Below are positions 1-64,000 of a stretch of DNA of 64,000 nt, piece by piece (position 1 is the stretch's first letter; every line of letters starts with the position of its first letter). Location of the stretch: the NCBI RefSeq assembly GCF_028693135.1, contig NZ_JAQUVZ010000002.1, positions 62,001-126,000 of the forward strand, written 5' to 3'. The stretch is from Methanosarcina sp. GTDB taxonomy: Archaea; Halobacteriota; Methanosarcinia; Methanosarcinales; Methanosarcinaceae. Under the pieces are notes generated by a model, which did no database searches, was not told the origin of the DNA, and was given only the letters and a program-made list of their open reading frames with translations. The translations under genes were made by a program, and so were the position numbers.

Positions 1-167
1 TCAAGTTTCCCAATGTAAACTGATTTTTTCCTTCGCTTCTTTAGCTCTTTATCCCAATAAGTGGTGGATCGATATACATAGTATCCATTACTGAATTTCT
101 TGACTTCAAGCCCTTTTTCTCCAAGCTCACGTTGCTTAGTTAACCAACTATTTACCCACCCTTCCAT
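1..167 (-). CDS. Transposase N-terminal fragment, cut by window edge
   Basis: Reading leftwards from an ATG at 167, the first 55 codons are open and run off the window edge. The peptide starts MEGWVNSWLTKQRELGEKG and continues with a segment containing NGYYVYRSTTYWD, then a Lys/Arg-rich stretch and YIGKL. I recognise this as similar to the N-terminus of IS4/IS1634-type transposases common in Methanosarcina; that is recall, not a search result. Only the 5' end is visible, so whether the gene is intact cannot be judged. A perfect 20 bp palindrome touches the start codon. Confidence 0.55.
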   Translation of the reverse strand, partial: MEGWVNSWLTKQRELGEKGLEVKKFSNGYYVYRSTTYWDKELKKRRKKSVYIGKL

Positions 168-186
168 TATACCCTATAGGGTATAA
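167..186. repeat. Perfect 20 bp palindrome at the transposase start
   Basis: TTATACCCTA followed by TAGGGTATAA is a perfect inverted repeat with no spacer. It overlaps the first base of the leftward transposase start codon. It could be an operator, or part of the element end. A terminal repeat of the insertion sequence would normally lie a little further from the gene, so its role is open. Confidence 0.6.
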
Positions 187-496
187 GTTTAATATAAAGT
201 TTTTGATTTGACGCTATTACAAATTTTCGACATCAAAAGAACTGAAAGTTAAAAGATTGCATTGAATCAAAAGAAAATGAAAAATAGATTAGGAATATTA
301 TATTAAAATAGAAAAGGTAAAAAGATGAGCGAGAGACGGATCATTTGGAAAAGTTATCCCCTATTTGCGGCGGAGTTAAGGTTTAAAATTTGGAATTTTT
401 TTTAATTTTACATAAATGTCTATTTTATATGCCTTTTTAAAAATATATGGATATCCTGTTCATAAAAATTGAAACTCTCCAAAAAATTAATTTACT
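187..496. other. AT-rich intergenic stretch
   Basis: No gene is seen here. The DNA is very AT-rich and includes TATTTTATATGCC near 420, a plausible TATA-like element for the rightward gene at 497. No hairpin with a T-run stands out. Confidence 0.4.
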
Positions 497-1930
497 ATGA
501 AGGTTTATTGTGATTGTACAAATTTTTATGGGGTTAATATTTTGGATGACAGAATTTATGAGAAGAGACTTGATCCACTTGCAACACTTGATAAGGGTCT
601 TCCTGTTCACAGAACTCATCACGACGAGAAAGAAGAGTGTGAAAAAAACTCAATAGTAATCGCTAGAACTCCATTTCAAAGAGATAAAGACCGAATTATC
701 TACTCCAAAGCCTTCAGGCGGCTTATTCATAAAACACAGGTCTGTTTTATGGGAGAAATGAAAGAGCATATTAGAACAAGACTCACTCATACCCTAGAGG
801 TCTCCCAGATTGCAAGAAGCATTGCCCGCCAAGTTCATGCAAACGAAGATCTTGTGGAAGCCATAGCTCTTGGACATGATTTAGGGCATACACCTTTCGG
901 ACACACAGGAGAAAAAGTTCTGAACGATTTTCTGACTGGGAAAGATGAAGGAATTAGAACCAAGCTCCTGAAAATGTATGGATTTGATATCAAAGAAAAT
1001 GGGCTCAGTTTCAAGCACAATTTTCAGAGTGTTAGGGTCTTAAATGTACTCGAAGAGGGGTATAAAGAATTTGAAGGTCTCAATTTAACCGATGCAGTCC
1101 TTGAAGGAATTTTGAAGCACACAAAGCTCGAGTCAAACGACCAGCTCATAGTCTACGAAGGCATCAATGATTATCAAGCTTTTCACATAGAACAGAATTT
1201 TTCGTGTTCACTTGAAGGGCAAATTGTTGCTCTTGCCGATGAAATTGCCCAGGTCTGCCATGACATCGAGGACGCTATCGAAGGAAACTACGACAGCAAA
1301 GATATAATCTGCTCCCAGCTTGGAAGTCTAACAAGTAAATTCGACATAAACTGTCTGGTAAAAGATGAAGTCAAGGAAATGATTGCTACTAACCAGATAA
1401 AATATGTTATAAGCTGCATAATTAGCACGGTAATTTCCGAAGCAGTGGTTAAAATAAACAAAAACATGGCTGACCTGAATAAGCGTGGACTAAAAGCTGA
1501 GTACCTGAATGAAGACATAGCAACCGAAAAAAGTGTCTTGAAATATAATGAATTATATCAAGAGCTGAAGGAAATTGAAGAGAACTTTGTCATCAACAAC
1601 TACATGATTGACAGGATGAACGGCAAGTCCAGATTTGTGCTCAGGCAGATAATGAAAGCCTACCTAACAAACCCCAAGCAGCTTCCGGATCATGTCCTTG
1701 AATCATATACTAAAGTATGTTCTGTCCAGATCTTAAAGCAAAAAATTATTACAGTTGATTCGGCTCCCGCGAATATCAGGTATTTAAACAAGGATTACTT
1801 TGAGAAACACAAACCGTCCATAATCAAAGACAGAGCCTTCCTGCGCCTGATGAGCGACTATGTAGCTTCAATGACTGATTTTTATGCGCTTCAGGAATTC
1901 CAGAAGTTATATGGAGGAAATTCAATTTAA
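497..1930 (+). CDS. dgt: dNTP triphosphohydrolase, HD domain (dGTPase family)
   Basis: The 477-residue protein belongs to the HD-domain deoxynucleotide triphosphohydrolases, which split dNTPs into deoxynucleosides and triphosphate in the cytoplasm. The family signature RTPFQRDKDRI, FRRLIHKTQV is near residue 60. The metal-binding histidines follow in RLTHTLEVSQ and the HD pair in GHDLGHTPFGH around residues 125-140. Length fits the long dGTPase-like group. The ATG at 497 gives about 20 extra residues before the conserved core; an internal TTG at 542 (LDDRIYEKR) is an alternative start. The gene stands alone, with a mobile remnant downstream. The family call is firm; the nucleotide preference cannot be read from sequence. 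Confidence 0.85.
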   Translation: MKVYCDCTNFYGVNILDDRIYEKRLDPLATLDKGLPVHRTHHDEKEECEKNSIVIARTPFQRDKDRIIYSKAFRRLIHKTQVCFMGEMKEHIRTRLTHTLEVSQIARSIARQVHANEDLVEAIALGHDLGHTPFGHTGEKVLNDFLTGKDEGIRTKLLKMYGFDIKENGLSFKHNFQSVRVLNVLEEGYKEFEGLNLTDAVLEGILKHTKLESNDQLIVYEGINDYQAFHIEQNFSCSLEGQIVALADEIAQVCHDIEDAIEGNYDSKDIICSQLGSLTSKFDINCLVKDEVKEMIATNQIKYVISCIISTVISEAVVKINKNMADLNKRGLKAEYLNEDIATEKSVLKYNELYQELKEIEENFVINNYMIDRMNGKSRFVLRQIMKAYLTNPKQLPDHVLESYTKVCSVQILKQKIITVDSAPANIRYLNKDYFEKHKPSIIKDRAFLRLMSDYVASMTDFYALQEFQKLYGGNSI

Positions 1931-2059
1931 ATCATTAATAGATCCGTATATTCAGCTCGAATTTGATCTGGACTTGGTGCAAAAGTAAATTATTAGGCTG
2001 TATTTCTTACATGAATTCTTGTATCTGCACAAAACTTTTTTCCAGAAACTTTTGATTTA

Positions 2060-2190
2060 GAGCCTATCCGAAAAGTCAGTAATGCATGTTGAAAAGTCAC
2101 AATAGGTCTATAATATCAGAGTATCCGTTCTGGTTTTGCATATTGCATATTGTAAAAGTTACAGAAGGTAACCACTTTTCGGATAGACTC
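2060..2190. mobile_element. MITE-like element with 18 bp inverted ends
   Basis: The left end (GAGCCTATCCGAAAAGT, from 2060) and the right end (ACTTTTCGGATAGACTC, to 2190) are inverted copies with one mismatch. They enclose about 131 bp without an ORF. Ends of this type (GAGYCTATCCGAAAA) are typical of IS5-like insertion sequences. No clean target duplication is visible (TTA on the left, TCA on the right). I infer a non-autonomous miniature element downstream of dgt. Confidence 0.6.
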
Positions 2191-2287
2191 TCAGCAAAAG
2201 AATTTAGTGTTATCTGAAAAACACTCTTTTTCACATTTTTTATTTTCATTTTTTTTTATTATCATTCTTTTTTGGAAATTAAGATTC

Positions 2288-3004
2288 TTAGGATAGAAGC
2301 CCGAACACATAAAGTAGCGCCGGCGCAAGAAAAACTGTAATCAGACCGGCAATCCCGATTGCAAGCCCACTCATTGCGCCTTCGGTTTCCCCGAGTTCTA
2401 TTGCCCTTGTAGTCCCGAGAGCATGGGAAGCTGTGCCGATTGCAATGCCGACTGCAACCCTGTCTTTTATGCGGAAGCAGCGGCAGATAAACGGTCCGAG
2501 CACAGCCCCTATGATTCCTGTTACTACGATTGCAGCCACTGTTATTGCAGGCAGGCCGCCTATCTGTTTTGAAATCTCTATTCCTATGGGGGTGGTTACG
2601 GATTTCGGGACAAGAGAATTGGTTATGGTTTCATCAAGCCCTAAAAAGCTGGAGAAGATAAGAATGCTTGACATACCCGCAATGCAGCCTGCACTTATTC
2701 CTGTAATTATAGGAAGGGCATCGCTTTTAAGGAGCTGGATTTTTTTGTAAAGGGGCACGGCAAGGACAACGGTTGCAGGTCCGAGGAAGAAGGAAATGTA
2801 GTCTCCACCCACGTTATAAGTCTCAAAATCTATCCTGAAATAAAGGAGGAAAAAAATCACAAGCACAAAACCCACAAGAAGGGGATTGAAGATAGAAGAG
2901 CGGATCTTCTTATAGAGCAGGGTACCTATCTGAAAAGCGATTAAAGAGAGAAGAATCCCAAAAAGAGGCGTATTGAGAAACTGATTCAAAAAACCAGCCT
3001 GCAC
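2288..3004 (-). CDS. lrgB: LrgB-family membrane protein
   Basis: The 238-residue integral membrane protein has about six or seven hydrophobic segments and matches the LrgB/CidB (YohK) family. Conserved features include NPLLVGF near residue 40, PATVVLAVPLYKK near 77, SVTTPIGIEISKQIGG near 135 and SHALGTTRAIELGE near 195. In bacteria LrgAB proteins modulate murein hydrolase activity or export by-products of overflow metabolism. Archaea lack murein, so the substrate here is unknown. The gene follows lrgA with a one-base gap, a clear two-gene leftward operon. The start ATG at 3004 lies just after the lrgA stop. Confidence 0.88.
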   Translation of the reverse strand: MQAGFLNQFLNTPLFGILLSLIAFQIGTLLYKKIRSSIFNPLLVGFVLVIFFLLYFRIDFETYNVGGDYISFFLGPATVVLAVPLYKKIQLLKSDALPIITGISAGCIAGMSSILIFSSFLGLDETITNSLVPKSVTTPIGIEISKQIGGLPAITVAAIVVTGIIGAVLGPFICRCFRIKDRVAVGIAIGTASHALGTTRAIELGETEGAMSGLAIGIAGLITVFLAPALLYVFGLLS

Positions 3005-3005
3005 T

Positions 3006-3485
3006 TCAGATCACCTCTTCCGTTTTTATTTCACGTGCCTGTATTTTTTCTTGCACCTGCAATCTTTCGCATGTATGTGCTTTTGAAGGCTTTTTCCCTA
3101 CTGTACCTTCTCCCTCTCCGGAAAAAGCCATCTTCATCGACTTTCTCTGGAGGAACTTTTTAACAAACTCTACTGTCAGACCGGTTACACCCAGAATTAT
3201 CACTGTTGAGATAATGGAAACCCCGATGACTGCAGTCAATTTACCTTCAAGCACGGAAAAGCAGGTTATAAGGCTGACCCCTGCGGGAAGGAAGAAAAAA
3301 GCCAGGTTATCAAGCAGAAAATCGCTGATCCGGTCTATCATTTCGAGCTTGATTACACCGGTATACAGGCCGAAAAAAAGGATTAACATACCCAGGATAT
3401 TGCCCGGAACAGGCAACTCGAATGCCTTTTGAAGTAATTCCCCCAGAAAATATATGCTAAGAATAATCGAAAATTGTTTTATCAA
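3006..3485 (-). CDS. lrgA: LrgA/CidA-family holin-like membrane protein
   Basis: The protein has four predicted membrane helices in residues 1-115. It carries the LrgA/CidA pattern LPVPGNILGMLILF near residue 25 and LAFFFLPAGVSLI near residue 62. A charged tail of about 40 residues after residue 118 is longer than the usual CidA tail and looks poorly conserved. Total length is 159. LrgA is the holin-like partner of LrgB, encoded one base downstream, so the two are probably cotranscribed and may form one complex. The upstream gap to nifS is divergent, so this pair has its own promoter. Confidence 0.85.
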   Translation of the reverse strand: MIKQFSIILSIYFLGELLQKAFELPVPGNILGMLILFFGLYTGVIKLEMIDRISDFLLDNLAFFFLPAGVSLITCFSVLEGKLTAVIGVSIISTVIILGVTGLTVEFVKKFLQRKSMKMAFSGEGEGTVGKKPSKAHTCERLQVQEKIQAREIKTEEVI

Positions 3486-3729
3486 GACTTCTTTTGCCTC
3501 CTGTTGAGTGGAACTGGACTAAAGAAATCGGGTTATAAATACTTTCTTAATGCGGGGAAATTATTTACAGTGTAATTCAAACCGTTAGCACAACCCGGAT
3601 CAAACCGTTAGCACAGCCTGATGATTTCGTTTTTCCGGATACTTTCACATCTCCGGATACAAACTGAAAGTTTTTAGGGGGCACAATAAATTCATATCGA
3701 GCAAACTCCTATTTTAATCGGGTGTTCTG

Positions 3730-4917
3730 ATGGGAGATACGCACTTAGTATACATGGACCATGCAGCTACCACTTTTACAAATCCGGAAGTGGTTGAAAC
3801 TATGCTGCCTTTTTTGAAAAAACATTTTGGGAATCCTTCTTCCCTGTACTCAATAGGCAGAGAAGGCAGGGAAGCTGTAGAAACCGCCAGGGAAAAGCTT
3901 GCAAAAGCTCTCGGGGCTAAACCTGAAGAAATTTACTTTACTTCGGGCGGAACCGAGTCCGATAACTGGGCTGTCAAAGGCACGGCTTTTGCCAGGCAAA
4001 AGAAAGGAAAGCACATAATCACCACGCCAATCGAACACCATGCAGTACTTTACCCCTGCGAGTATCTGGAAACGCAGGGTTTTGATGTAACCTATCTGCC
4101 TGTAGACAGGTACGGGCTTTTAGACCCTGCAGAGGTGGAAGCCGCAATAAGAAAGGATACGGTCCTGATTTCGGTCATGTATGCCAATAACGAAATCGGG
4201 ACAATCGAACCCATTTTAGAGATAGGAAAGGTTGCCAGGGAACACAAAATTCCTTTTCATACCGATGCCGTACAGGTAATAGGGAAGGTCCCCCTTGACC
4301 TGCAGAGGGAGCATAAGGATGTGGACATACTCTCCCTTTCCTCGCATAAATTCTATGGGCCAAAAGGGGTCGGAGCCCTTTACATAAGAGAAGGGACCGA
4401 AATTGACAATTACATGCACGGGGGCGCGCAGGAGGGAGGAAAACGCGCAGGGACAGAGAATGTTGCCGGGATCCTGGGTATGGGAAAAGCAATAGAACTT
4501 GCAACTGCAAACATTGAGGAACATAATAAAAAGCTCAGGAAAATGAGAGACCGCCTCATGGCCGGAGTCCTTGAAATTCCTCACTGCAGGCTCAACGGGC
4601 ATCCGGAAAAACGCCTTCCTGGGAACCTGAACTTCAGTTTTGAGTATATAGAAGGGGAATCCCTGCTGCTCATGCTTGACCAGATGGGAATCTGCTGTTC
4701 AACAGGCAGCGCCTGCTCTTCGGGTTCTTCGGACCCATCCCATGTGCTCAGGGCAATAGGAGTGCCCCCCAAAACCGCCCAGGGTTCGCTGCGCCTGACC
4801 CTCGGGGATGCAAACTCAGGAAAAGATATTGATTATGTACTGGAGGTACTGCCTGAGGTCGTTGGAAAATTGAGAGCTATATCTCCATTCTACAAACCTG
4901 CGGATAAGGGGAAATAA
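3730..4917 (+). CDS. iscS: Cysteine desulfurase (IscS/NifS)
   Basis: This PLP enzyme converts cysteine to alanine and passes persulfide sulfur to iron-sulfur assembly. The family start YMDHAATT is at residues 8-15 and TSGGTESDN follows near residue 75. The PLP lysine is in SLSSHKFYGPKG near 203. The mobile loop with the catalytic cysteine is CCSTGSACSSGSS near 322-334. Both key residues are present, unlike some archaeal IscS proteins that lack the lysine. At 395 residues it is full length. It heads a run with an IscU-like gene 132 bp downstream, separated by purine-rich repeats, forming a minimal ISC pair. Confidence 0.93.
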   Translation: MGDTHLVYMDHAATTFTNPEVVETMLPFLKKHFGNPSSLYSIGREGREAVETAREKLAKALGAKPEEIYFTSGGTESDNWAVKGTAFARQKKGKHIITTPIEHHAVLYPCEYLETQGFDVTYLPVDRYGLLDPAEVEAAIRKDTVLISVMYANNEIGTIEPILEIGKVAREHKIPFHTDAVQVIGKVPLDLQREHKDVDILSLSSHKFYGPKGVGALYIREGTEIDNYMHGGAQEGGKRAGTENVAGILGMGKAIELATANIEEHNKKLRKMRDRLMAGVLEIPHCRLNGHPEKRLPGNLNFSFEYIEGESLLLMLDQMGICCSTGSACSSGSSDPSHVLRAIGVPPKTAQGSLRLTLGDANSGKDIDYVLEVLPEVVGKLRAISPFYKPADKGK

Positions 4918-4983
4918 GGGAGAATAAGGAGGAATAAGAGAGAATACAGGGGAATAAGGAGGAATAAGGGAGAATAAGAGCCT
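4911..4983. repeat. Purine-rich degenerate tandem repeat at the iscS stop
   Basis: The unit is roughly GGGGAATAAGGAGGAATAAG with frequent one-base changes. It starts on the iscS stop codon and fills half of the gap to the IscU gene. Each unit holds Shine-Dalgarno-like GGAGG/GGGAG. It is probably the product of replication slippage. Confidence 0.6.
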
Positions 4984-5049
4984 ATGAAAGCTTATAGGCC
5001 TGAGAAACAGATAGCAATCTAAGAAGCGAAAGAAAAGCGAGGGGATTTT

Positions 5050-5439
5050 GTGTATAATAAAAAAGTGATGGACCATTTTATGAATCCTAGAAACGTGGGG
5101 GAAATAGAAAATGCTGACGGCGTTGGAGAAGCCGGAAACCCCCATGGGGACCAGATGAAAATTTTTCTGAAAATCCGAGACAACAGGATTGAGGATGTAA
5201 AATTCAAGACATTTGGATGTGCAGCAGCAATCGCATCCAGCAGCATGGCAACCGAATTGATAAAAGGCAAGACCCTTGAAGAAGCCTGGGAGCTTACAAA
5301 CGAGGAAGTCGCTGAAGCGCTTGAGGGGCTGCCTCCTGGAAAACTGGAGTGTTCAGTAGTGTCCAGGGAAGCCACCCACAGGGCAATCAATGAATATCGT
5401 AAAAAGCAGGGACTTGAACCTCTTGCAGAGCAGGCCTGA
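5050..5439 (+). CDS. iscU: IscU/NifU-like iron-sulfur scaffold, first cysteine missing
   Basis: The 129-residue protein matches the IscU scaffold family, which builds Fe-S clusters with IscS. It begins at a GTG (5050). Signature parts are VMDHFMNPRNVGEI near residue 6, FKTFGCAAAIASSSMATEL near 54-71 and LECSVVSREATHRAI near 98. Standard IscU has three cluster-binding cysteines. The second and third are present here, but the first should lie in a GNPxCGD motif. Here the DNA reads GNPHGDQ, with the cysteine absent and one residue shorter. The gene is next to iscS, so a role in cluster assembly is still likely, but with altered cluster ligation. Confidence 0.85.
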   Translation: MYNKKVMDHFMNPRNVGEIENADGVGEAGNPHGDQMKIFLKIRDNRIEDVKFKTFGCAAAIASSSMATELIKGKTLEEAWELTNEEVAEALEGLPPGKLECSVVSREATHRAINEYRKKQGLEPLAEQA

Positions 5440-5524
5440 GAGAAAACACCTCACTTGACCTCCTGTAAGCCTCCTGAAGATCTTTAATCGTAAACTTGAT
5501 AATAAGGATACCAGATCATACCCT

Positions 5525-6505
5525 ATGAAAAAAATAGGAATCGCAATTACCGACCCGGAAGACTGGACAGCCCGGGCACTCACCAATGCAGCAAAGGAAA
5601 AAGGCTTTTCTCCCTTTGTTCTTGACCTCAGGACAGCAGAGGTCAGTGTAAATTCAAGAACTTCTGAGCCGGCAGCCTTTTTTAAAGCAGGGGAAATCAT
5701 GCTCTCGGACCTTGATGCCCTTATTGTCAGAGATGCAGGGGCAGGGGCTTTTGAAGGAGTATCTTTCAGGTTTGATATCCTGAGGGAGCTGGAGGCAGAG
5801 GGAGTTCCGGTTATAAACTCCCCGGAAGCTATCCGGAATGCAGCAAACAAGTACCATGCTTCTTATCTCCTGGCAAGAGCCGGCCTTCCAGTACCTGAAA
5901 CCATCGCCATCCAGAGTGTGGAGGCAGCCTTAAGGGTCGTATCCAGGTTCGGAGATGCTGTCATAAAACCTGTTTTTGGATACAAGGGAAAGGATATTGC
6001 AAGGGTAAAGGAAGGAGAAATCAGGTTTTCAGATAGAAAAACCGAGCCTGTACCCGTGGAAGAAGCTCTTAAAAGCCTACTTGAAGAGAGGGGGATGCTG
6101 TATATCCAGGAGTTTATAGAAAACCCTGGGAGGGATATAAGGGCTTTTGTTGTCGGAGGAACTGCAATAGGCGCAATTTACCGAAAAGCTGCGGCAGGTT
6201 CCTGGGTAAACAACCTCAGTCAGGGAGGAAGTGCAGACCGATGTGTGCTTACCGATGAACAAAAGGAAATTGCAGAAAAAGCTTCCCTTGCAGTAGGCAC
6301 AACATTTGCAGGTATTGATATTATAGAAGGCCCTGAAGCCCAAACTGAAAATGAAACTAAAAAAATTGAAGATGGAAGCAAAGGGAATAAACAGGGTTCC
6401 CGGATACTGGAGGTCAATGGAACGCCGTCAGGAAAAGGTATTTTTGATGCATGGGGGATAAATCCTGCCGAATATATTCTGGAATACCTGCAAAATATTT
6501 TATGA
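5525..6505 (+). CDS. mptN: RimK-family ATP-grasp ligase, probable MptN-like glutamate ligase
   Basis: The 326-residue protein has the ATP-grasp layout of RimK-type ligases that add glutamate to a carboxylate. Landmarks are [19 protein letters not shown] near residue 115, [13 protein letters not shown] near 147, the nucleotide loop [20 protein letters not shown] near 198 and the metal-binding [12 protein letters not shown] near 293. In Methanosarcina the pterin cofactor carries an extra glutamate (tetrahydrosarcinapterin), made by MptN of this family; CofF for F420 is a close alternative. A Glu/Lys-rich insert near residues 275-292 splits the conserved GIDII and LEVNG strands. Specificity is inferred from family and organism only. 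Confidence 0.6.
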
Positions 6506-6783
6506 CTTAACTATAAATGGCATTGAAGGGAACATAATATATTTTAGGAAGATTTTTAATAGAGGTATTATCAAATCTGTGAACTATAGATCTGTGAAAA
6601 CAGTACTAGCAGATTTATGAAAACAGTTTATCAGATATATAAACAGTAAAGCAGCCTGTAGAATTGAAGCGGTCTGAAGAAGGTTGTGAGAAAGCCTGAG
6701 AGAAATTCTCAAACTCGATCCGGAAAGGTTGCACAGAAAACATTTAAGATATAGGCTGCCTTTGAATAAGCCCGAGGCAAAAG

Positions 6784-7131
6784 ATGAGTGAATACAAACA
6801 GTGTATAGTTACACGGGACGACCTGAAACTTTCCAAAGGTAAGTTTGCTGTACAGGTGGCTCATGCTGCTCTTTCTGCATCTGAATGGGCAAGCAAAAGC
6901 GACCTTGAAAAATGGAAGGAAGGCGGACAAAAAAAAGTTGTCCTGAAAGTTCCCACCCTTAAGGACCTTTATGAACTTAAGGAAAAAGCAAGACGGGAAG
7001 GGCTTCCGACCGCCCTGATACAGGACGCAGGACTTACTGAAATACCTTCAGGGACAGTCACAGTGCTCGGAATCGGACCGGCAAAAGAAGAGCTTATAGA
7101 TAAGATTACGCGGGACCTGAAACTTGTTTAA
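6784..7131 (+). CDS. pth: Peptidyl-tRNA hydrolase, archaeal Pth2 type
   Basis: The 115-residue protein is the normal size for Pth2, which frees tRNA from prematurely released peptidyl-tRNA. The signature [17 protein letters not shown] is at residues 15-31. [14 protein letters not shown] follows near 51 and [22 protein letters not shown] near 78. These include the lysine and aspartate residues conserved in the family. The ATG at 6784 follows AGGCAAAAG. The gene is in a co-directional group with truD, a tRNA-modifying enzyme, but 120 to 280 bp gaps suggest separate transcripts. Confidence 0.93.
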
Positions 7132-7253
7132 TTGCCAGAGTTCCCGGAGAAGGGGCTTAGAGACCCGTTTTAAAAGTGGGCAGGGGATACCTGAAGAGAT
7201 GTTTTCACTGACAGAAGATAATTCTGCCTGTTATTCAATTCAGGAGGGTATGA

Positions 7254-8495
7254 ATGATTAACCCGGAGTTTTCAAAAAAAAACGCAGCCTCGATAATTGC
7301 TGTCTTATGCATATGCCTTGTACTGGTTACAATGGCTGGATTTTTCTTTTCGGACTCGATTAACAATTTTACGCATGAGTTAAGAGATTGTTTTGGACTG
7401 TGTGAGGAGCCTGAAAGCTCTGAAGAGAAATTCATACCTGCTACGGCTTCTTTTACTTTTCCGGCAATACCTTCGTATTCCACTACGAAAAAAGAACTTA
7501 CTCCTGTCCTGAGGACTCCACTACAGCCTGGTTTCTCTCTGAGTAGCAGTTATCAGACCTCAGAGTTTTACCAGGGTGGGATAAGTTATTTTAAAATAAG
7601 CATTAAAAACGAAGGCCGAAACCCAATCTTTATTGATAGATACGGAGTTTCTGTTAACGCCTCCGAAAACCAGGTCTTTTCCGAAGATTGTGGAGCTTTA
7701 CTTATCCCTGGAGAAGAGCAGAATCTGGGAATAATCGCAGTTCAGGTACCTGAAGGAGAAAAAGCCAGCTTTAGCATCGTCCTCTGGCTGCTCGCCTCGA
7801 CATCTGAAGGCAAATGGCATGAATACGATCCCTATTTTATGAAAGGGTACACTGCCGATCTGAAGCCAATGCCCGAAAAAAGTACTCCAAAATACAAATA
7901 CAATCCTGCTTATTACTTTAAAAAAATAAACCGACTGGTGGAATCAGCCGAACCTACTGTAAGGAGTAAAGCAGCCGAAGTAGCCCGTTCATATCCTGGA
8001 GCTTATAATATATATCAGGTCTGTGCCCTCTTTGATATGGTAAAAGAAGAAGTCGAATATGTAAGTGACCCAAGGGGTAACGACATATGGGAACCAGCCA
8101 ACGTTACTCTGAGGATAGGAGCCGGAGACTGTGAAGATCAGGCAATTCTCCTCTCATCCATGCTCGAAGCTGTGGGAGGCACAACTAGAGTCTATCTGAC
8201 AGACACCCATGCCTTCGCAGCTGTCTATATAGGCAACGGAACCAATTCAACTGACACCGCAATTAAAGGAATAAGGGCTTATTACGGAAATGTTGATGTA
8301 AACTACCTGACCGACGAATACGGTTCCTGGCTCATGCTTGACCCTACTTCCAGCCTTTATGCAGGCGGACTTCCAGGAAAAACAGCTCAGGCAAAGGTTC
8401 AGGCAGTCGGAGAAAATGAAACTTACAGGAGCTGGACCTTCTTAAACACAAGCACAGTAAAAGTGATTGACATCAGCGTCATGCCAATGAAATAA
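7254..8495 (+). CDS. Membrane-anchored transglutaminase-like protein
   Basis: The 413-residue protein starts with a signal anchor (residues 13-32, SIIAVLCICLVLVTMAGFFF). A beta-rich domain of about 150 residues follows, which looks like an immunoglobulin-like fold with SFSIVLWLL. The C-terminal part carries the transglutaminase-like triad: Cys in GAGDCEDQAILLSSMLEA near residue 290, His in DTHAFAAVYIG near 320, and Asp in WLMLDPTSS near 360. Such archaeal domains may act as proteases or amidases outside the cell; the substrate is unknown. The start ATG at 7254 has GGAGGGT upstream. The gene is monocistronic. Confidence 0.75.
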   Translation: MINPEFSKKNAASIIAVLCICLVLVTMAGFFFSDSINNFTHELRDCFGLCEEPESSEEKFIPATASFTFPAIPSYSTTKKELTPVLRTPLQPGFSLSSSYQTSEFYQGGISYFKISIKNEGRNPIFIDRYGVSVNASENQVFSEDCGALLIPGEEQNLGIIAVQVPEGEKASFSIVLWLLASTSEGKWHEYDPYFMKGYTADLKPMPEKSTPKYKYNPAYYFKKINRLVESAEPTVRSKAAEVARSYPGAYNIYQVCALFDMVKEEVEYVSDPRGNDIWEPANVTLRIGAGDCEDQAILLSSMLEAVGGTTRVYLTDTHAFAAVYIGNGTNSTDTAIKGIRAYYGNVDVNYLTDEYGSWLMLDPTSSLYAGGLPGKTAQAKVQAVGENETYRSWTFLNTSTVKVIDISVMPMK

Positions 8496-8611
8496 ATTAA
8501 AATTATTGACCCCGGAAGTACACGGGAAGAAAAAAACTTCCCTGGAAACTGTTGATCTGCACCATTAATCAACAGATCTTATCCTGTAAATTCTCAGTCA
8601 ATAAATCCAGC

Positions 8612-8671
8612 CGTAAATTTCACCCAGTAAATTTTACCCAGTTAAATTTTACCCAGTTAAATTTCATCTAA
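8612..8671. repeat. 15 bp tandem repeat upstream of truD
   Basis: About four degenerate copies of TTAAATTTTACCCAG lie 30-90 bp before the truD start. They could place several AT-rich promoter-like segments in a row, but no clear TATA box is separate from the repeat. Confidence 0.55.
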
Positions 8672-8696
8672 TTTATTTAAGGAGTGTTGGAAACCT

Positions 8697-10013
8697 ATGG
8701 AAGTTCCGGAAATTGAAAAACAGATAGGAATGGATCTTTACTTTACTGATACCGAAGGGCTTGGAGGGCAGATCCGCCAGGAAATAGAGGATTTCATTGT
8801 AAAAGAGATCACAAACAGGGAGGAAGGAGAGGAAGGAAAATACCTCATCCTTGAACTTACAAAAAGGGACTGGGATACACATCATTTTACCCGGACCCTC
8901 TCAAAAATCCTGCAGGTAAGCCAGAAAAGAATCAGCGTTGCAGGCACAAAAGACAAACGGGCACTTACCACCCAGAAGATCAGCATATTTGATACCGATG
9001 CCTCGGAAATTGAAAGAATCCATTTAAAAGACATAGAGCTGAAAGTGCTGGGCCGCTCCCGGAAGTCTGTGGAACTTGGAGACCTGTGGGGAAATGATTT
9101 CATAATTACAATCCGGAATATTGAAAGTTCTCCCGAAGAGATAGCTTCTCTGCTCAAAAAGACAACTGACGAAATTCTTGCTCAGGGCGGCGTTCCCAAC
9201 TTCTTCGGAGTCCAGCGTTTCGGCTCGGTTCGTCCTGTGACTCATCTGGTAGGAAAAGACATTGTTGAAGGAAACTTTGAAAAAGCAGCCCTCCGCTATA
9301 TTGCCGAACCCTTCCCGGATGAACCGGAAGAAACAAAAAAAGCCCGCCAGTTTGTCCAAGAGACCCGCGATTATAAAGAGGGGCTGAAAACCTATCCCCT
9401 CCGCCTGGGCCACGAACGGGCAATGATGAACCACCTGATAGCAAACCCGGAAGATTATCCCGGAGCTTTCCGCGTGCTCCCCCAGAACCTCTACAGGATG
9501 TTCGTACACGGCTACCAGTCCTATATTTATAACATAATCCTCTGCCGCCGGATTGAACGTGGCATCCCCTTAAACCAGGCAGTAGACGGAGATCTCGTCT
9601 GCTTCAGGAACGATGCTGGCCTTCCGGATTCCTCAAAGACCGAAAAGGTCACAGCAGAAACCGTAAACGCCATGAATCGCCTGATAAAACTCGGCAGAGC
9701 CTTCATTACAGCCCCGCTTTCGGGCTTTAAGACTGCATTTGCATCCGGAGTTCCGGGAGAAATAGAAAACGAAGTCCTCAAAGAACTTGGAGTATCTCTC
9801 GAAGGCTTTGATATAGAAGAGTTCCCGGAAATGAGCTCGAAAGGCATCCGCAGGGAAGTCCTCCTGCAGGTGGAACCGAAGTTTGAGGTCTCGGAAGACG
9901 AGCTGAACCCCGGAAAATCAAAGGCAGTGCTTGAGTTCATGCTGCCAAAAGGGAGTTATGCAACAACCGTGCTGCGGGAATATATGAAAGTGGACCCGCT
10001 GCAGATGAGCTAA
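8697..10013 (+). CDS. truD: tRNA pseudouridine(13) synthase TruD
   Basis: At 438 residues this is typical for archaeal TruD, which isomerises U13 of tRNA. The catalytic aspartate motif GTKDKRALTTQ is near residue 83-93. Further family motifs are GVPNFFGVQRFGSVRPVTHLVG near 163, NLYRMFVHGYQSYIYNIIL near 262 and the C-terminal LEFMLPKGSYATTVLREYMK near 410. The ATG at 8697 has AAGGAG about 13 bp upstream. A strong hairpin-T terminator starts 22 bp after the stop codon, so transcription ends here. Confidence 0.95.
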   Translation: MEVPEIEKQIGMDLYFTDTEGLGGQIRQEIEDFIVKEITNREEGEEGKYLILELTKRDWDTHHFTRTLSKILQVSQKRISVAGTKDKRALTTQKISIFDTDASEIERIHLKDIELKVLGRSRKSVELGDLWGNDFIITIRNIESSPEEIASLLKKTTDEILAQGGVPNFFGVQRFGSVRPVTHLVGKDIVEGNFEKAALRYIAEPFPDEPEETKKARQFVQETRDYKEGLKTYPLRLGHERAMMNHLIANPEDYPGAFRVLPQNLYRMFVHGYQSYIYNIILCRRIERGIPLNQAVDGDLVCFRNDAGLPDSSKTEKVTAETVNAMNRLIKLGRAFITAPLSGFKTAFASGVPGEIENEVLKELGVSLEGFDIEEFPEMSSKGIRREVLLQVEPKFEVSEDELNPGKSKAVLEFMLPKGSYATTVLREYMKVDPLQMS

Positions 10014-10034
10014 AATGAGCTGAATTTACAAAAC

Positions 10035-10061
10035 ACTCCGTCCCCGGAGTTTTCTTTTTTT
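10035..10061 (+). terminator. Hairpin-T terminator after truD
   Basis: The stem ACTCCG / CGGAGT encloses the loop TCCC and is followed by an 11-base T-rich run. Archaea terminate at T-runs, so this is a good end for the truD transcript. Confidence 0.75.
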
Positions 10062-10070
10062 AATTTTACC

Positions 10071-10300
10071 CCGGGAAGTCTTCAACTTCCCGGCACCCGG
10101 GCCCACCCAGGCTCAACACAGGCGAGTGAGTTTTCCTTAATGTCAAGACGGCAGGACTTAAACGTCAGGACTTTTAACTCAACAGGCTTTGAATTAGACC
10201 AGCCTGGACCCGAATAGTTTCGAAGGATTCTTATATCCCATTCTTCTACACCCCATAAATTATATTCAGCAAGAGACAGGGTGTGAAGGAACAATCGAGG
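10071..10300 (-). mobile_element. Possible palindrome-ended element remnant
   Basis: A 9 bp hairpin (CCGGGAAGT, loop CTTCA, ACTTCCCGG; 10071-10093) caps a stretch whose leftward reading is open for about 70 codons. Read leftwards, the hairpin is followed by GGGGTAAAA, similar to the end hairpins of the other palindromic elements in this window. No transposase domain is recognisable in the reading frame. I see nothing else clear between 10300 and the DUF4013 stop at 10590. Confidence 0.3.
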
Positions 10301-10589
10301 AGAAAGCGGGATTAGAGATACAGATCGAAAACGGACACCTTTCCTGTGTCGGTGACCAGAATTCTTGAACTACTTTGAAAAACGGTGTCCTCCAGAGAGT
10401 CAGGAAGTTCTTCCCTGGCAAATTTGAGGTCATTTTTCGCAGAAAATCCCGCCGAAAAAGGTCTCTATAACCTTTGAGGGCTGTGAAGCAAACAAAAAGA
10501 AGAAAATCCTGACCAGGAAATCCCGGCCAGAAACTGAGACTGATAACTCAGGCGGTCAACGGAATTTTAATTAATTTTTCAATTAACCT

Positions 10590-11174
10590 TTACAGACCAT
10601 GGCCTGCTTTCCGTTCCACTAACCTTCCATACAGGTTTGCAACGAATATCGAATTTGTGAAGAACATTGCAGGTATGCCCACAAGTACAATTGAGAGGAC
10701 TGCAAATATTATGACAAGAGCATACTGTTTCAGTACTGTAACAATATACTCTCCTGGATTGTCCCTGACGATGTTCAGTACATCAAATTCAAAGAAAGAC
10801 TCGATGGTCTGTTTTCTGAAGAAATTAACCGCAAGCAGAGGGATCACAAAGAACCCTAACAGCAGATTGACAAGGTTCCCCAGGGTTTCATTAACATACG
10901 TTGTAGCAGACAGTATCACCATATATGCAATGTAGAATGGAAGAGCCTTCAGGAAAACCATGAACCCCAGTTTCAGGTCTTCCATAAAATCGAGTTTAAT
11001 AAGCCCTTCATACCTGCCCTCAATAAATTCGTTAACAAGCCTTACAGCGTAACCGAAAAGTGCAAGCCATCCTATAATGGGAATAAATAACAGGAGTATG
11101 TAAAGAAGCCTTTGCGGCACTTTGAACGGATACTTAACAGCTTCAGAAAAACTTATGGTTTCTATAATAATCAC
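10590..11174 (-). CDS. DUF4013 integral membrane protein
   Basis: The 194-residue protein has two pairs of hydrophobic helices: LLYILLLFIPIIGWLALFGYA near residues 24-44, FIAYMV and LLGFFVIPLLAV near 100-118, and YALVIIFAVLSIVLVGIPAMFF near 151-172. The pattern GYAVRLVNEFIEGRYE..L after the first hairpin is typical of DUF4013 proteins. These are archaeal membrane proteins of unknown function. The ATG at 11174 gives the sequence MIIIETISFSEAVKYPF. The gene is monocistronic, with more than 400 bp upstream. Confidence 0.7.
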   Translation of the reverse strand: MIIIETISFSEAVKYPFKVPQRLLYILLLFIPIIGWLALFGYAVRLVNEFIEGRYEGLIKLDFMEDLKLGFMVFLKALPFYIAYMVILSATTYVNETLGNLVNLLLGFFVIPLLAVNFFRKQTIESFFEFDVLNIVRDNPGEYIVTVLKQYALVIIFAVLSIVLVGIPAMFFTNSIFVANLYGRLVERKAGHGL

Positions 11175-11583
11175 CAGATATAGTTTTATTTATCAAGTAT
11201 ATAAAACCTCGTAAAAATAAAATCAAAGATGTATAGAAAGTTCAATAAATAAATTCAAAAAGATGCTGTCCATGAAAAAATAAAGCTGGTAAGCAACAAT
11301 CAGGAAATTATGGAAAACGACATTCCGGAAATATACTTTTTAAGAACGAAAATATAGCCAGTTCGGCCTGAAAATACCACCCTTAGAACTTATTAATTAG
11401 CAAGAAAAAGAGAAAAAGGGAAAAATGAAAAATAGGTATTATGTTAAATGGAGATGTGTAATTTAAAGACCTATTTGTAAACAGTCTAAATTTGGTTTTT
11501 GAAATGGAAAGCTTTCAAATAAGGGTTTTTTTCTAACCCCTCCGGATCTTCTCATGAGTTTATTGAAAGAAAAACTTACCTGG
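11175..11583. other. AT-rich gap without a gene
   Basis: I see no coding or RNA gene here. The stretch just before 11175 (TTTTATTTATCAAGTATATAAAAC on the plus strand at about 11183-11206) holds a TATA-like ATATAAAA element suitable for the leftward DUF4013 gene. Confidence 0.35.
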
Positions 11584-11721
11584 TTATTTTTTCTGTTTAT
11601 CTTTTCCAAGCATTTTCTTTACTTCCTTATCACCGGAAGAAGCTTTCTTCTGAAGTTTTTCCATATCTTTGCGAGCTCTGGAGTCAGAGATATGTTCCAT
11701 ATCTTTCTTAGCCATTGCCAT
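11584..11721 (-). CDS. Small lysine-rich protein, 45 residues (paralogue 1)
   Basis: The leftward ORF starts MAMAKKDMEHISDSRARKDM, continues with EKLQKKASSGDKEVKKML and ends with a Lys-rich tail. The start ATG at 11721 is preceded by GAAGGT at the right distance, and the stop TAA is at 11584-11586. A second gene at 12004-12135 encodes a similar protein with the same MAM(A/S)KKDM start, an EKLxxxASxGxKxxKKxL core and the same upstream GAAGGTxxxTA leader. The shared leader and protein pattern, despite different DNA, support both as real genes. The function is unknown; charge suggests binding to nucleic acid or ribosome. Confidence 0.7.
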   Translation of the reverse strand: MAMAKKDMEHISDSRARKDMEKLQKKASSGDKEVKKMLGKDKQKK

Positions 11722-12003
11722 ATAACAAACCTTCAGCGAGATTGCTCATGCAACCTTATCGTAATGCTCCTGCAGTTTAAACTCTCTAACATATTGACAT
11801 GAGTAGGTGCATTAAGTGTCATAAATATTTAATAGTTATGATCGAGAGGATAAAAATAAGGAGGTGCAAGGAAGAGGTGGAAAATATAGAAACATTTGAG
11901 CCTACTAATGTTTCCGGTTGAGAATAAATTTCCGGGACCGGGATTTTGAAGTTCCCGGACCCTCTCACGAATGTAAGAAAAAAAGGAGAAAGGTATCAAA
12001 GGA

Positions 12004-12135
12004 TTATTTCTTCTTTTGCTTTGCAAGTTTCTTCTTTGCATCCTTGCTGCCTGCGGAAGCCAGTTTTTCCAGCTCTCCCATCTTTTCTTTCTTAGCGATC
12101 TTTCTCCGATCCATATCTTTTTTAGACATTGCCAT
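12004..12135 (-). CDS. Small lysine-rich protein, 43 residues (paralogue 2)
   Basis: The ORF starts MAMSKKDMDRRKIAKKEKMG, continues ELEKLASAGSKDAKKKLA and ends in KQKKK. GAAGGT lies upstream of the ATG at 12135. A longer in-frame reading from 12324 exists but lacks a ribosome site and does not align with the paralogue at 11584-11721, so I take the shorter start. About 18 of 43 residues are Lys or Arg. The protein is probably a small cytosolic nucleic-acid-associated factor; this is inference from composition only. Confidence 0.7.
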   Translation of the reverse strand: MAMSKKDMDRRKIAKKEKMGELEKLASAGSKDAKKKLAKQKKK

Positions 12136-12392
12136 TGTATATACCTTCATAAAGTGTGATGAAATCACAATACCTGTATATGCTACTGAAGTACAGTGCC
12201 GAAACAGATACCATTGTAATCTATTAGTCTCAGTTTTAGAAGTATTTATTATTTTCCCGCGAAAGGGGAACTCTTTGAATTTGGTAGGAGTTAATGAGTT
12301 AGAAACTGGCTTTTTAAATCCCATAAAGGATAAAAATCAGCCAAAAAGAGGATTAAAGAGATAAAAAATTCTCTTCAATCACTCTGGGGGGG

Positions 12393-13997
12393 TTACTGTC
12401 CTTCTCTTTCCTTCCTGTATTTGCACATTGCCCTGACGAGGCCCTTGAACGGGGGAGACGGCCTTCCCGGTCTTGACCTGAACTCCGGGTGGAACTGAGA
12501 AGCAAAGAAGAAACGCTTGTCAGGAATTTCGGCGATTTCCATCCTGTTTTTGTTTTTGCCGGAAAAGACTATGCCGAAGGATTCAAGCCTGTCCACGAAA
12601 TCGGGGTTCACCTCATACCTATGGCGGTGGCGCTCGACAATGTAATTGGTGTCGTAGAGCTTTGTGGCAATGGACCCTTCCTTAAGGATGGCTTCGTAAT
12701 CTCCAAGACGCATGGTGCCGCCCATATCCGCAACTCCGGTCTGCTCCGGGAGGATATCAATGACCGGATAAGGAGTATCTTCATCAAACTCCGTACTGTT
12801 TGCATTTTCCAGCTTCACCACATTTCGTGCAAATTCGATCACGGCAAGCTGCATACCAAGGCAGATCCCGAGGAAAGGAATATTGTTTTCTCTTGCAAAT
12901 TTGATTGCAAGCATCTTTCCTTCAGTCCCACGTCCGCCAAAGCCACCGGGAATCAGGATTCCGTCGAACTGTATGAACTTTTCAACCTCTGCAGGATCTT
13001 CTTCCAGAGTCTCGGCCTCAACCATGGTGACCTCAACCCTGCACCCATTATCAATTCCGCCGTGCTTGACAGCCTCAAGTATACTGAGGTAAGAGTCCTC
13101 AAGGTTTGTGTATTTGCCTACAATTGCCAGCTTGACCTCGTCGGTTGTGGACTTCATCCTTGCAACCATCTCTCTCCACCCGCCGTCTTCAACACAGGAC
13201 TCAAGTTTCAGATGCTTCATGAGCTGGGTGGTCAGTCCCTGCTCTTCAATGACAAGAGGCACGTCATAAATATCGTCTGCATCATAAGCGCTGATAACCA
13301 GTTCCTGTGGCACGTCGCAGAAAAGGGCAATCTTTTCCTTGGCGCTTTCCTGAAGAGGAATCTTTGACCTTGCAACGATTACTTCGGGGCTCAAACCAAG
13401 AGCTCGGAGTTCCTTCACCGAATGCTGGGAAGGCTTGGTTTTCTGTTCGCCCTGAAGGTCTTCCATGACAAGGGTAACATGAATAAATACAATATTTTCG
13501 GAAGGTTCTTCCCTGTGCATCTGGCGGACAGCCTCAAGAAAAGGCATGCTCTCAATGTCTCCGACAGTCCCTCCGATCTCAATAAGGCAAATATCAGCCC
13601 CGCTCCTGGCTGCAACCTTTCTTATTCTATTCTTGATCTCGTTTGTAATGTGGGGAATGATCTGGACGGTCTTTCCGAGGTAGTCTCCTCTTCTCTCCTT
13701 GGCGATTACTTCCTGGTAAACCTTGCCTGTGGTGAGATTGTGATCTCTGGTAAGTTCCGTGTCAAGGAACCTCTCATAGTTTCCGAGATCCAGGTCAACT
13801 TCGCCTCCGTCCCTGAGCACAAAAACTTCCCCGTGCTGGTAGGGGCTCATGGTACCTGCATCAATATTGATGTAAGGGTCAATCTTGATAGCCGTAACTT
13901 TATAACCTTTATTTTTAAGGTTTCTGCCGATGGACGCGATGGTGATACCCTTCCCAAGCCCGCTCATCACCCCACCGGTAACTACGATATATTTCAT
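12393..13997 (-). CDS. pyrG: CTP synthase
   Basis: The 534-residue enzyme makes CTP from UTP, ATP and glutamine. The N-terminal synthase domain has the P-loop start [17 protein letters not shown] at residues 8-24, [19 protein letters not shown] near 44 and [14 protein letters not shown] near 140. The C-terminal class I glutamine amidotransferase domain has the nucleophile cysteine in FLGICLGMQ near 378 and the His/Glu pair in [18 protein letters not shown] near 510. Length is standard. The gene is monocistronic and is read leftwards, towards the small lysine-rich genes. Confidence 0.97.
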
Positions 13998-14429
13998 GGG
14001 TAAGCTTCCTCGATAATTTTTCCAATAAAAGGTTTTAGATCAAAAGATTCCTGTGAACTTTAGACTAAAAAGCAATCAGATGAATAAAACATACAAATTT
14101 TTTACGTCAATTCTTGCGTACGAACACAATACCAATATCTTCATGATATAAAAATTACTCTCTAATTCCAGAACGGAAAATCTCAAATAGCAAACGAAAA
14201 ACAAAGTAAACTTGCGGCAAACGAAAACCAGAGCAAGCTTACAAAAAAAACTAAAAAAGAACTTAGAAAGCTTGATCCCTAATTAAAAAAAGAAGGAAAT
14301 TCAGATAAGCTCGCTTATCTGAGATCTCAGTTAGCTGAAAATATTATTTTCCTGAAAGTCTCATTTTAGCCGGGAATATATTTCATCCGGACTGCAAAAT
14401 TAGGTATGAGACCGGTTTTCCGGAATTGC
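13998..14429. other. AT-rich gap with a terminator, otherwise empty
   Basis: Apart from the leftward terminator at 14283-14321 I see no gene. The part nearest 13998 must carry the pyrG promoter. Confidence 0.4.
14283..14321 (-). terminator. Leftward hairpin-T terminator
   Basis: Read leftwards, the stem CAGATAAGC / GCTTATCTG has a two-base centre and is followed by AATTTCCTTCTTTTTTT. It lies 110 bp after the stop of the leftward gene at 14430 and is the likely end of the Trm112-membrane protein transcript. Confidence 0.65.
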
Positions 14430-15182
14430 TCAGCCTTCTTCCATAATTTTTAGCAGGATGTAGGTTGTACAGGTCACAAACAGGATTGAGAATAAGAGGG
14501 CCTGAGTAAAGCTGACACTGAACTGGAGTCCAGCTGGCAGAATGAAGTAAAGGAAGAAGAAGAATACAAGCAGTAAAAAACCTCCAAAAGCCAGGGCAAG
14601 AGGGAGCCTTTCGTTCTGCCCCATACCTTTTCGGGCTCTTTTTCCCGAAGTGGATGAAACCCCTCCCTTAAAATTTTTCAGGACGGATGATGAAATCCCA
14701 CCAAATCCGCTTCCTGTCCTTGGGCGAGAAGCTTTTTTTACAGGCTCTGCTATTGAAGGCCTTGAGGGCTTAAACTCTTCCGTGTCTTCTCTCCATTTTG
14801 CAGGCTCGTCCTTTGAAGGCTCCTGCGGCTTTGCCTCCACCTTTCCAAGCTGGACTGGAAAACCTTTCTTTTTTGAGCCGTAACCTGCAGTGATAAAGAT
14901 CTGACCCTTTGTAAGCATCCTGCCTTCCTGTGGGATTCTTGCAACTGCAGAAACGTATTCCTTCTGGAGAACATAGGGATTATCCCGCAAAAAAGTGATC
15001 TGGCCTTTTAGTTCTTCACTCACGGAAAGGTGAATGTGGGTTGGAGACCCGTAATTTGTAACCAGGATTTCGAAAGTCTGCTCTCCACCTGGATAAAGAG
15101 CAATCTCAATGCTCTCTTTTTCAAACTCAATAGAGTTTATTTCCTGCCGGTTAATGATAACATTCTGGAATATCTGCTCCAA
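14430..15182 (-). CDS. Archaeal membrane protein, beta-domain plus two C-terminal helices
   Basis: The 250-residue protein has an N-terminal domain of about 115 residues that looks like an immunoglobulin-type beta sandwich (IALYPGGEQTFEILVTNYGSP near 27-47). A linker rich in Pro, Ser and Lys follows (residues 115-195). Two membrane helices close the chain (LPLALAFGGFLLLVFFFFLYFI near 194 and LLFSILFVTCTTYILL near 229). I recognise this architecture as an uncharacterised archaeal family related to DUF7524. It is the second gene after the Trm112-like gene, with a 14 bp gap, and the pair ends at the 14283 terminator. Confidence 0.6.
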   Translation of the reverse strand: MEQIFQNVIINRQEINSIEFEKESIEIALYPGGEQTFEILVTNYGSPTHIHLSVSEELKGQITFLRDNPYVLQKEYVSAVARIPQEGRMLTKGQIFITAGYGSKKKGFPVQLGKVEAKPQEPSKDEPAKWREDTEEFKPSRPSIAEPVKKASRPRTGSGFGGISSSVLKNFKGGVSSTSGKRARKGMGQNERLPLALAFGGFLLLVFFFFLYFILPAGLQFSVSFTQALLFSILFVTCTTYILLKIMEEG

Positions 15183-15196
15183 GTTAAACCCTCACA

Positions 15197-15379
15197 TCAG
15201 TTCCTGAGGTCTGGAGGAAGCAAATTCGGAATTCCCTCATCTATGGGATAATGCTCTTTACAAACAGGGCAGTAGAGAGTTCCGGATATGACCTCTTCTT
15301 CATTTTCTTCAACAACGTTCAAAATCAGGTCGCCCTTACATATAGGGCAAGCCAGAATATCCATAAGATCTTTTTTCAC
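15197..15379 (-). CDS. Trm112-like zinc protein
   Basis: The 60-residue protein is a standard Trm112/YcaR-type zinc-binding domain. It starts MKKDLMDILACPICKGDLIL, with a second CPVC knuckle near residue 37 and the ending EGIPNLLPPDLR. Trm112 proteins bind and activate methyltransferases that modify tRNA, rRNA or release factor. The partner is not encoded next to it. The gene is the first of a leftward pair with a membrane protein. Confidence 0.85.
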   Translation of the reverse strand: MKKDLMDILACPICKGDLILNVVEENEEEVISGTLYCPVCKEHYPIDEGIPNLLPPDLRN

Positions 15380-16120
15380 AAAAATTCACCATCAAAGCCA
15401 CTTTTGCGATAGGGAAGACAAAATTTTACATTTCGCAGGGATAATTATAATTTTTCCTGATTCCAGTTGACTTCTTTGTCCTTTACTTCTTTGTCCTTTA
15501 CTTCTTTGTCCTTTACTTCTTTTTCCTTTAAGATGTGTACCTTACACAATATTTACCTTTAATCTTACCTTTAACCCTCGTATTGTTCACTCAGGGTATT
15601 TATCTTATTCTCTGATTCCGGATCCTTGATTTTATTTTGTCCCGGGTAATTCTTATCCCATGATTTGATTCTGTCCCTCATATCCCTTCATTGGATTTTA
15701 TTTTATCCCCGGATTCCTAAATCCTTTGATTGGATTTATTTCCGGTATCCCTTATTTATCAGATTTTACATTTTCCAGGGTGTCCCTTATAATCGTATTT
15801 TATCTTATCCTGAGCTTTACTTTTGCCTGTGTACTTACAAATTATTTATGATTTGAGTTTTCATCCATTATCTCCAGAAAAAACAACTTTAAACAACTTA
15901 AAAAATATATTAACAGGAACTATTTTTTCGGAAAGTTTATAAAAAATAACATTTATGGATTTAAATATTTTACTTTAAAAGTTTTAGGTTTAGAATAGAA
16001 TATCCAAAATAAAAGAGAAAACTGATTCTATTTTTTTCAGTACAATGGTTCTTAGAACTCAACTTTTCAACCTGGGAACCGAAACTCTATGAAAAAATCC
16101 AAGAACTTAAAGAAAAAAGT
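15380..16120. repeat. Gap with 15 bp tandem repeat and degenerate T/C-rich repeats
   Basis: At about 15468-15530 there are four copies of ACTTCTTTGTCCTTT. From 15590 to 15800, looser copies of a T/C-rich segment (GATTTTATTTTATCCC, ATATCCCTT, GGATTCC) recur at about 30-45 bp. No gene is visible. The AT-rich stretch 15880-16060 should hold the cooS promoter; TATTTAAATATTTTACTT near 15960 is TATA-like. Confidence 0.5.
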
Positions 16121-18010
16121 GTGGGATATGAAATGAAATCTAAAGCATATGAGAGAAGCATAGACCCTGCCAGCAGTACCATGCTACGGAAAGCCGAAAA
16201 TGAAGGGATAGAAACAGCGTGGGACCGCTATGAGAAACAACTGCCTCAGTGTAGTTTCGGGCAGCTTGGAATCTGCTGCCGGAACTGCAATATGGGCCCC
16301 TGCAGGATAGACCCCTTTGGAGAAGGGGCGGATAAGGGAATATGTGGGGCAACGGCAGACATCATTGTCGCTAGAAACCTCCTAAGGATGATTGCCGCAG
16401 GGGCAGCAGCTCACTCCGACCACGCACGGGATGCCGTACTGACCTTCAAGAAAATGACCGTCGGAGAAGCCGGAAGTTACAGCATAAAGGACGAGGCAAA
16501 ACTGACAGCCCTTGCAGCCGAATACGGAATTCAGGTTGAAGAAAGAAGCAAGGAAGAAATAGCAGCCGAACTGGCAGACGCCCTTATTGCCGAGTTCGGA
16601 AAGCAGGAAGGACCGATCCAGTTTACCCGCCGGGCTCCCGTAGAAAGAGTTAAGCTCTGGACGAAAGTCGGGATTGACCCGAGAGGCGTTGACCGGGAAA
16701 TAGTGGAATGCATGCACAGGACCCATATCGGCGTGGACAACGACCCGACCCATATCCTCCTGCACGGGCTCAGGACCAGCCTTTCGGACGGCTGGGGCGG
16801 ATCCATGATCGCAACGGACGTCCAGGACGTGCTTTTCGGGACCCCGACTCCGATCAAATCCACCGTAAACCTCGGGGTGCTTGCCGAAGACAAGGTTAAC
16901 CTTGTAATGCACGGACACGAATCCATCCTCTCGGAAATGATTCTGGAAGCTTCCGATGACCCCGAAATTCTGAAGCTTGCAAAGGAAAAAGGAGCAAAAG
17001 GAATTAACATTGTAGGCATGTGCTGCACCGGAAACGAGACCCTCATGCGCCATGGGATTCCCACAGCAGGAAACTTCCTCCAGCAGGAACTTGCCGTCAT
17101 AACCGGAGCCGTGGAGGCCATGGTCGTGGACGTGCAGTGCATCATGCCGGCCCTCGGGACACTTACTAGCTGCTACCACACGAAATTCATCTCAACCTCC
17201 CCGAAAGCCGATTTCCCAGGAACCGTGAGAATGGAGTTCCACGAAGAAACCGCTTATGAGATCGCAAAAGAGATCGTAAGGACCGCGGTCGAAAACTACC
17301 CTAACAGGAACCCTGCAAGAGTCAACATCCCGGACGAGAAGCAGGAATGCATGGTCGGTTTCAGCGCCGAAGCCATCCTCGCTGCCCTCGGAGGGACCCC
17401 TGCCCCCCTCATCAACGCCATAACAGGGGGAGCCGTAAAGGGTATCGGAGCAGTCGTGGGCTGCAACAATGTCAAGGTAAAGCACAACTACGGGCACGTC
17501 AACCTTGTGAAAGAACTGATTAAAAACAATGTTCTGGTAGTAACCACAGGCTGCAATGCCATAGCTTGCGCCGAAGCCGGACTTCTGATGCCGGAAGCAG
17601 CTGCCATGGCAGGGGATGGATTAAAAGGAGTCTGTGAGGCCCTGGGCATTCCCCCGGTCCTGCACATGGGTTCCTGTGTGGACATAAGCCGCATCCTGCT
17701 GCTCGCCTCAGCTGTTGCAAAGGCCCTCGGAGTGGACATAAGTGACCTGCCCGCTGCCGGAGCAGCCCCTGAATGGATGAGTGAAAAAGCTGTGAGTATA
17801 GGAGTATACGTGGTCGCCTCCGGGGTCTATACCGTACTCGGGACAGTCCCTCCTGTGCTTGGAAGCTCCGAGGTTACAAAGCTTCTCACAGAGGGACTGG
17901 ACAAAGTTGTGGGAGCCACTTTTGCCGTTGAACCGGACCCCTTCAAGGCAGCAAACCTGATGCTCAAACATATCGAAGGAAAAAGAAGGGATCTTGGCCT
18001 TAAACCCTGA
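16121..18010 (+). CDS. cooS: Carbon monoxide dehydrogenase catalytic subunit CooS
   Basis: The 629-residue homodimeric Ni-Fe enzyme oxidises CO to CO2. Cysteines for the D and B clusters are at residues 44-75 (CSFGQLGICCRNCNMGPC, then GICGAT). C-cluster ligands are visible in order: His in VMHGHES, then Cys in GMCCTGNE, DVQCIMP, GCNN, TTGCNAIACAEAG and HMGSCVDISR. So all metal sites are intact, in the monofunctional CooS type rather than the CdhA type. The start is GTG 16121 or ATG 16133; neither has a strong ribosome site. cooF follows after 13 bp, and three further redox genes follow in the same direction. Confidence 0.95.
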   Translation: MGYEMKSKAYERSIDPASSTMLRKAENEGIETAWDRYEKQLPQCSFGQLGICCRNCNMGPCRIDPFGEGADKGICGATADIIVARNLLRMIAAGAAAHSDHARDAVLTFKKMTVGEAGSYSIKDEAKLTALAAEYGIQVEERSKEEIAAELADALIAEFGKQEGPIQFTRRAPVERVKLWTKVGIDPRGVDREIVECMHRTHIGVDNDPTHILLHGLRTSLSDGWGGSMIATDVQDVLFGTPTPIKSTVNLGVLAEDKVNLVMHGHESILSEMILEASDDPEILKLAKEKGAKGINIVGMCCTGNETLMRHGIPTAGNFLQQELAVITGAVEAMVVDVQCIMPALGTLTSCYHTKFISTSPKADFPGTVRMEFHEETAYEIAKEIVRTAVENYPNRNPARVNIPDEKQECMVGFSAEAILAALGGTPAPLINAITGGAVKGIGAVVGCNNVKVKHNYGHVNLVKELIKNNVLVVTTGCNAIACAEAGLLMPEAAAMAGDGLKGVCEALGIPPVLHMGSCVDISRILLLASAVAKALGVDISDLPAAGAAPEWMSEKAVSIGVYVVASGVYTVLGTVPPVLGSSEVTKLLTEGLDKVVGATFAVEPDPFKAANLMLKHIEGKRRDLGLKP

Positions 18011-18023
18011 GAGGTGAAGCCGT

Positions 18024-18536
18024 ATGAAAGAAGTATTGATCCGACCGGAACTCTGCATGGGCTGCCGTTCCTGCGAAATCGCCTGTGCTGTTGAACACTC
18101 CGAAAGTAAGAACCTTTTTGCAGCCATCATGGAAAAACCGACACCTCAGAAACGGATATATGTTGAATATGTCCCCGAATATAATGCAGCCATTCCCATG
18201 ACCTGCAGGCACTGTGAGGATGCCCCTTGCACAACCGTCTGCCCCACAAAAGCCCTGAAACAGGATGAAATCACAAGGGTGGTTACCCATAGCACGGACC
18301 TCTGCATAGGTTGCTGGGCCTGTTCTATGGTCTGCAACTACGGTGTGATCGGCCGACAGAAAGAAGCAAGAGTAGCCGTGAAATGCAACCTCTGTCCGGG
18401 TAGGGAAATCCCCGCCTGCGTGGAGGCCTGCCCCACAAATGCCCTTGTCTTTTTAGAGGTCAAGAAGCTCTCGGGGGTAAAACGCACAGAAGCTGCCCTG
18501 AAACTGGCAAGGGGAATGCAGGGAAAAGCCCTCTGA
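18024..18536 (+). CDS. cooF: CooF-like four-cluster ferredoxin
   Basis: The 170-residue protein carries four Cys groups for four [4Fe-4S] clusters: CMGCRSCEIAC at residues 12-22, CRHCEDAPCTTVCP near 60, CIGCWACSMVC near 95 and CNLCPGREIPACVEACP near 118. This is the CooF / HycB / DmsB fold that takes electrons from CooS. A ribosome site GAGAGGTG lies 8 bp before the ATG. The gene follows cooS by 13 bp and precedes an fdhA-like gene by 42 bp, so CooF could link CO oxidation to the molybdopterin enzyme. Confidence 0.92.
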   Translation: MKEVLIRPELCMGCRSCEIACAVEHSESKNLFAAIMEKPTPQKRIYVEYVPEYNAAIPMTCRHCEDAPCTTVCPTKALKQDEITRVVTHSTDLCIGCWACSMVCNYGVIGRQKEARVAVKCNLCPGREIPACVEACPTNALVFLEVKKLSGVKRTEAALKLARGMQGKAL

Positions 18537-18578
18537 AAAACCCCAACCTTTTCCTAAGAGCACCGGGAGCCAGAAGAT

Positions 18579-20618
18579 ATGGAAGAGAAAAACCTGTATC
18601 CTACCATCTGCCCTTACTGTAGCCTGGGCTGTGGATTTTTTCTTGAGGTAAAGGAGGGAAAAGTTGCAGGGCTCAGTTATATGCCCGGACATCCGGTAAA
18701 TGAAGGGAGCCTCTGCCCCAAAGGCAATGCGTCTACGGAGGTCCTGACCCACCCTGACCGGTTGCTGCACCCCCTCCTGAAGACTGAAAACGGCTGGAAA
18801 GAAATCAGCTGGGAAGAAGCCCTGAGCCTGGCGGCGGCAAAAATGGGTTCCGTCCTGCAGGAATACGGTCCTGATGCCCTTGCATTTCTGGGCTCTGCCA
18901 AGTGCAGCAATGAAGAAAATTACCTGTTCCAGAAAATTGCCAGGCTGCTCGGGACAAATAATGTGGATAATTGTGCAAGACTCTGCCATGCTTCGACCCT
19001 GACAGGACTCGGAAAGAGCCTAGGGGCAGGAGCCATGACAAACCCGCTCTCAGACCTTGAGAACTCCGATTGCATCTTCGTGGTGGGGTCGAATTTTGCA
19101 GAAAACCATCCTGTCATATCCCGCTGGATTCTGCGGGCAAAGGAACGCGGAGCATTTGTGATTGTGGCTGATCCCCGCCGGACCCCCAGCACCTGGCTTT
19201 CGGACCTGTTCCTCAGGCTCAAGCCGGGCACGGACATTGCCCTATTAAACGGGATGATGCATGTGATAGTGTCCGAAGGGCTCCTGGACAGGGAGTTTAT
19301 CCGGAAAAGGACCAGGGATTTTGAAGGGTTTGAAAGAATCCTGTCCGAATATTCCCCTGAAGCCGCATCCGCAATCACAGGCGTTCCTGCCGGAGACATA
19401 ATTAAGGCAGCCCGGGAGTATGCAAAGGCAGATGCTGCAGCAATCCTCTATTCCATGGGGATCACCCAGCACATATCGGGCACTGACAACGTTATCGCCT
19501 GTTCGGATCTTGCCCTTATCTGCGGGCAGGTGGGGAAAAAGGGAGCAGGTATTTTTCCCCTGAGGGGACAGAACAATGTGCAGGGAGCCTGCGATATGGG
19601 ATCCCTTGCCGAATACTTCCCGGGGTACGGAAAAGTTGGGGATAAGGAAGCAGCTGCAAGGCTGAAGAAAATCTGGGCAGCTGAAAAACTTTCGGAAAAA
19701 CCCGGCCTTACGACCGCGAAAATGAGTGAGGCTGCTCGTGCAGGAAAGCTTAAAGCCCTCTACCTGCTCGGAGAAGACCCGGTAAACTCGCATCCAGATT
19801 CTCTCAATGTAAGAAAAGCCCTGGAAAAACTGGACTTTCTGGTAGTACAGGACATTTTCATGACAGATACAGCTGAATATGCCGACCTGATATTGCCAGC
19901 TGCCGCCTGGGCGGAAAAAGAAGGAAGCTTTACATCTACCGAACGACGGGTCCAGTGGATTTCAAGGGCTATTGCCCCACCGGGAGAAGCAAAAGCCGAC
20001 CTTGACATCCTTTTGGGGTTTGCAGAAAAGCTAGGGTTGGGTCTTGAATACAGGGATGCCGGAGAGGTGCTTGCCGAAATTTCCCGGGTAGTCCCAATGT
20101 ACGGAGGCATAACAAAAGAGAGGCTGCTGCAAGCGTACAGAGTAAGCTGGCCCTGTCCCGAGACCGGGCATCCAGGGACCCCGATCCTGCACACGGAAAG
20201 GTTCAACACCCCAGATGGGTTAGCCAGGCTGATTCCGGTGGAATACAGAAGTCCTGCCGAGAGCCCCGATCCAGCCTACCCTTTTTTGCTTACAACAGGC
20301 AGGACCGGGCTTCACTATAACGGAGGTTCCATGAGCAAGCGGAGCAGTTTCCTGCTGGAAAAAGAACCTGAACTCTTTGTGGAAATCAACCCTTCGGACG
20401 CACAGACCATGGAAATCGAAGAAGGAAACAACATTATACTGGAAACCCGACGTGGAAGCACACAGGCAAAAGCCAGGCTGACTGAAAGGGTAAGCAGGGG
20501 AGTACTTTTCATGCCTTTCCATTTTTCGGGGACAAACATGCTGACAGGAGACGCCCTTGACAGGGAAGCCGGAATTCCCGAATTCAAAGTCTCAGCCTGT
20601 CGGGTAAGGAGGGTATGA
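18579..20618 (+). CDS. Formate dehydrogenase-like molybdopterin oxidoreductase
   Basis: The 679-residue protein matches the catalytic subunit of formate dehydrogenases (FdhA/FdhF). The [4Fe-4S] site is C11, C14, C18 and C46, with K48 after it. The active-site Cys-His pair is C136-H137 in NNVDNCARLCHASTLTG, at the place of the Sec-His pair of E. coli FdhF. Molybdopterin-binding motifs VGSNFAENHPV near 172, DPRRTPS near 203, GQNNVQGACDMG near 330 and the C-terminal TGRTGLHYNGGSMSKRS near 573 follow. It probably uses Mo or W with cysteine ligation. No FdhB (F420 subunit) is nearby; ferredoxin-like genes flank it on both sides. Substrate is inferred from family. Confidence 0.85.
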   Translation: MEEKNLYPTICPYCSLGCGFFLEVKEGKVAGLSYMPGHPVNEGSLCPKGNASTEVLTHPDRLLHPLLKTENGWKEISWEEALSLAAAKMGSVLQEYGPDALAFLGSAKCSNEENYLFQKIARLLGTNNVDNCARLCHASTLTGLGKSLGAGAMTNPLSDLENSDCIFVVGSNFAENHPVISRWILRAKERGAFVIVADPRRTPSTWLSDLFLRLKPGTDIALLNGMMHVIVSEGLLDREFIRKRTRDFEGFERILSEYSPEAASAITGVPAGDIIKAAREYAKADAAAILYSMGITQHISGTDNVIACSDLALICGQVGKKGAGIFPLRGQNNVQGACDMGSLAEYFPGYGKVGDKEAAARLKKIWAAEKLSEKPGLTTAKMSEAARAGKLKALYLLGEDPVNSHPDSLNVRKALEKLDFLVVQDIFMTDTAEYADLILPAAAWAEKEGSFTSTERRVQWISRAIAPPGEAKADLDILLGFAEKLGLGLEYRDAGEVLAEISRVVPMYGGITKERLLQAYRVSWPCPETGHPGTPILHTERFNTPDGLARLIPVEYRSPAESPDPAYPFLLTTGRTGLHYNGGSMSKRSSFLLEKEPELFVEINPSDAQTMEIEEGNNIILETRRGSTQAKARLTERVSRGVLFMPFHFSGTNMLTGDALDREAGIPEFKVSACRVRRV

Positions 20619-20621
20619 GAA

Positions 20622-21098
20622 ATGCCAACCGCAGTATACTGTGACCTTTCCCGCTGTATTGGCTGCAGGGCCTGTGAACTTGCCTGCCAGAGAGAAAACA
20701 AAACCTCACGCATATCCTTAGAAGTCGTGGAAGGACTTGCTCCGGTTCCGGTTTCCTGTCGCCAGTGCGAAACCCCGCTCTGCACGGCTCCCTGCCCCGG
20801 GGGAGCTCTAAGGTACGAAAACGGCAGACTCGAATATGATGCCGAAAAATGTACGGGATGCGGGCTATGCATCCTTGCCTGTCCTTTCGGAGCTGCAGTC
20901 CTGAAGGGAGGAGTTATTGAACGCTGCGATTTCTGTCCGGAAAAAGAAATTCCTGTCTGTGTAGCCACCTGCCCTACAGCAGCCCTTTTCTGCGCAGAAG
21001 CCGAAAGTTTTGGAAAAAATATAAGGCATAGAAATGTGGAGAAAATGAAAAAAATCCTTGATCCTTCGATTGCCGCTGGCAGGGAGGGACGGAGATGA
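20622..21098 (+). CDS. HycB/CooF-like four-cluster iron-sulfur protein
   Basis: The 158-residue protein has four cysteine groups: CIGCRACELAC near residue 12, CRQCETPLCTAPCP near 48, CTGCGLCILACP near 79 and CDFCPEKEIPVCVATCP near 105. This is the electron-transfer subunit type of formate dehydrogenases. It starts 3 bp after the fdhA-like stop codon with GAGGGT upstream, and its stop overlaps the next start codon. It is thus the likely direct partner of the molybdopterin subunit. Confidence 0.88.
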   Translation: MPTAVYCDLSRCIGCRACELACQRENKTSRISLEVVEGLAPVPVSCRQCETPLCTAPCPGGALRYENGRLEYDAEKCTGCGLCILACPFGAAVLKGGVIERCDFCPEKEIPVCVATCPTAALFCAEAESFGKNIRHRNVEKMKKILDPSIAAGREGRR

Positions 21099-21604
21099 AC
21101 GAAAGAATAAGGTTGATTATAGCGGATGAGAAAAAGTGTATAGGGTGCAGGGCCTGTACATCGGTTTGTCCTGAGGGAATAATTCATTTTTCAGAAGAAG
21201 GAGGCATGAGGAACATACAGTTCCCTGGAAGCTGTACCCTGAACTGTGAACTCTGCGCCCTGAACTGTCCTGAAAACGCAATAATGTTTCTTTTAAGAGA
21301 AGAAAGCAATATAGAAGAAAATATAGAAGGAAAATTGGGAGGAAAATTGGAAGGGGAAAAAAAGGCAGGTGAAAACCGGGTTCTTCTACCGGACAGGATT
21401 ATTTCCCTCAAACTCATGCCCTGCAGAAAGTGCGGAGCCACATTTGCAACTCTCAAGGAAATTGAAAAGGTAAGGAAAGCCATTTCCGAAAAAGTTCCCC
21501 TTCCTTCCGGAGGAGATTTCTGGATGGAACTCTGCCCTGGATGCAGGAGGGGTACTTTCAGGGAAAAAGAGGCAAAAACATTGCTCATGACAAGAAAGTT
21601 CTGA
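21095..21604 (+). CDS. Ferredoxin-zinc-ribbon protein, last gene of the coo-fdh set
   Basis: The 169-residue protein starts within the previous stop codon (ATGA). The N-terminal half has two Cys groups: CIGCRACTSVCPEG near residue 15, and CTLNCELCALNCPEN near 46, which is compatible with two [4Fe-4S] clusters. A Glu/Lys/Gly-rich linker with short internal repeats (EGKLGGKLEGEKK) follows near 75. The C-terminal half has CRKCGATF near 112 and CPGCRRG near 147, a zinc-ribbon or rubredoxin-like pair. The layout is like that of HycF/HyfH-type connector subunits of hydrogenlyase-type complexes, but no hydrogenase genes are present. Confidence 0.75.
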   Translation: MNERIRLIIADEKKCIGCRACTSVCPEGIIHFSEEGGMRNIQFPGSCTLNCELCALNCPENAIMFLLREESNIEENIEGKLGGKLEGEKKAGENRVLLPDRIISLKLMPCRKCGATFATLKEIEKVRKAISEKVPLPSGGDFWMELCPGCRRGTFREKEAKTLLMTRKF

Positions 21605-21934
21605 ACCCCCACCCTGAAAGTAAAAACCGGACTACCGGTGGAAAAAGCGCGCTTTTTGAGCCCGAGCGTGCAGCACAAAAAAACATAAGCATTAGCCAAA
21701 CATAAGCATTAGACGTGCTGGAAACTCCAATACCAGAATATCGACCTTTAGCCGAAGACCAGTAAATTTATACTAGAAATAATATAGATTAATAATGGGA
21801 GTAATGGGAGTAATTGGAGCCAGGGACACCTGTAGGAATACTCTATTTGCAGATAGGACATTCCTTGCAGGCAGAAATATATGAAAAACGAAAGCATGGG
21901 AGCGGGACTGGAAAAGAAAAAAGGGGAGTCAGGT
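21605..21934. other. Gap with possible upstream start of the UspA gene
   Basis: No separate gene is seen. TTTATACTAGAAATAATATAG near 21770 contains TATA-like DNA. An in-frame ATG at 21881 would extend the next gene by 18 residues. Confidence 0.35.
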
Positions 21935-22393
21935 ATGAAAAGTAGTATTTACAGGAAGATAATGGTTGCAACCGATGGTTCGGAACTCGTCAAAAAAGCG
22001 GTTGATACTGCTGTTGAGGTCGCAAAACTAAGCGAGGCAAAGCTCTATGCCGTTTACGTGATAACTTCCGGAGGGGGGGCCTTAAGGCATCCAAAGGATG
22101 TAGGCTGGGAAAAGTCAATGGGAGAGCAACTCAGAAAAGAAGGGGGGGAAGCTACAGCCTTTGTGCAGGACTCAGGAAAAGCTGCAGGCGTAGAGGTGGA
22201 ATCGGTTATTCTTGAAGGAAATGCCGGGCATGAAATCGTCGAGTTTGCAGAAAAAAATGATATTGACCTTATCGTAATGGGTACCCTTGGAAAGACCGGA
22301 ATCCAGAGGTTCCTGCTCGGAAGCGTGGCCGAAAACGTGGTGAGACATTCCAGAAAGGCGGTGGTCGTGGCAAGGGGAGAAAAAGCCGAATAA
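21935..22393 (+). CDS. Universal stress protein UspA family (copy 1)
   Basis: The protein starts [21 protein letters not shown] from ATG 21935, which has GGGGAG six bases upstream. The longer start at 21881 adds 18 residues that the paralogue at 24486 does not have. The Usp fold shows the ATP-binding pattern G-x2-G-x9-G-S in [21 protein letters not shown], with DGS at the first strand. Length is about 152. It is very similar to the protein at 24486. Usp proteins act in stress responses or bind ATP as regulators; the target is unknown. The gate-domain transporter gene follows. Confidence 0.88.
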
Positions 22394-22500
22394 AGCTGAA
22401 CACAGTAGATAATACCTTAATACCTTTCAAACCGTTCAGGGCAGGAATTCCGGACTTCCCGGGATAAATTGATTTACCTGCCCAAACCTAATAATTGCCG

Positions 22501-23439
22501 ATGATAGGACTTTTCCTCAGAGTACTGGATTTTGCGCTTCCGATACTTGTAATGATTTTTGTGGGGCTTGTGGGCACCGGCGTGCTTGTGGAACTCGGCC
22601 TGATGCAGAAATTCTCAAAACTTGTAAGCCCTATTTTTGCCTATACGAACCTGCCAGAAACCTGTGCTTCAGCCTTCGTTGTGGCAATAGGATCTTCTGT
22701 TGCTGCAAACAGTATGCTTTTTCAGGCAAAAAAAGATAACTGCATTAATGACAGGGAGGTCGTGCTCTGTTCAATGATGAACGCAACCCCTGCTTATTTT
22801 CGGGAACTCTTCACCTACCAGATCCCTATCGTGGTGCCTGCACTCGGTCTTGCAGTAGGAGGTTTTTACTCTCTTGTATTTGTAGTCACTGCATTGTTCA
22901 AGATCCTGGTAATTGCGGTTGCAAGCAAGCTTTTTCTTAAAGGCAATTCCTGCAAAGCCCCTGAGACCCGGAGTACGGAAAAAGTGTCTCTGAAGACCGC
23001 GTTTAATCGTGCATTCAAGAAAGAGTTCAGGATTTTTCTGAAGATTGCAGGAGTTTACCTTATAGCAACCACCATCATCTTCGTCCTTCAGGATAAGGGC
23101 GCTTTCGAGATTTTCAGTGTGCTTCCCCTTGCCGAGCTTTTTAAAATCCCCCCGGAAACAATTGTCCCCCTGACAAGTTACGTTGCAAGCCCTATACTCG
23201 GAATTTCCCTTCTCGGTCCCATGATCCATTCGGGAGAGATAACAAATATGCAGGCAATGATCGTGCTTATGCTTGGCAGTATGTTCATGCTCCCGATTTT
23301 TGCCATCCGCAGCCAGCTCCCAAGAAAAATAGCTATTTTCGGGACACGCCTTGGAGTCCAGATTGTTGCGTATTCTACTGCACTAAGTATAATTGTAAGG
23401 CTTGTAGTTTTGTTATTACTGCTTGGTATGGTTTCTTGA
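22501..23439 (+). CDS. Nucleoside-recognition (Gate) domain membrane protein
   Basis: The 312-residue integral membrane protein has about eight hydrophobic segments and two related halves (residues 1-120 and 170-312). Motifs such as VGTGVLVELGL near 25, SAFVVAIGSSVAANSML near 62 and MNATPAYFRELFTYQIPIVVPALG near 97 are typical of the nucleoside-recognition Gate domain family. The second half repeats the pattern with TSYVASPILGISLLGPMI near 228. The start ATG 22501 is preferred over the in-frame TTG 22495. A role in transport is inferred; the substrate is unknown. It lies between the two UspA genes. Confidence 0.75.
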   Translation: MIGLFLRVLDFALPILVMIFVGLVGTGVLVELGLMQKFSKLVSPIFAYTNLPETCASAFVVAIGSSVAANSMLFQAKKDNCINDREVVLCSMMNATPAYFRELFTYQIPIVVPALGLAVGGFYSLVFVVTALFKILVIAVASKLFLKGNSCKAPETRSTEKVSLKTAFNRAFKKEFRIFLKIAGVYLIATTIIFVLQDKGAFEIFSVLPLAELFKIPPETIVPLTSYVASPILGISLLGPMIHSGEITNMQAMIVLMLGSMFMLPIFAIRSQLPRKIAIFGTRLGVQIVAYSTALSIIVRLVVLLLLLGMVS

Positions 23440-23444
23440 AGCAC

Positions 23445-23620
23445 CGTGAACTACCCGCTAAATCTAAAGATTTAACGGGCTTCCGGTGTCATCCTTCGGA
23501 CTATTGTCCACAAGTCAAGCAGGCTCTACCCCATGTCCGGTGAAAATATGTACTTGAGCTTCCCTTTCGGATTCCAGTTTTCGCTGGCACGGTCTCTAGC
23601 CCTTAGAGAGTGAGTATGAT
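23445..23620 (-). mobile_element. IS200/IS605 (TnpB-type) right-end remnant
   Basis: Read leftwards, the stretch ends in the hairpin CCCGTTAAATC, TTTAGATTTAGCGGG and then TAGTTCAC. This is the form of right ends of TnpB-type elements, whose end also forms the omega RNA scaffold. The inner sequence (TCTCTAAGGGCTAGAGACCG) can pair with itself. No TnpB coding sequence is attached, and the left end is not clear, so I call it a remnant. It begins 6 bp after the transporter stop codon. Confidence 0.5.
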
Positions 23621-24485
23621 CGTGAAGTTTACCCTGTTAACCAACTTGCCAAAGCATTGTGGTGACAGCAAAATACCTATATCCCGTGCCTGGGTATCAC
23701 TTTGGGATTTCAGCACAGGGTAATAGACTTCAAAATCGAATTTTCCAGGACAGTGAAGAGGACAGTGAAGGTTACCTATAGCAGGGAAGTATTTCCTGAG
23801 AAAGACTTCTTCATGTGGAACTGTATAAAAAATAGTATTAGAGATCTTCAAAGGAAAGAAAAATGGATAAAATCGAACTCAAGTTTACTTGTATACACAT
23901 GATAAAGATATAAAAGAGTAAATCAGTGAACGGGGGTTTTTGGAGGAGGTTAAAATATGTTGGATTTGATTATGAGCAATAATCTTTGATTTTGAGCTTT
24001 ACCCGTTCACCAGGAACCCCAGATGATTATGCCATATATAATCTTTTTGGCACATAAAATGGATGATACCTTTTTGTACCATAATAAAGAAAAAAAGATT
24101 AATTTTTGAGAGCTTTTTTCCCGAAATGGCGAGTTAAAATAATTATTAGCGTATAATTAGAGGAAGCCTGCTACCTGTTTAAGAATAAAACGGTGTAAGG
24201 TAGAAACAAAAAGAGTAAGAAATCTCTGCAAAAAATATTTTCTAAACTGTATTTCAGTTATAATACCAAAAGACGGTATAAATCACTAAAGATTATATGG
24301 ATAAGAGACCTATAATAATTGGAATAGTATATTAGTATAGCATATAATGTGGAGCAGGAATACACTTACATGCACATATGCACCGATAATAAGGGATATG
24401 TACCGGATAATGCTTCAGAAAGCTGGAGCCGATCACAGGCTACAAGAAGAATAATTGATAGGAGAATAAAAGAGAGGGATTTGGT
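23621..24485. other. AT-rich gap, no gene recognised
   Basis: A short rightward ORF (23702-23902) and a leftward one overlap here, but neither has a ribosome site or a recognisable domain. Inverted segments occur near 23750-23770 (GGACAGTGAAGAGGACAGTGAAGG is a direct 12 bp repeat). The last 100 bases before 24486 should hold the UspA-2 promoter; the ribosome site is GAGAGGGAT. Confidence 0.35.
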
Positions 24486-24935
24486 ATGAGAGAAGGAACT
24501 TATAAAAAAATAATGGTTGCAACCGACGGTTCACAACTTGCTAAAAAAGCGGTTGATACGGCGATTGAAATTTCCAGGCTCAGCGGAGCTAAACTTTACG
24601 CTGTATATGTGGTAGTCCCGACGACCCATTCTGCCAGGGACTTTGGCTGGGAAAAGGCTGCAATGGAGCACTTCAGGAATGAAGGAAAGTCAGCTACGCT
24701 TTTTGTGGAGGATGCCGCAAAATCTACAGGAGTTGAGGTGGAATCTGTACTTCTCGAAGGACACCCCGCAGATAAAATTGTAGAATTTGCGGAACAGAAC
24801 GGCATTGAAATGATTGTGATAGGAACACTCGGGAAAACCGGACTCGACAGGTTCCTGCTCGGAAGTGTAGCTGAAAACGTGGTGAGGCATTCAAAGACAC
24901 CTGTACTCGTGGTCAGAGGGGAAGTCCCGGAATAA
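24486..24935 (+). CDS. Universal stress protein UspA family (copy 2)
   Basis: The 149-residue protein starts [21 protein letters not shown] and ends with the nucleotide-binding loop [21 protein letters not shown] and TPVLVVRG. It is a close paralogue of the protein at 21935, differing mainly in the middle segment (VVPTTHSARDFGWEKAAMEHF against [20 protein letters not shown]). ATP-type binding is expected from the intact G-x2-G-x9-G-S. The two copies flank the Gate-domain gene and a mobile remnant, so they probably arose by local duplication. Confidence 0.9.
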   Translation: MREGTYKKIMVATDGSQLAKKAVDTAIEISRLSGAKLYAVYVVVPTTHSARDFGWEKAAMEHFRNEGKSATLFVEDAAKSTGVEVESVLLEGHPADKIVEFAEQNGIEMIVIGTLGKTGLDRFLLGSVAENVVRHSKTPVLVVRGEVPE

Positions 24936-24947
24936 AGTAAAGTAGAC

Positions 24948-25286
24948 GTCAACTACCCCATGCTAAAGCATTGTGGCTTGCAAAAGCCCTGGTTGACCAG
25001 CCTGAGTCTTAATTGACTACGTTGGAAATGTCATGATACCTACGAATGCTTCCTCAGTTTGTAGCTCTATCGTGTAGCATTAAAAGTCCTGAGAGGTAGG
25101 GGCGGTGTGCTACACCTAACAAGCATATCCAACATTGGCGAGGGGAGACGGTTTTCCAAAACCGTGTTACCTGCTATGGAAATTCGTTTCCAAAGCAGAG
25201 TGGAGAAATCCAAACGTGGAACGGAATGCCAGAAAGTTGACGGCATTCCTCCCTGCGCTAAAGCAACAGGGCTTCCTGCCTGTTAC
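24948..25286 (-). mobile_element. Palindrome-ended non-coding element, copy B
   Basis: Read leftwards, it opens with the hairpin GCAGGAAGCCCTGTTGCTTT, AGCGCAGGGAGGAATG and closes with GCAAGCCACAATGCTTTAGC, ATGGGGTAGTTGAC. In between lie CCCCTACCTCTCAGGAC, ACTGAGG and CTGGTCAACCAG. All of these parts are matched, in the same order, in the element at 28453-29015. So the two are members of one family of about 340-560 bp, without a protein. The end hairpins resemble those of IS200/IS605 elements. Confidence 0.6.
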
Positions 25287-25345
25287 ATGTGAAAAATGCC
25301 CTTTTCATTTTTACTCAAATCTTTTTTAAATCGTTCTCTTTTTTC

Positions 25346-25435
25346 GACGAGCCGCCTGAAAAGCTGGCGAAGGTACTATATTTATTTTGGATTCAAAAAT
25401 GGCTTCCGGGTTCAGGCTAGATATTTCACGAGTAA
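25346..25435. repeat. Dispersed hairpin element, copy 1
   Basis: GACGAGCCGCCTGAAAAG then CTGGCG can fold on itself. It lies after a T-rich tract and before a TATA-like ACTATATTTATTTT. A diverged copy with the same order of parts is at 41328-41417. See the findings. Confidence 0.45.
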
Positions 25436-25497
25436 TGAAAAGGCGTTTTCTAGAAATTCTCTATAGAACCCAGGCAATTGAAACAAATGGAAAAAAG

Positions 25498-25628
25498 TTG
25501 ACCAGAAATTAACCAGAAATTAACCAGAAATTAACCAGAAATTAACCAGAAATTGACCAGAAATTAACCAGAAATTAACCAGAAATTGACCAGAAATTAA
25601 CCAGAAATTAACCAGAAATTGACCAGAA
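25498..25628. repeat. 12 tandem copies of an 11 bp unit
   Basis: The unit is TTAACCAGAAA, with TTGACCAGAAA variants at copies 1, 6, 9 and 12, which gives a 33 bp higher-order period at the right end. The unit length is close to one DNA helical turn. It lies in the intergenic region left of pmbA, beyond the pmbA stop codon. Confidence 0.9.
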
Positions 25629-25789
25629 TACATAGAATACGAATCAAAAGAATACGAATCAAATTTTCAAAAAAAAAAGTTGACCTCAGGAGCTTACTCC
25701 GAGGGAAAGTTCTTAACAACAGAGCCTTTGAGGTCAAAAAACTTAGCAGTGATTTCAGATATTAACTCTTATCCTATTACACTTATCTC

Positions 25790-27100
25790 TTATCCTATTA
25801 CACTCATGCCGGAAACCCGGATTGAAGGCGTGATTATGCCTCCGACTTTCCTGACGTCAAAGCCTGCCCCTGTGATGTTCTTCAGGAGTTCGAAGGCGTT
25901 GCCCGAAATCAGGAGGGATTTTACAGGCTTATCCAGGGCTCCGTCCTTGATTGTGAAGGCATTCCTGGCTTCTACAGAAAAATCTCCGGAGATTGAGTTT
26001 GCAGTATGGGCACCGATAATCGTGTTTACGAAAACTCCCGAGGTAGTATTTGCAATAATATCTTCCTGAGGGTAGTCGATAACGAAGTTCCTGAGCCCTA
26101 CTGAAGGAGAGCTTGTATAGGAGGACCTTGAGCCGTTTCCTGTGCTTTTCACACCGGCTTTTCCTGCGGTATAGCTGTCATAGAGATAGGTTTCAAGCAC
26201 GCCGTTTTCAAGAACTGTGGTATGCTGTGAAGGGACACCTTCATCGTCCGAAGCCGAGGTATCTATGCCTGCTTCAACCAGCCCGTCATCATAAATGCAC
26301 AGTTCAGGGACAGCTATTTCTTCCCCGATTTTATCTATCAGGCCTGACCTTCCTTTCTGCACATTGTCCGCATCAATTGAAGGAGCAAGGGCTTCTTCGA
26401 GGATGTCCGAAAAGGCAAATGGATGAAAGATAACATCGGTTTTCTGCTGCTCTATTTTTATTCCTCCCCTGGATTTCAGGGCAAGTTCGGAAGCATTTTT
26501 CCCGAGAGCAAAGAAATCAATATCAAGGGAACGGGAAACAGCAAAATCATAAGCTGTAGAGGTGTCCCCATTTACGGTTATCACATCGACGAAACCGGAA
26601 ACTCCTGTGGATTCTTCTTCAATTTCGATCCCATTTGTGTTCAGGATAAGCCGCCTGCTATTTGAGCGGGTAAAGCCGCCTGAAGTCGGGAGCGTACCTG
26701 GCACCTCTTTTGTCCCTTCAACGAGTTCTACGGCATAGCCAATGCATTCTTCAAGTTCAAGAGCCTCAACCTTTTTATCGAAAATGCCTGAAACCTGAGG
26801 GTATTTTCCGTTGGAGGGGAGGGCTACCCAGTCAGGATCATTTTCTCGAACCCTGGCTTCTGCAACCGCAATCTTTACGGCATTCTCGAGTTCTCCTGCA
26901 AAGTTGGTGCTGGCAAAACCCACTGCGCCATTTACAATGGCACGGATTCCCAGACCTTCCGAGAAACGGTCTTTAGCGTTTTCAAGTGCATCTTTTTTGA
27001 AATTGACGCCTGTTGAATGGTTTGCGGCGTAATAAATTTCAGCTTCTTCAGCCCCTGCTTCCTCTGCCAGTTTCAGGGCTTTTCTTGCAAGCTCGTACAC
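25790..27100 (-). CDS. pmbA: TldE/PmbA-family protein (TldD partner)
   Basis: The 436-residue protein matches PmbA/TldE, the non-catalytic partner of TldD in a heterodimeric zinc protease that trims short unfolded peptides. It starts MYELARKALKLAEEAGAEEAE. Features include the TldD/PmbA N-terminal fold with GLGIRAIVNGAVGFASTN near 50-67, and a C-terminal half with YTSSPSVGLRNFVID near 332 and the ending SIRVSGMSVIG. There is no HExxxH motif, as expected for this subunit. The gene lies 2 bp downstream of tldD and is surely cotranscribed with it. Confidence 0.9.
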   Translation of the reverse strand: MYELARKALKLAEEAGAEEAEIYYAANHSTGVNFKKDALENAKDRFSEGLGIRAIVNGAVGFASTNFAGELENAVKIAVAEARVRENDPDWVALPSNGKYPQVSGIFDKKVEALELEECIGYAVELVEGTKEVPGTLPTSGGFTRSNSRRLILNTNGIEIEEESTGVSGFVDVITVNGDTSTAYDFAVSRSLDIDFFALGKNASELALKSRGGIKIEQQKTDVIFHPFAFSDILEEALAPSIDADNVQKGRSGLIDKIGEEIAVPELCIYDDGLVEAGIDTSASDDEGVPSQHTTVLENGVLETYLYDSYTAGKAGVKSTGNGSRSSYTSSPSVGLRNFVIDYPQEDIIANTTSGVFVNTIIGAHTANSISGDFSVEARNAFTIKDGALDKPVKSLLISGNAFELLKNITGAGFDVRKVGGIITPSIRVSGMSVIG

Positions 27101-27102
27101 TT

Positions 27103-28443
27103 TCAGGCACCTCCTATAAGGGCTTTTGAGATTGAAATATGAGGAGAACCATCAGACACAGGTACAAGCTGTCCGGCTTTTCCACATCTTCCGGCAGTCA
27201 TTTTCAGGTCATTTCCCACATGGGTTACATGGTTCAGGATCTCAAGAGTATTCCCTGAGAGGGAGACATCCCTTAAGAGTCCGGAAAGTTCTCCGTTCTT
27301 TATAAGGTACCCTTTTTCGGCATTGAACTGGAATATGCCTTCTCCGGTGTTTACCTGTCCGCCTCTTGACCCTACAAGGTACATACCGTTCTTTACTTCT
27401 TCCAGCATCTCTTCAAATTTAGAGTCACCGTTGTCAATGAAGGTATTGCTCATCCTGACAACAGGCATGGAATAGCCCTGAGCCCTGCAGTTTCCGGGAG
27501 TTCCCCCGAGTTTGGCTGCGGTTTCCCGGGAGTGGAGATAGGAATTGAAAACCCCGTCCCTGATTATTTCGGTCCTTTTTGATTCGGAACCTTCGGCATC
27601 AAAGGGATAATACCCGAATTCATGCAGAGTAGGGTCATCGATGATCGTAATAAGCGGAGATGCAATCTGTTCTCCTATCCTGTTTTCAAGAATTGAATCC
27701 CCTTCAAGCACAAGGTCGGCTTCCGAAGCATGCCCTACAGCTTCATGGGCAAATACTCCTGCCAGTTCCTGGTCAAGCACTACAGGCATTTCTCCGCCTT
27801 TAGGGGTTTTAGCCTTCAAGAGCTCAATTGCGGTCTTTCCTGCATTTCCGGCAAGCTCGAGGACGTTTTCGTTCTCAAAAAGCTCATAACCGTATCCAAA
27901 ACGGCTTTCTCTACCTGCCTGGTATACGCCGTTTTCCGAAGCAACGGCAGAGACCGCAAAACCGACATTCAAAAGTTCATATTCACATTCCAGACATTCG
28001 GAACTTCTGTACTGAACTTTAAATTCGGACTCGAGATACATTACCTGTGTACTGTTGACGCCTGCAATTTTTGCATGCTCTTCCATACTCTTCAAAAGGT
28101 CTACCTTTTCCTCAATTGCAATGTCTCTCGGGTCGATCCTGATTTCAGGAAGGTCCTTTACATCAGGAGAATTTACAGCTGCAAGTTCTACTTCTTCTTT
28201 AGGAGTGCTCGCATTCATAGAAAAAGCAAGTTTTGAGGCAGCATCGACCCCTAGTTTAAGGTCAATATCTCCTTCAACAGCCGTATAGCCCCAGGAACCT
28301 CCGCAGAGAGCCCTTATTCCGGCCCCCCTTGTAAAGTTTCTGGATATTTCTTCAATCTTTCCGTTATCCAGGACGATAGAAGTGGAACTGCCTTCTATCA
28401 CCCTGCAGTCATAAAATTTTATGTCCTGCATAATGCTTTTCAT
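27103..28443 (-). CDS. tldD: TldD-family metalloprotease
   Basis: The 446-residue protein carries the zinc-protease motif HEAVGH (HExxxH) near residues 235-240, followed by E in ASEADLVLEG. N-terminal GAGIRALCGGSWGYTAVEG near 40-58 and C-terminal AGRCGKAGQLVPVSDGSPHI near 415 are typical of TldD. It works with PmbA, encoded 2 bp downstream. The first ATG (28443) lies only 10 bp from a palindromic element; the second Met (28431, MQDIKFYD) is an alternative start. The element may have replaced the normal upstream region, so the promoter and leader of tldD may now lie within it. Confidence 0.92.
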   Translation of the reverse strand: MKSIMQDIKFYDCRVIEGSSTSIVLDNGKIEEISRNFTRGAGIRALCGGSWGYTAVEGDIDLKLGVDAASKLAFSMNASTPKEEVELAAVNSPDVKDLPEIRIDPRDIAIEEKVDLLKSMEEHAKIAGVNSTQVMYLESEFKVQYRSSECLECEYELLNVGFAVSAVASENGVYQAGRESRFGYGYELFENENVLELAGNAGKTAIELLKAKTPKGGEMPVVLDQELAGVFAHEAVGHASEADLVLEGDSILENRIGEQIASPLITIIDDPTLHEFGYYPFDAEGSESKRTEIIRDGVFNSYLHSRETAAKLGGTPGNCRAQGYSMPVVRMSNTFIDNGDSKFEEMLEEVKNGMYLVGSRGGQVNTGEGIFQFNAEKGYLIKNGELSGLLRDVSLSGNTLEILNHVTHVGNDLKMTAGRCGKAGQLVPVSDGSPHISISKALIGGA

Positions 28444-28452
28444 AAACCCTCA

Positions 28453-29015
28453 GCAGGAAACCCCTGAGTTTAGCTCAGGGGAGGAATGCGTAAACTTCCA
28501 CATCCTGCTCTGTTGAATTAGTTTTTTATTAATATAATGAGGGCGAATAAATCACCCTCCACCTACATACGTAGGGATAATGTGTATCCGAATTGTGGAC
28601 TCCAACTTCGTGAAGTTGGAGTGTTACAGCGTAGCTGGAAGGTCTTCAACTTCGTGAAGTTGGAGTGTTACAGCGTAGCTGGAAGGTCTTCAACTTCGTG
28701 AAGTTGGAGTGTTGCAGCAAAGCTGGAAGGTCTTCAACTTCGTGAAGTTGGAGTATTACAGCGTAGCTGGAACCAGTCAATTCCGGAATCCGTCCTCCTC
28801 TCGATCTGATATGGAAAGGCTTAACGATGCAAGCACTGTCCCTACCTCTCAGGACTGTTTAACCGGCATCCTTAGAGCCTTAAACTGAGGCGACATTCAA
28901 GGGTAACTATGTATTCTTTCCTATCGTTTACCGATATTCTTAACTCCAATCGGTGATCTGGTCAACCAGAACTTGTTAGAAAAGCCCCTGAGGCTTTAGC
29001 TCAGGGGTAATTGAC
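28453..29015 (+). mobile_element. Palindrome-ended non-coding element, copy C, between tldD and lonB
   Basis: Read rightwards, it starts with GCAGGAAACCCCTGAGTTTA, GCTCAGGGGAGGAATG and ends with AAAGCCCCTGAGGCTTTAGC, TCAGGGGTAATTGAC. It contains CCCTACCTCTCAGGAC, AACTGAGG and CTGGTCAACCAG as in the element at 24948-25286, plus a 44 bp repeat array absent there. It fills the gap from tldD start to lonB stop almost exactly. The ends look like IS200/IS605 imperfect palindromes; no protein is encoded. Confidence 0.6.
28603..28772. repeat. Four copies of a 44 bp hairpin unit
   Basis: Copies start at 28603, 28647, 28691 and 28735. Each holds CAACTTCGTGAAGTTG (a 6 bp stem with CGTG loop) and CAGCGTAGCTG (a 4 bp stem with GTA loop). 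Copies are almost identical, one having GCAGCAAAGCTGG instead. The units lie within the palindrome-ended element, so a transcript would contain a row of eight small hairpins. Confidence 0.85.
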
Positions 29016-29017
29016 AA

Positions 29018-31084
29018 TTAGTTCCTGCACCCGAAGAGATTCAGGGACTGTACGGAAGCTGGAGTTACTTCCGGAATATCAAAACTTAGTTTTGTAATAT
29101 TTTTGAGTTTTTCGATAATTGAATTCTTTCTCGGTCCCACAAGGCTGTGTTCCATTACTTCCGCAATAGTGGAAACAGGAATGATCTGAATCTTATCCCT
29201 GTATGCCTTTTCAATAAGAACGTCTGCCTCATTGGCTTTTGGGATAATAACTTTCTTCATGCCGGCCCGGGCTGCAGCTTCAATCTTGTAGGTGACCCCG
29301 CCAACAGGCAGGACATCTCCCCTGACAGAAAGAGAACCCGTCATTGCGACAGTCTGGTCCACAGGGATCTTTTCAATAGCAGAGATTACGGCAGTTGCTA
29401 TGGAAACCGATGCACTGTCCCCTTCCACGCCTTCATATGTCCCTACGAACTGGATGTGGACATCGTGCCGGGAAACGTCTGTTCCGGTCATGTTCTTGAT
29501 CACGGCAGATACATTCAGCACTGCTTCCTTTGCGATGGTCTTGAGCTTGCCTGTTGCAATAATTCGCCCTTCGCCCCCGGAAAGAGCAGGGGTGACTTCG
29601 GATACAATGGGGAGTACAATTCCTGAATCTCCACCCATAACCGCAAGCCCGTTGACTCTACCTATAGCAGAACCTTTCCTCATGAAAGACTCGTATTCCT
29701 TGCGCTGATCGAGGTAGCTGTCTGCAAGCTGCTGTTCGATGGACCTTGCGATCCTCTTTGCCGCAATCACATGCTCGGAAGTTGTGATTGGAGCCCCTTC
29801 AGAGTGGGCAATGTCTCCTGCAACACGCACAAGCCCGCCGAGGTCACGGAGCTTCAGAGTAAGGTGGCCTTTCCTGCCTGCACGCCTTCTGGCTTCTCTT
29901 ATAATATCTTCTACCGCACCTTCGTCAAAGTGAGGAATGTGCCCGTCCCTGACGACTTCCTGGGCAACGAAGCGAACAAGTTTCTTCCGGTTTTCGGGAC
30001 TGTCTTCCATGGAATCTCTCATGTAGACCTCGTACCCGTAGCCTTTTATCCTTGACCTGAGCGCTGGGTGCATTTTCTGTACTGCATCCAGGTTCCCTGC
30101 AGAAACCATAATGAAGTCGCAGGGTACAGGCTCGGTCTTAACAAGAGCTCCAGAACTCCTTTCGGACTGCCCGGTAATCGGGTATTCCTTTTCCTGAAGC
30201 GCAGTCAGGAGGCTCTGCTGGGATTCAAGCCTGAGAGTATTGATTTCATCAATGAAAAGCACCCCTTTGTGGGCTTTGTGGATATCTCCGGCTTCTACCC
30301 TGTCGTGTGCAGGGGTTTCAAGCCCTCCGGACTGGAACGGGTCGTGCCTTACATCTCCAAGCAGAGCTCCTGCGTGGGCTCCGGTTGCGTCGATGTAAGG
30401 TGCCTGCTCCTTATCATAATTTGAAACCGCCATTTTCGGAATCATCATTTCCTCTTTAGGAAGGAACTGGCGGGTTAACATTAGAATCATAATGCCTGCA
30501 ATGATACCCCAGAGCAGCTGGGCGACGAAGTAAGAATAGATGATAATACCCAAAACAAAGAGCATCATGAGCATGTTCCGAGCCTGGGCTTTCTTTCTTG
30601 CCTCCATCTTGTGAGCCATGACAATTTCTCTGCCCTTCCCGGCGGGAACCTCCCTTATCTTGGGGTTGTTAAGATCCTCCAGGTTAGGATACACAAGGAT
30701 ATCTTTGAGCTCTTCTTTAGGAAGAAGTTCTGCCATTGCCTTTGCAAGCAGGGACTTTCCTGTTCCCGGAGTCCCGATCATCATGATGTGCCGTCTCTGG
30801 CTGGCGGCTTTCCTAACTACTTCTACTGCATGTTCCTGTCCCAAGACCTGGTCAATAAGGAGTTTTGGGACCTCTATGTTCGAAGTGTCTTCAAACTTGA
30901 AGCCGATGTCATCTTCGTCTATTTCTTCATGTAACTCAGACTCGACCGTAACCTGAGTAGGCTCATCCTTCTTCGGATCGGCCGCAGACGTATCTACTTG
31001 TGGAACAAACTCACCCACTTCAGGGATTTGTCTGATCATATTCTCCGAAGACCCGTCTATGTTCTGATTATTATTATACTCCAT
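29018..31084 (-). CDS. lonB: Membrane-anchored archaeal Lon protease (LonB)
   Basis: The 688-residue ATP-dependent protease degrades proteins at the membrane. The AAA+ module has Walker A GTPGTGKS at residues 104-111 and Walker B VLFIDEINTL near 280. Two membrane helices form a hairpin at about 171-206, inserted in the AAA+ domain. The C-terminal serine-lysine protease domain has the catalytic Ser in GDSASVSIA near 560 and Lys in VTYKIEAA near 605. The architecture is the standard archaeal LonB. The gene ends next to the palindromic element. A paralogue of its membrane hairpin is encoded at 32495-32935. Confidence 0.96.
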   Translation of the reverse strand: MEYNNNQNIDGSSENMIRQIPEVGEFVPQVDTSAADPKKDEPTQVTVESELHEEIDEDDIGFKFEDTSNIEVPKLLIDQVLGQEHAVEVVRKAASQRRHIMMIGTPGTGKSLLAKAMAELLPKEELKDILVYPNLEDLNNPKIREVPAGKGREIVMAHKMEARKKAQARNMLMMLFVLGIIIYSYFVAQLLWGIIAGIMILMLTRQFLPKEEMMIPKMAVSNYDKEQAPYIDATGAHAGALLGDVRHDPFQSGGLETPAHDRVEAGDIHKAHKGVLFIDEINTLRLESQQSLLTALQEKEYPITGQSERSSGALVKTEPVPCDFIMVSAGNLDAVQKMHPALRSRIKGYGYEVYMRDSMEDSPENRKKLVRFVAQEVVRDGHIPHFDEGAVEDIIREARRRAGRKGHLTLKLRDLGGLVRVAGDIAHSEGAPITTSEHVIAAKRIARSIEQQLADSYLDQRKEYESFMRKGSAIGRVNGLAVMGGDSGIVLPIVSEVTPALSGGEGRIIATGKLKTIAKEAVLNVSAVIKNMTGTDVSRHDVHIQFVGTYEGVEGDSASVSIATAVISAIEKIPVDQTVAMTGSLSVRGDVLPVGGVTYKIEAAARAGMKKVIIPKANEADVLIEKAYRDKIQIIPVSTIAEVMEHSLVGPRKNSIIEKLKNITKLSFDIPEVTPASVQSLNLFGCRN

Positions 31085-31404
31085 GGTTAGCTCACATATT
31101 AGAACGTTATTTGATAGACGTTATCTGATCGAGATTATATACTTGACGCTTTTTAAAAAATAACAAACTTAATGGTAGAATAATAGGCAAAAACGGTTGC
31201 CACAATAACAGATTCCTGAAGTTACTGTAACCCCATCCATACTTCGGCTAATTATATAAACTTGCGGTATATAAAATTAACCTGCCAGATATATACTATA
31301 ATACTATATAGAAACCTTTTATTATATACCATTTGCTGGCTGGACATTTTAGTCGAAAACTTGATCAGAAAATAAATTACCAAATTAATCTACAAGAGAA
31401 TTTG
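31085..31404. other. AT-rich divergent promoter region
   Basis: The stretch between lonB and the TPR gene has no gene. TATATAAACTTGCGGTATATAAAA near 31250-31275 and CTATATAGAAACC near 31305 are TATA-like, facing either way. Confidence 0.4.
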
Positions 31405-31533
31405 AAGATATTTTTACATATCTATGCTAGATCCCCTATATATAATTAAGATATTTTTACATATCTATGCTAGATCTCTTATATATAATTAAGATATTTT
31501 TACATATCTATGCTAGATCCCCTATATATAATT
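31405..31533 (+). promoter_or_regulatory. Three tandem 43 bp units, each with a TATA-like box
   Basis: Copies start at 31405, 31448 and 31491. The unit reads AAGATATTTTTACATATC, TATGCTAGATCCCC and then TATATATAATT; the middle copy has TCTT in place of CCCC. Each unit ends with CTATATATAAT, a plausible TATA box. The array lies 100-228 bp before the first TPR gene and could supply three promoters in a row. Confidence 0.6.
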
Positions 31534-31632
31534 AAACGTTGTCCTTACATGAACTTTGTGCTAAGAGAGTCATCCAGTGCCTGCAAACCGATATCGACAG
31601 CTATTTAAAAAAACAAAGGGGATTTTGATCTT

Positions 31633-32397
31633 ATGTCCAGAAGCAAGGTAAAAAATCTACTCCTCCTGAAACAGATTCACAGTGCTGTAACCCAGATAAA
31701 GAAAGGCAAACTGGATAAAGCCCTCGAAACCCTGGATAAAGCCGAAAAGTCTGCAAGGCAAGCGAAATCCACAGATGCCCTTTATTATATTCTCTTTACT
31801 CGCGGAGGTATCCTCTACTCGGCAAAAGAGTATGACCAGGCTCTTGAAACGTATGAAAGGTCCCTTGAAGTAGGTTCCGAACTCCTGAAAACCAACCCGG
31901 AAAATGCCGATTACCAGCATTACATGGGCACAACCCTGAGCAATACGGGAAACCTCCTTAGAAAGAAAGGAGAAAGAGACAGGGCTGCTGAATCCTATTC
32001 CTGCGCCCGAAAAATCTATTCGGACCTCATAACAAAGAACCCTGAAAATGCTGTTTTCCGCTCTTATGCCGGAGAAAACCTGAATAACTACGGCGCTCTT
32101 CTCACAGAGTCCGGTTCCCTGGACACAGCCTGTGAAATCCTTAAAGAAGCAATCGAAACCTACGAACACCTATATAAAGAAAATCCCGGAAACCTTGGGT
32201 ATCAGGCAGAACTCTCAGTTGCGCTCAGCCAGTTAGGAAGTTGCCTCATCCAGCAGGGACCCGAAGAAATCGAAACTGCAAAACAGAACCTTGAAAAAGC
32301 CCTTGAAATGCAGGAAAATCTGTTAGCCCAGCAGTCTGAAAACGAAAAAATAAAAGAAGCCATCAACCTGACAAAGGAAAGGCTGAAAGGGATTTAA
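31633..32397 (+). CDS. TPR protein 1
   Basis: The 254-residue protein is built of tetratricopeptide repeats. An N-terminal helical pair (LLLLKQIHSAVTQIKKGKLDKALETLDKAEKSARQ) is followed by units with ALETYERSLEVGSELLK near 65-83, GNLLRKKGERDRAAESYSCARKI near 110, and GALLTESGSLDTACEILKEAIETYEHL near 152. TPR repeats bind other proteins; no catalytic domain is present. Two related TPR genes follow at 33263 and 34308. The ATG 31633 has GGGGATTTTGATCTT upstream. The stop codon lies inside an 18 bp tandem repeat, so the C-terminus may vary by slippage. Confidence 0.85.
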   Translation: MSRSKVKNLLLLKQIHSAVTQIKKGKLDKALETLDKAEKSARQAKSTDALYYILFTRGGILYSAKEYDQALETYERSLEVGSELLKTNPENADYQHYMGTTLSNTGNLLRKKGERDRAAESYSCARKIYSDLITKNPENAVFRSYAGENLNNYGALLTESGSLDTACEILKEAIETYEHLYKENPGNLGYQAELSVALSQLGSCLIQQGPEEIETAKQNLEKALEMQENLLAQQSENEKIKEAINLTKERLKGI

Positions 32398-32451
32398 AGG
32401 CTGAAAGGGACTGAAAAGCTGAAAGAGATTTTAAAGCTGAAAGGGATTTGA
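32380..32451. repeat. Four 18 bp copies over the TPR 1 stop codon
   Basis: The units are AGGCTGAAAGGGATTTAA, AGGCTGAAAGGGACTGAA, AAGCTGAAAGAGATTTTA and AAGCTGAAAGGGATTTGA. All are in frame with the gene. The first contains the TAA stop. One point change of that TAA would add 18 residues up to the TGA of copy 4. Confidence 0.8.
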
Positions 32452-32494
32452 TAGTACTGTTACAGGTTTTAAGGGTTTTTCTTACAGGTATTTC

Positions 32495-32935
32495 TTAGAG
32501 GTTTTTCTCTGAAAACAGCAGCATGTGGACGTATAGCAGGATCATCAGTCCAACTACAATCCCCCAGATAAACTGCAAAGTGAAATATGAGTAAACAACA
32601 ATCCCGAGCACAAATAAAGTGACAAGGACATTTACCAGCCTGACCTTTCGCTTCATCCGGGGGTCATGCGGAGTTCCGGCTGCCTCTTCGTTCAGGTCGC
32701 ACTCCCGGAAGTAACTCCTTTCCTGTTTCATGAGGAAGTAAAGCCTCAGGACCAGGATATCGATAACTATACCCCAGAAAGGCTGGCCTATGTAAAAGGT
32801 ATAGAAAAAGACAGCTGCAAGGAAGATACCAACGAGTATTATGAACAGTTGTTCATATTTGCTTTTTCCAGCAGCTTTGCTCCTACCCCTCTCTGAACTC
32901 TTATTCCTTTTTTTGTTCTCTTCTTCCCTGTCCAT
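32495..32935 (-). CDS. Small membrane protein with two LonB-like transmembrane hairpins
   Basis: The 146-residue protein has a charged N-terminus (residues 1-27) and two hydrophobic hairpins at 29-68 and 102-140, joined by a charged loop. The second hairpin contains LFVLGIVVYSYF, then QFIWGIVVGLMIL. The LonB hairpin (residues 175-201) reads LFVLGIIIYSYF, then QLLWGIIAGIMIL: about 18 of 27 positions are identical. The first hairpin has the weaker form FFYTFYIGQPFWGIVIDILVL. No protease or ATPase domain is present. I infer a duplicated membrane module derived from, or shared with, LonB. It lies between TPR genes and is transcribed leftwards on its own. Confidence 0.75.
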   Translation of the reverse strand: MDREEENKKRNKSSERGRSKAAGKSKYEQLFIILVGIFLAAVFFYTFYIGQPFWGIVIDILVLRLYFLMKQERSYFRECDLNEEAAGTPHDPRMKRKVRLVNVLVTLFVLGIVVYSYFTLQFIWGIVVGLMILLYVHMLLFSEKNL

Positions 32936-33116
32936 ACTGACCCCCCTACCTGCAAAGATCCTTTTCTAATGTCGATAAGCAGCAAAATATCCAGAAAACG
33001 TGGGTTAAAGAAAGATATGGAACTTCGAACATCTATAATTAAGCTTTTAATAATATATAAAGGAGTTGGGAAAAAGGCAGGGATGTGGAGGAAAAACACA
33101 GCCTACAGTATGATCT

Positions 33117-33234
33117 ATGCTACAACAGAATCCATGCTACAACAGAATCCATGCCACAACAGAATCCATGCTACAACAGAATCCATACTACAACAGAATC
33201 CATACTAAAACAGAATCATACTAAAACAGAATCT
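33117..33234. repeat. Seven copies of a 17 bp unit upstream of TPR 2
   Basis: The unit is ATGCTACAACAGAATCC, drifting to ATACTAAAACAGAATC in the last copies. It ends about 28 bp before the TPR 2 start, so it covers the expected promoter position. Confidence 0.85.
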
Positions 33235-33262
33235 ATAAAACATTAAAAGCCTTTTTTTTAAT

Positions 33263-34042
33263 ATGCCCGAATCGCCCGAGATGCCCGCAAAATTAAGAGA
33301 GGAAGCAGTAACATATTTTAATGAAACCCTGGACTTGATGCAGAAAGGAAAGTCCGAAGAAGCCCTCGAGTCCCTCCGGAAAGCCGAAAAAGCCGCACAT
33401 GAAGTAAAAGACGGAGCTATCCTATTCCACACTTTAAAAGTAAGAGGACAGCTGCTTCAGTCCCTGGGCAGGCTTGAAGAAGCAAAGGAGACCTACACCT
33501 TCTCCTTAACAACCAGCGTAAAACTCCTCGCAGAAGAACCGGAAAACAAACTCTACATTGATACCCTCCACATGAACCTCAATAACCTTGGAAACCTCGG
33601 CAACATATTCCAGAGAGCCGGCGACTTCCCCTCCTCCCAGCAGTGCTATGAAATTGGCCTTGAAATCTCCCGGCAACAACTTGATTTCCATCCCGAACAC
33701 GAATTCTACCGGATGTACACCGGAAACACTCAGAACAATATCGGAGAACTGCTTTTCATAATGGGCAATTTGGAAGAAGCAAAAGAAAAATACGAAGAAG
33801 CTCTCAAAACCTATGCTCTCCTCCTCAAAAATTTCCCGAAAAACCCGGAATACCTCTCAGATACAGCAATGACCCTCAACAACCTCGGAACCCTTTTTTC
33901 AGAAAAAGGGCAAAAAGCAGAGGCAAAAGAGAACTTCGAAAAAGCGCTTGAGATCCTGAAAAAACTGAGCAAAAAAGACCCTGGAAATGAAAAGCTCAGG
34001 GAAGAAATCAGCCTCACCCGGAAAAGGCTCAAAGCACTCTGA
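33263..34042 (+). CDS. TPR protein 2
   Basis: The 259-residue TPR protein begins MPESPEMPAKLREEAVTYFN and continues LMQKGKSEEALESLRKAEKA, a start also seen in the proteins at 31633 and 34308. TPR units follow with LGRLEEAKETYTFSLTTSVKLL near 73, NLGNIFQRAGDFPSSQQCYEIGLEIS near 113 and MGNLEEAKEKYEEALKTYALLL near 171, then GQKAEAKENFEKALEILKKL. There is no ribosome site before the ATG; the gene may be translated from a leaderless message. A GC-rich terminator follows 50 bp after the stop. Confidence 0.85.
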   Translation: MPESPEMPAKLREEAVTYFNETLDLMQKGKSEEALESLRKAEKAAHEVKDGAILFHTLKVRGQLLQSLGRLEEAKETYTFSLTTSVKLLAEEPENKLYIDTLHMNLNNLGNLGNIFQRAGDFPSSQQCYEIGLEISRQQLDFHPEHEFYRMYTGNTQNNIGELLFIMGNLEEAKEKYEEALKTYALLLKNFPKNPEYLSDTAMTLNNLGTLFSEKGQKAEAKENFEKALEILKKLSKKDPGNEKLREEISLTRKRLKAL

Positions 34043-34091
34043 GATCTAGAACCACGCAACCTGAATAGCTGTCTGTGCCCGAATTTGTCCA

Positions 34092-34113
34092 CGCGCCTAC
34101 GGCGCGGCTTTTT
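34092..34113 (+). terminator. GC-rich hairpin-T terminator after TPR 2
   Basis: CGCGCC, loop TAC, GGCGCG is followed by GCTTTTT. The GC content is far above the surroundings. Confidence 0.7.
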
Positions 34114-34307
34114 CCTGTGCTAAAAGAGATGAATAACTGTTTTTTTATATTTCGCCCGCGTGAGACTCGATAATCCCAACATTCCACGACGCGCACACAC
34201 ATCTAAAAGCCTCTTCATTATTTACCCTGCTCTCGTTCACACTTTTTGTTACGATTGCAGCGTAAAAAAACACAATCTTTAAGCCACCATTAATTCATTT
34301 TGTTATC

Positions 34308-37208
34308 ATGTCCGGGAGTTTGAGAGATTTAGCGGAAAGACATTTTCAAAAGGTCTTATCCCTAATGCAAAAAGGCAAACATGAGGAAGCATTAAAAGAG
34401 CTTGAAAAGACAGAAGAAGCCGCAAAGAGGGCGAAAACAAACGACATTTCACTCAATGTTCAGACCTTAAAAGGACTTATAATGCAGACAATAGGGGCAT
34501 ATGAAGAAGCCCTGGAGATCCATTCTCTTGCCCTAAAAACTACTGAAGAACTCCTCTCAAAAGATCCTGATAACAAGCCTTACCAGTCAAGTCTTCAGAT
34601 GAACCTTGACGAAATTTTCAAGATTGGAAACCGTTTCTATAAAATGGGACGTTTTCTTCAAGCAAAAAATTGCTATGAGCTACACCTCTTAATCTCTCAA
34701 AAACTACTTGAAACCGACAACGAAAATGTAACGTACCAATCATCTGTAGCAATGACTCTCAACAATCTAGCTTCCTTGCTTTCTGATATGGGTCGCATCG
34801 AAGATGCGAAAGCAAAATACGAAAAAGCCCTAGAAATTTACGAAAAACTACTACAAAATGACCCCGAAAACGTAGCATACCAATCATACGTAGGAGGGAC
34901 ACTCAACAATCTAGGAAACTTGCTTAAAAATATGGGGCGCATCGAAGACGCGAAAGCAAAATACGAAAAGGCACTCGAAATCTATACTGAACCTATGCAG
35001 TACCTGACCATAGGTAGAAAGTCAGAGTCAATAATCAGGCTTATCCAACTGAATTCAGAACAGGCGGATAAGGAAACGAACCCCTTTAATCAGATGAATT
35101 ACCTGAGAGAAGCATTTCAAATATGCAAAGAACATCAGGAATTTTTTATCAAATATGAACTAAAGCACGAAAGAAAGCTGGTTACTGAAGCAGGGCTGAG
35201 TGCATATATCGATTTTTTGATGAAGAATGTGAGTCTTGAAGGTAATTTCGAGAAGAGGGCGAAAGAATATGAAAAAGCCCTTCAGGCGGTTGAAAAGCTG
35301 GAGGAAATAGAAGATGATGAAACGGTTTTAAAATTGTGTTCTTCTGCCGCCTGCTATCTTCGGGGAAGAAAACTTGTAAATGAAGCGCTTGCTTCCAGAC
35401 AACCTGAACTAGAACTTCTCAGGCAGGCTGTGGAGCAGTTCAAGAGCGCAAAAGAGACCTATGACAAAGCAAATGTGTGCTTCTGCGTATATACCGGACT
35501 GCTTAAGATTCTGGAAGGTATTGAGGAACTTGAAGAAGTGGATGTTCCGAAACTGAAAGAACTGATTCAGAAGGTTGTTGAAAATCTCCCCGAGGATGTT
35601 AACCCAAGTATAAGGGTTTCTTTTGAGAATATCCCGCAGATTTTTGAAGAAAAAGACAAAATGACGCGCAAAGAGCTACTGAAGGAACTTGATGACAGGG
35701 TCAGTGCAATAGAGTACAAGGCGCTGGAAAATTTCTTCGGGCATGTTAATGCGAAGATAAAGGATTATTTTGAAGAGCCTTTCAGCCCAAACTTAATTTA
35801 CGAAAACTGGAAGCTGAAGGTCATATTTGATGACCCTGAGAAAGTGAAAGGGAAACTTACTATCAAAGTTGGAGATAAAACTCTCCTGAATAGAACTTTG
35901 ACTCCTGAAGAAGTAAAAAACAACCTGCTAGAAATCGATTACCTAAAGATTGGCTACTTCCCACAGGGTGAGGATGAAATCTATTTCACAACTCTGGGAC
36001 AGAAGAAGCCGGTTATAAGGTCAAGTGACTATTTTGAAAGTGTTGGAAGAGACAACAAAACCAGAATATTCCAGTATGACTGCTGCAATGGCGTTTGCGT
36101 TGATCGGGATTTGCAAATTGCGGCTGTCCAGTTGAAGTATCATGTTTACGGCGAAAACTCTGTTGTGAAACTCACGGTTGATGACGCCTATCATCGGAAA
36201 GTTATGGCAGTTCTGGATGCTGTGAAGGGTGAAGAGGATATTGTGGTTTTCCCGGAGTTTTCTATTCCTTTTGATTACCTGGGAGAAATTCAGGAATATG
36301 CGGATGAAAACGGGATTATTGTGGTTGCAGGCAGCCATTATGTAACTGAAGGGAAGCTTGGAGAGTATGGAAAACAGTTCTGCCGGGAATTTGAGGAGGG
36401 GGATTTAAGGAAGAATATCTCTCCTGTTGTCATTCAATCTTCAAAGATTGTACATAATGAGAAACTGCTGGGAGCCAAGGAAGAAAGGGAACTCTATTTC
36501 GATGAAGGCATGAAAGCTGGCAAGGTGAACCACATCTTCAGGCTTCGGGACAACCTCAATGTCGGGGTCATGATCTGCTATGAGTATCTGAATTCCGATC
36601 TGAGGCAGCGCTTGATCCCCGCCTGCGATATAATGCTTGTACCGCAGACAAACCCGAAGCCAGAAAGGTTCTATGAAACGGCAAAAGGAGACCTTAACAA
36701 CCCTCTATGCTCTGGCAACAAAGCATACGTAATGGCAAACGGAATTTTCACCCTTGGAGATGATAAAAAAATTCTTGGAGGTTCTACAGGGATTGTTTCA
36801 ACACTTGACAAATACTCCTATAAAAGACAGGACGAGGGGATTATAACACCCGTTGACAAAGTAATGGAGCAGTTTATCCTGATGACGTCAATAAATACAG
36901 GTTTCAGTTCTGCAAGAGATACACAATTGGGGCAGGTCCCGTTAAAAACAAAAATTGTCCACATCTTTGAGGAAAATGAAATTCTCAGCAGTTCAGAAAA
37001 TGAAGGAAGAAGATTCATTCAATTGCTTGAGACTATAGAAAACTGCAAAAACAAGGAAGAGCTCAGAGAAATACTCAATCGCGAGGAAAACAAAGCAACA
37101 ATAAAGACATTCTCGCCTCTCATGCACAAACACATTCAGGATTTGAAAGAGCTTACTCTCGACGAAATGAAGAAAAAGTGCTGTTGTATCCTGATTCCTG
37201 CAGAATAA
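34308..37208 (+). CDS. TPR-nitrilase fusion protein
   Basis: The 966-residue protein has an N-terminal TPR part like those of the two preceding genes (start LRDLAERHFQKVLSLMQKGK). Two nearly identical TPR units containing MGRIEDAKAKYEKALEIY lie near residues 160 and 205. A helical middle region (about 230-475) and a beta-rich segment (about 485-575) follow. The C-terminal part, about 600-880, is a carbon-nitrogen hydrolase: Glu in VVFPEFSIP near 648, a probable Lys region near 712, and the nucleophile Cys in GVMICYEYLNSDLRQR near 750. The tail ends CCCILIPAE. This is likely an amidase or related enzyme controlled by a protein-binding scaffold. The substrate is unknown. Confidence 0.8.
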   Translation: MSGSLRDLAERHFQKVLSLMQKGKHEEALKELEKTEEAAKRAKTNDISLNVQTLKGLIMQTIGAYEEALEIHSLALKTTEELLSKDPDNKPYQSSLQMNLDEIFKIGNRFYKMGRFLQAKNCYELHLLISQKLLETDNENVTYQSSVAMTLNNLASLLSDMGRIEDAKAKYEKALEIYEKLLQNDPENVAYQSYVGGTLNNLGNLLKNMGRIEDAKAKYEKALEIYTEPMQYLTIGRKSESIIRLIQLNSEQADKETNPFNQMNYLREAFQICKEHQEFFIKYELKHERKLVTEAGLSAYIDFLMKNVSLEGNFEKRAKEYEKALQAVEKLEEIEDDETVLKLCSSAACYLRGRKLVNEALASRQPELELLRQAVEQFKSAKETYDKANVCFCVYTGLLKILEGIEELEEVDVPKLKELIQKVVENLPEDVNPSIRVSFENIPQIFEEKDKMTRKELLKELDDRVSAIEYKALENFFGHVNAKIKDYFEEPFSPNLIYENWKLKVIFDDPEKVKGKLTIKVGDKTLLNRTLTPEEVKNNLLEIDYLKIGYFPQGEDEIYFTTLGQKKPVIRSSDYFESVGRDNKTRIFQYDCCNGVCVDRDLQIAAVQLKYHVYGENSVVKLTVDDAYHRKVMAVLDAVKGEEDIVVFPEFSIPFDYLGEIQEYADENGIIVVAGSHYVTEGKLGEYGKQFCREFEEGDLRKNISPVVIQSSKIVHNEKLLGAKEERELYFDEGMKAGKVNHIFRLRDNLNVGVMICYEYLNSDLRQRLIPACDIMLVPQTNPKPERFYETAKGDLNNPLCSGNKAYVMANGIFTLGDDKKILGGSTGIVSTLDKYSYKRQDEGIITPVDKVMEQFILMTSINTGFSSARDTQLGQVPLKTKIVHIFEENEILSSSENEGRRFIQLLETIENCKNKEELREILNREENKATIKTFSPLMHKHIQDLKELTLDEMKKKCCCILIPAE

Positions 37209-37448
37209 ATCTATATCAGTACAAAGAAAAATCGGGCTGGAAAAATCACATAACTGGCTGGAAACGCTAAAGACGTTGAAACTGATGCTTCTTTTATTTC
37301 ATTTTCATGGGAAGGCCGCTCTCCTTCGTCGAGCGTGAAAAATCTCCGTTAAAGACAGCTACTGCCCAGCCCCGGCTAATTAGCCTTCAAACAAATTAAA
37401 AAAAGGTAGCGGAAAAGATTCCGCAGAAAATTCCCTGATTCTCAGATT

Positions 37449-37658
37449 TTACGTGAAAAGGTCGAAGATGTTCCCGAGCATGCTGCTGTCGGCCTGATAT
37501 AATTCGGTGTATTTGCAGCGTTTGCAGGTGACATGAGTGAATTTTTTGTTCTGGATGTCGAGGACTTTGCTGATGAAGCCGCCGGTTGTACGGATCTCGC
37601 CGAGATCATAAGTGGTGTTCCCGCATTTAGGGCAGACGAAATTAATATTTTTGCTCAT
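37449..37658 (-). CDS. Small zinc-ribbon protein
   Basis: The 69-residue protein has two zinc knuckles: CPKCGNTTYD near residue 9 and CKRCKYTELY near 45, with RTTGGFISKVLDIQNKKFTHVTC between. I recognise the layout of the predicted nucleic-acid-binding zinc-ribbon family COG3478. The role is unknown. The gene is read leftwards against the flanking genes and has its own 300 bp upstream region. Confidence 0.75.
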   Translation of the reverse strand: MSKNINFVCPKCGNTTYDLGEIRTTGGFISKVLDIQNKKFTHVTCKRCKYTELYQADSSMLGNIFDLFT

Positions 37659-37976
37659 TTTTTGGCCTCTCTGTATTTCAGTAGTCTGAAGGATGGAATA
37701 GCTTTATTCTTGCACTATTTAATATTATTGCAGAAATTGGGATCGAAAAGAAAAAACCTATTGGTTGTGCCGGGGAGATAGAAAAGAAAAGATTTTCGGA
37801 TAAGACCATATCCGGGAAAAACAAAGAAGATGTAAGAATGAGAGAGATGATTATTATATATTCAGATAAAAAATTGACCGGACATACGGCAGATCAACCG
37901 GATTTTTTCCTGAAGGGAGCAAATCTTTGCAGGAAATAAATATATTAGAAAAGAATACCTATACAGCATTAGACAC
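37659..37976. other. AT-rich gap without a gene
   Basis: No gene is seen. ATAAATATATTAG near 37937 precedes the rightward gene at 37977 by about 35 bp and is TATA-like. Confidence 0.4.
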
Positions 37977-38435
37977 ATGAAAATAAAAGCTATAATTACA
38001 ATCGCCCTGATCATCTCGGCTGCTTTAATGGCTGCAAAAGTATCGCCAGGAGTTAATACGGAGCAGTTCAGGGAAGGGAAATATATCCATATTGACAGCA
38101 TGGTGATCGAATTTAATAAGATGGATGCTGATGTCCAGATACAATATAACCTCAGTCCCTTCGCCCAGGTTTACATGTTCCTGTTCGGGAGTAAGCATCT
38201 TGAGCCTAAAATAGAGGAGATCTTTTTTGATTTTGACAACATAGAGATCCAGAAGATAGGGAGAACCAGTGCCGTAATCCACATAAAGGATATTTCCAGG
38301 CAAAATGATGAATATTATCTGCACGACTCCAGAATGTTAGGGATGCAGCCTGATGTACTTACCCTTGTTTACCCTGACAAGACCAGGCAAAATATCGAAC
38401 GTGCCAAAGCCACACCATATCTTTTTTATAGCTGA
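37977..38435 (+). CDS. Small exported protein of unknown function
   Basis: The 152-residue protein has an N-terminal hydrophobic segment (MKIKAIITIALIISAALMAA) that serves as a signal or anchor. The rest is predicted beta-rich, with the sequence HIDSMVIEFNKMDADVQIQY near 38 and ending in a Lys/Arg-rich tail. I do not recognise a domain. There are no cysteines after the signal. The ATG has no obvious ribosome site and follows a TATA-like element by about 35 bp, consistent with a leaderless transcript. It stands alone between a leftward zinc-ribbon gene and the coenzyme M cluster. Confidence 0.6.
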   Translation: MKIKAIITIALIISAALMAAKVSPGVNTEQFREGKYIHIDSMVIEFNKMDADVQIQYNLSPFAQVYMFLFGSKHLEPKIEEIFFDFDNIEIQKIGRTSAVIHIKDISRQNDEYYLHDSRMLGMQPDVLTLVYPDKTRQNIERAKATPYLFYS

Positions 38436-38717
38436 AGAGTTTGATCACAAACTTTCAGCGGCTTTCCAAATTTTCAACGACTTTATTAACTACTGTCCTG
38501 CATGTTCTTCTGCACCCACTTCTCGCCATCTAATAGCGTCATCTAATTGCATTATCTAATTTATCCCTTTAGTCTATTTACCAGGGTCTTCTTCCATTTT
38601 TTACAACTCAGTGTCCAGATTGGACTATTTATTAAAAGCAATGACACACATGGGAAATTATGATCGGGTTTCAGGAACATATATTTAGCAAAAGAAGCCC
38701 AATTTTCTTTGATAGCA

Positions 38718-39968
38718 ATGGGAAGATTTATATTAAAATGTCTGAAATGCGGAAGAGAATACGGTCAGGAATACAGGTTAACCTGTGAGGATGACAACTC
38801 TCTTTTGCGGGCGGAATACTTTGAAAAAAGGCTTGAGCTCAGAGACCAGCCTGGAATAGGAAGATTTCATTCCTGGCTTCCGGTTCAGGAGGAGCTTACC
38901 ACCGAAGCCGGGCCCATCACGTATAAAAGTGAAGCTCTTGCAAAGGAACTCGGGCTTTCGAACCTTTACATAGGATTCAGCGGATACTGGCCTGAGAAAG
39001 GGGCTTTTATCAAAACCTGCAGTTTCAAAGAACTCGAAGCCCATCCTACGATGCAGCTTCTCAAGGAATCCAGGGGAAAAGCCATTGTCCTAGCCTCTGC
39101 AGGGAATACGGGGAGGGCATTTGCACACACATCGGCTCTTACAGGAATAGATGTTTATATAGTGGTTCCTGATTCGGGCATTCCAAAGCTCTGGCTGCCT
39201 GAAGAACCGACTGATTCCATTCACCTTATCAGTATGACTCCGGGGAACGATTATACCGATGCTATCAACCTTGCAGGAAGAATTGCAAAACTCCCAGGTA
39301 TGGTCCCTGAAGGGGGAGCCAGAAATGTTGCCAGAAGGGAAGGAATGGGCACTGTAATGCTGGACGCAGCCGTAACCATAGGAAAGATGCCTGACCACTA
39401 CTTCCAGGCTGTAGGAAGCGGTACAGGAGGGATTTCAGCCTGGGAAGCTGCGCTGAGACTCAGGGATGACGGACGTTTTGGCTCCGGGCTTCCAAAGCTC
39501 CAACTTGCCCAGAACCTGCCTTTCGTCCCCATGTACAGTGCATGGCAGGCAGGAAGAAGAGAGATCATTCCCGAAATTGACATGAAAGATGCAAAGAAAC
39601 AGATAGAAGAGACATACGCTACTGTGCTTACCAACCGGGCACCTCCCTATTCCGTAATCGGTGGGCTCTATGACGCACTTGTCGATACGGACGGGATAAT
39701 GTATGCAGTTACTAAAGAGGAAGCCCTTGAAGCAAAAGCGCTTTTTGAGTCCCTTGAAGGAATAGATATCCTGCCCCCATCTGCAGTTGCAGTTGCCTCC
39801 CTGTTGAAAGCCGTAGAAGCCGGAAATGTCGGAAAAGACGACACCATTCTCCTGAATATTGCAGGCGGAGGTTTCAAGCGGCTGAAGGAAGACATCACAC
39901 TTTTCCAGGTTGAACCTGAAGTTACTGTCCGGGACTCTGACGTTCCGCTTGAAGATCTGAAGATCTGA
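38718..39968 (+). CDS. Cysteate synthase (coenzyme M biosynthesis)
   Basis: The 416-residue PLP enzyme is related to threonine synthase. In Methanosarcinales it makes L-cysteate from phosphoserine and sulfite for coenzyme M. It starts MGRFILKCLKCGREYGQEY at ATG 38718; the longer TTG start has no support. Features are the N-terminal Cys pair CLKC, the PLP-binding loop ASAGNTGRAFA near 130 and the phosphate-binding loop GSGTGGIS near 236. The active-site lysine probably lies in the KTCSFKELEA segment near 100. ComDE is encoded 120 bp downstream, which fits the pathway cysteate to sulfopyruvate to sulfoacetaldehyde. Functional assignment rests on family and context. Confidence 0.88.
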   Translation: MGRFILKCLKCGREYGQEYRLTCEDDNSLLRAEYFEKRLELRDQPGIGRFHSWLPVQEELTTEAGPITYKSEALAKELGLSNLYIGFSGYWPEKGAFIKTCSFKELEAHPTMQLLKESRGKAIVLASAGNTGRAFAHTSALTGIDVYIVVPDSGIPKLWLPEEPTDSIHLISMTPGNDYTDAINLAGRIAKLPGMVPEGGARNVARREGMGTVMLDAAVTIGKMPDHYFQAVGSGTGGISAWEAALRLRDDGRFGSGLPKLQLAQNLPFVPMYSAWQAGRREIIPEIDMKDAKKQIEETYATVLTNRAPPYSVIGGLYDALVDTDGIMYAVTKEEALEAKALFESLEGIDILPPSAVAVASLLKAVEAGNVGKDDTILLNIAGGGFKRLKEDITLFQVEPEVTVRDSDVPLEDLKI

Positions 39969-39978
39969 AGATCTGAGT
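39951..39978. repeat. 9 bp repeat over the cysteate synthase stop codon
   Basis: GAAGATCTG is repeated about three times and includes the TGA stop codon. The coding sequence ends LEDLKI, so the Glu-Asp-Leu-Lys part is itself repeat-derived. Confidence 0.75.
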
Positions 39979-40020
39979 CCCTCCGGGCTTTTATCGAAGT
40001 TCTGAAAACCTGTAAGAAAA

Positions 40021-40080
40021 AAGAGAAAATAAGCTCAAGAAAGAGAGAATAAGCTCAAGAAAGAGAAAATAAGCTCAAGA
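40021..40080. repeat. Three 20 bp copies upstream of comDE
   Basis: The unit is AAGAGAAAATAAGCTCAAGA, with one base changed in copy 2. It ends 7 bp before the ComDE start codon, so any leader and promoter-proximal DNA is repeat-derived. Confidence 0.85.
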
Positions 40081-40087
40081 TATATTC

Positions 40088-41260
40088 ATGGTAAGAGGTA
40101 TGTACGTGGTAAACCCGGAAGAAAAAGTAATAACAATTATGAAAAAAACAGGTATTGACCTTGCTGCAACGCTTCCCTGTGACAGGATCAAGAACCTGCT
40201 CCCCCTCGTTTCGGAAAACTTTCCCGAGATCAAATTGACCAGGGAAGAAAGTGGGGTTGGGATCTGTGCCGGGGCCTACCTTGCAGGTGGAAAACCCATG
40301 ATGCTTATTCAGAGCACGGGGCTCGGGAATATGATCAATGTCCTTGAGTCCCTGAACGTAACATGCAAAATCCCCCTGCCTGTGCTGGCAAGCTGGCGCG
40401 GTGTTTACAAAGAAGCCATAGAAGCACAGGTCCCCCTGGGAGTCCATCTCCCTGCCATTCTGGAAGGAGCCGGGCTCGCGTATACAATAATTGACGAAGC
40501 TGAAAAGCTCCCTCTCCTTGAAAATGTGATCAACGACGCCTTTGAAAATTCCAGGCCCCACATAGCTCTGGTTTCTCCTAAAGTGTGGGAAGGTTCGGAC
40601 TGCTGTGCCTGGGAAACTCAGAAGGCCCCGGAGCTACCGAAGAAAGAAAAGATCTGCAAATTCCGCCTGACACAGAAGGTTCTCGAACCCCGGATGATCC
40701 GGAACGATGCAATCTCCGCCGTAGCAGCCGAACTGGATGAAGAAATCACCGTAACAAACCTCGGCGTCCCCTGCAAGGAACTCTACGCTGCCAGAGACCG
40801 GGACCTTAACTTTTACATGTTCGGGTCCATGGGGCTTGTCTCCTCCATTGGGCTTGGTCTTGCCCTGCACACGGACAGGCAGGTTGTGGTCTTCGACGGG
40901 GACGGAAGCCTCCTCATGAACCCTAACACCCTCCTGGAAGTCGGAAAGGAAGCCCCGAAAAACCTGGTTATCGTAGCCTTGGACAACGGCGCCTATGGCT
41001 CTACAGGCTCTCAGGAGACCTGTGCGCTGCGCTACATTGACCTGGAAATCCTGGCAAACTCCTGCGGGATCCAGAACACGTATAAGGTCAACACGGAAGA
41101 GGAACTCGTATACGTGTACAAGGATTCCCTTTATGCCAGGCAAACATCCTTTATCCATGTGATCCTGAAGCCAGGAAACACAAATGCCCCCAATATCCCC
41201 ATGAGTCCGGAAGAAACCACGAAACGCTTCAAAGAAGCGCTGGATACAAAAAAGCTTTAA
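40088..41260 (+). CDS. comDE: Sulfopyruvate decarboxylase, fused ComD-ComE
   Basis: The 390-residue TPP enzyme converts sulfopyruvate to sulfoacetaldehyde in coenzyme M synthesis. Residues 1-170 are the alpha (ComD) part with REESGVGICAGAYLAGGKP near 55-73. Residues 190-390 are the beta (ComE) part, with the TPP-Mg motif GDGSLLMNPNTLLEV near 278 and DNGAYGSTGSQ near 305. In many methanogens these are separate proteins; the fusion is normal in Methanosarcina. The start at ATG 40088 is followed by another Met five codons later. It lies after cysteate synthase and opposite the DUF39-ferredoxin gene. Confidence 0.93.
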   Translation: MVRGMYVVNPEEKVITIMKKTGIDLAATLPCDRIKNLLPLVSENFPEIKLTREESGVGICAGAYLAGGKPMMLIQSTGLGNMINVLESLNVTCKIPLPVLASWRGVYKEAIEAQVPLGVHLPAILEGAGLAYTIIDEAEKLPLLENVINDAFENSRPHIALVSPKVWEGSDCCAWETQKAPELPKKEKICKFRLTQKVLEPRMIRNDAISAVAAELDEEITVTNLGVPCKELYAARDRDLNFYMFGSMGLVSSIGLGLALHTDRQVVVFDGDGSLLMNPNTLLEVGKEAPKNLVIVALDNGAYGSTGSQETCALRYIDLEILANSCGIQNTYKVNTEEELVYVYKDSLYARQTSFIHVILKPGNTNAPNIPMSPEETTKRFKEALDTKKL

Positions 41261-41705
41261 AAATCGACCTGAAAAATACTTTTTTTGAGTATATTTTTCA
41301 TTCGGGTTTCTTTTTCATTTATTTTTTGACGAGCTGCCAGACAAGCTGGCGGGGGCATTTATATGTACCTGTGAATTGAAAATCGGTTTTCGAGGTTAAG
41401 GAAAATATCCTCTTGAACCGGAGGATATTTCTTAAATATATTTTGTCTCACTCAATTGCGGTGCCACTTTATATGTCGCTTTTATCCGACTGGCGGCTTG
41501 CCTCAGCCCCGCGTGGCACGGGGAGAAAGAACTAAAGATTTTCTCCTGGGATTCCGGAATAGAGCCTAAAATTAATCCGGACCCAACACTCTCCACTTTT
41601 AAGCATTAATTTTGATTTATTTCCTCAAGTTTTATTTTCTCAAGTTTTATTTCCTCAAGTTTTATTTTCTCCAGCTTATTTTCTCAAGTGTTATTTTATT
41701 AAGCC
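41261..41705. repeat. Convergent gap with hairpin and short tandem repeats
   Basis: At 41403-41430 AAATATCCTC, loop TTGAACCG, GAGGATATTT is a perfect 10 bp hairpin. From about 41613 to 41730 copies of a 16-17 bp unit like CTCAAGTTTTATTTTCT continue into the 3' end of the leftward DUF39 gene. A copy of a dispersed hairpin element starts at 41328. GCCCCGCGTGGCACGGGG near 41505 is also self-pairing. Confidence 0.6.
41328..41417. repeat. Dispersed hairpin element, copy 2
   Basis: GACGAGCTGCCAGACAAG then CTGGCG, after a T-rich tract and before ATTTATATGTACC. It shares order and much sequence with the element at 25346-25435. The stem is CTGCCAG / CTGGCGG with one wobble. Confidence 0.45.
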
Positions 41706-43022
41706 TTATTCTCTCCAGCTTATTTTCTCCACAGGTTCCTTGATCCTGAATTTTCCTGAAAGGACCTGCTCTTTAAGTTCTTCTGCGGCTTTTACCGCTC
41801 TTGCGCGGTCCGACTGGCGCAGGGTTACTTTGATATCTCTGAGGCAGCCTCCGGTTGTACAGCTGACAGTACCGAGGTTTGCGCTGAAAGCTTCTCCTTT
41901 GCACCTTGAGATACAGAGCCCGCAGTTAAAGCAAAGTTTGGGGTCGTGTACAGCTCCAGTTTCTCCCTTGCTAACTGCCCCCATAGGGCATGCTTCAGCC
42001 ACACAGCACACCTTGCAGTCAATACATTTTTCGGGATTGTATTTTACACTCAGGTCTGTGTTATCCCAGACATCCCCATAGGTTATCTCACAGAGAGGGA
42101 TTCTTCCTGCAAGATCTACAAGCTTGAGTGGGATCTGGCTGTCCGGCTTAAGGATATTTTCGAGCATTTCCCGGGAAAGGACAGGGATGGGAACTGCCCA
42201 TGTGTTGATGATTTCGGGGCCTGCTGAGGTTACAAACCCTCCCATATATTCAGGGGTCATGTCATGAAGATCTGCAAAACCCGTCAGGTTGGGATTATCC
42301 GGAGCACTGCGGGTACCCTGACCCGTAACGAACCCTTCGGCTCCATTTATAAGTACTCTTGTCCCGATTCCTATTGTCTCGAGTTTGGGGTCGTTTTGAA
42401 TTGGGTTTAACTCGCCGCAGCCGCAGAAGGTAATTTCCCTGAACTCGCCTTCAAAGGGCAGGGCATGGAAAATGGTTTTAATAGCCTCTTTTCCCGGGTT
42501 TACGAATGCCCGGTAGTTTTTAAAGGCATTCCTTGTCGCATGAAGCCGCGCAAAAGGTATCTTGGAAAGGCTGGTTTCTACTGAAAAAAGGTCTCCCCCA
42601 ATTGTGGTTACATCCACAGTAATACTCTTTCCTTCCACCATTTCCCTGAAAAGATGTCCGCCTCCGTAGCGGGGATCTGATTCACTGTGAGCTGTCCCAA
42701 GTACGATGAGGTCCAGGACTCCAAGCCTTTCGTTCGGGCAGGGACCAACGACTGCCGGCACTCCATTCAGCAGAACTTTAGAAGCTTTTACAAAAGAATC
42801 GGGATCGGAAACTTTGAAAGAGAGAATTGCATACGTTCCGCTCATAATGCCGCGGGTTGCGGTAGTTACGACATCAATATCTTCTAGCCTGATTTCTTCC
42901 CCTGCCCTGACCCTTGCACTAATTTCCTCAGCCGTAAGGACCACAGCTTCTCCAGAGTCGATTTTTGCCTGGATCTCGAGGATTGTCCTACATTTTTCTG
43001 TGTTGTCCGATGCTCCGTTCAT
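41706..43022 (-). CDS. DUF39 (HcyA-like) protein with two ferredoxin clusters
   Basis: The 438-residue protein has an N-terminal DUF39/COG1900 domain (residues about 10-340), with conserved cysteines in GPCPNERLG near 93 and CGCGELNP near 200. The C-terminal part has ferredoxin motifs CIDCKVCCVAEACP near 337 and CFNCGLCISRCKG near 370, then CTTGGC near 397. DUF39 proteins with ferredoxin partners act in homocysteine formation from aspartate semialdehyde, where sulfur is added to an aldehyde. The next step of coenzyme M synthesis needs the same chemistry on sulfoacetaldehyde, and this gene converges on cysteate synthase and comDE. A role there is inference. Confidence 0.82.
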   Translation of the reverse strand: MNGASDNTEKCRTILEIQAKIDSGEAVVLTAEEISARVRAGEEIRLEDIDVVTTATRGIMSGTYAILSFKVSDPDSFVKASKVLLNGVPAVVGPCPNERLGVLDLIVLGTAHSESDPRYGGGHLFREMVEGKSITVDVTTIGGDLFSVETSLSKIPFARLHATRNAFKNYRAFVNPGKEAIKTIFHALPFEGEFREITFCGCGELNPIQNDPKLETIGIGTRVLINGAEGFVTGQGTRSAPDNPNLTGFADLHDMTPEYMGGFVTSAGPEIINTWAVPIPVLSREMLENILKPDSQIPLKLVDLAGRIPLCEITYGDVWDNTDLSVKYNPEKCIDCKVCCVAEACPMGAVSKGETGAVHDPKLCFNCGLCISRCKGEAFSANLGTVSCTTGGCLRDIKVTLRQSDRARAVKAAEELKEQVLSGKFRIKEPVEKISWRE

Positions 43023-43043
43023 GTTACCCTCAGCGGAAATATT

Positions 43044-43115
43044 GTATTCATTCTATTTTAGAAGGCAGGTTCATTCTATTTTAGAGGCGTATTCAGTCTA
43101 TTTAAGAAGGCAGGT
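43044..43115. repeat. Three 22-24 bp copies upstream of the DUF39 gene
   Basis: The unit is like TTCATTCTATTTTAGAAGGC followed by AGG. It lies 20-90 bp before the leftward start codon at 43022. TATTTTAG and TATTTAAG within it are weak TATA-like segments. The rest of the gap to 43416 shows nothing firm; CTTATATAAATGATG near 43345 is TATA-like for the tRNA array. Confidence 0.6.
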
Positions 43116-43416
43116 TCTCCAGAGCCAATATCACAAAAAAATATCATAAAAACTTATGGAAATTTCGTGGAAGCAATAAATTGAGGACGAAAAAGGAATA
43201 TTTTGAGATGCTCGGGATGGAAAACAGGAGCTCTGAGTTGGTAAATGGTAAATTGGAGTTAAGACTACAAATTTTTTACAAAATCTGTAAAATTTTTGTT
43301 TTTATGAGGCTGATTCGAATAGAAAATGCCCGAACCACCCAAAACTTATATAAATGATGGTGCGTACTATGGTGTTGCACTTCGGTACAAGAAACAGAAG
43401 CAATACGCATCTTAGA

Positions 43417-43490
43417 GGGCTCGTGGTCTAGCCGGTTATGACGTCGCCTTGACATGGCGGAGGTCCTGAGTTCGAATCTCAGCGGGCCCA
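43417..43490 (+). tRNA. tRNA-Val (GAC), copy 1
   Basis: Acceptor GGGCTCG pairs with CGGGCCC. The anticodon loop TTGACAT gives anticodon GAC. T-loop is TTCGAAT in the stem CTGAG/CTCAG. CCA is not encoded (ACTA follows). D-arm is GTC..GAC. First of three tRNAs in a repeat unit. Confidence 0.95.
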
Positions 43491-43608
43491 CTAAAAGATA
43501 ATCAAAAATTTCAGGAGATATTTCCTGAAAGGTAAAAAATAAAAAGCACTGAATCCCTTTTAAAGATATATTCTTAAAAAGAAATTCAGTAGTAAATAAG
43601 ATCTACCT

Positions 43609-43683
43609 GCCCAGGTAGCTCAGTGGGAGAGCGCTGCCCTGAAGAGGCAGTTGTCCCCGGTTCGAATCCGGGTCTGGGCACCA
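43609..43683 (+). tRNA. tRNA-Phe (GAA), copy 1
   Basis: Acceptor GCCCAGG pairs with TCTGGGC. Anticodon stem CTGCC/GGCAG with loop CTGAAGA gives GAA. The T-arm is CCCGG-TTCGAAT-CCGGG. CCA is encoded at 681-683, unlike in the neighbouring tRNAs. Confidence 0.95.
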
Positions 43684-43695
43684 TAAAAACAGAGA

Positions 43696-43767
43696 ACATC
43701 AGTAGTGTAGCGGTTATCACCGGGCGTTGCCAACGCTCGAACTCGGGTTCGAGTCCCGACTGGTGTA
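43696..43767 (+). tRNA. tRNA-Gly (GCC), copy 1
   Basis: Acceptor ACATCAG pairs with CTGGTGT (one G-T). Anticodon stem GGGCG/CGCTC (one wobble) with loop TTGCCAA gives GCC. The first base is A opposite T, where G-C is more usual for glycine tRNA. Confidence 0.9.
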
Positions 43768-43834
43768 TAACTATTTTAGAGTCCTTGTTTCAAGCACATT
43801 TGTTATAAGGAATAAAAACAACACGCATCTTAGA

Positions 43835-43908
43835 GGGCTCGTGGTCTAGCCGGTTATGACGTCGCCTTGACATGGCGGAGGTCCTGAGTTCGAATCTCAG
43901 CGGGCCCA
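43835..43908 (+). tRNA. tRNA-Val (GAC), copy 2
   Basis: It is identical to the tRNA at 43417-43490, 418 bp upstream, with the same anticodon GAC. Flanking bases on both sides are also identical. Confidence 0.95.
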
Positions 43909-44026
43909 CTAAAAGATAATCAAAAATTTCAGGAGATATTTCCTGAAAGGTAAAAAATAAAAAGCACTGAATCCCTTTTAAAGATATATTCTTAAAAAGA
44001 AATTCAGTAGTAAATAAGATCTACCT

Positions 44027-44101
44027 GCCCAGGTAGCTCAGTGGGAGAGCGCTGCCCTGAAGAGGCAGTTGTCCCCGGTTCGAATCCGGGTCTGGGCACC
44101 A
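44027..44101 (+). tRNA. tRNA-Phe (GAA), copy 2
   Basis: It is identical to the tRNA at 43609-43683, including the encoded CCA and the anticodon GAA. Confidence 0.95.
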
Positions 44102-44113
44102 TAAAAACAGAGA

Positions 44114-44185
44114 ACATCAGTAGTGTAGCGGTTATCACCGGGCGTTGCCAACGCTCGAACTCGGGTTCGAGTCCCGACTGGTGTA
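44114..44185 (+). tRNA. tRNA-Gly (GCC), copy 2
   Basis: It is identical to the tRNA at 43696-43767, with anticodon GCC and the same A-T first pair. Confidence 0.9.
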
Positions 44186-44673
44186 TATTTAATTAGTTTT
44201 TCAGCTCATTTTCGACTTATTATTTAACTTTTTTCTTGATTAATGTGCTCTGTATCAGGCTTATCTTTTCAAACCTTTAATTAGAATCAACTAGCTTACA
44301 TCATTTGAAAATATCAGCATAAATGTGAGCCCTTTTCATAAGATCAATAGTTCCTGATCAAATATTCATAAAATCTAGTTTAAAATCGAAGAATGGAGCT
44401 TATTAAGTAAACTTTTCAAACGACATCAGTTTCAATGTTAACACCTACGTTTCAAAAATAATAATAATGAACTGCTGCTCCAACGCCAGAAAATAAAAAA
44501 TGTTAACCAAAGGATCGTTAACCAAAAAGTTAATTAAAACAGAAAATCATTATACTTATTGGATATAAATCTCGAAAAGACAACAGAATTTGCTTGTAGA
44601 GATTATACCCAGTATGTTGCAAACCTGAAAAATCGTAATTTCAAACCTGAAAAATCGTAAGGAGATTTTGAAC
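44186..44673. other. AT-rich gap with a 23 bp direct repeat
   Basis: No gene is visible. Near 44620-44660 AAACCTGAAAAATCGTAA occurs twice, 23 bp apart, just before the ribosome site of the next small gene. Confidence 0.5.
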
Positions 44674-44802
44674 ATGACAGGAAAGTTCCAGAAAAGAAAT
44701 GCAGAACAAAAAGGCGTCAGAAAAGAATATGAACTGGAGCAGAAATTAATAAAGGGAATCGTAGACGAAATTCAGGTAAGCGGCGGTGGACCATTAGAGT
44801 GA
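44674..44802 (+). CDS. 42-residue protein coupled to the ubiquitin-like gene
   Basis: The ORF starts MTGKFQKRNAEQKGVRKEYE, continues LEQKLIKGIVDEIQVSGGGP and ends LE. GGAG lies nine bases before the ATG. The stop codon TGA overlaps the GTG start of the next gene (GTGA), so translation is probably coupled. The protein is highly charged, with a glycine-rich end SGGGPLE. I do not recognise a family. Its tight link to a Gly-Gly ubiquitin-like protein suggests a substrate, chaperone or processing partner, but that is inference. Confidence 0.65.
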   Translation: MTGKFQKRNAEQKGVRKEYELEQKLIKGIVDEIQVSGGGPLE

Positions 44803-45011
44803 GTAAAAAGGTGCACATAACAATTCAAGCCGGAAAGATTTCCGAGCAAACCGTAGAAGTAGCTGAGAATGCTACCTACGAAGACCTGCTTGATACACTG
44901 GAAATAAATCAGGAAACAGTACTTGTATTAAATGGAGGTAATGCTGTTCCTCTTGACGGAGCGATAAGTTTCGACAGACTAACAATCCTGAAAGTTGTTA
45001 CAGGTGGCTGA
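44799..45011 (+). CDS. Ubiquitin-like MoaD/ThiS-type protein (SAMP-like) with C-terminal Gly-Gly
   Basis: The 70-residue protein is a beta-grasp protein of the MoaD/ThiS/SAMP group. The pattern is VHITIQAGKISEQTVEVAE, then TYEDLLDTLEI, VLVLNGGNAVPLDGAI and the ending ILKVVTGG. A terminal Gly-Gly is needed for adenylation and sulfur transfer or protein conjugation. It starts with GTG overlapping the stop of the 42-residue gene and is followed one base later by a strong terminator. No E1-like, MoaE or ThiF gene lies nearby. Whether it acts as sulfur carrier or protein modifier cannot be told from sequence. Confidence 0.85.
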   Translation: MSKKVHITIQAGKISEQTVEVAENATYEDLLDTLEINQETVLVLNGGNAVPLDGAISFDRLTILKVVTGG

Positions 45012-45045
45012 CCTGCCCTTAAAGGGCAGGGTCCCTTCTTTATTA
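45012..45045 (+). terminator. Hairpin terminator after the ubiquitin-like gene
   Basis: CCTGCCCTT / AAGGGCAGG is a perfect 9 bp stem with a one-base centre. It is followed by GTCCCTTCTTTATT. It closes the two-gene operon. Confidence 0.75.
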
Positions 45046-45612
45046 CAATTTATTTAGTTTTGTCCCACTTTTTAGCTAATTTTTAAAGATCATTTTTCTA
45101 TTATATAGATCATTTTTCTATTATATCATTCATATCATTCTTTAATAACCAGGACATCTTATAAGGGCTTTTTCTCATTCAGACTTCTTATCCGGAGCTT
45201 TTCTCATTCAGACTTCTTATCCGGAGCTTTTCTTATTCAGACTTCTTACCCAGAGCTTTTCTCATTCAAATATTCCTGTTCATATACATTTTAAACGACC
45301 TGAAGGTTTGAACAAAAGACAGAGCAAAGAAGTAAAATGGTAAAAATCAGCAAAGAGGCTGAAGATGAGTCATGCACCAAATAACGAAGTTGCCTGAAAA
45401 CCCAGAAAAACGTTGAAGAAAAGCCAGAAAGGAGGGGAAACAGAAAGGAAAACCTGGAAAATGAAGGGAGAAAAACAGAAGAACCACAAAAAGAGGAAAA
45501 GAACCTGAAAGATCTAAAATTAGATGAATTAATCAGGAAGGATTTGATTTCCATAATGGTGATTTCCAGGAAGGACTGTCAGCCATTATGGAGCTAACCC
45601 TTTTTAGATCCT
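45046..45612. repeat. Gap with short repeats; possible decayed gene
   Basis: ATCATTTTTCTATTATAT is repeated at about 45088-45125. A 29-30 bp unit with CTCATTCAGACTTCTTATCC, GGAGCTTTT occurs about three times from 45170 to 45265. Between 45300 and 45594 there is a purine-rich Glu/Lys-coding stretch that is open over 70 codons but has no start. It may be remnant coding DNA. Confidence 0.45.
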
Positions 45613-46011
45613 TTACTTCGAAGGAGTAAGAGGCACCTTTTTGCTCATAACCTTCAGTTTTTTAATTGCTGAGATCGTTGCCTGAGATTCCTTATAGATT
45701 TTATCTTCATAATAGCTTATGATCTCATCAACAGGAGCCGCAAGAGAATAGATTTTTATCGGGCGCCCTTTACCAGGTTTCTTTTCCGAACGTACGTTGA
45801 CCCAAGACTGATTCTTCATTAGCCTCATTGCAAGGCTGACTTCAGGCTGCCGTAGTCCGGTACTGATTTCAATTTCGCGGGATGAAGCTTCGTCAACATT
45901 CATAAGATATGCCATAGTAGTGGCAACATTCCTTGACATCCCGAGGTTCCTTAACGTTTCAATAAAAATGTGGTCATTTTCGTCCAGCACTTTTACTTCA
46001 AAATCTTTCAT
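45613..46011 (-). CDS. Winged-helix transcriptional regulator
   Basis: The protein starts MKDFEVKVLDENDHIFIETL from ATG 46011, with GAAGGGG seven bases upstream; the upstream ATG at 46032 is less likely. It is 132 residues long. The middle part (about 38-90) is a winged helix of the ArsR/TrmB type: AYLMNVDEASSREIEISTGLR, then QPEVSLAMRLMKNQSWV and the wing EKKPGKGRPIKIYSL. The C-terminal helix may dimerise. This is a DNA-binding regulator known in methanogens; the target is unknown. No target genes are adjacent except long AT-rich gaps. Confidence 0.78.
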   Translation of the reverse strand: MKDFEVKVLDENDHIFIETLRNLGMSRNVATTMAYLMNVDEASSREIEISTGLRQPEVSLAMRLMKNQSWVNVRSEKKPGKGRPIKIYSLAAPVDEIISYYEDKIYKESQATISAIKKLKVMSKKVPLTPSK

Positions 46012-47214
46012 GATAACCCCTTCATATTCCAATTTTTATAAATTAAATCTGTCAGTAATTTTTATAATTAAATCTGTCAGCTAAAGAATATATCACGATG
46101 ATTATTATTCAGACCTTAAAAGGTAGCTTTCATAACCACCTGTTAAAACTGACACCAACTTCCAAAGTATTACACCACATGTATATTTATATGGTGCCCT
46201 ATCCCGTTTTAAAATATTAAATTCAATAAAAAGCGTTTTTTCACAATCTAGCGGATTGTTTACGTTTTAAACCCAACAATCGATTATCAAAAACAAACAT
46301 AATATATTTTAATAACCGATCACTAGAGAATCGTTTTGTGAACTTGATGGGAAGAGACGTATTGGTTCAGCAATTAAACCTGTATACGTATATAATTAGA
46401 AGGTTATTCATCTCCAACAATTAATAATGTACTCATACTATTTAAAGTTGTATATATTAAAAGGGAATTGAAAAACTTTCAATCACACCTGACATTAGCA
46501 GATCTAAAAAAATAATCAAACATAAGAGGCATAATAATCCCATTATCCAGATAAAAACCTGCGGGAATCACAACAAAAATATTATAATTGTACTGAACAA
46601 CAAAATTTTAGGGGGATTACCTGACAATAAAACGTCAAGGATAATTTAGAAATGTTTATATTCTCACTTTGGCGCAAATCAAACAATTATGCTGAAGAGC
46701 CACATAAAATTGCAGTATTCTTCCCGACTTCTGAGAGATCTATCCTGGAAGTGTTCAATCGGAGCAAAAATGAAAAAAAAATAGAAAAAAATAGAAAAAC
46801 TGGAGAAAAAAAAACTAAAAAATAGTAAAAGCTGAAAAGCTGAAATTTCATGTAGTGATTTTCTCCCAGGCTCACTTTTCAGAGCTGATTTCGTTCACGA
46901 AATTTGCCTTTATCAATTCTCTTTTAGCTAACCTTATTCCCCCAAACTGTTTCAAAACCATTTTGAATTCTACAATTGAGTAATACCCCATTTTAATTTT
47001 ATTTGTATTTTATCTAAAAAACAGTTCATGATAAAAAAACTCTACAAACGAATTCAAGCATTCAAAATGCTCCACAAAGGTTAACTTAAATAAATAAGTT
47101 GCAGAATACTATTCAATCGATATAAAAACTATGCCAAATTGGATAAAGATTTTTTGAGAAAGAGGTATTGAAGCCCTGCTACCTCTTGAATTGGCTAATG
47201 GGATGTGTTTTTTA
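46012..47214. other. 1.2 kb AT-rich gap
   Basis: I see no well-supported gene apart from a weak 57-codon ORF at 46652-46825. Several TATA-like segments occur (TATATTTATATGG near 46181, TATACGTATATAATTAG near 46383). The start region before the NSS transporter gene at 47215 has GGGATG as a weak ribosome site. Confidence 0.4.
46652..46825 (+). CDS. Doubtful 57-residue ORF
   Basis: The ORF starts MFIFSLWRKSNNYAEEPHKI, continues AVFFPTSERSILEVFNRSK and ends in a poly-A-coded Lys/Glu tail. AAGG lies 10 bases upstream. No family is recognised. The tail looks like low-complexity DNA, so the ORF may be chance or the start of a decayed gene. Confidence 0.25.
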   Translation: MFIFSLWRKSNNYAEEPHKIAVFFPTSERSILEVFNRSKNEKKIEKNRKTGEKKTKK

Positions 47215-48681
47215 GTGGCGAGAGAAGTATGGAACAACAGAGTTGGATTTATTCTTGCAGCAATAGGTTCTTCAGTCGGCCTTGGAAACATCTGGCGGTT
47301 CAGCTACGTAGCATATGAAAACGGAGGAGGAGCTTTTCTGATCCCGTATTTTGTCGCCCTTCTGACTGCAGGCATCCCTCTTATGATACTTGAGTTCGGA
47401 ATTGGAAGCAAATTTCTCGGCTCAGCTCCACTTTCACTTAAAAGAGCAAATAAAAGTTTCGAATGGATAGGTTGGTGGGGTGTAATTGCCAGCTTTATAA
47501 TTACGACTTATTACTCCGTAATAGTGGGCTGGAGTCTTGTCTATCTTTTAAAAGCGTTTACTCTCGGCTGGGGTGCGGACACGGGAGCATTTTTCAATAA
47601 CGAACTGTTACATGTTTCCGATTCTCCCTGGAATTTGGGGAACTTTTCCTATCCAGTCCTTATAGGGCTGCTGGCTACCTGGTTGATTATCTGGGTTATC
47701 GAAAAAAAAGGTGTGCAGGCGGGAATTGAGAGGTCAAGTAAAATCTTTATTCCTCTTCTCTGGGTTCTTTTAATCGTACTCGTGCTCAGAGCAATAACCC
47801 TTGAAGGCTCAATCAATGGAATAGAGTGGTACCTGAAGCCGGACTTCAGCAAACTTACGGACATAAAGGTCTGGCAGGCAGCCTATGGACAGGCGTTTTA
47901 CAGCCTGAGTCTTGGCATGGCAATAATGATTACTTATTCAAGCTATCTTCCAAAAAAGAGCGATATCGTAAATAACGCTTTCATTGTCAGCCTTGCAGAC
48001 GGAGCTTTCAGTTTCACAATGGGCTTTGCGATTTTCGGGACTCTCGGTTACATGGCATACGCCAAAGGGGTAGGAATTGAAGAAGTAGTAGCCCAGAGCA
48101 TAGGTCTTGCCTTTGTGGTACTGCCAGAAGCCCTCAACATGCTCCCCGGATTAAAAGCCCTTACTGCAGTTGCTTTTTTCCTGTGCATCGTTATTGCAGC
48201 CCTTTCTTCCCTCGTCTCCCTTGTAGAAGCATTTGCCTCATCAATAATGGACAAGTTTGAGATGAAAAGGGGAAGGGCAGTTGACCTCACTATCGGTTTT
48301 GGACTGCTCTTCAGCCTGATATATGCCACCAGGGCAGGGATTTACTGGCTTGATATCATAGACCACTTTATCAATACCTATGGACTAATTATAGTGGGAA
48401 TCCTCGAAACCGTTGCAATCGGCTGGATCTATGGCGCAGATAAGATAAGGGAATGGATAAATAATTATTCGGATATAATGGCCGGAACCTGGTGGAATGC
48501 CTGCATAAAAGTGGTAATTCCGGTTATCCTTCTGTATATTGTTTACATAGAGACCCGGTCAAACCTGGCTACACCCTATGAAGGTTATGATCCTGCAGCC
48601 CTGATGATCGGAGCCGGAGTAATTGTCCTTGGAATTCTCATCTCTTTCCTTACGCCTTTTATCAATAAGGAGGTGGAGTAA
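47215..48681 (+). CDS. Sodium-dependent NSS (SNF) family transporter
   Basis: The protein, 488 residues from GTG 47215, is a sodium-coupled amino acid-type transporter of the SLC6/LeuT fold. The first helix has the family hallmark GFILAAIGSSVGLGNIWRF near residues 10-28, with GGGAFLIPY just after. About eleven or twelve helices follow, including YYSVIVGWSLVYL near 105 and ALSSLVSLVEAFASSIMD near 340. The family's conserved N-terminal part begins at VAREVWNNRVGF, so the longer TTG start at 47191 is unlikely. A 35-residue membrane protein follows in one transcript. Substrate cannot be read from sequence. Confidence 0.92.
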   Translation: MAREVWNNRVGFILAAIGSSVGLGNIWRFSYVAYENGGGAFLIPYFVALLTAGIPLMILEFGIGSKFLGSAPLSLKRANKSFEWIGWWGVIASFIITTYYSVIVGWSLVYLLKAFTLGWGADTGAFFNNELLHVSDSPWNLGNFSYPVLIGLLATWLIIWVIEKKGVQAGIERSSKIFIPLLWVLLIVLVLRAITLEGSINGIEWYLKPDFSKLTDIKVWQAAYGQAFYSLSLGMAIMITYSSYLPKKSDIVNNAFIVSLADGAFSFTMGFAIFGTLGYMAYAKGVGIEEVVAQSIGLAFVVLPEALNMLPGLKALTAVAFFLCIVIAALSSLVSLVEAFASSIMDKFEMKRGRAVDLTIGFGLLFSLIYATRAGIYWLDIIDHFINTYGLIIVGILETVAIGWIYGADKIREWINNYSDIMAGTWWNACIKVVIPVILLYIVYIETRSNLATPYEGYDPAALMIGAGVIVLGILISFLTPFINKEVE

Positions 48682-48682
48682 A

Positions 48683-48790
48683 ATGGTGCTCTCAACAGGC
48701 AGCTTTCTGATGGCTGTTTTCGGGTTCACAATCCTTTACGGAGGGCTGGGGTTCTGCCTGAGTATAGCCCTGAGAAAAAAGATACCCTGA
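48683..48790 (+). CDS. 35-residue membrane protein, MetS-like NSS small subunit
   Basis: The ORF starts MVLSTGSFLMAVFGFTILYG, continues GLGFCLSIALRKKIP and ends at a TGA. One membrane helix fills residues 8-30, followed by a positive end. The strong ribosome site AAGGAGGTG lies within the last codons of the transporter gene, and the start is one base after its stop codon. Methionine/alanine-type NSS transporters are often followed by such a one-helix subunit (MetS family), which supports the call. Confidence 0.75.
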   Translation: MVLSTGSFLMAVFGFTILYGGLGFCLSIALRKKIP

Positions 48791-48825
48791 AGAGAAAGGT
48801 GAAGAAATTGAATTAAAAATAAGGC

Positions 48826-49238
48826 GGGAAGTCCCCTTCCTCAACAGGTCGGGTTTATCCGATCTGGCAGGTGGGGGATGAAAGCCGTCAACTTTCCAAC
48901 CTGATTCATATCCTGTATCTCTAACCTTATAATGCTTACATGTTCTATTATTATTGTCAATTATCATTATTGTCAATTATCTCCCTTACACTCCGGAGGT
49001 TACAAAGATAAGGTAGACCGACAAATTCTGTGATTTGACGAGAAACTGTTTTGTTTCTCTATCACAAAATGCCTTTTGTACGGGCTTTCAGTAGCGATAC
49101 TGGAAATATAAGATAAACAGGCTTCTTGAGGAATTAAGGTTCTCTGAGAACCGAAGCCAGATGATAGAATGTACTCGTAGGAAACCACTTCCTCAAAACT
49201 AAGCCGAAAGGCTAAGAATTTAGGGAGGAGTAATTCAC
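48826..49238 (+). mobile_element. Palindrome-ended non-coding element, copy D
   Basis: It begins with a region containing GGTGGGGGATGAAAGCCGTC, AAC, like the opening GGAGGAATGCCGTCAAC of the element at 24948-25286. It ends with CTAAGCCGAAAGGCTAAG, then AATTTAGGGAGGAGTAATTCAC, the form of right ends in TnpB-type elements. The middle (GAAGCCAGATGATAGAATG) is unlike copies B and C. No protein is encoded. It is a remnant of the IS200/IS605 group or a non-autonomous derivative. Confidence 0.5.
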
Positions 49239-49291
49239 ATGAAGTAATAGTTTCGAAATAAGAAAATAGAGAACGAAAAAGTGTAAATCTC

Positions 49292-50956
49292 TCAAACCTT
49301 CTCAACCCAGAAAACAAGGGACCCTTTTTTCATCCCGGTTTCGGAATAATTTGCCGGAACATTAAGTACGATTTCAACATCTTTACCGGTACTGTTTGCA
49401 ATTACTTCAGAGAAATCAGGCCAGAAAAGAGAGGACAGATAGACCCCTTCGGAAAAAACCGAATCCGAAGAGCCCCCAATCTCAGCCGTAACCTTCACAT
49501 CACTTTTTCCTGTGTTTCTTATGTTCAAAACCTGCGGGTTGCTTGCCTGTCCGGGGAGCAGGGGCCCGAAATCAAGGCTGCTTCGGTCAATCTCTATGGA
49601 AACATCAGATGTCTTATTTACTTCAGATGTGCCGATTATTACTGTAAGGTCCACCCCGGGCACATAAGGAGGTACGGCAAGCGGGAGATAGTCAAAATCA
49701 CTTCCGTTGACGTTGTAAGGCAGATCGCAGATCCCATCAGAATCCGAATCCTCAGCGGTCTGCGAAAACCCGGTTCCGTTAAGGTCAGCCCAGAAATTGC
49801 CGCCCAGGTATGGGCCTCCCATAATGTTTGCTCCCTTCATTTTTGTAGTGTTCCAGGCGTTTCCGTCGCTGTTCTCAGCCTTCACATTTACAGTGTTGTT
49901 AAAGTAGTTGTTATAGATACGGTTGTCCGCACTGCAGTCCAGCAGGATACCTGATTCGTTACTGGAATTTACCGTATTGTTGAACAGTTCGTTGCTGTGG
50001 CAGTCCTCTCTCAGAAAGATGCCTGTGCTGCTGTTTGAAATTGTGTTATTATACACTCTGGAGTCAAAGACAAAAATCAGGTAGATCCCTTTCTCGCAGT
50101 CCGTAATCCGGTTGTCACGAAGGACAGTCCTTGCCTGGGTGTCATACATATCAATTCCGGTACGGCAATTTATTATATCATTCTTTGAAACGAGATTGCC
50201 CCCTCCACAGCAAGCAATGCCTATCCCTCCACCATTTGAGAGCCTGTTCTGGAACATTATATTATCCCGGCAGTGCGCACCAATAATGATGTAACCCTTA
50301 TCAATGGTATTGTTCATCAGCATGTTCCGGCTGCAACTTTCATCAATCCAGATGCCGTTTCGGGAAAATGTATTCTCCGAGACTGTATTGTTCATGGAAC
50401 CCTGCAGATAAACTCCATACCGGTTATCAAAAATATTGTTTCCTTCTATCGTACAGTTTTCAACCTGATCAAGGCAAATCCCTGCCGGAGGACAGCTAAA
50501 TTCATTCCATCTGGAGACAAAGATGTCTCCTGATCCGGAACCATAAGCCTGTCTTGTTACCGCCCCCGAAGTCCCATTCAACTTGCTTGAGCTTCCATAA
50601 CTGAAAGAATTAGTGATGCCTGCAGCTTCGTAGGTACTGAAAATCTCTCCTGACCCGGTTATGTTAAAGCCGCTGATTGTTACGTTATCTGCTTTAACCT
50701 GAAACACGCTGGAATTCTCATCCTTTGACCTAATAAGTACGCCGTCAGGGTTCTCAGGTTCCGAAGTGACCGTTATCCCCGAAACATTGACAATGATATT
50801 TTCCTCATAGTCCCCGGCTTTCACAATAACAAAATCCCCGGTCGTTGAGTTATTTACCGCAGCCTGAATTGAAGCTCCAGGCTCCACATAAATGACCTCC
50901 GCACTCCCAACGCCTGCAGAAACCAGAAGCAAAGCAATAACCAGCGTTGCACTCAT
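49292..50956 (-). CDS. Exported beta-helix (NosD-type) surface protein
   Basis: The 554-residue protein has a signal peptide at 1-19 (LVIALLLVSAGVGSA). Residues 20-370 form a right-handed beta helix of NosD/parallel-repeat type, with periodic NNTI, NNIF, NNYF, such as RNGIWIDESCSRNMLMNNTI near 210 and NRIYNNYFNNTV near 345. A short WADLNGTGFSQTAEDSDSDGICD segment near 390 ends the repeat. A C-terminal immunoglobulin-like domain (about 435-554) closes the chain. There is no C-terminal membrane helix, so the protein is probably secreted or bound to the S-layer. The role is not known. Confidence 0.8.
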   Translation of the reverse strand: MSATLVIALLLVSAGVGSAEVIYVEPGASIQAAVNNSTTGDFVIVKAGDYEENIIVNVSGITVTSEPENPDGVLIRSKDENSSVFQVKADNVTISGFNITGSGEIFSTYEAAGITNSFSYGSSSKLNGTSGAVTRQAYGSGSGDIFVSRWNEFSCPPAGICLDQVENCTIEGNNIFDNRYGVYLQGSMNNTVSENTFSRNGIWIDESCSRNMLMNNTIDKGYIIIGAHCRDNIMFQNRLSNGGGIGIACCGGGNLVSKNDIINCRTGIDMYDTQARTVLRDNRITDCEKGIYLIFVFDSRVYNNTISNSSTGIFLREDCHSNELFNNTVNSSNESGILLDCSADNRIYNNYFNNTVNVKAENSDGNAWNTTKMKGANIMGGPYLGGNFWADLNGTGFSQTAEDSDSDGICDLPYNVNGSDFDYLPLAVPPYVPGVDLTVIIGTSEVNKTSDVSIEIDRSSLDFGPLLPGQASNPQVLNIRNTGKSDVKVTAEIGGSSDSVFSEGVYLSSLFWPDFSEVIANSTGKDVEIVLNVPANYSETGMKKGSLVFWVEKV

Positions 50957-51257
50957 TAGCCTGGTAAAACAATCTCCGATAACTGTGATCTTCAGAACTA
51001 CCCCCTCCCAGATACTTTACACAGCCTCGCCGGCTCAGGATAGGATAAATTTTGAACCGACACTTCCCGTGCATAATAACGATTATTTATTAATAATACT
51101 ATCAAATTCATTACTATATATATCAACTGTTACTTTGTTTTTACACGAAAAAACCGGCTGCCAATAGTGAGATTTTCCGACCGAGAAGAAAACGAATTGC
51201 TCAGATCTCCAGAGATGAGTGCACAAATCTATTTGAAAGAATACCGCGTAGAAAAGA
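50957..51257. other. Divergent promoter region
   Basis: No gene is seen. TATTTATTAATAATAC and TACTATATATATCAAC near 51085-51125 are AT-rich and fit promoters of the leftward surface protein and the rightward mntA-hepT pair. Confidence 0.4.
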
Positions 51258-51710
51258 ATGAAAATGGGAACTGAAATTCTGGAACTGGAAGGAAGAGAAC
51301 TGACCACAAAGCTAAATGAGTTTTTCCAAAAAGTAGACTATGTGGAGCTTGCATACCTTTTCGGTTCCCACGCAAAAGGAAAACAGGGCCCACTCAGTGA
51401 TATAGATATCGGAGTATATCTCTCCGGAAATCTCAGCAAAAAAGAACGTTTCGAAAAAAGGCTCGAACTGATTGCTTCTCTTTGTACCCTGCTGCAGACC
51501 AATAAAGTGGACCTGGTGGTCATGAACGACGCCTCACCAGTCCTTAATTTTGAAATCATTGAACCTAACTGCCTTGTTTTTGAAAAGGATCACTCAATCA
51601 AGCTCAAAGTTGAGCCGTATATTATGTCAGGGTACTGCGACCGGAAGTACCATGAAGACTTTTTGAACAGGGAATTTGTAAAGCGATTTAAAGAAAAGGG
51701 ATTTGCCTGA
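51258..51710 (+). CDS. mntA: MntA-type nucleotidyltransferase antitoxin
   Basis: The 150-residue minimal nucleotidyltransferase has the motif GSHAKGKQGPLSDIDIGVYLSG near residues 35-56 (GSx10DxD). The third acidic residue is in VDLVVMND near 92. MntA adds AMP to the HEPN toxin HepT to neutralise it. It overlaps the start of hepT by eight bases (51703-51710), as is usual for this pair. A possible earlier start is not seen; the ATG at 51258 follows GAAAAGAATGAAA without a strong ribosome site. Confidence 0.88.
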   Translation: MKMGTEILELEGRELTTKLNEFFQKVDYVELAYLFGSHAKGKQGPLSDIDIGVYLSGNLSKKERFEKRLELIASLCTLLQTNKVDLVVMNDASPVLNFEIIEPNCLVFEKDHSIKLKVEPYIMSGYCDRKYHEDFLNREFVKRFKEKGFA

Positions 51711-52140
51711 AATGAAATGCTCAGACACGATTCTCAGAAAATTAAGTTCCATGAAAAGGTGCGTGGATTACCTCAAATCCCTGGACCCCGAAACCCTTGA
51801 CATGGAATACGACTACGAGAAACGAAGTGCAGTCGAGAGAAACTTTCAGCTTGCCATAGAAAGTGCCATAGATATCGGGGAAATCATCATCTCAGAAGAA
51901 GGATTCGAAAGACCTCAAGACTACAAAAGTGTCTTCCTTATCCTGGGAAAACATTCGATCCTCCCGAAAGGTTTTGCAGAAAAATTCGCACCTTCCGCCG
52001 GGTTCAGGAATGTGCTTGTCCACATGTATGATGAAGTGGATCTGGAAGTTCTGAAAGAATACCTGACCGAGAAACTGGGGGATTTTGAGGAATTTGCGGG
52101 GTATGTGCTGGAGTATACTGAGAAGAAAGAGACTGAGTAA
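51703..52140 (+). CDS. hepT: HepT-type HEPN toxin
   Basis: The 145-residue protein is an all-helical HEPN (DUF86) protein. The ribonuclease motif is R-x4-H-x-Y in RNVLVHMYDEV near residue 106. The other expected parts are ERNFQLAIESAIDIGEIIIS near 45-64 and the dimer helix at the end. The toxin cuts RNA and is silenced by the MntA protein encoded upstream with an eight-base overlap. The 3' end overlaps the leftward Phd-like ORF. Confidence 0.88.
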   Translation: MPEMKCSDTILRKLSSMKRCVDYLKSLDPETLDMEYDYEKRSAVERNFQLAIESAIDIGEIIISEEGFERPQDYKSVFLILGKHSILPKGFAEKFAPSAGFRNVLVHMYDEVDLEVLKEYLTEKLGDFEEFAGYVLEYTEKKETE

Positions 52141-52321
52141 AAACTATTTTACAATTTTCTTTCATGTCTTCAAAAATAATAGTCTTCTCGTTACGTCTTT
52201 CTGCAACGATAGCCAGATCGTGGAGATCCTCTTTCATTTTTTCATATTCCTCTATAGGAAGAATAATCGCCACTTTTTCCCCATTTTCATTAACCACGTA
52301 TTGTCTATTCGCATCGGTCAC
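52004..52321 (-). CDS. Phd/YefM-like antitoxin, probably with abnormal end
   Basis: From GTG 52321 the ORF reads VTDANRQYVVNENGEKVAII, then LPIEEYEKMKEDLHDLAIVA and ERRNEKTIIFEDMKENC. This is the Phd/YefM-type antitoxin pattern. The start has GGTGG upstream and a TATA-like CGTATAAAAAC about 40 bp further. After about residue 68 the sequence becomes unrelated (TPAHTPQIPQNPPVS) and runs 137 bp into the antisense of hepT. A normal antitoxin would end near residue 70, so a frameshift or lost stop codon is likely. No toxin partner is adjacent. A longer start at 52405 is possible. Confidence 0.5.
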   Translation of the reverse strand: MTDANRQYVVNENGEKVAIILPIEEYEKMKEDLHDLAIVAERRNEKTIIFEDMKENCKIVFTQSLSSQYTPAHTPQIPQNPPVSRSGILSELPDPLHHTCGQAHS

Positions 52322-52544
52322 ATAACCACCTTTTTCAGGAAAAAACCAAAATCTGTTTTTATACGCATTTATCTTCCTTTCAGGGATAACCTTTTTTTCG
52401 CACATTAATTAACTGCAAGGCGCATGTTCTTGATAAATGAGTAATTAAGGATATGATCAAGACTTACTTATAAGTACTGAACATAAAAGTATATTAGGAA
52501 TATTTTTGCTAATAACAATTAAAAGCCAGAACCTGAGAGGCCAC

Positions 52545-52877
52545 ATGACAGTCAAAACCACTCCAGTACCAACGGGCGAAAAAACGAAAGATGCAGCATA
52601 TTTCACAAAAATTCTACGGCAATACCTTCCGGAGCTTTCAAAAAAATATAGCATCAGCTATCTGGGAATCTTCGGATCTTACGCCCGCGGGGAACAGAAA
52701 GAAGATAGCGACCTTGATGTTCTGGTAGAATTTTCTAAAACACCTGATCTCTTTGAATTCATAGGGCTCAAACAGGACCTTTCGGATATGCTGGGAGTGA
52801 AAGTAGACCTTGTCATGAAAAGTTCACTGAAGCCAACAATTGGAGAAAGAATTCTTGAAGAGGTTGTGCAGTTATAA
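52545..52877 (+). CDS. Orphan MntA-like nucleotidyltransferase
   Basis: The 110-residue protein starts at ATG 52545 with GAGAGG upstream. It has the minimal nucleotidyltransferase motif GIFGSYARGEQKEDSDLDVLVEF near residues 37-59 and a third acid in VKVDLVMK near 85. It is a relative of the mntA product at 51258 but of another subgroup (IFGSYARGE). A HEPN partner gene does not follow. It lies between other toxin-antitoxin genes. Confidence 0.82.
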   Translation: MTVKTTPVPTGEKTKDAAYFTKILRQYLPELSKKYSISYLGIFGSYARGEQKEDSDLDVLVEFSKTPDLFEFIGLKQDLSDMLGVKVDLVMKSSLKPTIGERILEEVVQL

Positions 52878-52904
52878 GAGGGCTTTATCAAGCACAAAAG
52901 GCAT

Positions 52905-53114
52905 TTAATCTATTCTAAGCAAATCACTTGCATAGCCAAGGCAAGCCTGAATATCTTCATGTGTAAGGCCTGGATAATTCCGCAGGATCTCAGATTCAGG
53001 CCAGTCCTTAGCCAGTAAGTCGATAACGAACTCAACTGCCAGGCGTGTGCCTTTGATTACAGGTTTGCCCGCAAGAACTGCAGGGTCAATAATGATACGT
53101 TCTCTCCAGGTCAT
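52905..53114 (-). CDS. DUF433 family protein (antitoxin-like)
   Basis: The 69-residue protein matches DUF433: RIIIDPAVLAGKPVIKGTRL near residues 6-25, then VIDLLAKDWPESEILRNYPG and LTHEDIQACLGYASDLL. These helix-turn-helix proteins usually form a pair with a PIN-like DUF5615 toxin. Here no such toxin gene is next to it. It is read leftwards, convergent with the nucleotidyltransferase gene at 52545. Confidence 0.88.
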   Translation of the reverse strand: MTWRERIIIDPAVLAGKPVIKGTRLAVEFVIDLLAKDWPESEILRNYPGLTHEDIQACLGYASDLLRID

Positions 53115-53332
53115 AAGATTGCACCTGATTAGAATATGAGCCTGTCAGGTATTTAGGTTTAAGGTGGGATATCATCCGGTCCAGGAGAGAAAGTGCCATG
53201 AAGTAAAAAATACCCAAAATATAAAATCAACTGTAAAAACCACTTTTATCTCCGCAGCCGAATCCACCAAAAATAGTCAGTACCTGCTTGGAACTGCATC
53301 TGGACTTTACAAATAGCTTTTTAAACTACACA

Positions 53333-53725
53333 TCAATAACCTATAACTTCAAGTTCTGGCACTTCTTTGAAATGGTTATCTCTGGTAACTATTTTCTCAT
53401 CATAACACAGTACTATAGCAGCTATGAGTTCATCGAATGCCCCAATGACTCTTCCTTTTGAGAGCAAACTTGCAGAAAGGGAAGCAAAGACTTCATAGAC
53501 CGATTCTTCAAGCTCCAGAACCTGAAAACATTCCAGAAGCTTCCTGATTTCTTCCAGATTCTGGTGCGTCTTTCCGGACAGGTATGCTCCCCTGTACAGT
53601 TCAAGTACATTAATCTCGGTCGTGCTGAAAGAAACTCCTTCGGCTTCCATTTCAGCCAGTTTTTGATGGGCTTCCGTCTTTCCCCTTAAGAGGTCCACAA
53701 TAAAAGAGGTATCAAGCACCGGCAT
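53333..53725 (-). CDS. vapC: VapC-type PIN-domain toxin
   Basis: The protein of about 130 residues (from Met 53725, [15 protein letters not shown]) is a PIN ribonuclease. Acidic residues are D4 in LDTS, E near 38 in [12 protein letters not shown] near 95 in [12 protein letters not shown] and D near 115 in [10 protein letters not shown]. Together they form the metal site of VapC toxins. It overlaps the antitoxin gene vapB by a few bases at 53712-53725. The earlier Met at 53734 is an alternative. Confidence 0.9.
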
Positions 53726-53951
53726 CAAAATCAACTTCCCTCATCTTTGCCGCTCTCATGTCCCTTGAAGCTTTTTCGATTGCATCGGCGAGTTCGGGGT
53801 TGGAGCCTATTTCTGCGAGCACTTCCGAGAGCTTTCTTTTTTTAGGATAGTACTTAATGATCACGTCTGAGAAGCTATCTTTTTCTGAAATTTTGAGGCT
53901 TTTTAGCTTCTCATAAGCCTCATCACTTATGCTGATCGTTCTGGTTGGCAT
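53712..53951 (-). CDS. vapB: VapB-type antitoxin
   Basis: The 79-residue protein starts [20 protein letters not shown] and continues [15 protein letters not shown]. This is the ribbon-helix-helix / DUF217 type start of archaeal VapB antitoxins, with a helical C-terminal end that would bind VapC. The ATG at 53951 follows TGTATGTATGTGTATTTAAG about 20 bp upstream and has no strong ribosome site. The gene overlaps vapC. Longer in-frame readings upstream are not conserved in type. Confidence 0.85.
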
Positions 53952-54105
53952 GATAATATCTGTGTATGTATGTGTATTTAAGATTTTCAATAGGAAATGT
54001 GTGACCTGAAAAGAAGCTGAACAAAAAAAGAAGGAGCGGGTTGCTTGAACCCGCATTTTATACCAAAAAGAGCTGTGCATCAAAAAGATGCGTTTAAACT
54101 AACGC

Positions 54106-57100
54106 TCATTTTTTCGGTTTATCCTTTTTGCTGTCCTTTTCAATCACCTTTATTAAATCACTCCCTTCAAAACTTGCCATATCTGAAGAAATTCCATTAT
54201 CATACTCTACTTTGCCCGTGAAGGTGACTTTTACCTGATCTCCGGCTTTAAGGATGCCTTCAACTGTTTTCCGGTCAAATTTGAGCATTCTCTCGGGAAT
54301 CCCGTCGCCATCCCGATCCATCAGATATTCGCTTTTATCCTTGACAAAGCCGTACTTCGGATCCGTAACTGCCGAAACTTCACCATTCAGGGACACGCTG
54401 GATGCATTGATTCCGGCGACATCATACCCATCAGGAAGTTCGATGTAAGCAGTGACCCATTCCCCGCCGCTTCCCAGGTTCAGGGTATCGGGGTCGAAAT
54501 CAACTGTTGCCACAATCGGAAGAACCGTGACTGTTAGCTGGTCCTCCCCGATTCCACCGTCATCTTCTGTGATATTGAGGAATACGGTATACTCCCCGGC
54601 ATCGAAATAATTGAAATTCCCTGAAACCGTACCTGTAGAATCAGGATACTCGTTTTCTTCAGAGACAGAACCAGCTTTGACAGTTCCTTCCCCGAAGTTC
54701 CATTCGGCGGTGTGTGTGTCCAGCCAACCGGGGTCTGAGAAAGTGCCTGTAAAGGGGACAAGATCGCCGGCTGTAACTGTAATATCAGAGCCTGAGTCCA
54801 CAACTGGTATAGCATTATTTACAGTAACCAACAGTGTGTCGTTTCCTAAATCCCCTTCTTCGTCAGTTACAGTTAAGTTGACTGTATAGATTCCATCATC
54901 GGCGTAGGCATGGGAAGTTGTAAGGGAACTATCTTCTACAGACCCGTCACCAAAGTCCCAGTGGTAAGAATAGGTATGCGACCCTGAAGCTGTAAAGCTC
55001 CCTTCAAAGTTTACAGTGGTTCCTTCCTCGACAGTCTGGTTAGATCCTGCTTTAACCATTATAGGTGCTTTTTTGGTTGTCGCAGTTAAGTTGACCCACG
55101 TCTCATTCACGTTCCCGTTGATATCCACCGTGCGCGTACCGATAGTGTAATCCGTTTCGGGCTCTAGGCCGGTGGCGTTGAAGTATTCGGCAGAGGTGTT
55201 GGTCCGGAAGGTGCCGTTCAGGTAGATCTCGGTGTGGTTGAAATCGGCATCTGTGGGGTTTATCCATGTCCAGTTGACCCATGTAGTACCGTTGGTGGAT
55301 TGGAGATCGGTAATGCTCGAAGGCGGTAAATTATCGGGCGTTAGAGCAGTATATGAAGTAGAATTATCCCAGGCAACATTACCTGCTTCATCAACAGCGG
55401 ATACATTTACAAAATGAGTACCTTCAATCGCTGTAATACTTCCTTTCCATAGACTTCCATCCTGATTGAGGAGTGGAATATCATTTGCTTTTACACCGCT
55501 GACTCCAACATTATCCGTAACATTGACTGTAACGTTAATCGTAGAGCCGGTTGTGGTACTGGTCGGCAATAATATTACAGATTCAATTACAGGAGAATCA
55601 GTGTCTGGCAAAGATCCTGTTTTTGCACTGTCATTAACCCACGTCTCATTCACATTCCCGTGAATATCCACCGTGCGCGTACCGATGGTGTAATCTGTTT
55701 CGGGTTGGAGGCCGGTGGTGTTGAAGTATTCTGTAGAGGTGTTGGTCTGGAAGATGTTATTGAGGTAGATTTCAGTGTGGTTAAAATCGGGATCAGTGGG
55801 GTTCTGCCATGTCCAATTGACCCAGCTAGAGTCTGCTGTTGATTGGAGATACATAACAGTTGACGGAGGCGTAGTATCTTTCTGTCTAATAGTTTCTGTG
55901 GAATCAACGCTTCCGTCACTTCCCAAATCGTGATCAATTACGACCTCTGTATTAGAAATATCATTCCAGCTTGAAGGCTTTATGAATACAGTAGAGTCTC
56001 CTTCAACGACAATATTTTTTAGACTATCATCTGAATTCTGACTGACTCCTGCCTGTTCAAGATATAAACTGCATGTTCTTGGCAGACCATGATTTTGCAC
56101 AATAATGATTCCATCAACGTTTGATAAGTTAATAGCACCATTTACCTCAATATTTGAAAGATTGAGACGCGCTATTTGTGCAACCCCCGTTTCTTGTTTT
56201 TCCAGCATGAGGCTAAGTGTGGACGTTCCACTGCCGGAAACGAATTCAACGCTTGAACCACCTTCAGGAATATTCAGTTCATCAATAGAACCCGGAGAAA
56301 CTTGGGCATCTGCAATTACCAAGCTATTTGTCTTAAAGACAGTTACAGTAACAATACCATCGTCTAACCCAATAATTTCTCTTTTGAGGTTCATATCCGG
56401 TATCAGATACATTTCTGATGAATCTAACGATTCATCCTGCCAAGGGACTGGCCAAACTTTATATGCACCTTCGATGTCATTAATATATTCTTTACCAGCA
56501 TATCCGAGACGATTACCGAATACATTAGTATATAGCAAATGTGCATAAGAAGATACCTCTTCTATTTCCAGAAATTTATCCGGTTTTTGTTCAATCGAGG
56601 ACAAGCTCACAGCGGTCATTGCATTGATTCTAAAATAGTTATCATATTCCCCGTCTACATATTCCCCCTTAGCTTGATCCCGTAATGGAAACACAGTGTG
56701 TTGTTTTAAGTTAAAAATAAAACACAAGTTGTTATTATCAGGATTATTGCAATCGTACACAAATACTTTAGCGGTATTATGACTCTGAGATTCTTCTATC
56801 CTATAGGGAACAACTGCGTGCGATTTCATAACCATTTTCGTTTCTTTACCTTGATATGGTTCCCCTTCATCGTATTTACCGTTTCCGTCTGTGTCTGTAT
56901 ATGGATAACTACACCAGTTAAACACTAAAACCATTGGATCATTTATCCAATTCCCACTAGACATACGGTTTTTTATGGTATTGTAAACATCGTTTTGATC
57001 CTCATAACTATCTGCCTCCTTAATGATATCTGGGCAATACCATGTCCCCTGATAATAAGTAGTCCAATCAGTTGGAGTCGAGAAGATAGATGGAAATACT

Positions 57101-59091
57101 TCCCATGTTCTTGGTGAAGGATCCCATTCGCCGTTACCATTATAATCAATTGTAACTAATTCATTGAATACGTCCGCGCCATCTAAATCACGGTACCTCC
57201 CGAAGGATGGCAAGGTACTTTTTCCGCAAAGATCCCAACTTCTTAAATTATTTTTGTATAACATCAGACTACTTGCAGACATGCCGAAACAGCACCCCCC
57301 CCATATCGTAGTGGCGTAGTTCTGATCGTAAAATTTATTTGCTATATCACCACTTGCCAAGTCCCCGTACCTATAATGAAACATTTCCCATGATAACACA
57401 GAGGGCCATGAATCAAAATTCTCAAACTGATACCCATTAGGGTTAGGTCTGAATGTCGTATTTATAATGGTAGGTAAAGCATTTTTATACTCCACTTGAT
57501 AAGAATTTCCATCCCAATAAATATTCCCGCCTTCAAACTCACAGTAATCATGTCCATCTGTGTTTGTGATCTGATCCTTAATCGGGAAACCTAAATCGCT
57601 ATATGTTCCTTTCATCTCAGTATATAATTCATCTAATTCTCCATAAGTGACAAATGATTCTCCCCTTTGCAAGTGACCTACATTTTCTCCATCTTTATCG
57701 CTAATCCAGTGTATAGTGCCTGTTTCAAACTTTGTATATCTTCCTGTTGTTTTCCCAGGCTGTATCGCTGCTTCTCCCTCATCGCTTGCAACAGATCCTA
57801 ATTTATCTTTATCCTCAGCCTCCAAATAACGATACTTCTGCCAGATTGCCCCATGAATATAAAATGCAGAATTTTTAATGGGATTGTACATGATTACGCC
57901 ACCTGGAACTCCAGGTAAATCAGGAAAGTCCTGTACTTGAAATCCGAATGCATAATGAACTTCAGTAGTTGGATCTCCCAATGCGCTTGGACCAATTTCA
58001 CCAGGGAGTATTCCACCATTATTTTTGTAGGCTTCAATAAACTTCTGTGTAATATCTGGTGTAGTGGCATTTTGACCTACTGTTATGGTAGATAGTTCTA
58101 GTGCTGGGCCCACTGCAATTCCAGTAGGAGCATCTACAGGCACCGTGGCTGTAACATTGTTGGTTGTTGTGTTAATCACAGAGACACTGTTGCTGCCCCA
58201 GTTCGCTACATATACCTTTGTTCCATCCGGGTTGACTGCAACTCCAGAAGGATAGCTTCCTACAGGCACCGTGGCTGTAACATTGTTGGTTGTTGTGTTA
58301 ATTACAGAGACAGTGGAGCTACCTGCATTCACCACATATACCTTTGTTCCATCTGGAGTGACTGAAACCCCCACGGGATTATTTCCTACAGGCGTTGTGG
58401 CTGTAACAGTGTTTGTGGCTGTGTCAATTACAGAGACAGTTTTGCTGCCTGAGTTCGTCACATATACCTTTGTTCCATCCGGGCTGACTGCAACTCCAAT
58501 TGGACCGCTTCCTACAAGCACCTCGGCGACAGCGTTTGTGGCTGTATCAATTACAGAGACGATGTTGGTGTACCAGTTCGCTACATATACCTTTGATCCA
58601 TCGGGAACAACTGCAACCCCCTGAGGATTGTCTCCTACGTTCACTGTGGCTGTGACAGTATTAGTTGCTGTGTCAATTATAGAGACATTGTCGTCAAAAT
58701 CGTTCGTTACATATACCTTTGTTCCATCCGGGCTGACTGCAACTCCAGCTGGACCGTTTCCTACATCCACTGTGGCTGTAACATTGTTCGTGGATGTGCT
58801 AATTACAGAGACAGTGTTGCTGACTGAATTCGCCACATATACCTTTGATCCATCGGTAGCAACTGCAACTCCGGTAGAATTCATTCCTACAGGCACCGTG
58901 GCTGTAACATTGTTTGTGGCTGTGTCAATTACAAAGACAATGTTGTTCCAGTTCGTCACATATGCATATTGCACCGTGGGAGAAGCACTTTGTACAGGAG
59001 CTGCCGATGCCGTAGATGAAATGAGAATTAAAAATAAAATCATGGCTGTTGAAACTAAAGCCAGTGAATACAATTTTTCCTTAAATTTCAT
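54106..59091 (-). CDS. Large multidomain surface protein: YVTN propeller, peptidase-like, Fn3, PKD
   Basis: The 1661-residue protein has a signal peptide (1-31). Residues about 40-330 hold some seven YVTN-type propeller repeats (GTKVYVTN, ATNTVTATV). LGFP-type repeats follow (about 420-540). A segment near 570-800 has a cysteine-peptidase-like order: Cys in IWGGCCFGMSASS near 600, His in KSHAVVPY near 758 and a VYDCNNP near 778. Two near-identical Fn3-like domains (about 1075-1165 and 1255-1340) flank an Ig-like one. Two PKD domains (about 1345-1525) precede a C-terminal beta domain. There is no membrane helix at the end. A run of eight G lies in the Cys motif. Ribosome site GGAG is upstream. 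Confidence 0.82.
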   Translation of the reverse strand: MKFKEKLYSLALVSTAMILFLILISSTASAAPVQSASPTVQYAYVTNWNNIVFVIDTATNNVTATVPVGMNSTGVAVATDGSKVYVANSVSNTVSVISTSTNNVTATVDVGNGPAGVAVSPDGTKVYVTNDFDDNVSIIDTATNTVTATVNVGDNPQGVAVVPDGSKVYVANWYTNIVSVIDTATNAVAEVLVGSGPIGVAVSPDGTKVYVTNSGSKTVSVIDTATNTVTATTPVGNNPVGVSVTPDGTKVYVVNAGSSTVSVINTTTNNVTATVPVGSYPSGVAVNPDGTKVYVANWGSNSVSVINTTTNNVTATVPVDAPTGIAVGPALELSTITVGQNATTPDITQKFIEAYKNNGGILPGEIGPSALGDPTTEVHYAFGFQVQDFPDLPGVPGGVIMYNPIKNSAFYIHGAIWQKYRYLEAEDKDKLGSVASDEGEAAIQPGKTTGRYTKFETGTIHWISDKDGENVGHLQRGESFVTYGELDELYTEMKGTYSDLGFPIKDQITNTDGHDYCEFEGGNIYWDGNSYQVEYKNALPTIINTTFRPNPNGYQFENFDSWPSVLSWEMFHYRYGDLASGDIANKFYDQNYATTIWGGCCFGMSASSLMLYKNNLRSWDLCGKSTLPSFGRYRDLDGADVFNELVTIDYNGNGEWDPSPRTWEVFPSIFSTPTDWTTYYQGTWYCPDIIKEADSYEDQNDVYNTIKNRMSSGNWINDPMVLVFNWCSYPYTDTDGNGKYDEGEPYQGKETKMVMKSHAVVPYRIEESQSHNTAKVFVYDCNNPDNNNLCFIFNLKQHTVFPLRDQAKGEYVDGEYDNYFRINAMTAVSLSSIEQKPDKFLEIEEVSSYAHLLYTNVFGNRLGYAGKEYINDIEGAYKVWPVPWQDESLDSSEMYLIPDMNLKREIIGLDDGIVTVTVFKTNSLVIADAQVSPGSIDELNIPEGGSSVEFVSGSGTSTLSLMLEKQETGVAQIARLNLSNIEVNGAINLSNVDGIIIVQNHGLPRTCSLYLEQAGVSQNSDDSLKNIVVEGDSTVFIKPSSWNDISNTEVVIDHDLGSDGSVDSTETIRQKDTTPPSTVMYLQSTADSSWVNWTWQNPTDPDFNHTEIYLNNIFQTNTSTEYFNTTGLQPETDYTIGTRTVDIHGNVNETWVNDSAKTGSLPDTDSPVIESVILLPTSTTTGSTINVTVNVTDNVGVSGVKANDIPLLNQDGSLWKGSITAIEGTHFVNVSAVDEAGNVAWDNSTSYTALTPDNLPPSSITDLQSTNGTTWVNWTWINPTDADFNHTEIYLNGTFRTNTSAEYFNATGLEPETDYTIGTRTVDINGNVNETWVNLTATTKKAPIMVKAGSNQTVEEGTTVNFEGSFTASGSHTYSYHWDFGDGSVEDSSLTTSHAYADDGIYTVNLTVTDEEGDLGNDTLLVTVNNAIPVVDSGSDITVTAGDLVPFTGTFSDPGWLDTHTAEWNFGEGTVKAGSVSEENEYPDSTGTVSGNFNYFDAGEYTVFLNITEDDGGIGEDQLTVTVLPIVATVDFDPDTLNLGSGGEWVTAYIELPDGYDVAGINASSVSLNGEVSAVTDPKYGFVKDKSEYLMDRDGDGIPERMLKFDRKTVEGILKAGDQVKVTFTGKVEYDNGISSDMASFEGSDLIKVIEKDSKKDKPKK

Positions 59092-59819
59092 TTATTCTTC
59101 TCCTATTCTCAAATTTTGAATATTTTTTCAAATATATACTTTACAAAAATTAAATAATATGAAGCGATTTATCCAAAGACATAGGTCTGATCGAAACAAA
59201 TCTACATAGAAATAGCCTAGGTTTTTCGTTACAAAAACCGTAAAATGGAGACCTTGAATCTATATTCCGCAGTATTTTTTCCAAAAATTAAGAGAATCTT
59301 AAGTCCTCTTACCACTAAGATTTCCAATCCTCATCCTCGCATTTTTAAAACTAATCAAACCCATAACTCACTGAAACTTTCTTATTCGAGATTCATCCCG
59401 AAAAACCGTACCTGTTTTTCCCACTGAACCGTGAACTCTATAGAATCAGATTTCTTTCCCGACCTCGCCTTTATATTATGATACTTTTGCGAACCCCGCT
59501 TACAGTAGACATATAATAAATATGTGAATAAAATATATATACTAAGTAAAATATTAGTCAAAGTTAAAAAGAAAGAACAATAGATAAACATTTCTTTTTG
59601 TAATTAAGATATGATAAAATATGAGGGCATGTTTGAAAAAAACATATAAATTATGCGGGGAAAAAACTAGCTTATCGAGATATGAACACATAGAAATCTG
59701 GAAGAGCTATTTATGAAAAAATTTAATTTATGAAGAGGTACCAAATATTGAATATAAAAAGCAGTTGAAAAAAAGAAGCAAAAAATCAATCCGCAGGCAC
59801 CTCCAGAAGAAAGCACCCG
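59092..59819. other. AT-rich gap, no gene recognised
   Basis: AAAGTATATATTTG (read leftwards near 59136) is a TATA-like box for the surface protein gene. I see no further gene up to the fpo terminator; small ORFs here are AT-rich and lack ribosome sites. Confidence 0.4.
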
Positions 59820-59862
59820 CCAAAAATAGAAAAGAAATAAAGCCGCCTTTAAAAAGCAGCTT
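59820..59862 (-). terminator. Terminator of the fpo operon
   Basis: Read leftwards, AAGCTGC / GCGGCTT with one wobble forms a 7 bp stem, followed by TTATTTCTTTTCTATTTTT. It lies just after the fpoO stop codon at 59871. Confidence 0.7.
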
Positions 59863-59870
59863 CAATTTAC

Positions 59871-60233
59871 TTAATGATGTGCGTGTTTCTGCTCGATCTG
59901 CTCTCTCTTGTATCCTATATAAGCCTCATCGACCGCCTTCAGGCACTTTTTGCAGACGTATACATCTTTTTTTACGACCCCTTTTGAGAAATCAGGGATC
60001 TGCAGTTTCACAGGGAAAACCCCGGTTTTATCTCCGCAGAGGGCGCATCTGTTTTTTCTGCATGAATTCTGGTTTTTGTCTACAGTTAAGTGGGTTTTCT
60101 GGGCGGAATCGAGACAGGTCTCACAGAGCCCTTTCCAGACCCCGTTGGGGTAAGCGAATTTGAGGAGGGGGCGGATAGCCCGGACCGGGATGACGGTCGG
60201 GATTGCACGCCCGCAAAGATCACAATCTGTCAT
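59871..60233 (-). CDS. fpoO: F420H2 dehydrogenase subunit FpoO
   Basis: The 120-residue protein is the last gene of the fpo operon. It has four CxxC pairs: CDLCGRAIP at residue 4, CETCLDSA near 36, CALCGDKTG near 62 and CKKCLKAVDEA near 94. These suggest an iron-sulfur or zinc site. FpoO is specific to the Methanosarcina F420H2:methanophenazine oxidoreductase and is thought to help electron input or reach methanophenazine. It starts 13 bp after fpoN and ends at a terminator, so it is operon-distal. Confidence 0.9.
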   Translation of the reverse strand: MTDCDLCGRAIPTVIPVRAIRPLLKFAYPNGVWKGLCETCLDSAQKTHLTVDKNQNSCRKNRCALCGDKTGVFPVKLQIPDFSKGVVKKDVYVCKKCLKAVDEAYIGYKREQIEQKHAHH

Positions 60234-60246
60234 TTCTCATACCTCC

Positions 60247-61722
60247 TTATAATGGCATTAGTACCATTGCTGCTTTCATAGCCATCTCCACGAAGGGTTC
60301 GGGCCAGAGGCCCATTGCCAGCACGCCGGCCACTGCAACCAGAAGGGCTGCTGCGTATGGGAGAGGAATGCTGACCTTTTTACCCTCGGGGGGCATGAAG
60401 TACATGTATTTCACAAGCCGTGCGTAGTAGAACAGTGAAAGGGCACTGTTCAGGATTGCAATCACTGCAAGCCAGGTCATGCCTGCCTGAATGGTTGAGG
60501 AGAAGAGCACGAACTTGGCCATGAAACCTGCAGTCGGGGGGATGCCTGCAAGGGCAAAGACGAAAATCGTCATGGAAAGGGCTGCCAGAGGCATTCTCTT
60601 CCCAAGGCCCCTGAAGCTGTCAAGATGATCGGGAATATCGAGGTTGCCCGTCTTTTCCGAGGTAACCATCCAGACAACTACTCCGGCTGCGATAAAAGCT
60701 CCTGCTTTCATAAAGGCATGGGCAAGGGCGTACATGATACCGCCGGTAAGAGCTACCGGGGTCATGACGGCAAAAGCCATTGCAATGTATCCTGCCTGTG
60801 CCAGGGAGGAGTAGGCAAGCATCCTTTTTACGCTGGTCTGAGCAACTGCGACCACGTTTCCGAAGGTCATGGTGACCACTGCAAGGATGGTGAAAGCAAG
60901 CTGCCAGTCAGGCTGAAGGGCTGCAAGAGCCACAATGAAAATCCTGAAGGCTGCCACGAATCCCATCTTCTTGGACCCGGCTGCAAGCAGGGCGGAAACA
61001 ACTGAAGGGGACCCCTGATAGGTATCCGGAGCCCACATATGGAAGGGCACAAGCGCCATCTTGAAGCCGAAACCTGCAAGCAGCAGCACGACTGCGACAA
61101 GCCCTATAGGGTTTTGTGTAAGGAGGCCGGAGTTTGCAGCAATCATGGGGATGCTGGTAGTGCCGGTTGCCCCGTAGACAAAGGAAATCCCGAAGAGCAT
61201 GAGCGCTGCGGAAACCGAGCCGATCACGAAGTATTTCATGGCTCCTTCGAGAGACCTTGCGTTCTGCTTTTCAAAGCCTGCAAGAGCGTAGGTTGCAAGA
61301 CTTGCCAGCTCAAAGGCACAGAAGAGCACGATAAGGTCGTTTGCCGATGCCACAACCATCATTCCGAAGGTTGCAAAGAGCATCAGGGTGTAGAACTCTT
61401 CTGTGTGCTCACTGTTTTCAGTATACTTGATTGCAGCAAGAGAAACGATCAGAGCAACTACCAGGAAGACCAGTTTGAAAAACTGGGAGAGGGCATCGAT
61501 ACTCAGGGTGTCTGAGAAAATAGCATATTCAACCTGGAAGCCTTCCATCGTCAGAAGCCCGAAGCTTTTAACCGTCAGAGCAAGAGCTGCAAGGATTCCC
61601 AGGGTTGCCAGGTAACCCAGTACATTCTTAGACTTGGGGGACAGGAAGACTCCAGTCAGAAGTACGACCAGTCCAGTTGCAACTAATACAATTTCAGGTG
61701 CAAGATACATTAATTCATTCAT
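60247..61722 (-). CDS. fpoN: F420H2 dehydrogenase subunit FpoN
   Basis: The 491-residue antiporter-like membrane subunit is homologous to NuoN of complex I. It has about 14 helices. Typical motifs are the lysine/glutamate-bearing helices around CAFELASLATYALAGF near 133, FGFKMALVPFHMWAPDTYQGSP near 223, and KRMLAYSSLAQAGYIAMAF near 300. It takes part in proton pumping during electron transfer from F420H2 to methanophenazine. It starts 3 bp after the fpoM stop codon. Length fits the family. Confidence 0.95.
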   Translation of the reverse strand: MNELMYLAPEIVLVATGLVVLLTGVFLSPKSKNVLGYLATLGILAALALTVKSFGLLTMEGFQVEYAIFSDTLSIDALSQFFKLVFLVVALIVSLAAIKYTENSEHTEEFYTLMLFATFGMMVVASANDLIVLFCAFELASLATYALAGFEKQNARSLEGAMKYFVIGSVSAALMLFGISFVYGATGTTSIPMIAANSGLLTQNPIGLVAVVLLLAGFGFKMALVPFHMWAPDTYQGSPSVVSALLAAGSKKMGFVAAFRIFIVALAALQPDWQLAFTILAVVTMTFGNVVAVAQTSVKRMLAYSSLAQAGYIAMAFAVMTPVALTGGIMYALAHAFMKAGAFIAAGVVVWMVTSEKTGNLDIPDHLDSFRGLGKRMPLAALSMTIFVFALAGIPPTAGFMAKFVLFSSTIQAGMTWLAVIAILNSALSLFYYARLVKYMYFMPPEGKKVSIPLPYAAALLVAVAGVLAMGLWPEPFVEMAMKAAMVLMPL

Positions 61723-61725
61723 ATC

Positions 61726-63213
61726 TCACACCCCCAGGACAGCCGCAAGGCTGACTATTGCTTCCGAATTCGTAATCATCATATCAAGCACCGGGCTCGG
61801 GTTCAGGCCGAAATAGAGCACAAGAAGGGCAATAGCTGCCATTGAAAAGACCTGCAGGGAATTTATGTCCCTGACATCTCCGAGCTTCTCATTGTACACT
61901 CCGAACATTGCCCTCTGCATTGCCCAGAGGTGATAACCTGCAGTAATCACTATTGCCAGCAGGGCAATTAAGACAAAGACAGGCAGGTTCGCGAAGGTGA
62001 AGGTCAGGACCAGGAACTCGGCAATAAAACCTGTCAACCCCGGAAGGCCAAGAGATGCCATAAACCCGACCATCATAACCACAGTGAGCATTGGCATCTT
62101 CTTTGCAAGCCCACCGAGATTGTTAATGATTCTGGTGCCTGTGCCGGTCTGGATTGCGCCGGCGGACATGAACAGGATGCTCATGATAAGCCCGTGGGAA
62201 AACTGCTGGAACATTGCGCCTGCAACCGAAAGGGTAACAAGGCCGGCTGCCCCCAGGGTAACATATCCCATATGGCTCAAACTGGAGTAAGCGATCATGC
62301 GCTTGAGGTCTTTTTGCCGCAGAGCCAGAAGAGCCCCATAAAGTATGCTGACAGAGCCAAGCAGGCCCAGCATCATGATCATCAGATGGGGGTTCCCGGT
62401 GTTAGGGAGCATCGGGAGTGAGATCCTGAAAAGCCCGTACCCTCCGATTTTGAGCAGGATAAAGAGTACACTGCCTGCAGTAGGAGCCTCGGAATATGCA
62501 TCCGGAAGCCACGAGTGGAAGGGGAAAGTCGGCATCTTTGCCAGGAACCCGAAGAGGATTGCAAGGAATATTCCATCTTTCATCAGGCCGGATTCGAAGA
62601 ACTGGAACTGTGTGACCAGTTCTCTGATGTCAAATGTAGCAACGCCGGTCTGATTCAGGGCTGCGTAGAAGAGCCCGAAGATCCCGAGCAGCATCACGAG
62701 AGATGCAACATGCGTGTAGATAAAGAACTTGTAGGACGCATGAGCCCGCTTTTCTCCACCCCAGATATTTACGATGAAGAAGAGAGGGACAAGAGTCAGC
62801 TCCCAGAATATATAGAAGACAACAAAGTCAAGGGATACAAAAACCCCTATGACTGCGGCCTGCATGGTAAGGATCAGCCCGTAAAACCTGTTTGGGGCTT
62901 CCCTGTCCTCTTTCCAGCTGAAGAGGATCAGAAGTGGGATAACAATCGTATTCAGGAGGATAAGGGGCATGGAAATGCCGTCAATTCCAACTGAATAGTT
63001 GACCCCGAGGAAGGGGATCCACTTCACAGATTCATAGAACTGCATTGCAGCAGTACTGCTATCAAAGTTCAAATAGGCGTAAAGGGTAAGGCCCAGAGTC
63101 ACAAGAGACCCTAGAAAGCCCAATCCTGCAGCCTGGTCTTTTGTTTTTGTGAAAAAGGTCACGACTGCGAAAATCAGCGGCACCAGAATCAACAATGATG
63201 CGACCGGCAGCAT
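61726..63213 (-). CDS. fpoM: F420H2 dehydrogenase subunit FpoM
   Basis: The 495-residue antiporter-like subunit matches NuoM. Key motifs are VVFYIFWELTLVPLFFIVNIWGG near 130 with the conserved Glu, FLAKMPTFPFHSWLPDAYSEAPT near 228, and DLKRMIAYSSLSHMGYVTLG near 300. It forms a proton channel in the membrane arm of the complex. The start ATG shares one base with the fpoL stop codon (TGATG), so the genes are translationally coupled. fpoN follows after three bases. Confidence 0.96.
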   Translation of the reverse strand: MLPVASLLILVPLIFAVVTFFTKTKDQAAGLGFLGSLVTLGLTLYAYLNFDSSTAAMQFYESVKWIPFLGVNYSVGIDGISMPLILLNTIVIPLLILFSWKEDREAPNRFYGLILTMQAAVIGVFVSLDFVVFYIFWELTLVPLFFIVNIWGGEKRAHASYKFFIYTHVASLVMLLGIFGLFYAALNQTGVATFDIRELVTQFQFFESGLMKDGIFLAILFGFLAKMPTFPFHSWLPDAYSEAPTAGSVLFILLKIGGYGLFRISLPMLPNTGNPHLMIMMLGLLGSVSILYGALLALRQKDLKRMIAYSSLSHMGYVTLGAAGLVTLSVAGAMFQQFSHGLIMSILFMSAGAIQTGTGTRIINNLGGLAKKMPMLTVVMMVGFMASLGLPGLTGFIAEFLVLTFTFANLPVFVLIALLAIVITAGYHLWAMQRAMFGVYNEKLGDVRDINSLQVFSMAAIALLVLYFGLNPSPVLDMMITNSEAIVSLAAVLGV

Positions 63214-64000
63214 CAGAGTACCTCCATCATTAATTTAATTAATATAATTAGCAGGCTCACACCTACAATTATGACAGTTGCATAGGTCTGGACAACCCCT
63301 GTCTGGATCTTCCTGAGTTCTTCGCCTGCACCAACTGTGATAATTCCGATTCCTTCCACAATGCTGTCAACGATCACATCAACTACCTGCGTGAGGAAAG
63401 CAATAACTCCGTAAACTATTCCGATAGAGAAAAACTCGGTATAGATTTCGTGCTGGTAGTAACGCTTGTAGAGCAGTTTGTAAATAGGATTCTTCATGGA
63501 AGCAAGCGGCCCGAGTTTCACTGCTCTGAGGTAATAGATCACGAAAGCAATTGCAAAGCCCGCAAGGGCGACTATTAACGGGAGCCATAGAATAAAGAAA
63601 GGCTCGGGACCGGCTGCCTCTACAAGTTCGTTTCCACCTATGTTGGCAAGGCTTCCTATGTCAAGGCTCACGAAACTGTTGGTAAAGGTCTCTTCAAGGA
63701 ATTTCATGAATCCTGTATGGGTCAGCGCTCCGAAAACAAGGGCAAGGAATGCCAGAATGGAGAGGGGTATGGTCATAATTGCAGAGGACTCATGCCCGTG
63801 ATAATCGCTTCTCGGCTTCCCTGTAAAGGTCATGAAGATAAGCCTGAAGATGTAGAGGGATGTCAGGAAGGCGGCTGCAATTGAGAATATGTACGGGATC
63901 CAGTTGTTGCTGTGTTCTCCGAAGAGGTATGCAGCTTCAATAATTGCATCCTTTGAAATGAAGCCGCTTGTCCCTATTGAGGTCCCAGGGATACCGAAAC
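63213..64000 (-). CDS. fpoL: F420H2 dehydrogenase subunit FpoL, 3' part
   Basis: The reading frame stays open past the Met at 63833 to the window edge, with IPGTSIGTSGFISKDAII and SIAAAFLTSLYIFRLIFMTF near the edge, as in NuoL. So the gene is the C-terminal about 262 residues of FpoL, whose N-terminus lies outside. Visible are the end of the antiporter core and the C-terminal helices with the long amphipathic arm (YHGHESSAIMTIPLSILAFLAL, and GVIAFLTQVVDVIVD). It overlaps the fpoM start by one base. The upstream fpo genes are out of view. Confidence 0.94.
   Translation of the reverse strand, partial: FGIPGTSIGTSGFISKDAIIEAAYLFGEHSNNWIPYIFSIAAAFLTSLYIFRLIFMTFTGKPRSDYHGHESSAIMTIPLSILAFLALVFGALTHTGFMKFLEETFTNSFVSLDIGSLANIGGNELVEAAGPEPFFILWLPLIVALAGFAIAFVIYYLRAVKLGPLASMKNPIYKLLYKRYYQHEIYTEFFSIGIVYGVIAFLTQVVDVIVDSIVEGIGIITVGAGEELRKIQTGVVQTYATVIIVGVSLLIILIKLMMEVL

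Follow-up and report, generated by a model that had tools for sequence, protein, structure and literature searches.

LonB, which is generally described as a hexamer, is anchored by a membrane segment inserted in its AAA+ module. In the window, i.e. the whole stretch of 64,000 nucleotides of Methanosarcina DNA analysed here, a short frame near lonB (tmp146) encodes little else than two hairpins resembling this anchor, which raises the question of what such a protein does beside the protease. We conclude that tmp146 encodes a functional membrane protein, restricted to one lineage, that consists of two LonB-type hairpins and has no catalytic domain, and its composition and position beside lonB make the function of the hairpin testable. 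A literature search found no description of a role for a tmp146-like protein, and the preliminary description likewise knew of none.

The tmp146 gene, its product and its neighbours

The features of the locus are collected in Table 1. The tmp146 frame reads on the minus strand from an ATG at 32935 to a stop at 32495, and its product consists of a charged N-terminal tail, hairpin 1 (H1), a basic loop (residues 69-99) and hairpin 2 (H2). Both hairpin segments have room for two membrane helices apiece, and their turns carry no charge. Because the positive residues lie in the K/R-rich tail and loop, the positive-inside rule places both ends inside, and the predicted topology therefore comprises four helices, with the N and C termini on the inside and the two turns on the outside. 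The H1 turn reads YIGQPFWG in this genome and YIGQLLWG in most relatives. Single-chain AlphaFold2 models from three-row alignments (pLDDT 65 for tmp146 and 38 for LonB) draw the hairpin regions as one long helix and are too weak to be used.

Table 1. Coordinates of lonB, tmp146 and the TPR genes flanking tmp146 in the window
Feature	Position	Strand	Description
lonB, membrane ATP-dependent protease LonB	29018..31084	-	688 aa; TIGR00764 E=5.8e-285
LonB membrane hairpin	30464..30577	-	residues 170-207, within AAA+ module
TPR protein, 254 aa	31633..32397	+	separates tmp146 from lonB; convergent with tmp146
tmp146	32495..32935	-	146 aa; LonB-like hairpin pair in tandem (four membrane helices predicted)
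tmp146 hairpin 2 (H2)	32513..32638	-	residues about 100-141
tmp146 hairpin 1 (H1)	32729..32851	-	residues about 29-69
TPR protein, 259 aa	33263..34042	+	divergent neighbour of tmp146

In searches of Pfam and NCBIfam, nothing in tmp146 exceeded a curated cut-off. Specifically, tmp146 has no match to Lon_C (S16), which LonB itself matches at 1.9e-33, no AAA match in a search for the AAA+ module and Walker motifs, and none to PLDc_N (PF13396), and the earlier reading of the protein as two hairpins without a protease therefore stands. Assignment to DUF1673 (PF07895) was rejected: the score of 17.6 bits is below the Pfam gathering score of 30.4 and at chance level, the own-genome search placing tmp146 no higher than a 523-aa frame that is presumably unrelated. 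The N-terminal tail is variable, charged and poorly conserved among relatives, and some members of the genus have no ATG, GTG or TTG in the frame upstream of a GTG within the first helix. At loci L022-L025 and L027-L031, which lack an ordinary start codon, the codons upstream nevertheless retain a likeness to the coding sequence in relatives.

In every compared genome that has it, tmp146 is found 2-4.5 kb upstream of lonB and shares its strand, within a block ordered threonine-synthase-like gene, TPR, tmp146, TPR, lonB and tldD, with local variation. The position of the 254-aa TPR gene between tmp146 and lonB is kept in the clade; as this gene is convergent, tmp146 and lonB do not form one operon. 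The intergenic stretch that separates tmp146 from the divergent TPR gene carries a 17-bp tandem repeat (ATCCATGCTACAACAGA, 7.2 copies) at 33113-33233. Further along, 34308-37208 (plus strand) encodes a protein of 966 aa that has TPR repeats at its N-terminus and matches carbon-nitrogen hydrolase weakly (E=0.024, below cut-off). The LonB of M. mazei is MM_0128 (PMC4350412), and no paper on the neighbours of M. mazei lonB was found.

Likeness of the two hairpins to the LonB anchor

The archaeal LonB anchor (MEROPS S16; TIGR00764) and tmp146 have in common a helix-turn-helix with YSYxxxQxxWGI and the inferred topology, the hairpin feature being clear in H2 and weaker in H1; unlike LonB, tmp146 has two hairpins rather than one, neither AAA+ nor Lon_C, and only 146 residues. 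LonB residues 175-201 (LFVLGIIIYSYFVAQLLWGIIAGIMIL) and H2 (LFVLGIVVYSYFTLQFIWGIVVGLMIL) are identical at 18 of 27 positions, exactly as first estimated. The resemblance continues into the lead-in of H2 (HKMEARKKAQARNML versus HDPRMKRKVRLANIL), a preceding basic stretch being common to both proteins. H1 is identical to LonB 175-201 at 8 of 27 positions in this genome, and its consensus at 15 of 27 to LonB of genus g11 (probably Methanolobus).

In a six-frame search of the whole genome, the best non-self match of tmp146 is LonB (E=1.5e-11; next 0.184), and reciprocally the LonB hairpin retrieves H2 at 6.8e-12 and then H1 at 0.0013 (next 0.248), in keeping with the proposal that H1 is the weaker copy. 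A hairpin profile gives about 1e-28 for LonB, 1e-20 to 1e-25 for H2, 1e-17 to 1e-22 for H1 and 0.003 or worse for the background in 19 genomes; since this profile itself contains H1 and H2, the independent evidence is the own-genome searches. Additionally, shuffles that keep the hydrophobic/polar pattern reached the observed scores in 0 of 1000 cases (z=15 for H2 and 8 for H1). Masking GQLLWGI lowers z to 7.8 for H2 and to 3.5 for H1, so that the likeness of H2 is clear beyond the shared turn and that of H1 lies mainly around GQLLWGI.

The shuffles alone overstate the case, since a P-type-ATPase-like helix from a 257-Gb collection scored 72, next to 71 for H1 and 133 for H2; H1 therefore draws its support from the whole-genome search and from its position beside H2. 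The claim that the similarity exceeds that of unrelated hydrophobic helices thus holds, with H1 scoring close to the best chance helix. We discarded the Lutimonas match L036 (LGIVVYSYF), a P-type ATPase by our reading, as a chance match, and hhalign as a discriminator, because a PLDc_N-like hairpin scores nearly as high (97.5%). Site-wise conservation is uncorrelated among LonB, H1 and H2 (rho 0.01-0.09), and the conserved sites do not coincide. On these comparisons, we take H2 to be a homologue of the LonB hairpin and H1 probably to be one as well.

No solved structure showing the LonB membrane hairpin was found: solved chains yield no real match to the profile, and those of LonB that come closest align outside the hairpin. 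The literature searched describes no membrane partner acting through it.

Distribution, selection and descent

Relatives of tmp146 over most of its length occur in 30 of 186 genomes of the order, all in Methanosarcina (g1), g5 and g4, and this range equals one supported clade of the LonB tree (99/96), in which 30 of 37 genomes have the gene. One of these 30 copies, that of G164, has frame breaks. The copy in G168 is truncated, and G165, G166, G172 and G176 lack the gene; in G160 and G079, a contig end prevents a judgement. The gene was lost independently at least three times while LonB was retained. At the former site, G176 has a transposase-like remnant, G172 has no remnant, and in G165 and G166 the block is replaced. 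No homologues were found in phages or plasmids.

In G165 and G166, tmp146 is absent, yet the LonB hairpin is almost identical, and other genera with the LonB hairpin 'YSFYVGQLLWGIIAAIMIL' lack tmp146 as well. Because of these absences despite a similar hairpin, tmp146 cannot be an obligatory partner of LonB. The expectation that gene and hairpin go together is thus contradicted in part, by G165, G166 and the other genera. The LonB hairpin is recognisable with the profile across much of the phylum, with no tmp146-like protein there, and within the tmp146 clade it has no substitution outside two free sites in most genomes; packing of LonB against LonB would suffice to conserve it without any tmp146. 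The premise of the preliminary description, that the sequence of a membrane hairpin is rarely conserved without a binding partner, therefore does not single out tmp146, since LonB is described as a hexamer and its hairpins persist without tmp146. After loss of tmp146, the LonB hairpins are not systematically altered. The LonB turn is changed (A188Y, Q189E, L191I) in G152 (L029, L142) and G176 (L061), and H1 of G152 reads YISQLLWG, not YIGQLLWG. A correlation between tmp146 loss and a changed LonB turn, striking in G176 and G172, was rejected because G152 has both the changed turn and the gene.

Over 102 pairs, dN/dS is 0.15 for H1, 0.14 for the loop and 0.13 for H2, and nearly all genomes keep the frame open for 112 codons or more; judged from these values, tmp146 is clearly under purifying selection. 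By genus, the mean score of H2 against LonB is 110 in g1, 104 in g4 and 78-94 elsewhere, and both scores and tree place H2 nearest to its own clade's LonB, a preference not seen in H1. Identical residues show no excess of identical codons, which indicates that the likeness is old and was kept at the protein level rather than recently copied; a recent gene conversion involving lonB was therefore rejected. A partial duplication of lonB in the common ancestor of Methanosarcina, g5 and g4 probably gave rise to H2, the direction of descent resting on an alignment of 54 columns, and H1 would be either a second, more diverged LonB copy or an independently similar hairpin.

The shared turn and possible roles

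The search for further stand-alone copies showed that the turn recurs in two unrelated families, neither next to lonB. Specifically, a DNA pattern for GQ[LF][LF]WG[IV] has matches in 83 of 112 family genomes and its reversed control in 0, and all 20 examined matches outside LonB and tmp146 belong to PLDc_N-like or to hairpin-plus-soluble-domain proteins, which are stand-alone and unrelated. The PLDc_N-like proteins (PF13396) are small membrane proteins of g11 and g7 (probably Methanococcoides), some with a DUF1673-type N-terminus. They share the FTFHIGQLLWGII turn with tmp146 but differ in that the likeness is confined mainly to the turn (z 1.6-2.7 against LonB with the motif masked, not clearly similar) and that a PLDc_N segment follows. 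Those with a GQLLWGI turn are L101, L104, L106-L108, L114-L126 and L130-L133.

The LonB likeness extends further in the hairpin-plus-soluble-domain proteins of Methanosarcinaceae (160-220 aa), whose single N-terminal hairpin is very like that of LonB (YSYxxGQLLWGIIAAGMIIL). Unlike tmp146, they carry a soluble domain at the C-terminus, about 110 aa long and beta by our reading, and the family has no Pfam match over cut-off. Its members are L080 (1334-1930, minus strand), L081, L083, L084, L085, L086 and L087; L080, L084 and L085 are near dapB, and none of L080, L083, L084 and L085 is near lonB. At L085 there is, in addition, a paralogue that shares the soluble domain yet lacks the motif.

As to its role, we narrowly and tentatively favour, from sequence comparison, an accessory protein that packs against the LonB hairpins. 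Such a protein would insert with the LonB-anchor topology, pack on the LonB hairpins via the shared YSY...Q..WG turn and, itself optional and non-catalytic, modulate the assembly of LonB, membrane occupancy or the access of substrates. The own-genome best matches, the H2 likeness beyond the turn, the clade-limited range, the linkage to lonB and the dN/dS argue for a LonB partner; the losses, the unlinked turn families, the uncorrelated conserved sites, the lack of consistent LonB changes after loss, the absence of a shared operon and the conserved TPR neighbour argue against it. We rate contact with LonB as equal to a second possibility, each somewhat short of an even chance, namely that the hairpin is a reused module, [YF][ST][YF]xxGQLLWG[IV], a compact helix-turn-helix employed by several membrane proteins of the lineage for folding or self-association, and that the job of tmp146 is unrelated to LonB. 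The frequency of the 7-residue motif against its reversed control, the restriction of the 20 other matches to two non-LonB families and the tolerated losses are consistent with such a module, but motif-masked H2 remains strongly LonB-like where the PLDc_N-like hairpin does not, H2 is nearest to its own clade's LonB, and tmp146 stays beside lonB.

It is improbable that tmp146, or what binds its loop or tails, is a membrane-delivered LonB substrate or tag: the position of the anchor inside the AAA+ module, the known Haloferax LonB targets, which include membrane-linked functions (PMC9263693), and the variable charged tail would suit this role, but the tail is poorly conserved and partly without an ordinary start codon in the genus. 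Still less probable is a chance likeness of hydrophobic helices, by convergence or composition, with neither hairpin homologous to LonB. The P-type-ATPase-like helix and the high hhalign rating of the PLDc_N-like hairpin point that way, but nothing comparable appears in a genome-sized search and H2 far outscores the best chance match; convergence is thus disfavoured for H2, while H1 alone may owe its likeness to it. A decaying relic of a partial lonB duplication would fit the losses, the truncation and the irregular start codons of part of the genus, but the dN/dS of about 0.15 and the open frame already make this reading very doubtful.

Small proteins that act on membrane complexes are described for M. 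mazei (PMC12774963, PMC13370731, PMC10714827), and haloarchaeal lonB is co-transcribed with a CAAX-protease-like gene (PMC9263693), so that the kind of accessory protein considered here, encoded near lonB, would have precedents. By analogy, tmp146 would resemble microproteins, MtrI, MtrR and the M. mazei ammonium-transport small protein as a small non-catalytic protein on a large membrane complex, although it is larger than the small proteins of the M. mazei studies (up to 70-100 aa). Microproteins are derived from a domain of their target and lack its catalytic part; tmp146 has no catalytic domains, and its H2 is closest to its own clade's LonB. An extension of the favoured accessory role appears unlikely on present comparisons: that the doubled, split-off anchor copy is a LonB-regulating membrane microprotein and that the turn in the two other families marks a wider LonB-interacting set. 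The recurrence of the turn in other small membrane proteins offers further candidates for LonB interaction. The highest number of motif matches outside lonB in any one genome is five, in G091.

Follow-up and report, generated by a model that had tools for sequence, protein, structure and literature searches.

A conserved small gene paired with a SAMP2-type ubiquitin-like protein gene in Methanosarcina and related archaea

Archaeal SAMP2 serves as a model of how ubiquitin and Urm1 arose, and to our knowledge no dedicated small partner of SAMP2 is known. In the 64,000-nucleotide stretch of a Methanosarcina sp. contig analysed here (the window), a gene of only 42 codons runs into the start of a gene for a ubiquitin-like protein (Ubl) with a C-terminal Gly-Gly. 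An earlier note, made from the sequence alone, considered the small gene likely real, suggested that its coupling to the Ubl fixes their stoichiometry, and proposed that its product is a first substrate, an adaptor or a stabiliser of the Ubl. The locus raises two questions: whether the small gene is real, and whether its product serves the Ubl or a target of its own. The elements of the locus are listed below.

44502-44523, + strand: tandem GTTAACC-N8-GTTAACC, 5' of the promoter; conserved in 27 Methanosarcina and exact in the window genome
44560-44569, + strand: TATA-box-like TGGATATAAA, conserved in 27 Methanosarcina upstream regions; putative TATA box
44616-44657, + strand: 5' leader element GTTGCAAACCTGAAAAATCG, conserved in Methanosarcina, with a partial second copy at 44638-44657 in the window
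44660-44664, + strand: AGGAG ribosome-binding site of the small gene, 9 bases 5' of its ATG
44674-44802, + strand: small gene, 42 codons and a TGA stop (ATG at 44674, stop at 44800-44802)
44785-44790, + strand: GGTGGA in the tail of the small gene, within its Gly-Gly-Gly codons; probably serves the Ubl as ribosome site, so that these codons are doubly used
44799-45011, + strand: SAMP2-type Ubl with a GTG start and a C-terminal Gly-Gly (Pfam SAMP2 PF21965; structure profile also matches)
45012-45047, + strand: hairpin (45012-45030) followed by a T-rich stretch (45035-45047); putative transcript end
45613-46032, - strand: convergent gene for a regulator of the MreA family, which recurs 3' of the pair in Methanosarcinaceae and Methanotrichaceae

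The small 42-residue gene is real and easily missed by annotation. It is preceded by a ribosome site, as had been noted, and GGAG or GAGGTG likewise precedes nearly all of its homologues in the relatives' loci; its stop shares four bases (GTGA) with the Ubl start, again as first described. Each of the 27 Methanosarcina loci examined keeps the reading frame intact, conservation extends far beyond the genus, and the overlapping Ubl start lies at -4 in 25 of the 27. In 26 of these genes (one with an extra codon was set aside), pN/pS amounts to 0.27 in the coding frame versus 1.0 and 1.2 in the other two frames, which is the selection pattern expected of a real gene and shows strong purifying selection on the small protein. 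This constraint is concentrated in codons 2-33 (pN/pS 0.20), with 0.79 for codons 34-42.

The leader element (CTATGTTGCAAACCTGAAAAATCG) is common to the 27 Methanosarcina loci upstream of the pair and, together with the GTTAACC sites, suggests a regulated promoter; a sigma-70-type promoter scan, a model ill suited to archaea, gave no excess. The strong terminator proposed earlier survives in part: in the window the hairpin 3' of the Ubl (-19.5 kcal/mol, z -2.6) is followed by the T-rich stretch, which is conserved across Methanosarcina, whereas the hairpin stem is not.

The second gene encodes a protein of 70 residues ending in VVTGG (stop at 45009-45011), and its identification as a SAMP/ThiS-like Gly-Gly protein was borne out by scores of 58.6 bits against Pfam SAMP2 (PF21965, cut-off 27) and 23.3 bits, just over the cut-off of 22.5, against ThiS (PF02597). 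By Pfam and by structure-profile match it belongs to the same family as SAMP2 of Haloferax volcanii (PDB 2l32, 2lji and 4hrs), the SAMP2 profile matching the solved structures 2l32 and 4hrs and also those of TtuB (5ztb and 5gha) and of related proteins. Unlike Haloferax SAMP2, it stays below the equivalog cut-off of 70 of the NCBIfam SAMP2 model NF041919 (54.5 bits), and it would best be described as SAMP2-like, not as a strict NCBIfam equivalog. The window genome encodes one SAMP2, two further MoaD/ThiS-type matches and one ThiF-family E1 (E 3e-81), which recalls the Haloferax volcanii pathway of UbaA E1, JAMM and NcsA; a JAMM protease sits in the extended operon of some relatives. The beta-grasp profile match also likens the protein to the TtuB, ThiS and MoaD sulfur carriers, as does a cysteine desulfurase neighbour in one family (f14), and we know of no upstream-encoded helical small partner in those systems.

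A further difference from Haloferax SAMP2 is that whole lineages have Ubls ending in SG, AG or QG. Gly-Gly stands at or near the end in 124 of the 154 relatives' loci with a Ubl; the Ubls of Methanolobus end in SQG (L206, L207, L213, L221, L223, L224, L228 and L230) and those of Methanotrichaceae in SSG, or SAG in others (L217, L220, L226, L235, L238 and L251). These non-Gly-Gly Ubls still show pN/pS well below 1. Several ANME-2 and Methanoperedens Ubls (L199, L201, L202, L204, L210 and L257) carry residues past the Gly-Gly and would need trimming.

The small protein is rich in Lys and Glu, as reported at the outset, and its description as a protein without a known family also stood: the window protein has no match in Pfam or NCBIfam, 30 members of its family gave no coherent match in either, and nothing credible was found in the PDB (best E = 0.84). 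Residues 1-33 form a core conserved across the phylum and residues 34-42 a variable tail. In a 167-member alignment fitted to the family profile, which did not include the fused protein or three genes at contig ends, K13, G14 and K17 are invariant (167/167) and K24 is found in 162. AlphaFold2, run with 32 sequences, predicts a single helix over residues 3-36 (mean pLDDT 79) with a loose tail, and K13, K17 and K24 would fall on one side of it when reckoned at 100 degrees per residue. Over 154 pairs, the mean net charge is +2.6 for the core and -4.8 for the Ubl, which is negatively charged in 97% of them; the tail is acidic. The small gene is thus predicted to encode a basic alpha helix of about 33 residues and, after it, a variable acidic tail.

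Pup, the prokaryotic ubiquitin-like protein, has a C-terminal GGE or GGQ, and the small protein resembles it in being small and helical and, in some lineages, in having a GG close to its C-terminal end. Unlike in Pup, this GG is neither terminal nor conserved, being absent in ANME-2 and Methanoperedens members, and none of the 30 family members matched the Pup models in Pfam; a Pup-like tag was rejected on these grounds.

The Gly/Glu-rich tail is probably, in part, the ribosome site of the Ubl, so a Ubl-like end should not be inferred from its glycines. In the 154 genes with a Ubl, the tail pairs with the anti-SD sequence of 16S rRNA at a mean of -8.65 kcal/mol versus -5.31 for internal windows and beats these windows in 87% of genes, and synonymous divergence is halved in the tail among Methanosarcina. 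The signal holds on average only. Against the expectation that the ribosome site would be lost, Methanohalophilus genes without a Ubl still carry GGAAGGTGATG in the tail; those with a Ubl (L178 and L261) have no good ribosome site there. The average for genes without a Ubl (n = 14) took in one spurious locus, L153.

The whole set comprises 171 real genes (154 with a Ubl, one fused, three at contig ends and 13 without; L153 excluded). Some of these loci were retrieved via the Ubl, so the unbiased measure of adjacency comes from two sets. In the first, 75 named loci retrieved by the small protein alone, the Ubl lies directly 3' in 67; of the remaining eight, two end at a contig edge and six truly lack it, three from Methanohalophilus (L243, L254 and L255) and three of Methanotrichaceae type (L247, L260 and L268). 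The second consists of 40 loci from distant families, likewise retrieved by the small protein, which after removal of L153 leave 39 real loci with the Ubl adjacent in 33, fused in one and missing in five, one of these near a contig end. The fusion (L127, genome G063, family f11) is a single frame of 104 residues from its ATG, with the small protein at the N terminus of the Ubl, a short linker, and a Ubl whose Gly-Gly end is free. The earlier note was right in taking the two genes as translationally coupled, and these two sets show the small gene to be conserved 5' of the Ubl homologues.

The pair is kept while its flanks change between clades. In the window its flanks are tRNAs and CoM genes; elsewhere they are psmB and aCPSF1 (Methanococcoides), psmA (Methanosalsum) or Dph2 (ANME-2). 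An EngB-like GTPase flanks 12 loci of f9 (one Pfam-tested), a family that looks like Archaeoglobaceae, and three f9 loci (L136, L164 and L191; one Pfam-tested) have a JAMM protease after the Ubl. A SufS-type cysteine desulfurase follows the Ubl in all four loci (L130-L133; two Pfam-tested) of f14, which looks like Methanocella. The desulfurase and JAMM neighbours would fit a role of the Ubl as sulfur carrier or modifier. Two features of the surrounding window may be recorded here. Just 5' of the pair, at 43276-44196, similar open reading frames and a tRNA-like sequence recur twice, as if a tRNA cluster had been duplicated in tandem. Further upstream, at 40088-43022, the genes for sulfopyruvate decarboxylase and for methanogenesis marker 16, an HcyBio-family protein of sulfur incorporation, provide a context of sulfur metabolism.

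A small uncharacterised protein near an archaeal Ubl has been described for the Sulfolobales arCOG07188 neighbourhood, which differs in its Ubl family (arCOG00540) and in its other neighbours, as far as a comparison with the accessible part of the description allows (PMC2948915). The same accessible part of this 2010 survey of archaeal Ubl neighbourhoods by Makarova and Koonin does not name the small gene (PMC2948915), nor does the available portion of an M. mazei Ribo-seq paper contain anything on it (PMC11456600). Our literature search returned nothing naming the small gene, which may still be published elsewhere.

A profile of the small protein built from Methanosarcinales found matches in 117 of 345 genomes of the phylum, and a broader profile (A3) in 135 at E 0.01 or better, two of which (G168 and G203; E 0.004 and 0.008) are probable chance matches; this leaves about 133 of the 345 genomes with the protein, in a single copy each. 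None of the 77 genomes listed for the class lacks it (58 of f1, 3 of f2, 3 of f5 and 13 of f6). Among 59 relatives, a search at a permissive E detected the Ubl in 50 genomes and the small protein in 47; when the loci were read, each of the 50 principal ones had the small open reading frame just 5' of the Ubl, and the additional Ubl paralogues in G013 and G033 had none. In G013, a Methanosarcina, two such SAMP2 paralogues (L082 and L083) each lie 3' of a gene for a cysteine-rich protein, without the small gene. Save for weak unlinked matches, the small gene was not detected in families f8, f10, f16, f18, f22 and f23, and genomes of haloarchaeal type in the phylum set, as far as family names could be inferred, showed none either. 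Six f3 genomes of the same order (G037, G040, G044, G048, G052 and G056) have neither the small gene nor SAMP2. In f10, a conserved gene of about 320 codons precedes the Ubl in place of the small gene (L156, L158, L160, L161, L165, L172, L173 and L193). A match to the Ubl profile, of MoaD type in some cases, occurs in 301 genomes, versus the roughly 133 with the small gene. Viral contigs yielded no relative. Other phyla were covered by a pattern scan, whose 75 confirmed loci all belong to Methanosarcinales, Methanotrichales, ANME or genomes without a named order.

The small gene also persists where the Ubl has been lost in place, in Methanohalophilus, some Methanotrichaceae and one small-genome family. 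In Methanohalophilus the small gene is intact and the Ubl a remnant, in the same psmB-aCPSF1-HAD context as in Methanococcoides, where the Ubl is present; because the remnant and the ribosome site are still there, the loss may be recent, and retention in this genus is weak evidence by itself. Between these Methanohalophilus genes, the core differs by 1-3 synonymous and 0-2 nonsynonymous changes per pair, a divergence too low for a firm test of selection. Methanothrix fen_7 (L247) and M. harundinacea (L226) are alike in both flanks, and only L226 has the Ubl. Three f21 genomes have the small gene and no Ubl; the one f21 locus compared places it beside a divergent radical-SAM gene, the kind of gene that also adjoins the f11 fusion. 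Most genomes without the paired Ubl keep an E1 and a MoaD-type Ubl, and G082 shows neither. Since the small gene is kept where the Ubl is lost, it probably has a role of its own.

The rates of evolution point the same way. Across five clades, pN/pS is 0.13-0.21 for the core and 0.20-0.52 for the Ubl; in the four clades beyond Methanosarcina (9, 8, 5 and 9 sequences kept of 9, 12, 7 and 11, identical or missing ones being dropped), the values are 0.13-0.21 and 0.27-0.52, respectively, and in Methanosarcina the Ubl (0.20) about equals the core. The fixed stoichiometry put forward in the earlier note, or a dependence on the Ubl, is not supported, as the small gene outlives the Ubl in three lineages and evolves more slowly in four clades, and a protein that only stabilises the Ubl is disfavoured by the same retention.

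From the pairing, the selection, the retention and the fusion, we infer a target and an action for the small protein. Our preferred but tentative explanation is that this basic single-helix protein has its own target, probably RNA or the translation apparatus, and that SAMP2 acts beside it. The helix face bearing the invariant K13 and K17 and the near-invariant K24 would bind an acidic partner, most likely RNA or a translation-linked complex concerned with tRNA thiolation or situated near the ribosome; SAMP2, made together with the small protein, would act there as a sulfur carrier or regulator, and the small protein would retain its function in lineages that dispense with SAMP2. The closest functional setting is that of Haloferax, where, according to the accessible part of the source, the tRNA-thiolation enzyme NcsA is both modified by SAMP2 and found in its company, along with UbaA, PAN and aCPSF1 (PMC4048286). 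Several points count against this explanation: the acidic Ubl itself is an equally possible binding partner of the basic core, the fusion is a single one in one genome only, the f3 genomes lack both genes, and in other lineages of the phylum SAMP2-type Ubls occur without the small gene. A further version gives the leading part to the small protein: in Methanosarcinia, Archaeoglobi-like archaea and their relatives it would be an ancient helix that binds RNA or the ribosome, and SAMP2 an optional auxiliary repeatedly lost or deprived of its diglycine. This version seems to us possible but doubtful.

The main rival, which we hold to be possible yet on balance unlikely, is an adaptor or cap dedicated to SAMP2, whose helix would bind the acidic Ubl and either steer it to the E1, the desulfurase or a target, or shield it. 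Adjacency and fusion, the opposite charges of core and Ubl, and the desulfurase and JAMM genes within extended operons all speak for such an adaptor; it is harder to reconcile with a small gene that is kept and conserved where the Ubl is absent and with a core at least as conserved as its supposed client. If the small protein were instead an independent RNA- or ribosome-binding protein linked to SAMP2 by shared expression timing only, its retention without the Ubl and the tendency of its neighbours toward translation and proteostasis (Dph2, the EngB-like GTPase, aCPSF1, psmA and psmB) would be readily accommodated; this is rather improbable, as a linkage of mere convenience should break more often than that of a pair kept over several families despite flank changes, and even fused.

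Conjugation substrate and leader peptide are less likely than either an own target or an adaptor. That the Lys-rich small protein is a standing target of SAMP2, the first-substrate proposal, draws on the invariant lysines and the co-production of the two proteins; it is weakened to the point of being improbable by the finding that these lysines are equally invariant in 29 loci with a complete non-Gly-Gly Ubl (a thirtieth, L248, was left out because it is cut by a contig end) and in 13 without a Ubl. A sole role in controlling Ubl translation through the overlap, as a leader peptide or translational regulator, would suit the ribosome site within the tail and is largely refuted, and very improbable, because the amino acids of the core are conserved phylum-wide, also without a Ubl; a leader peptide of unconstrained sequence is ruled out by the same conserved residues and the pN/pS of the core.

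A coupled, conserved helical partner in genetically tractable methanogens provides a direct handle on the role of SAMP2 in these organisms, and the lineages in which the Ubl or its diglycine has been lost offer natural experiments on the function common to the pair. If the small protein does prove to be the principal actor, the pair would represent an archaeal Ubl system of a new kind, in which delivery falls to a dedicated peptide.
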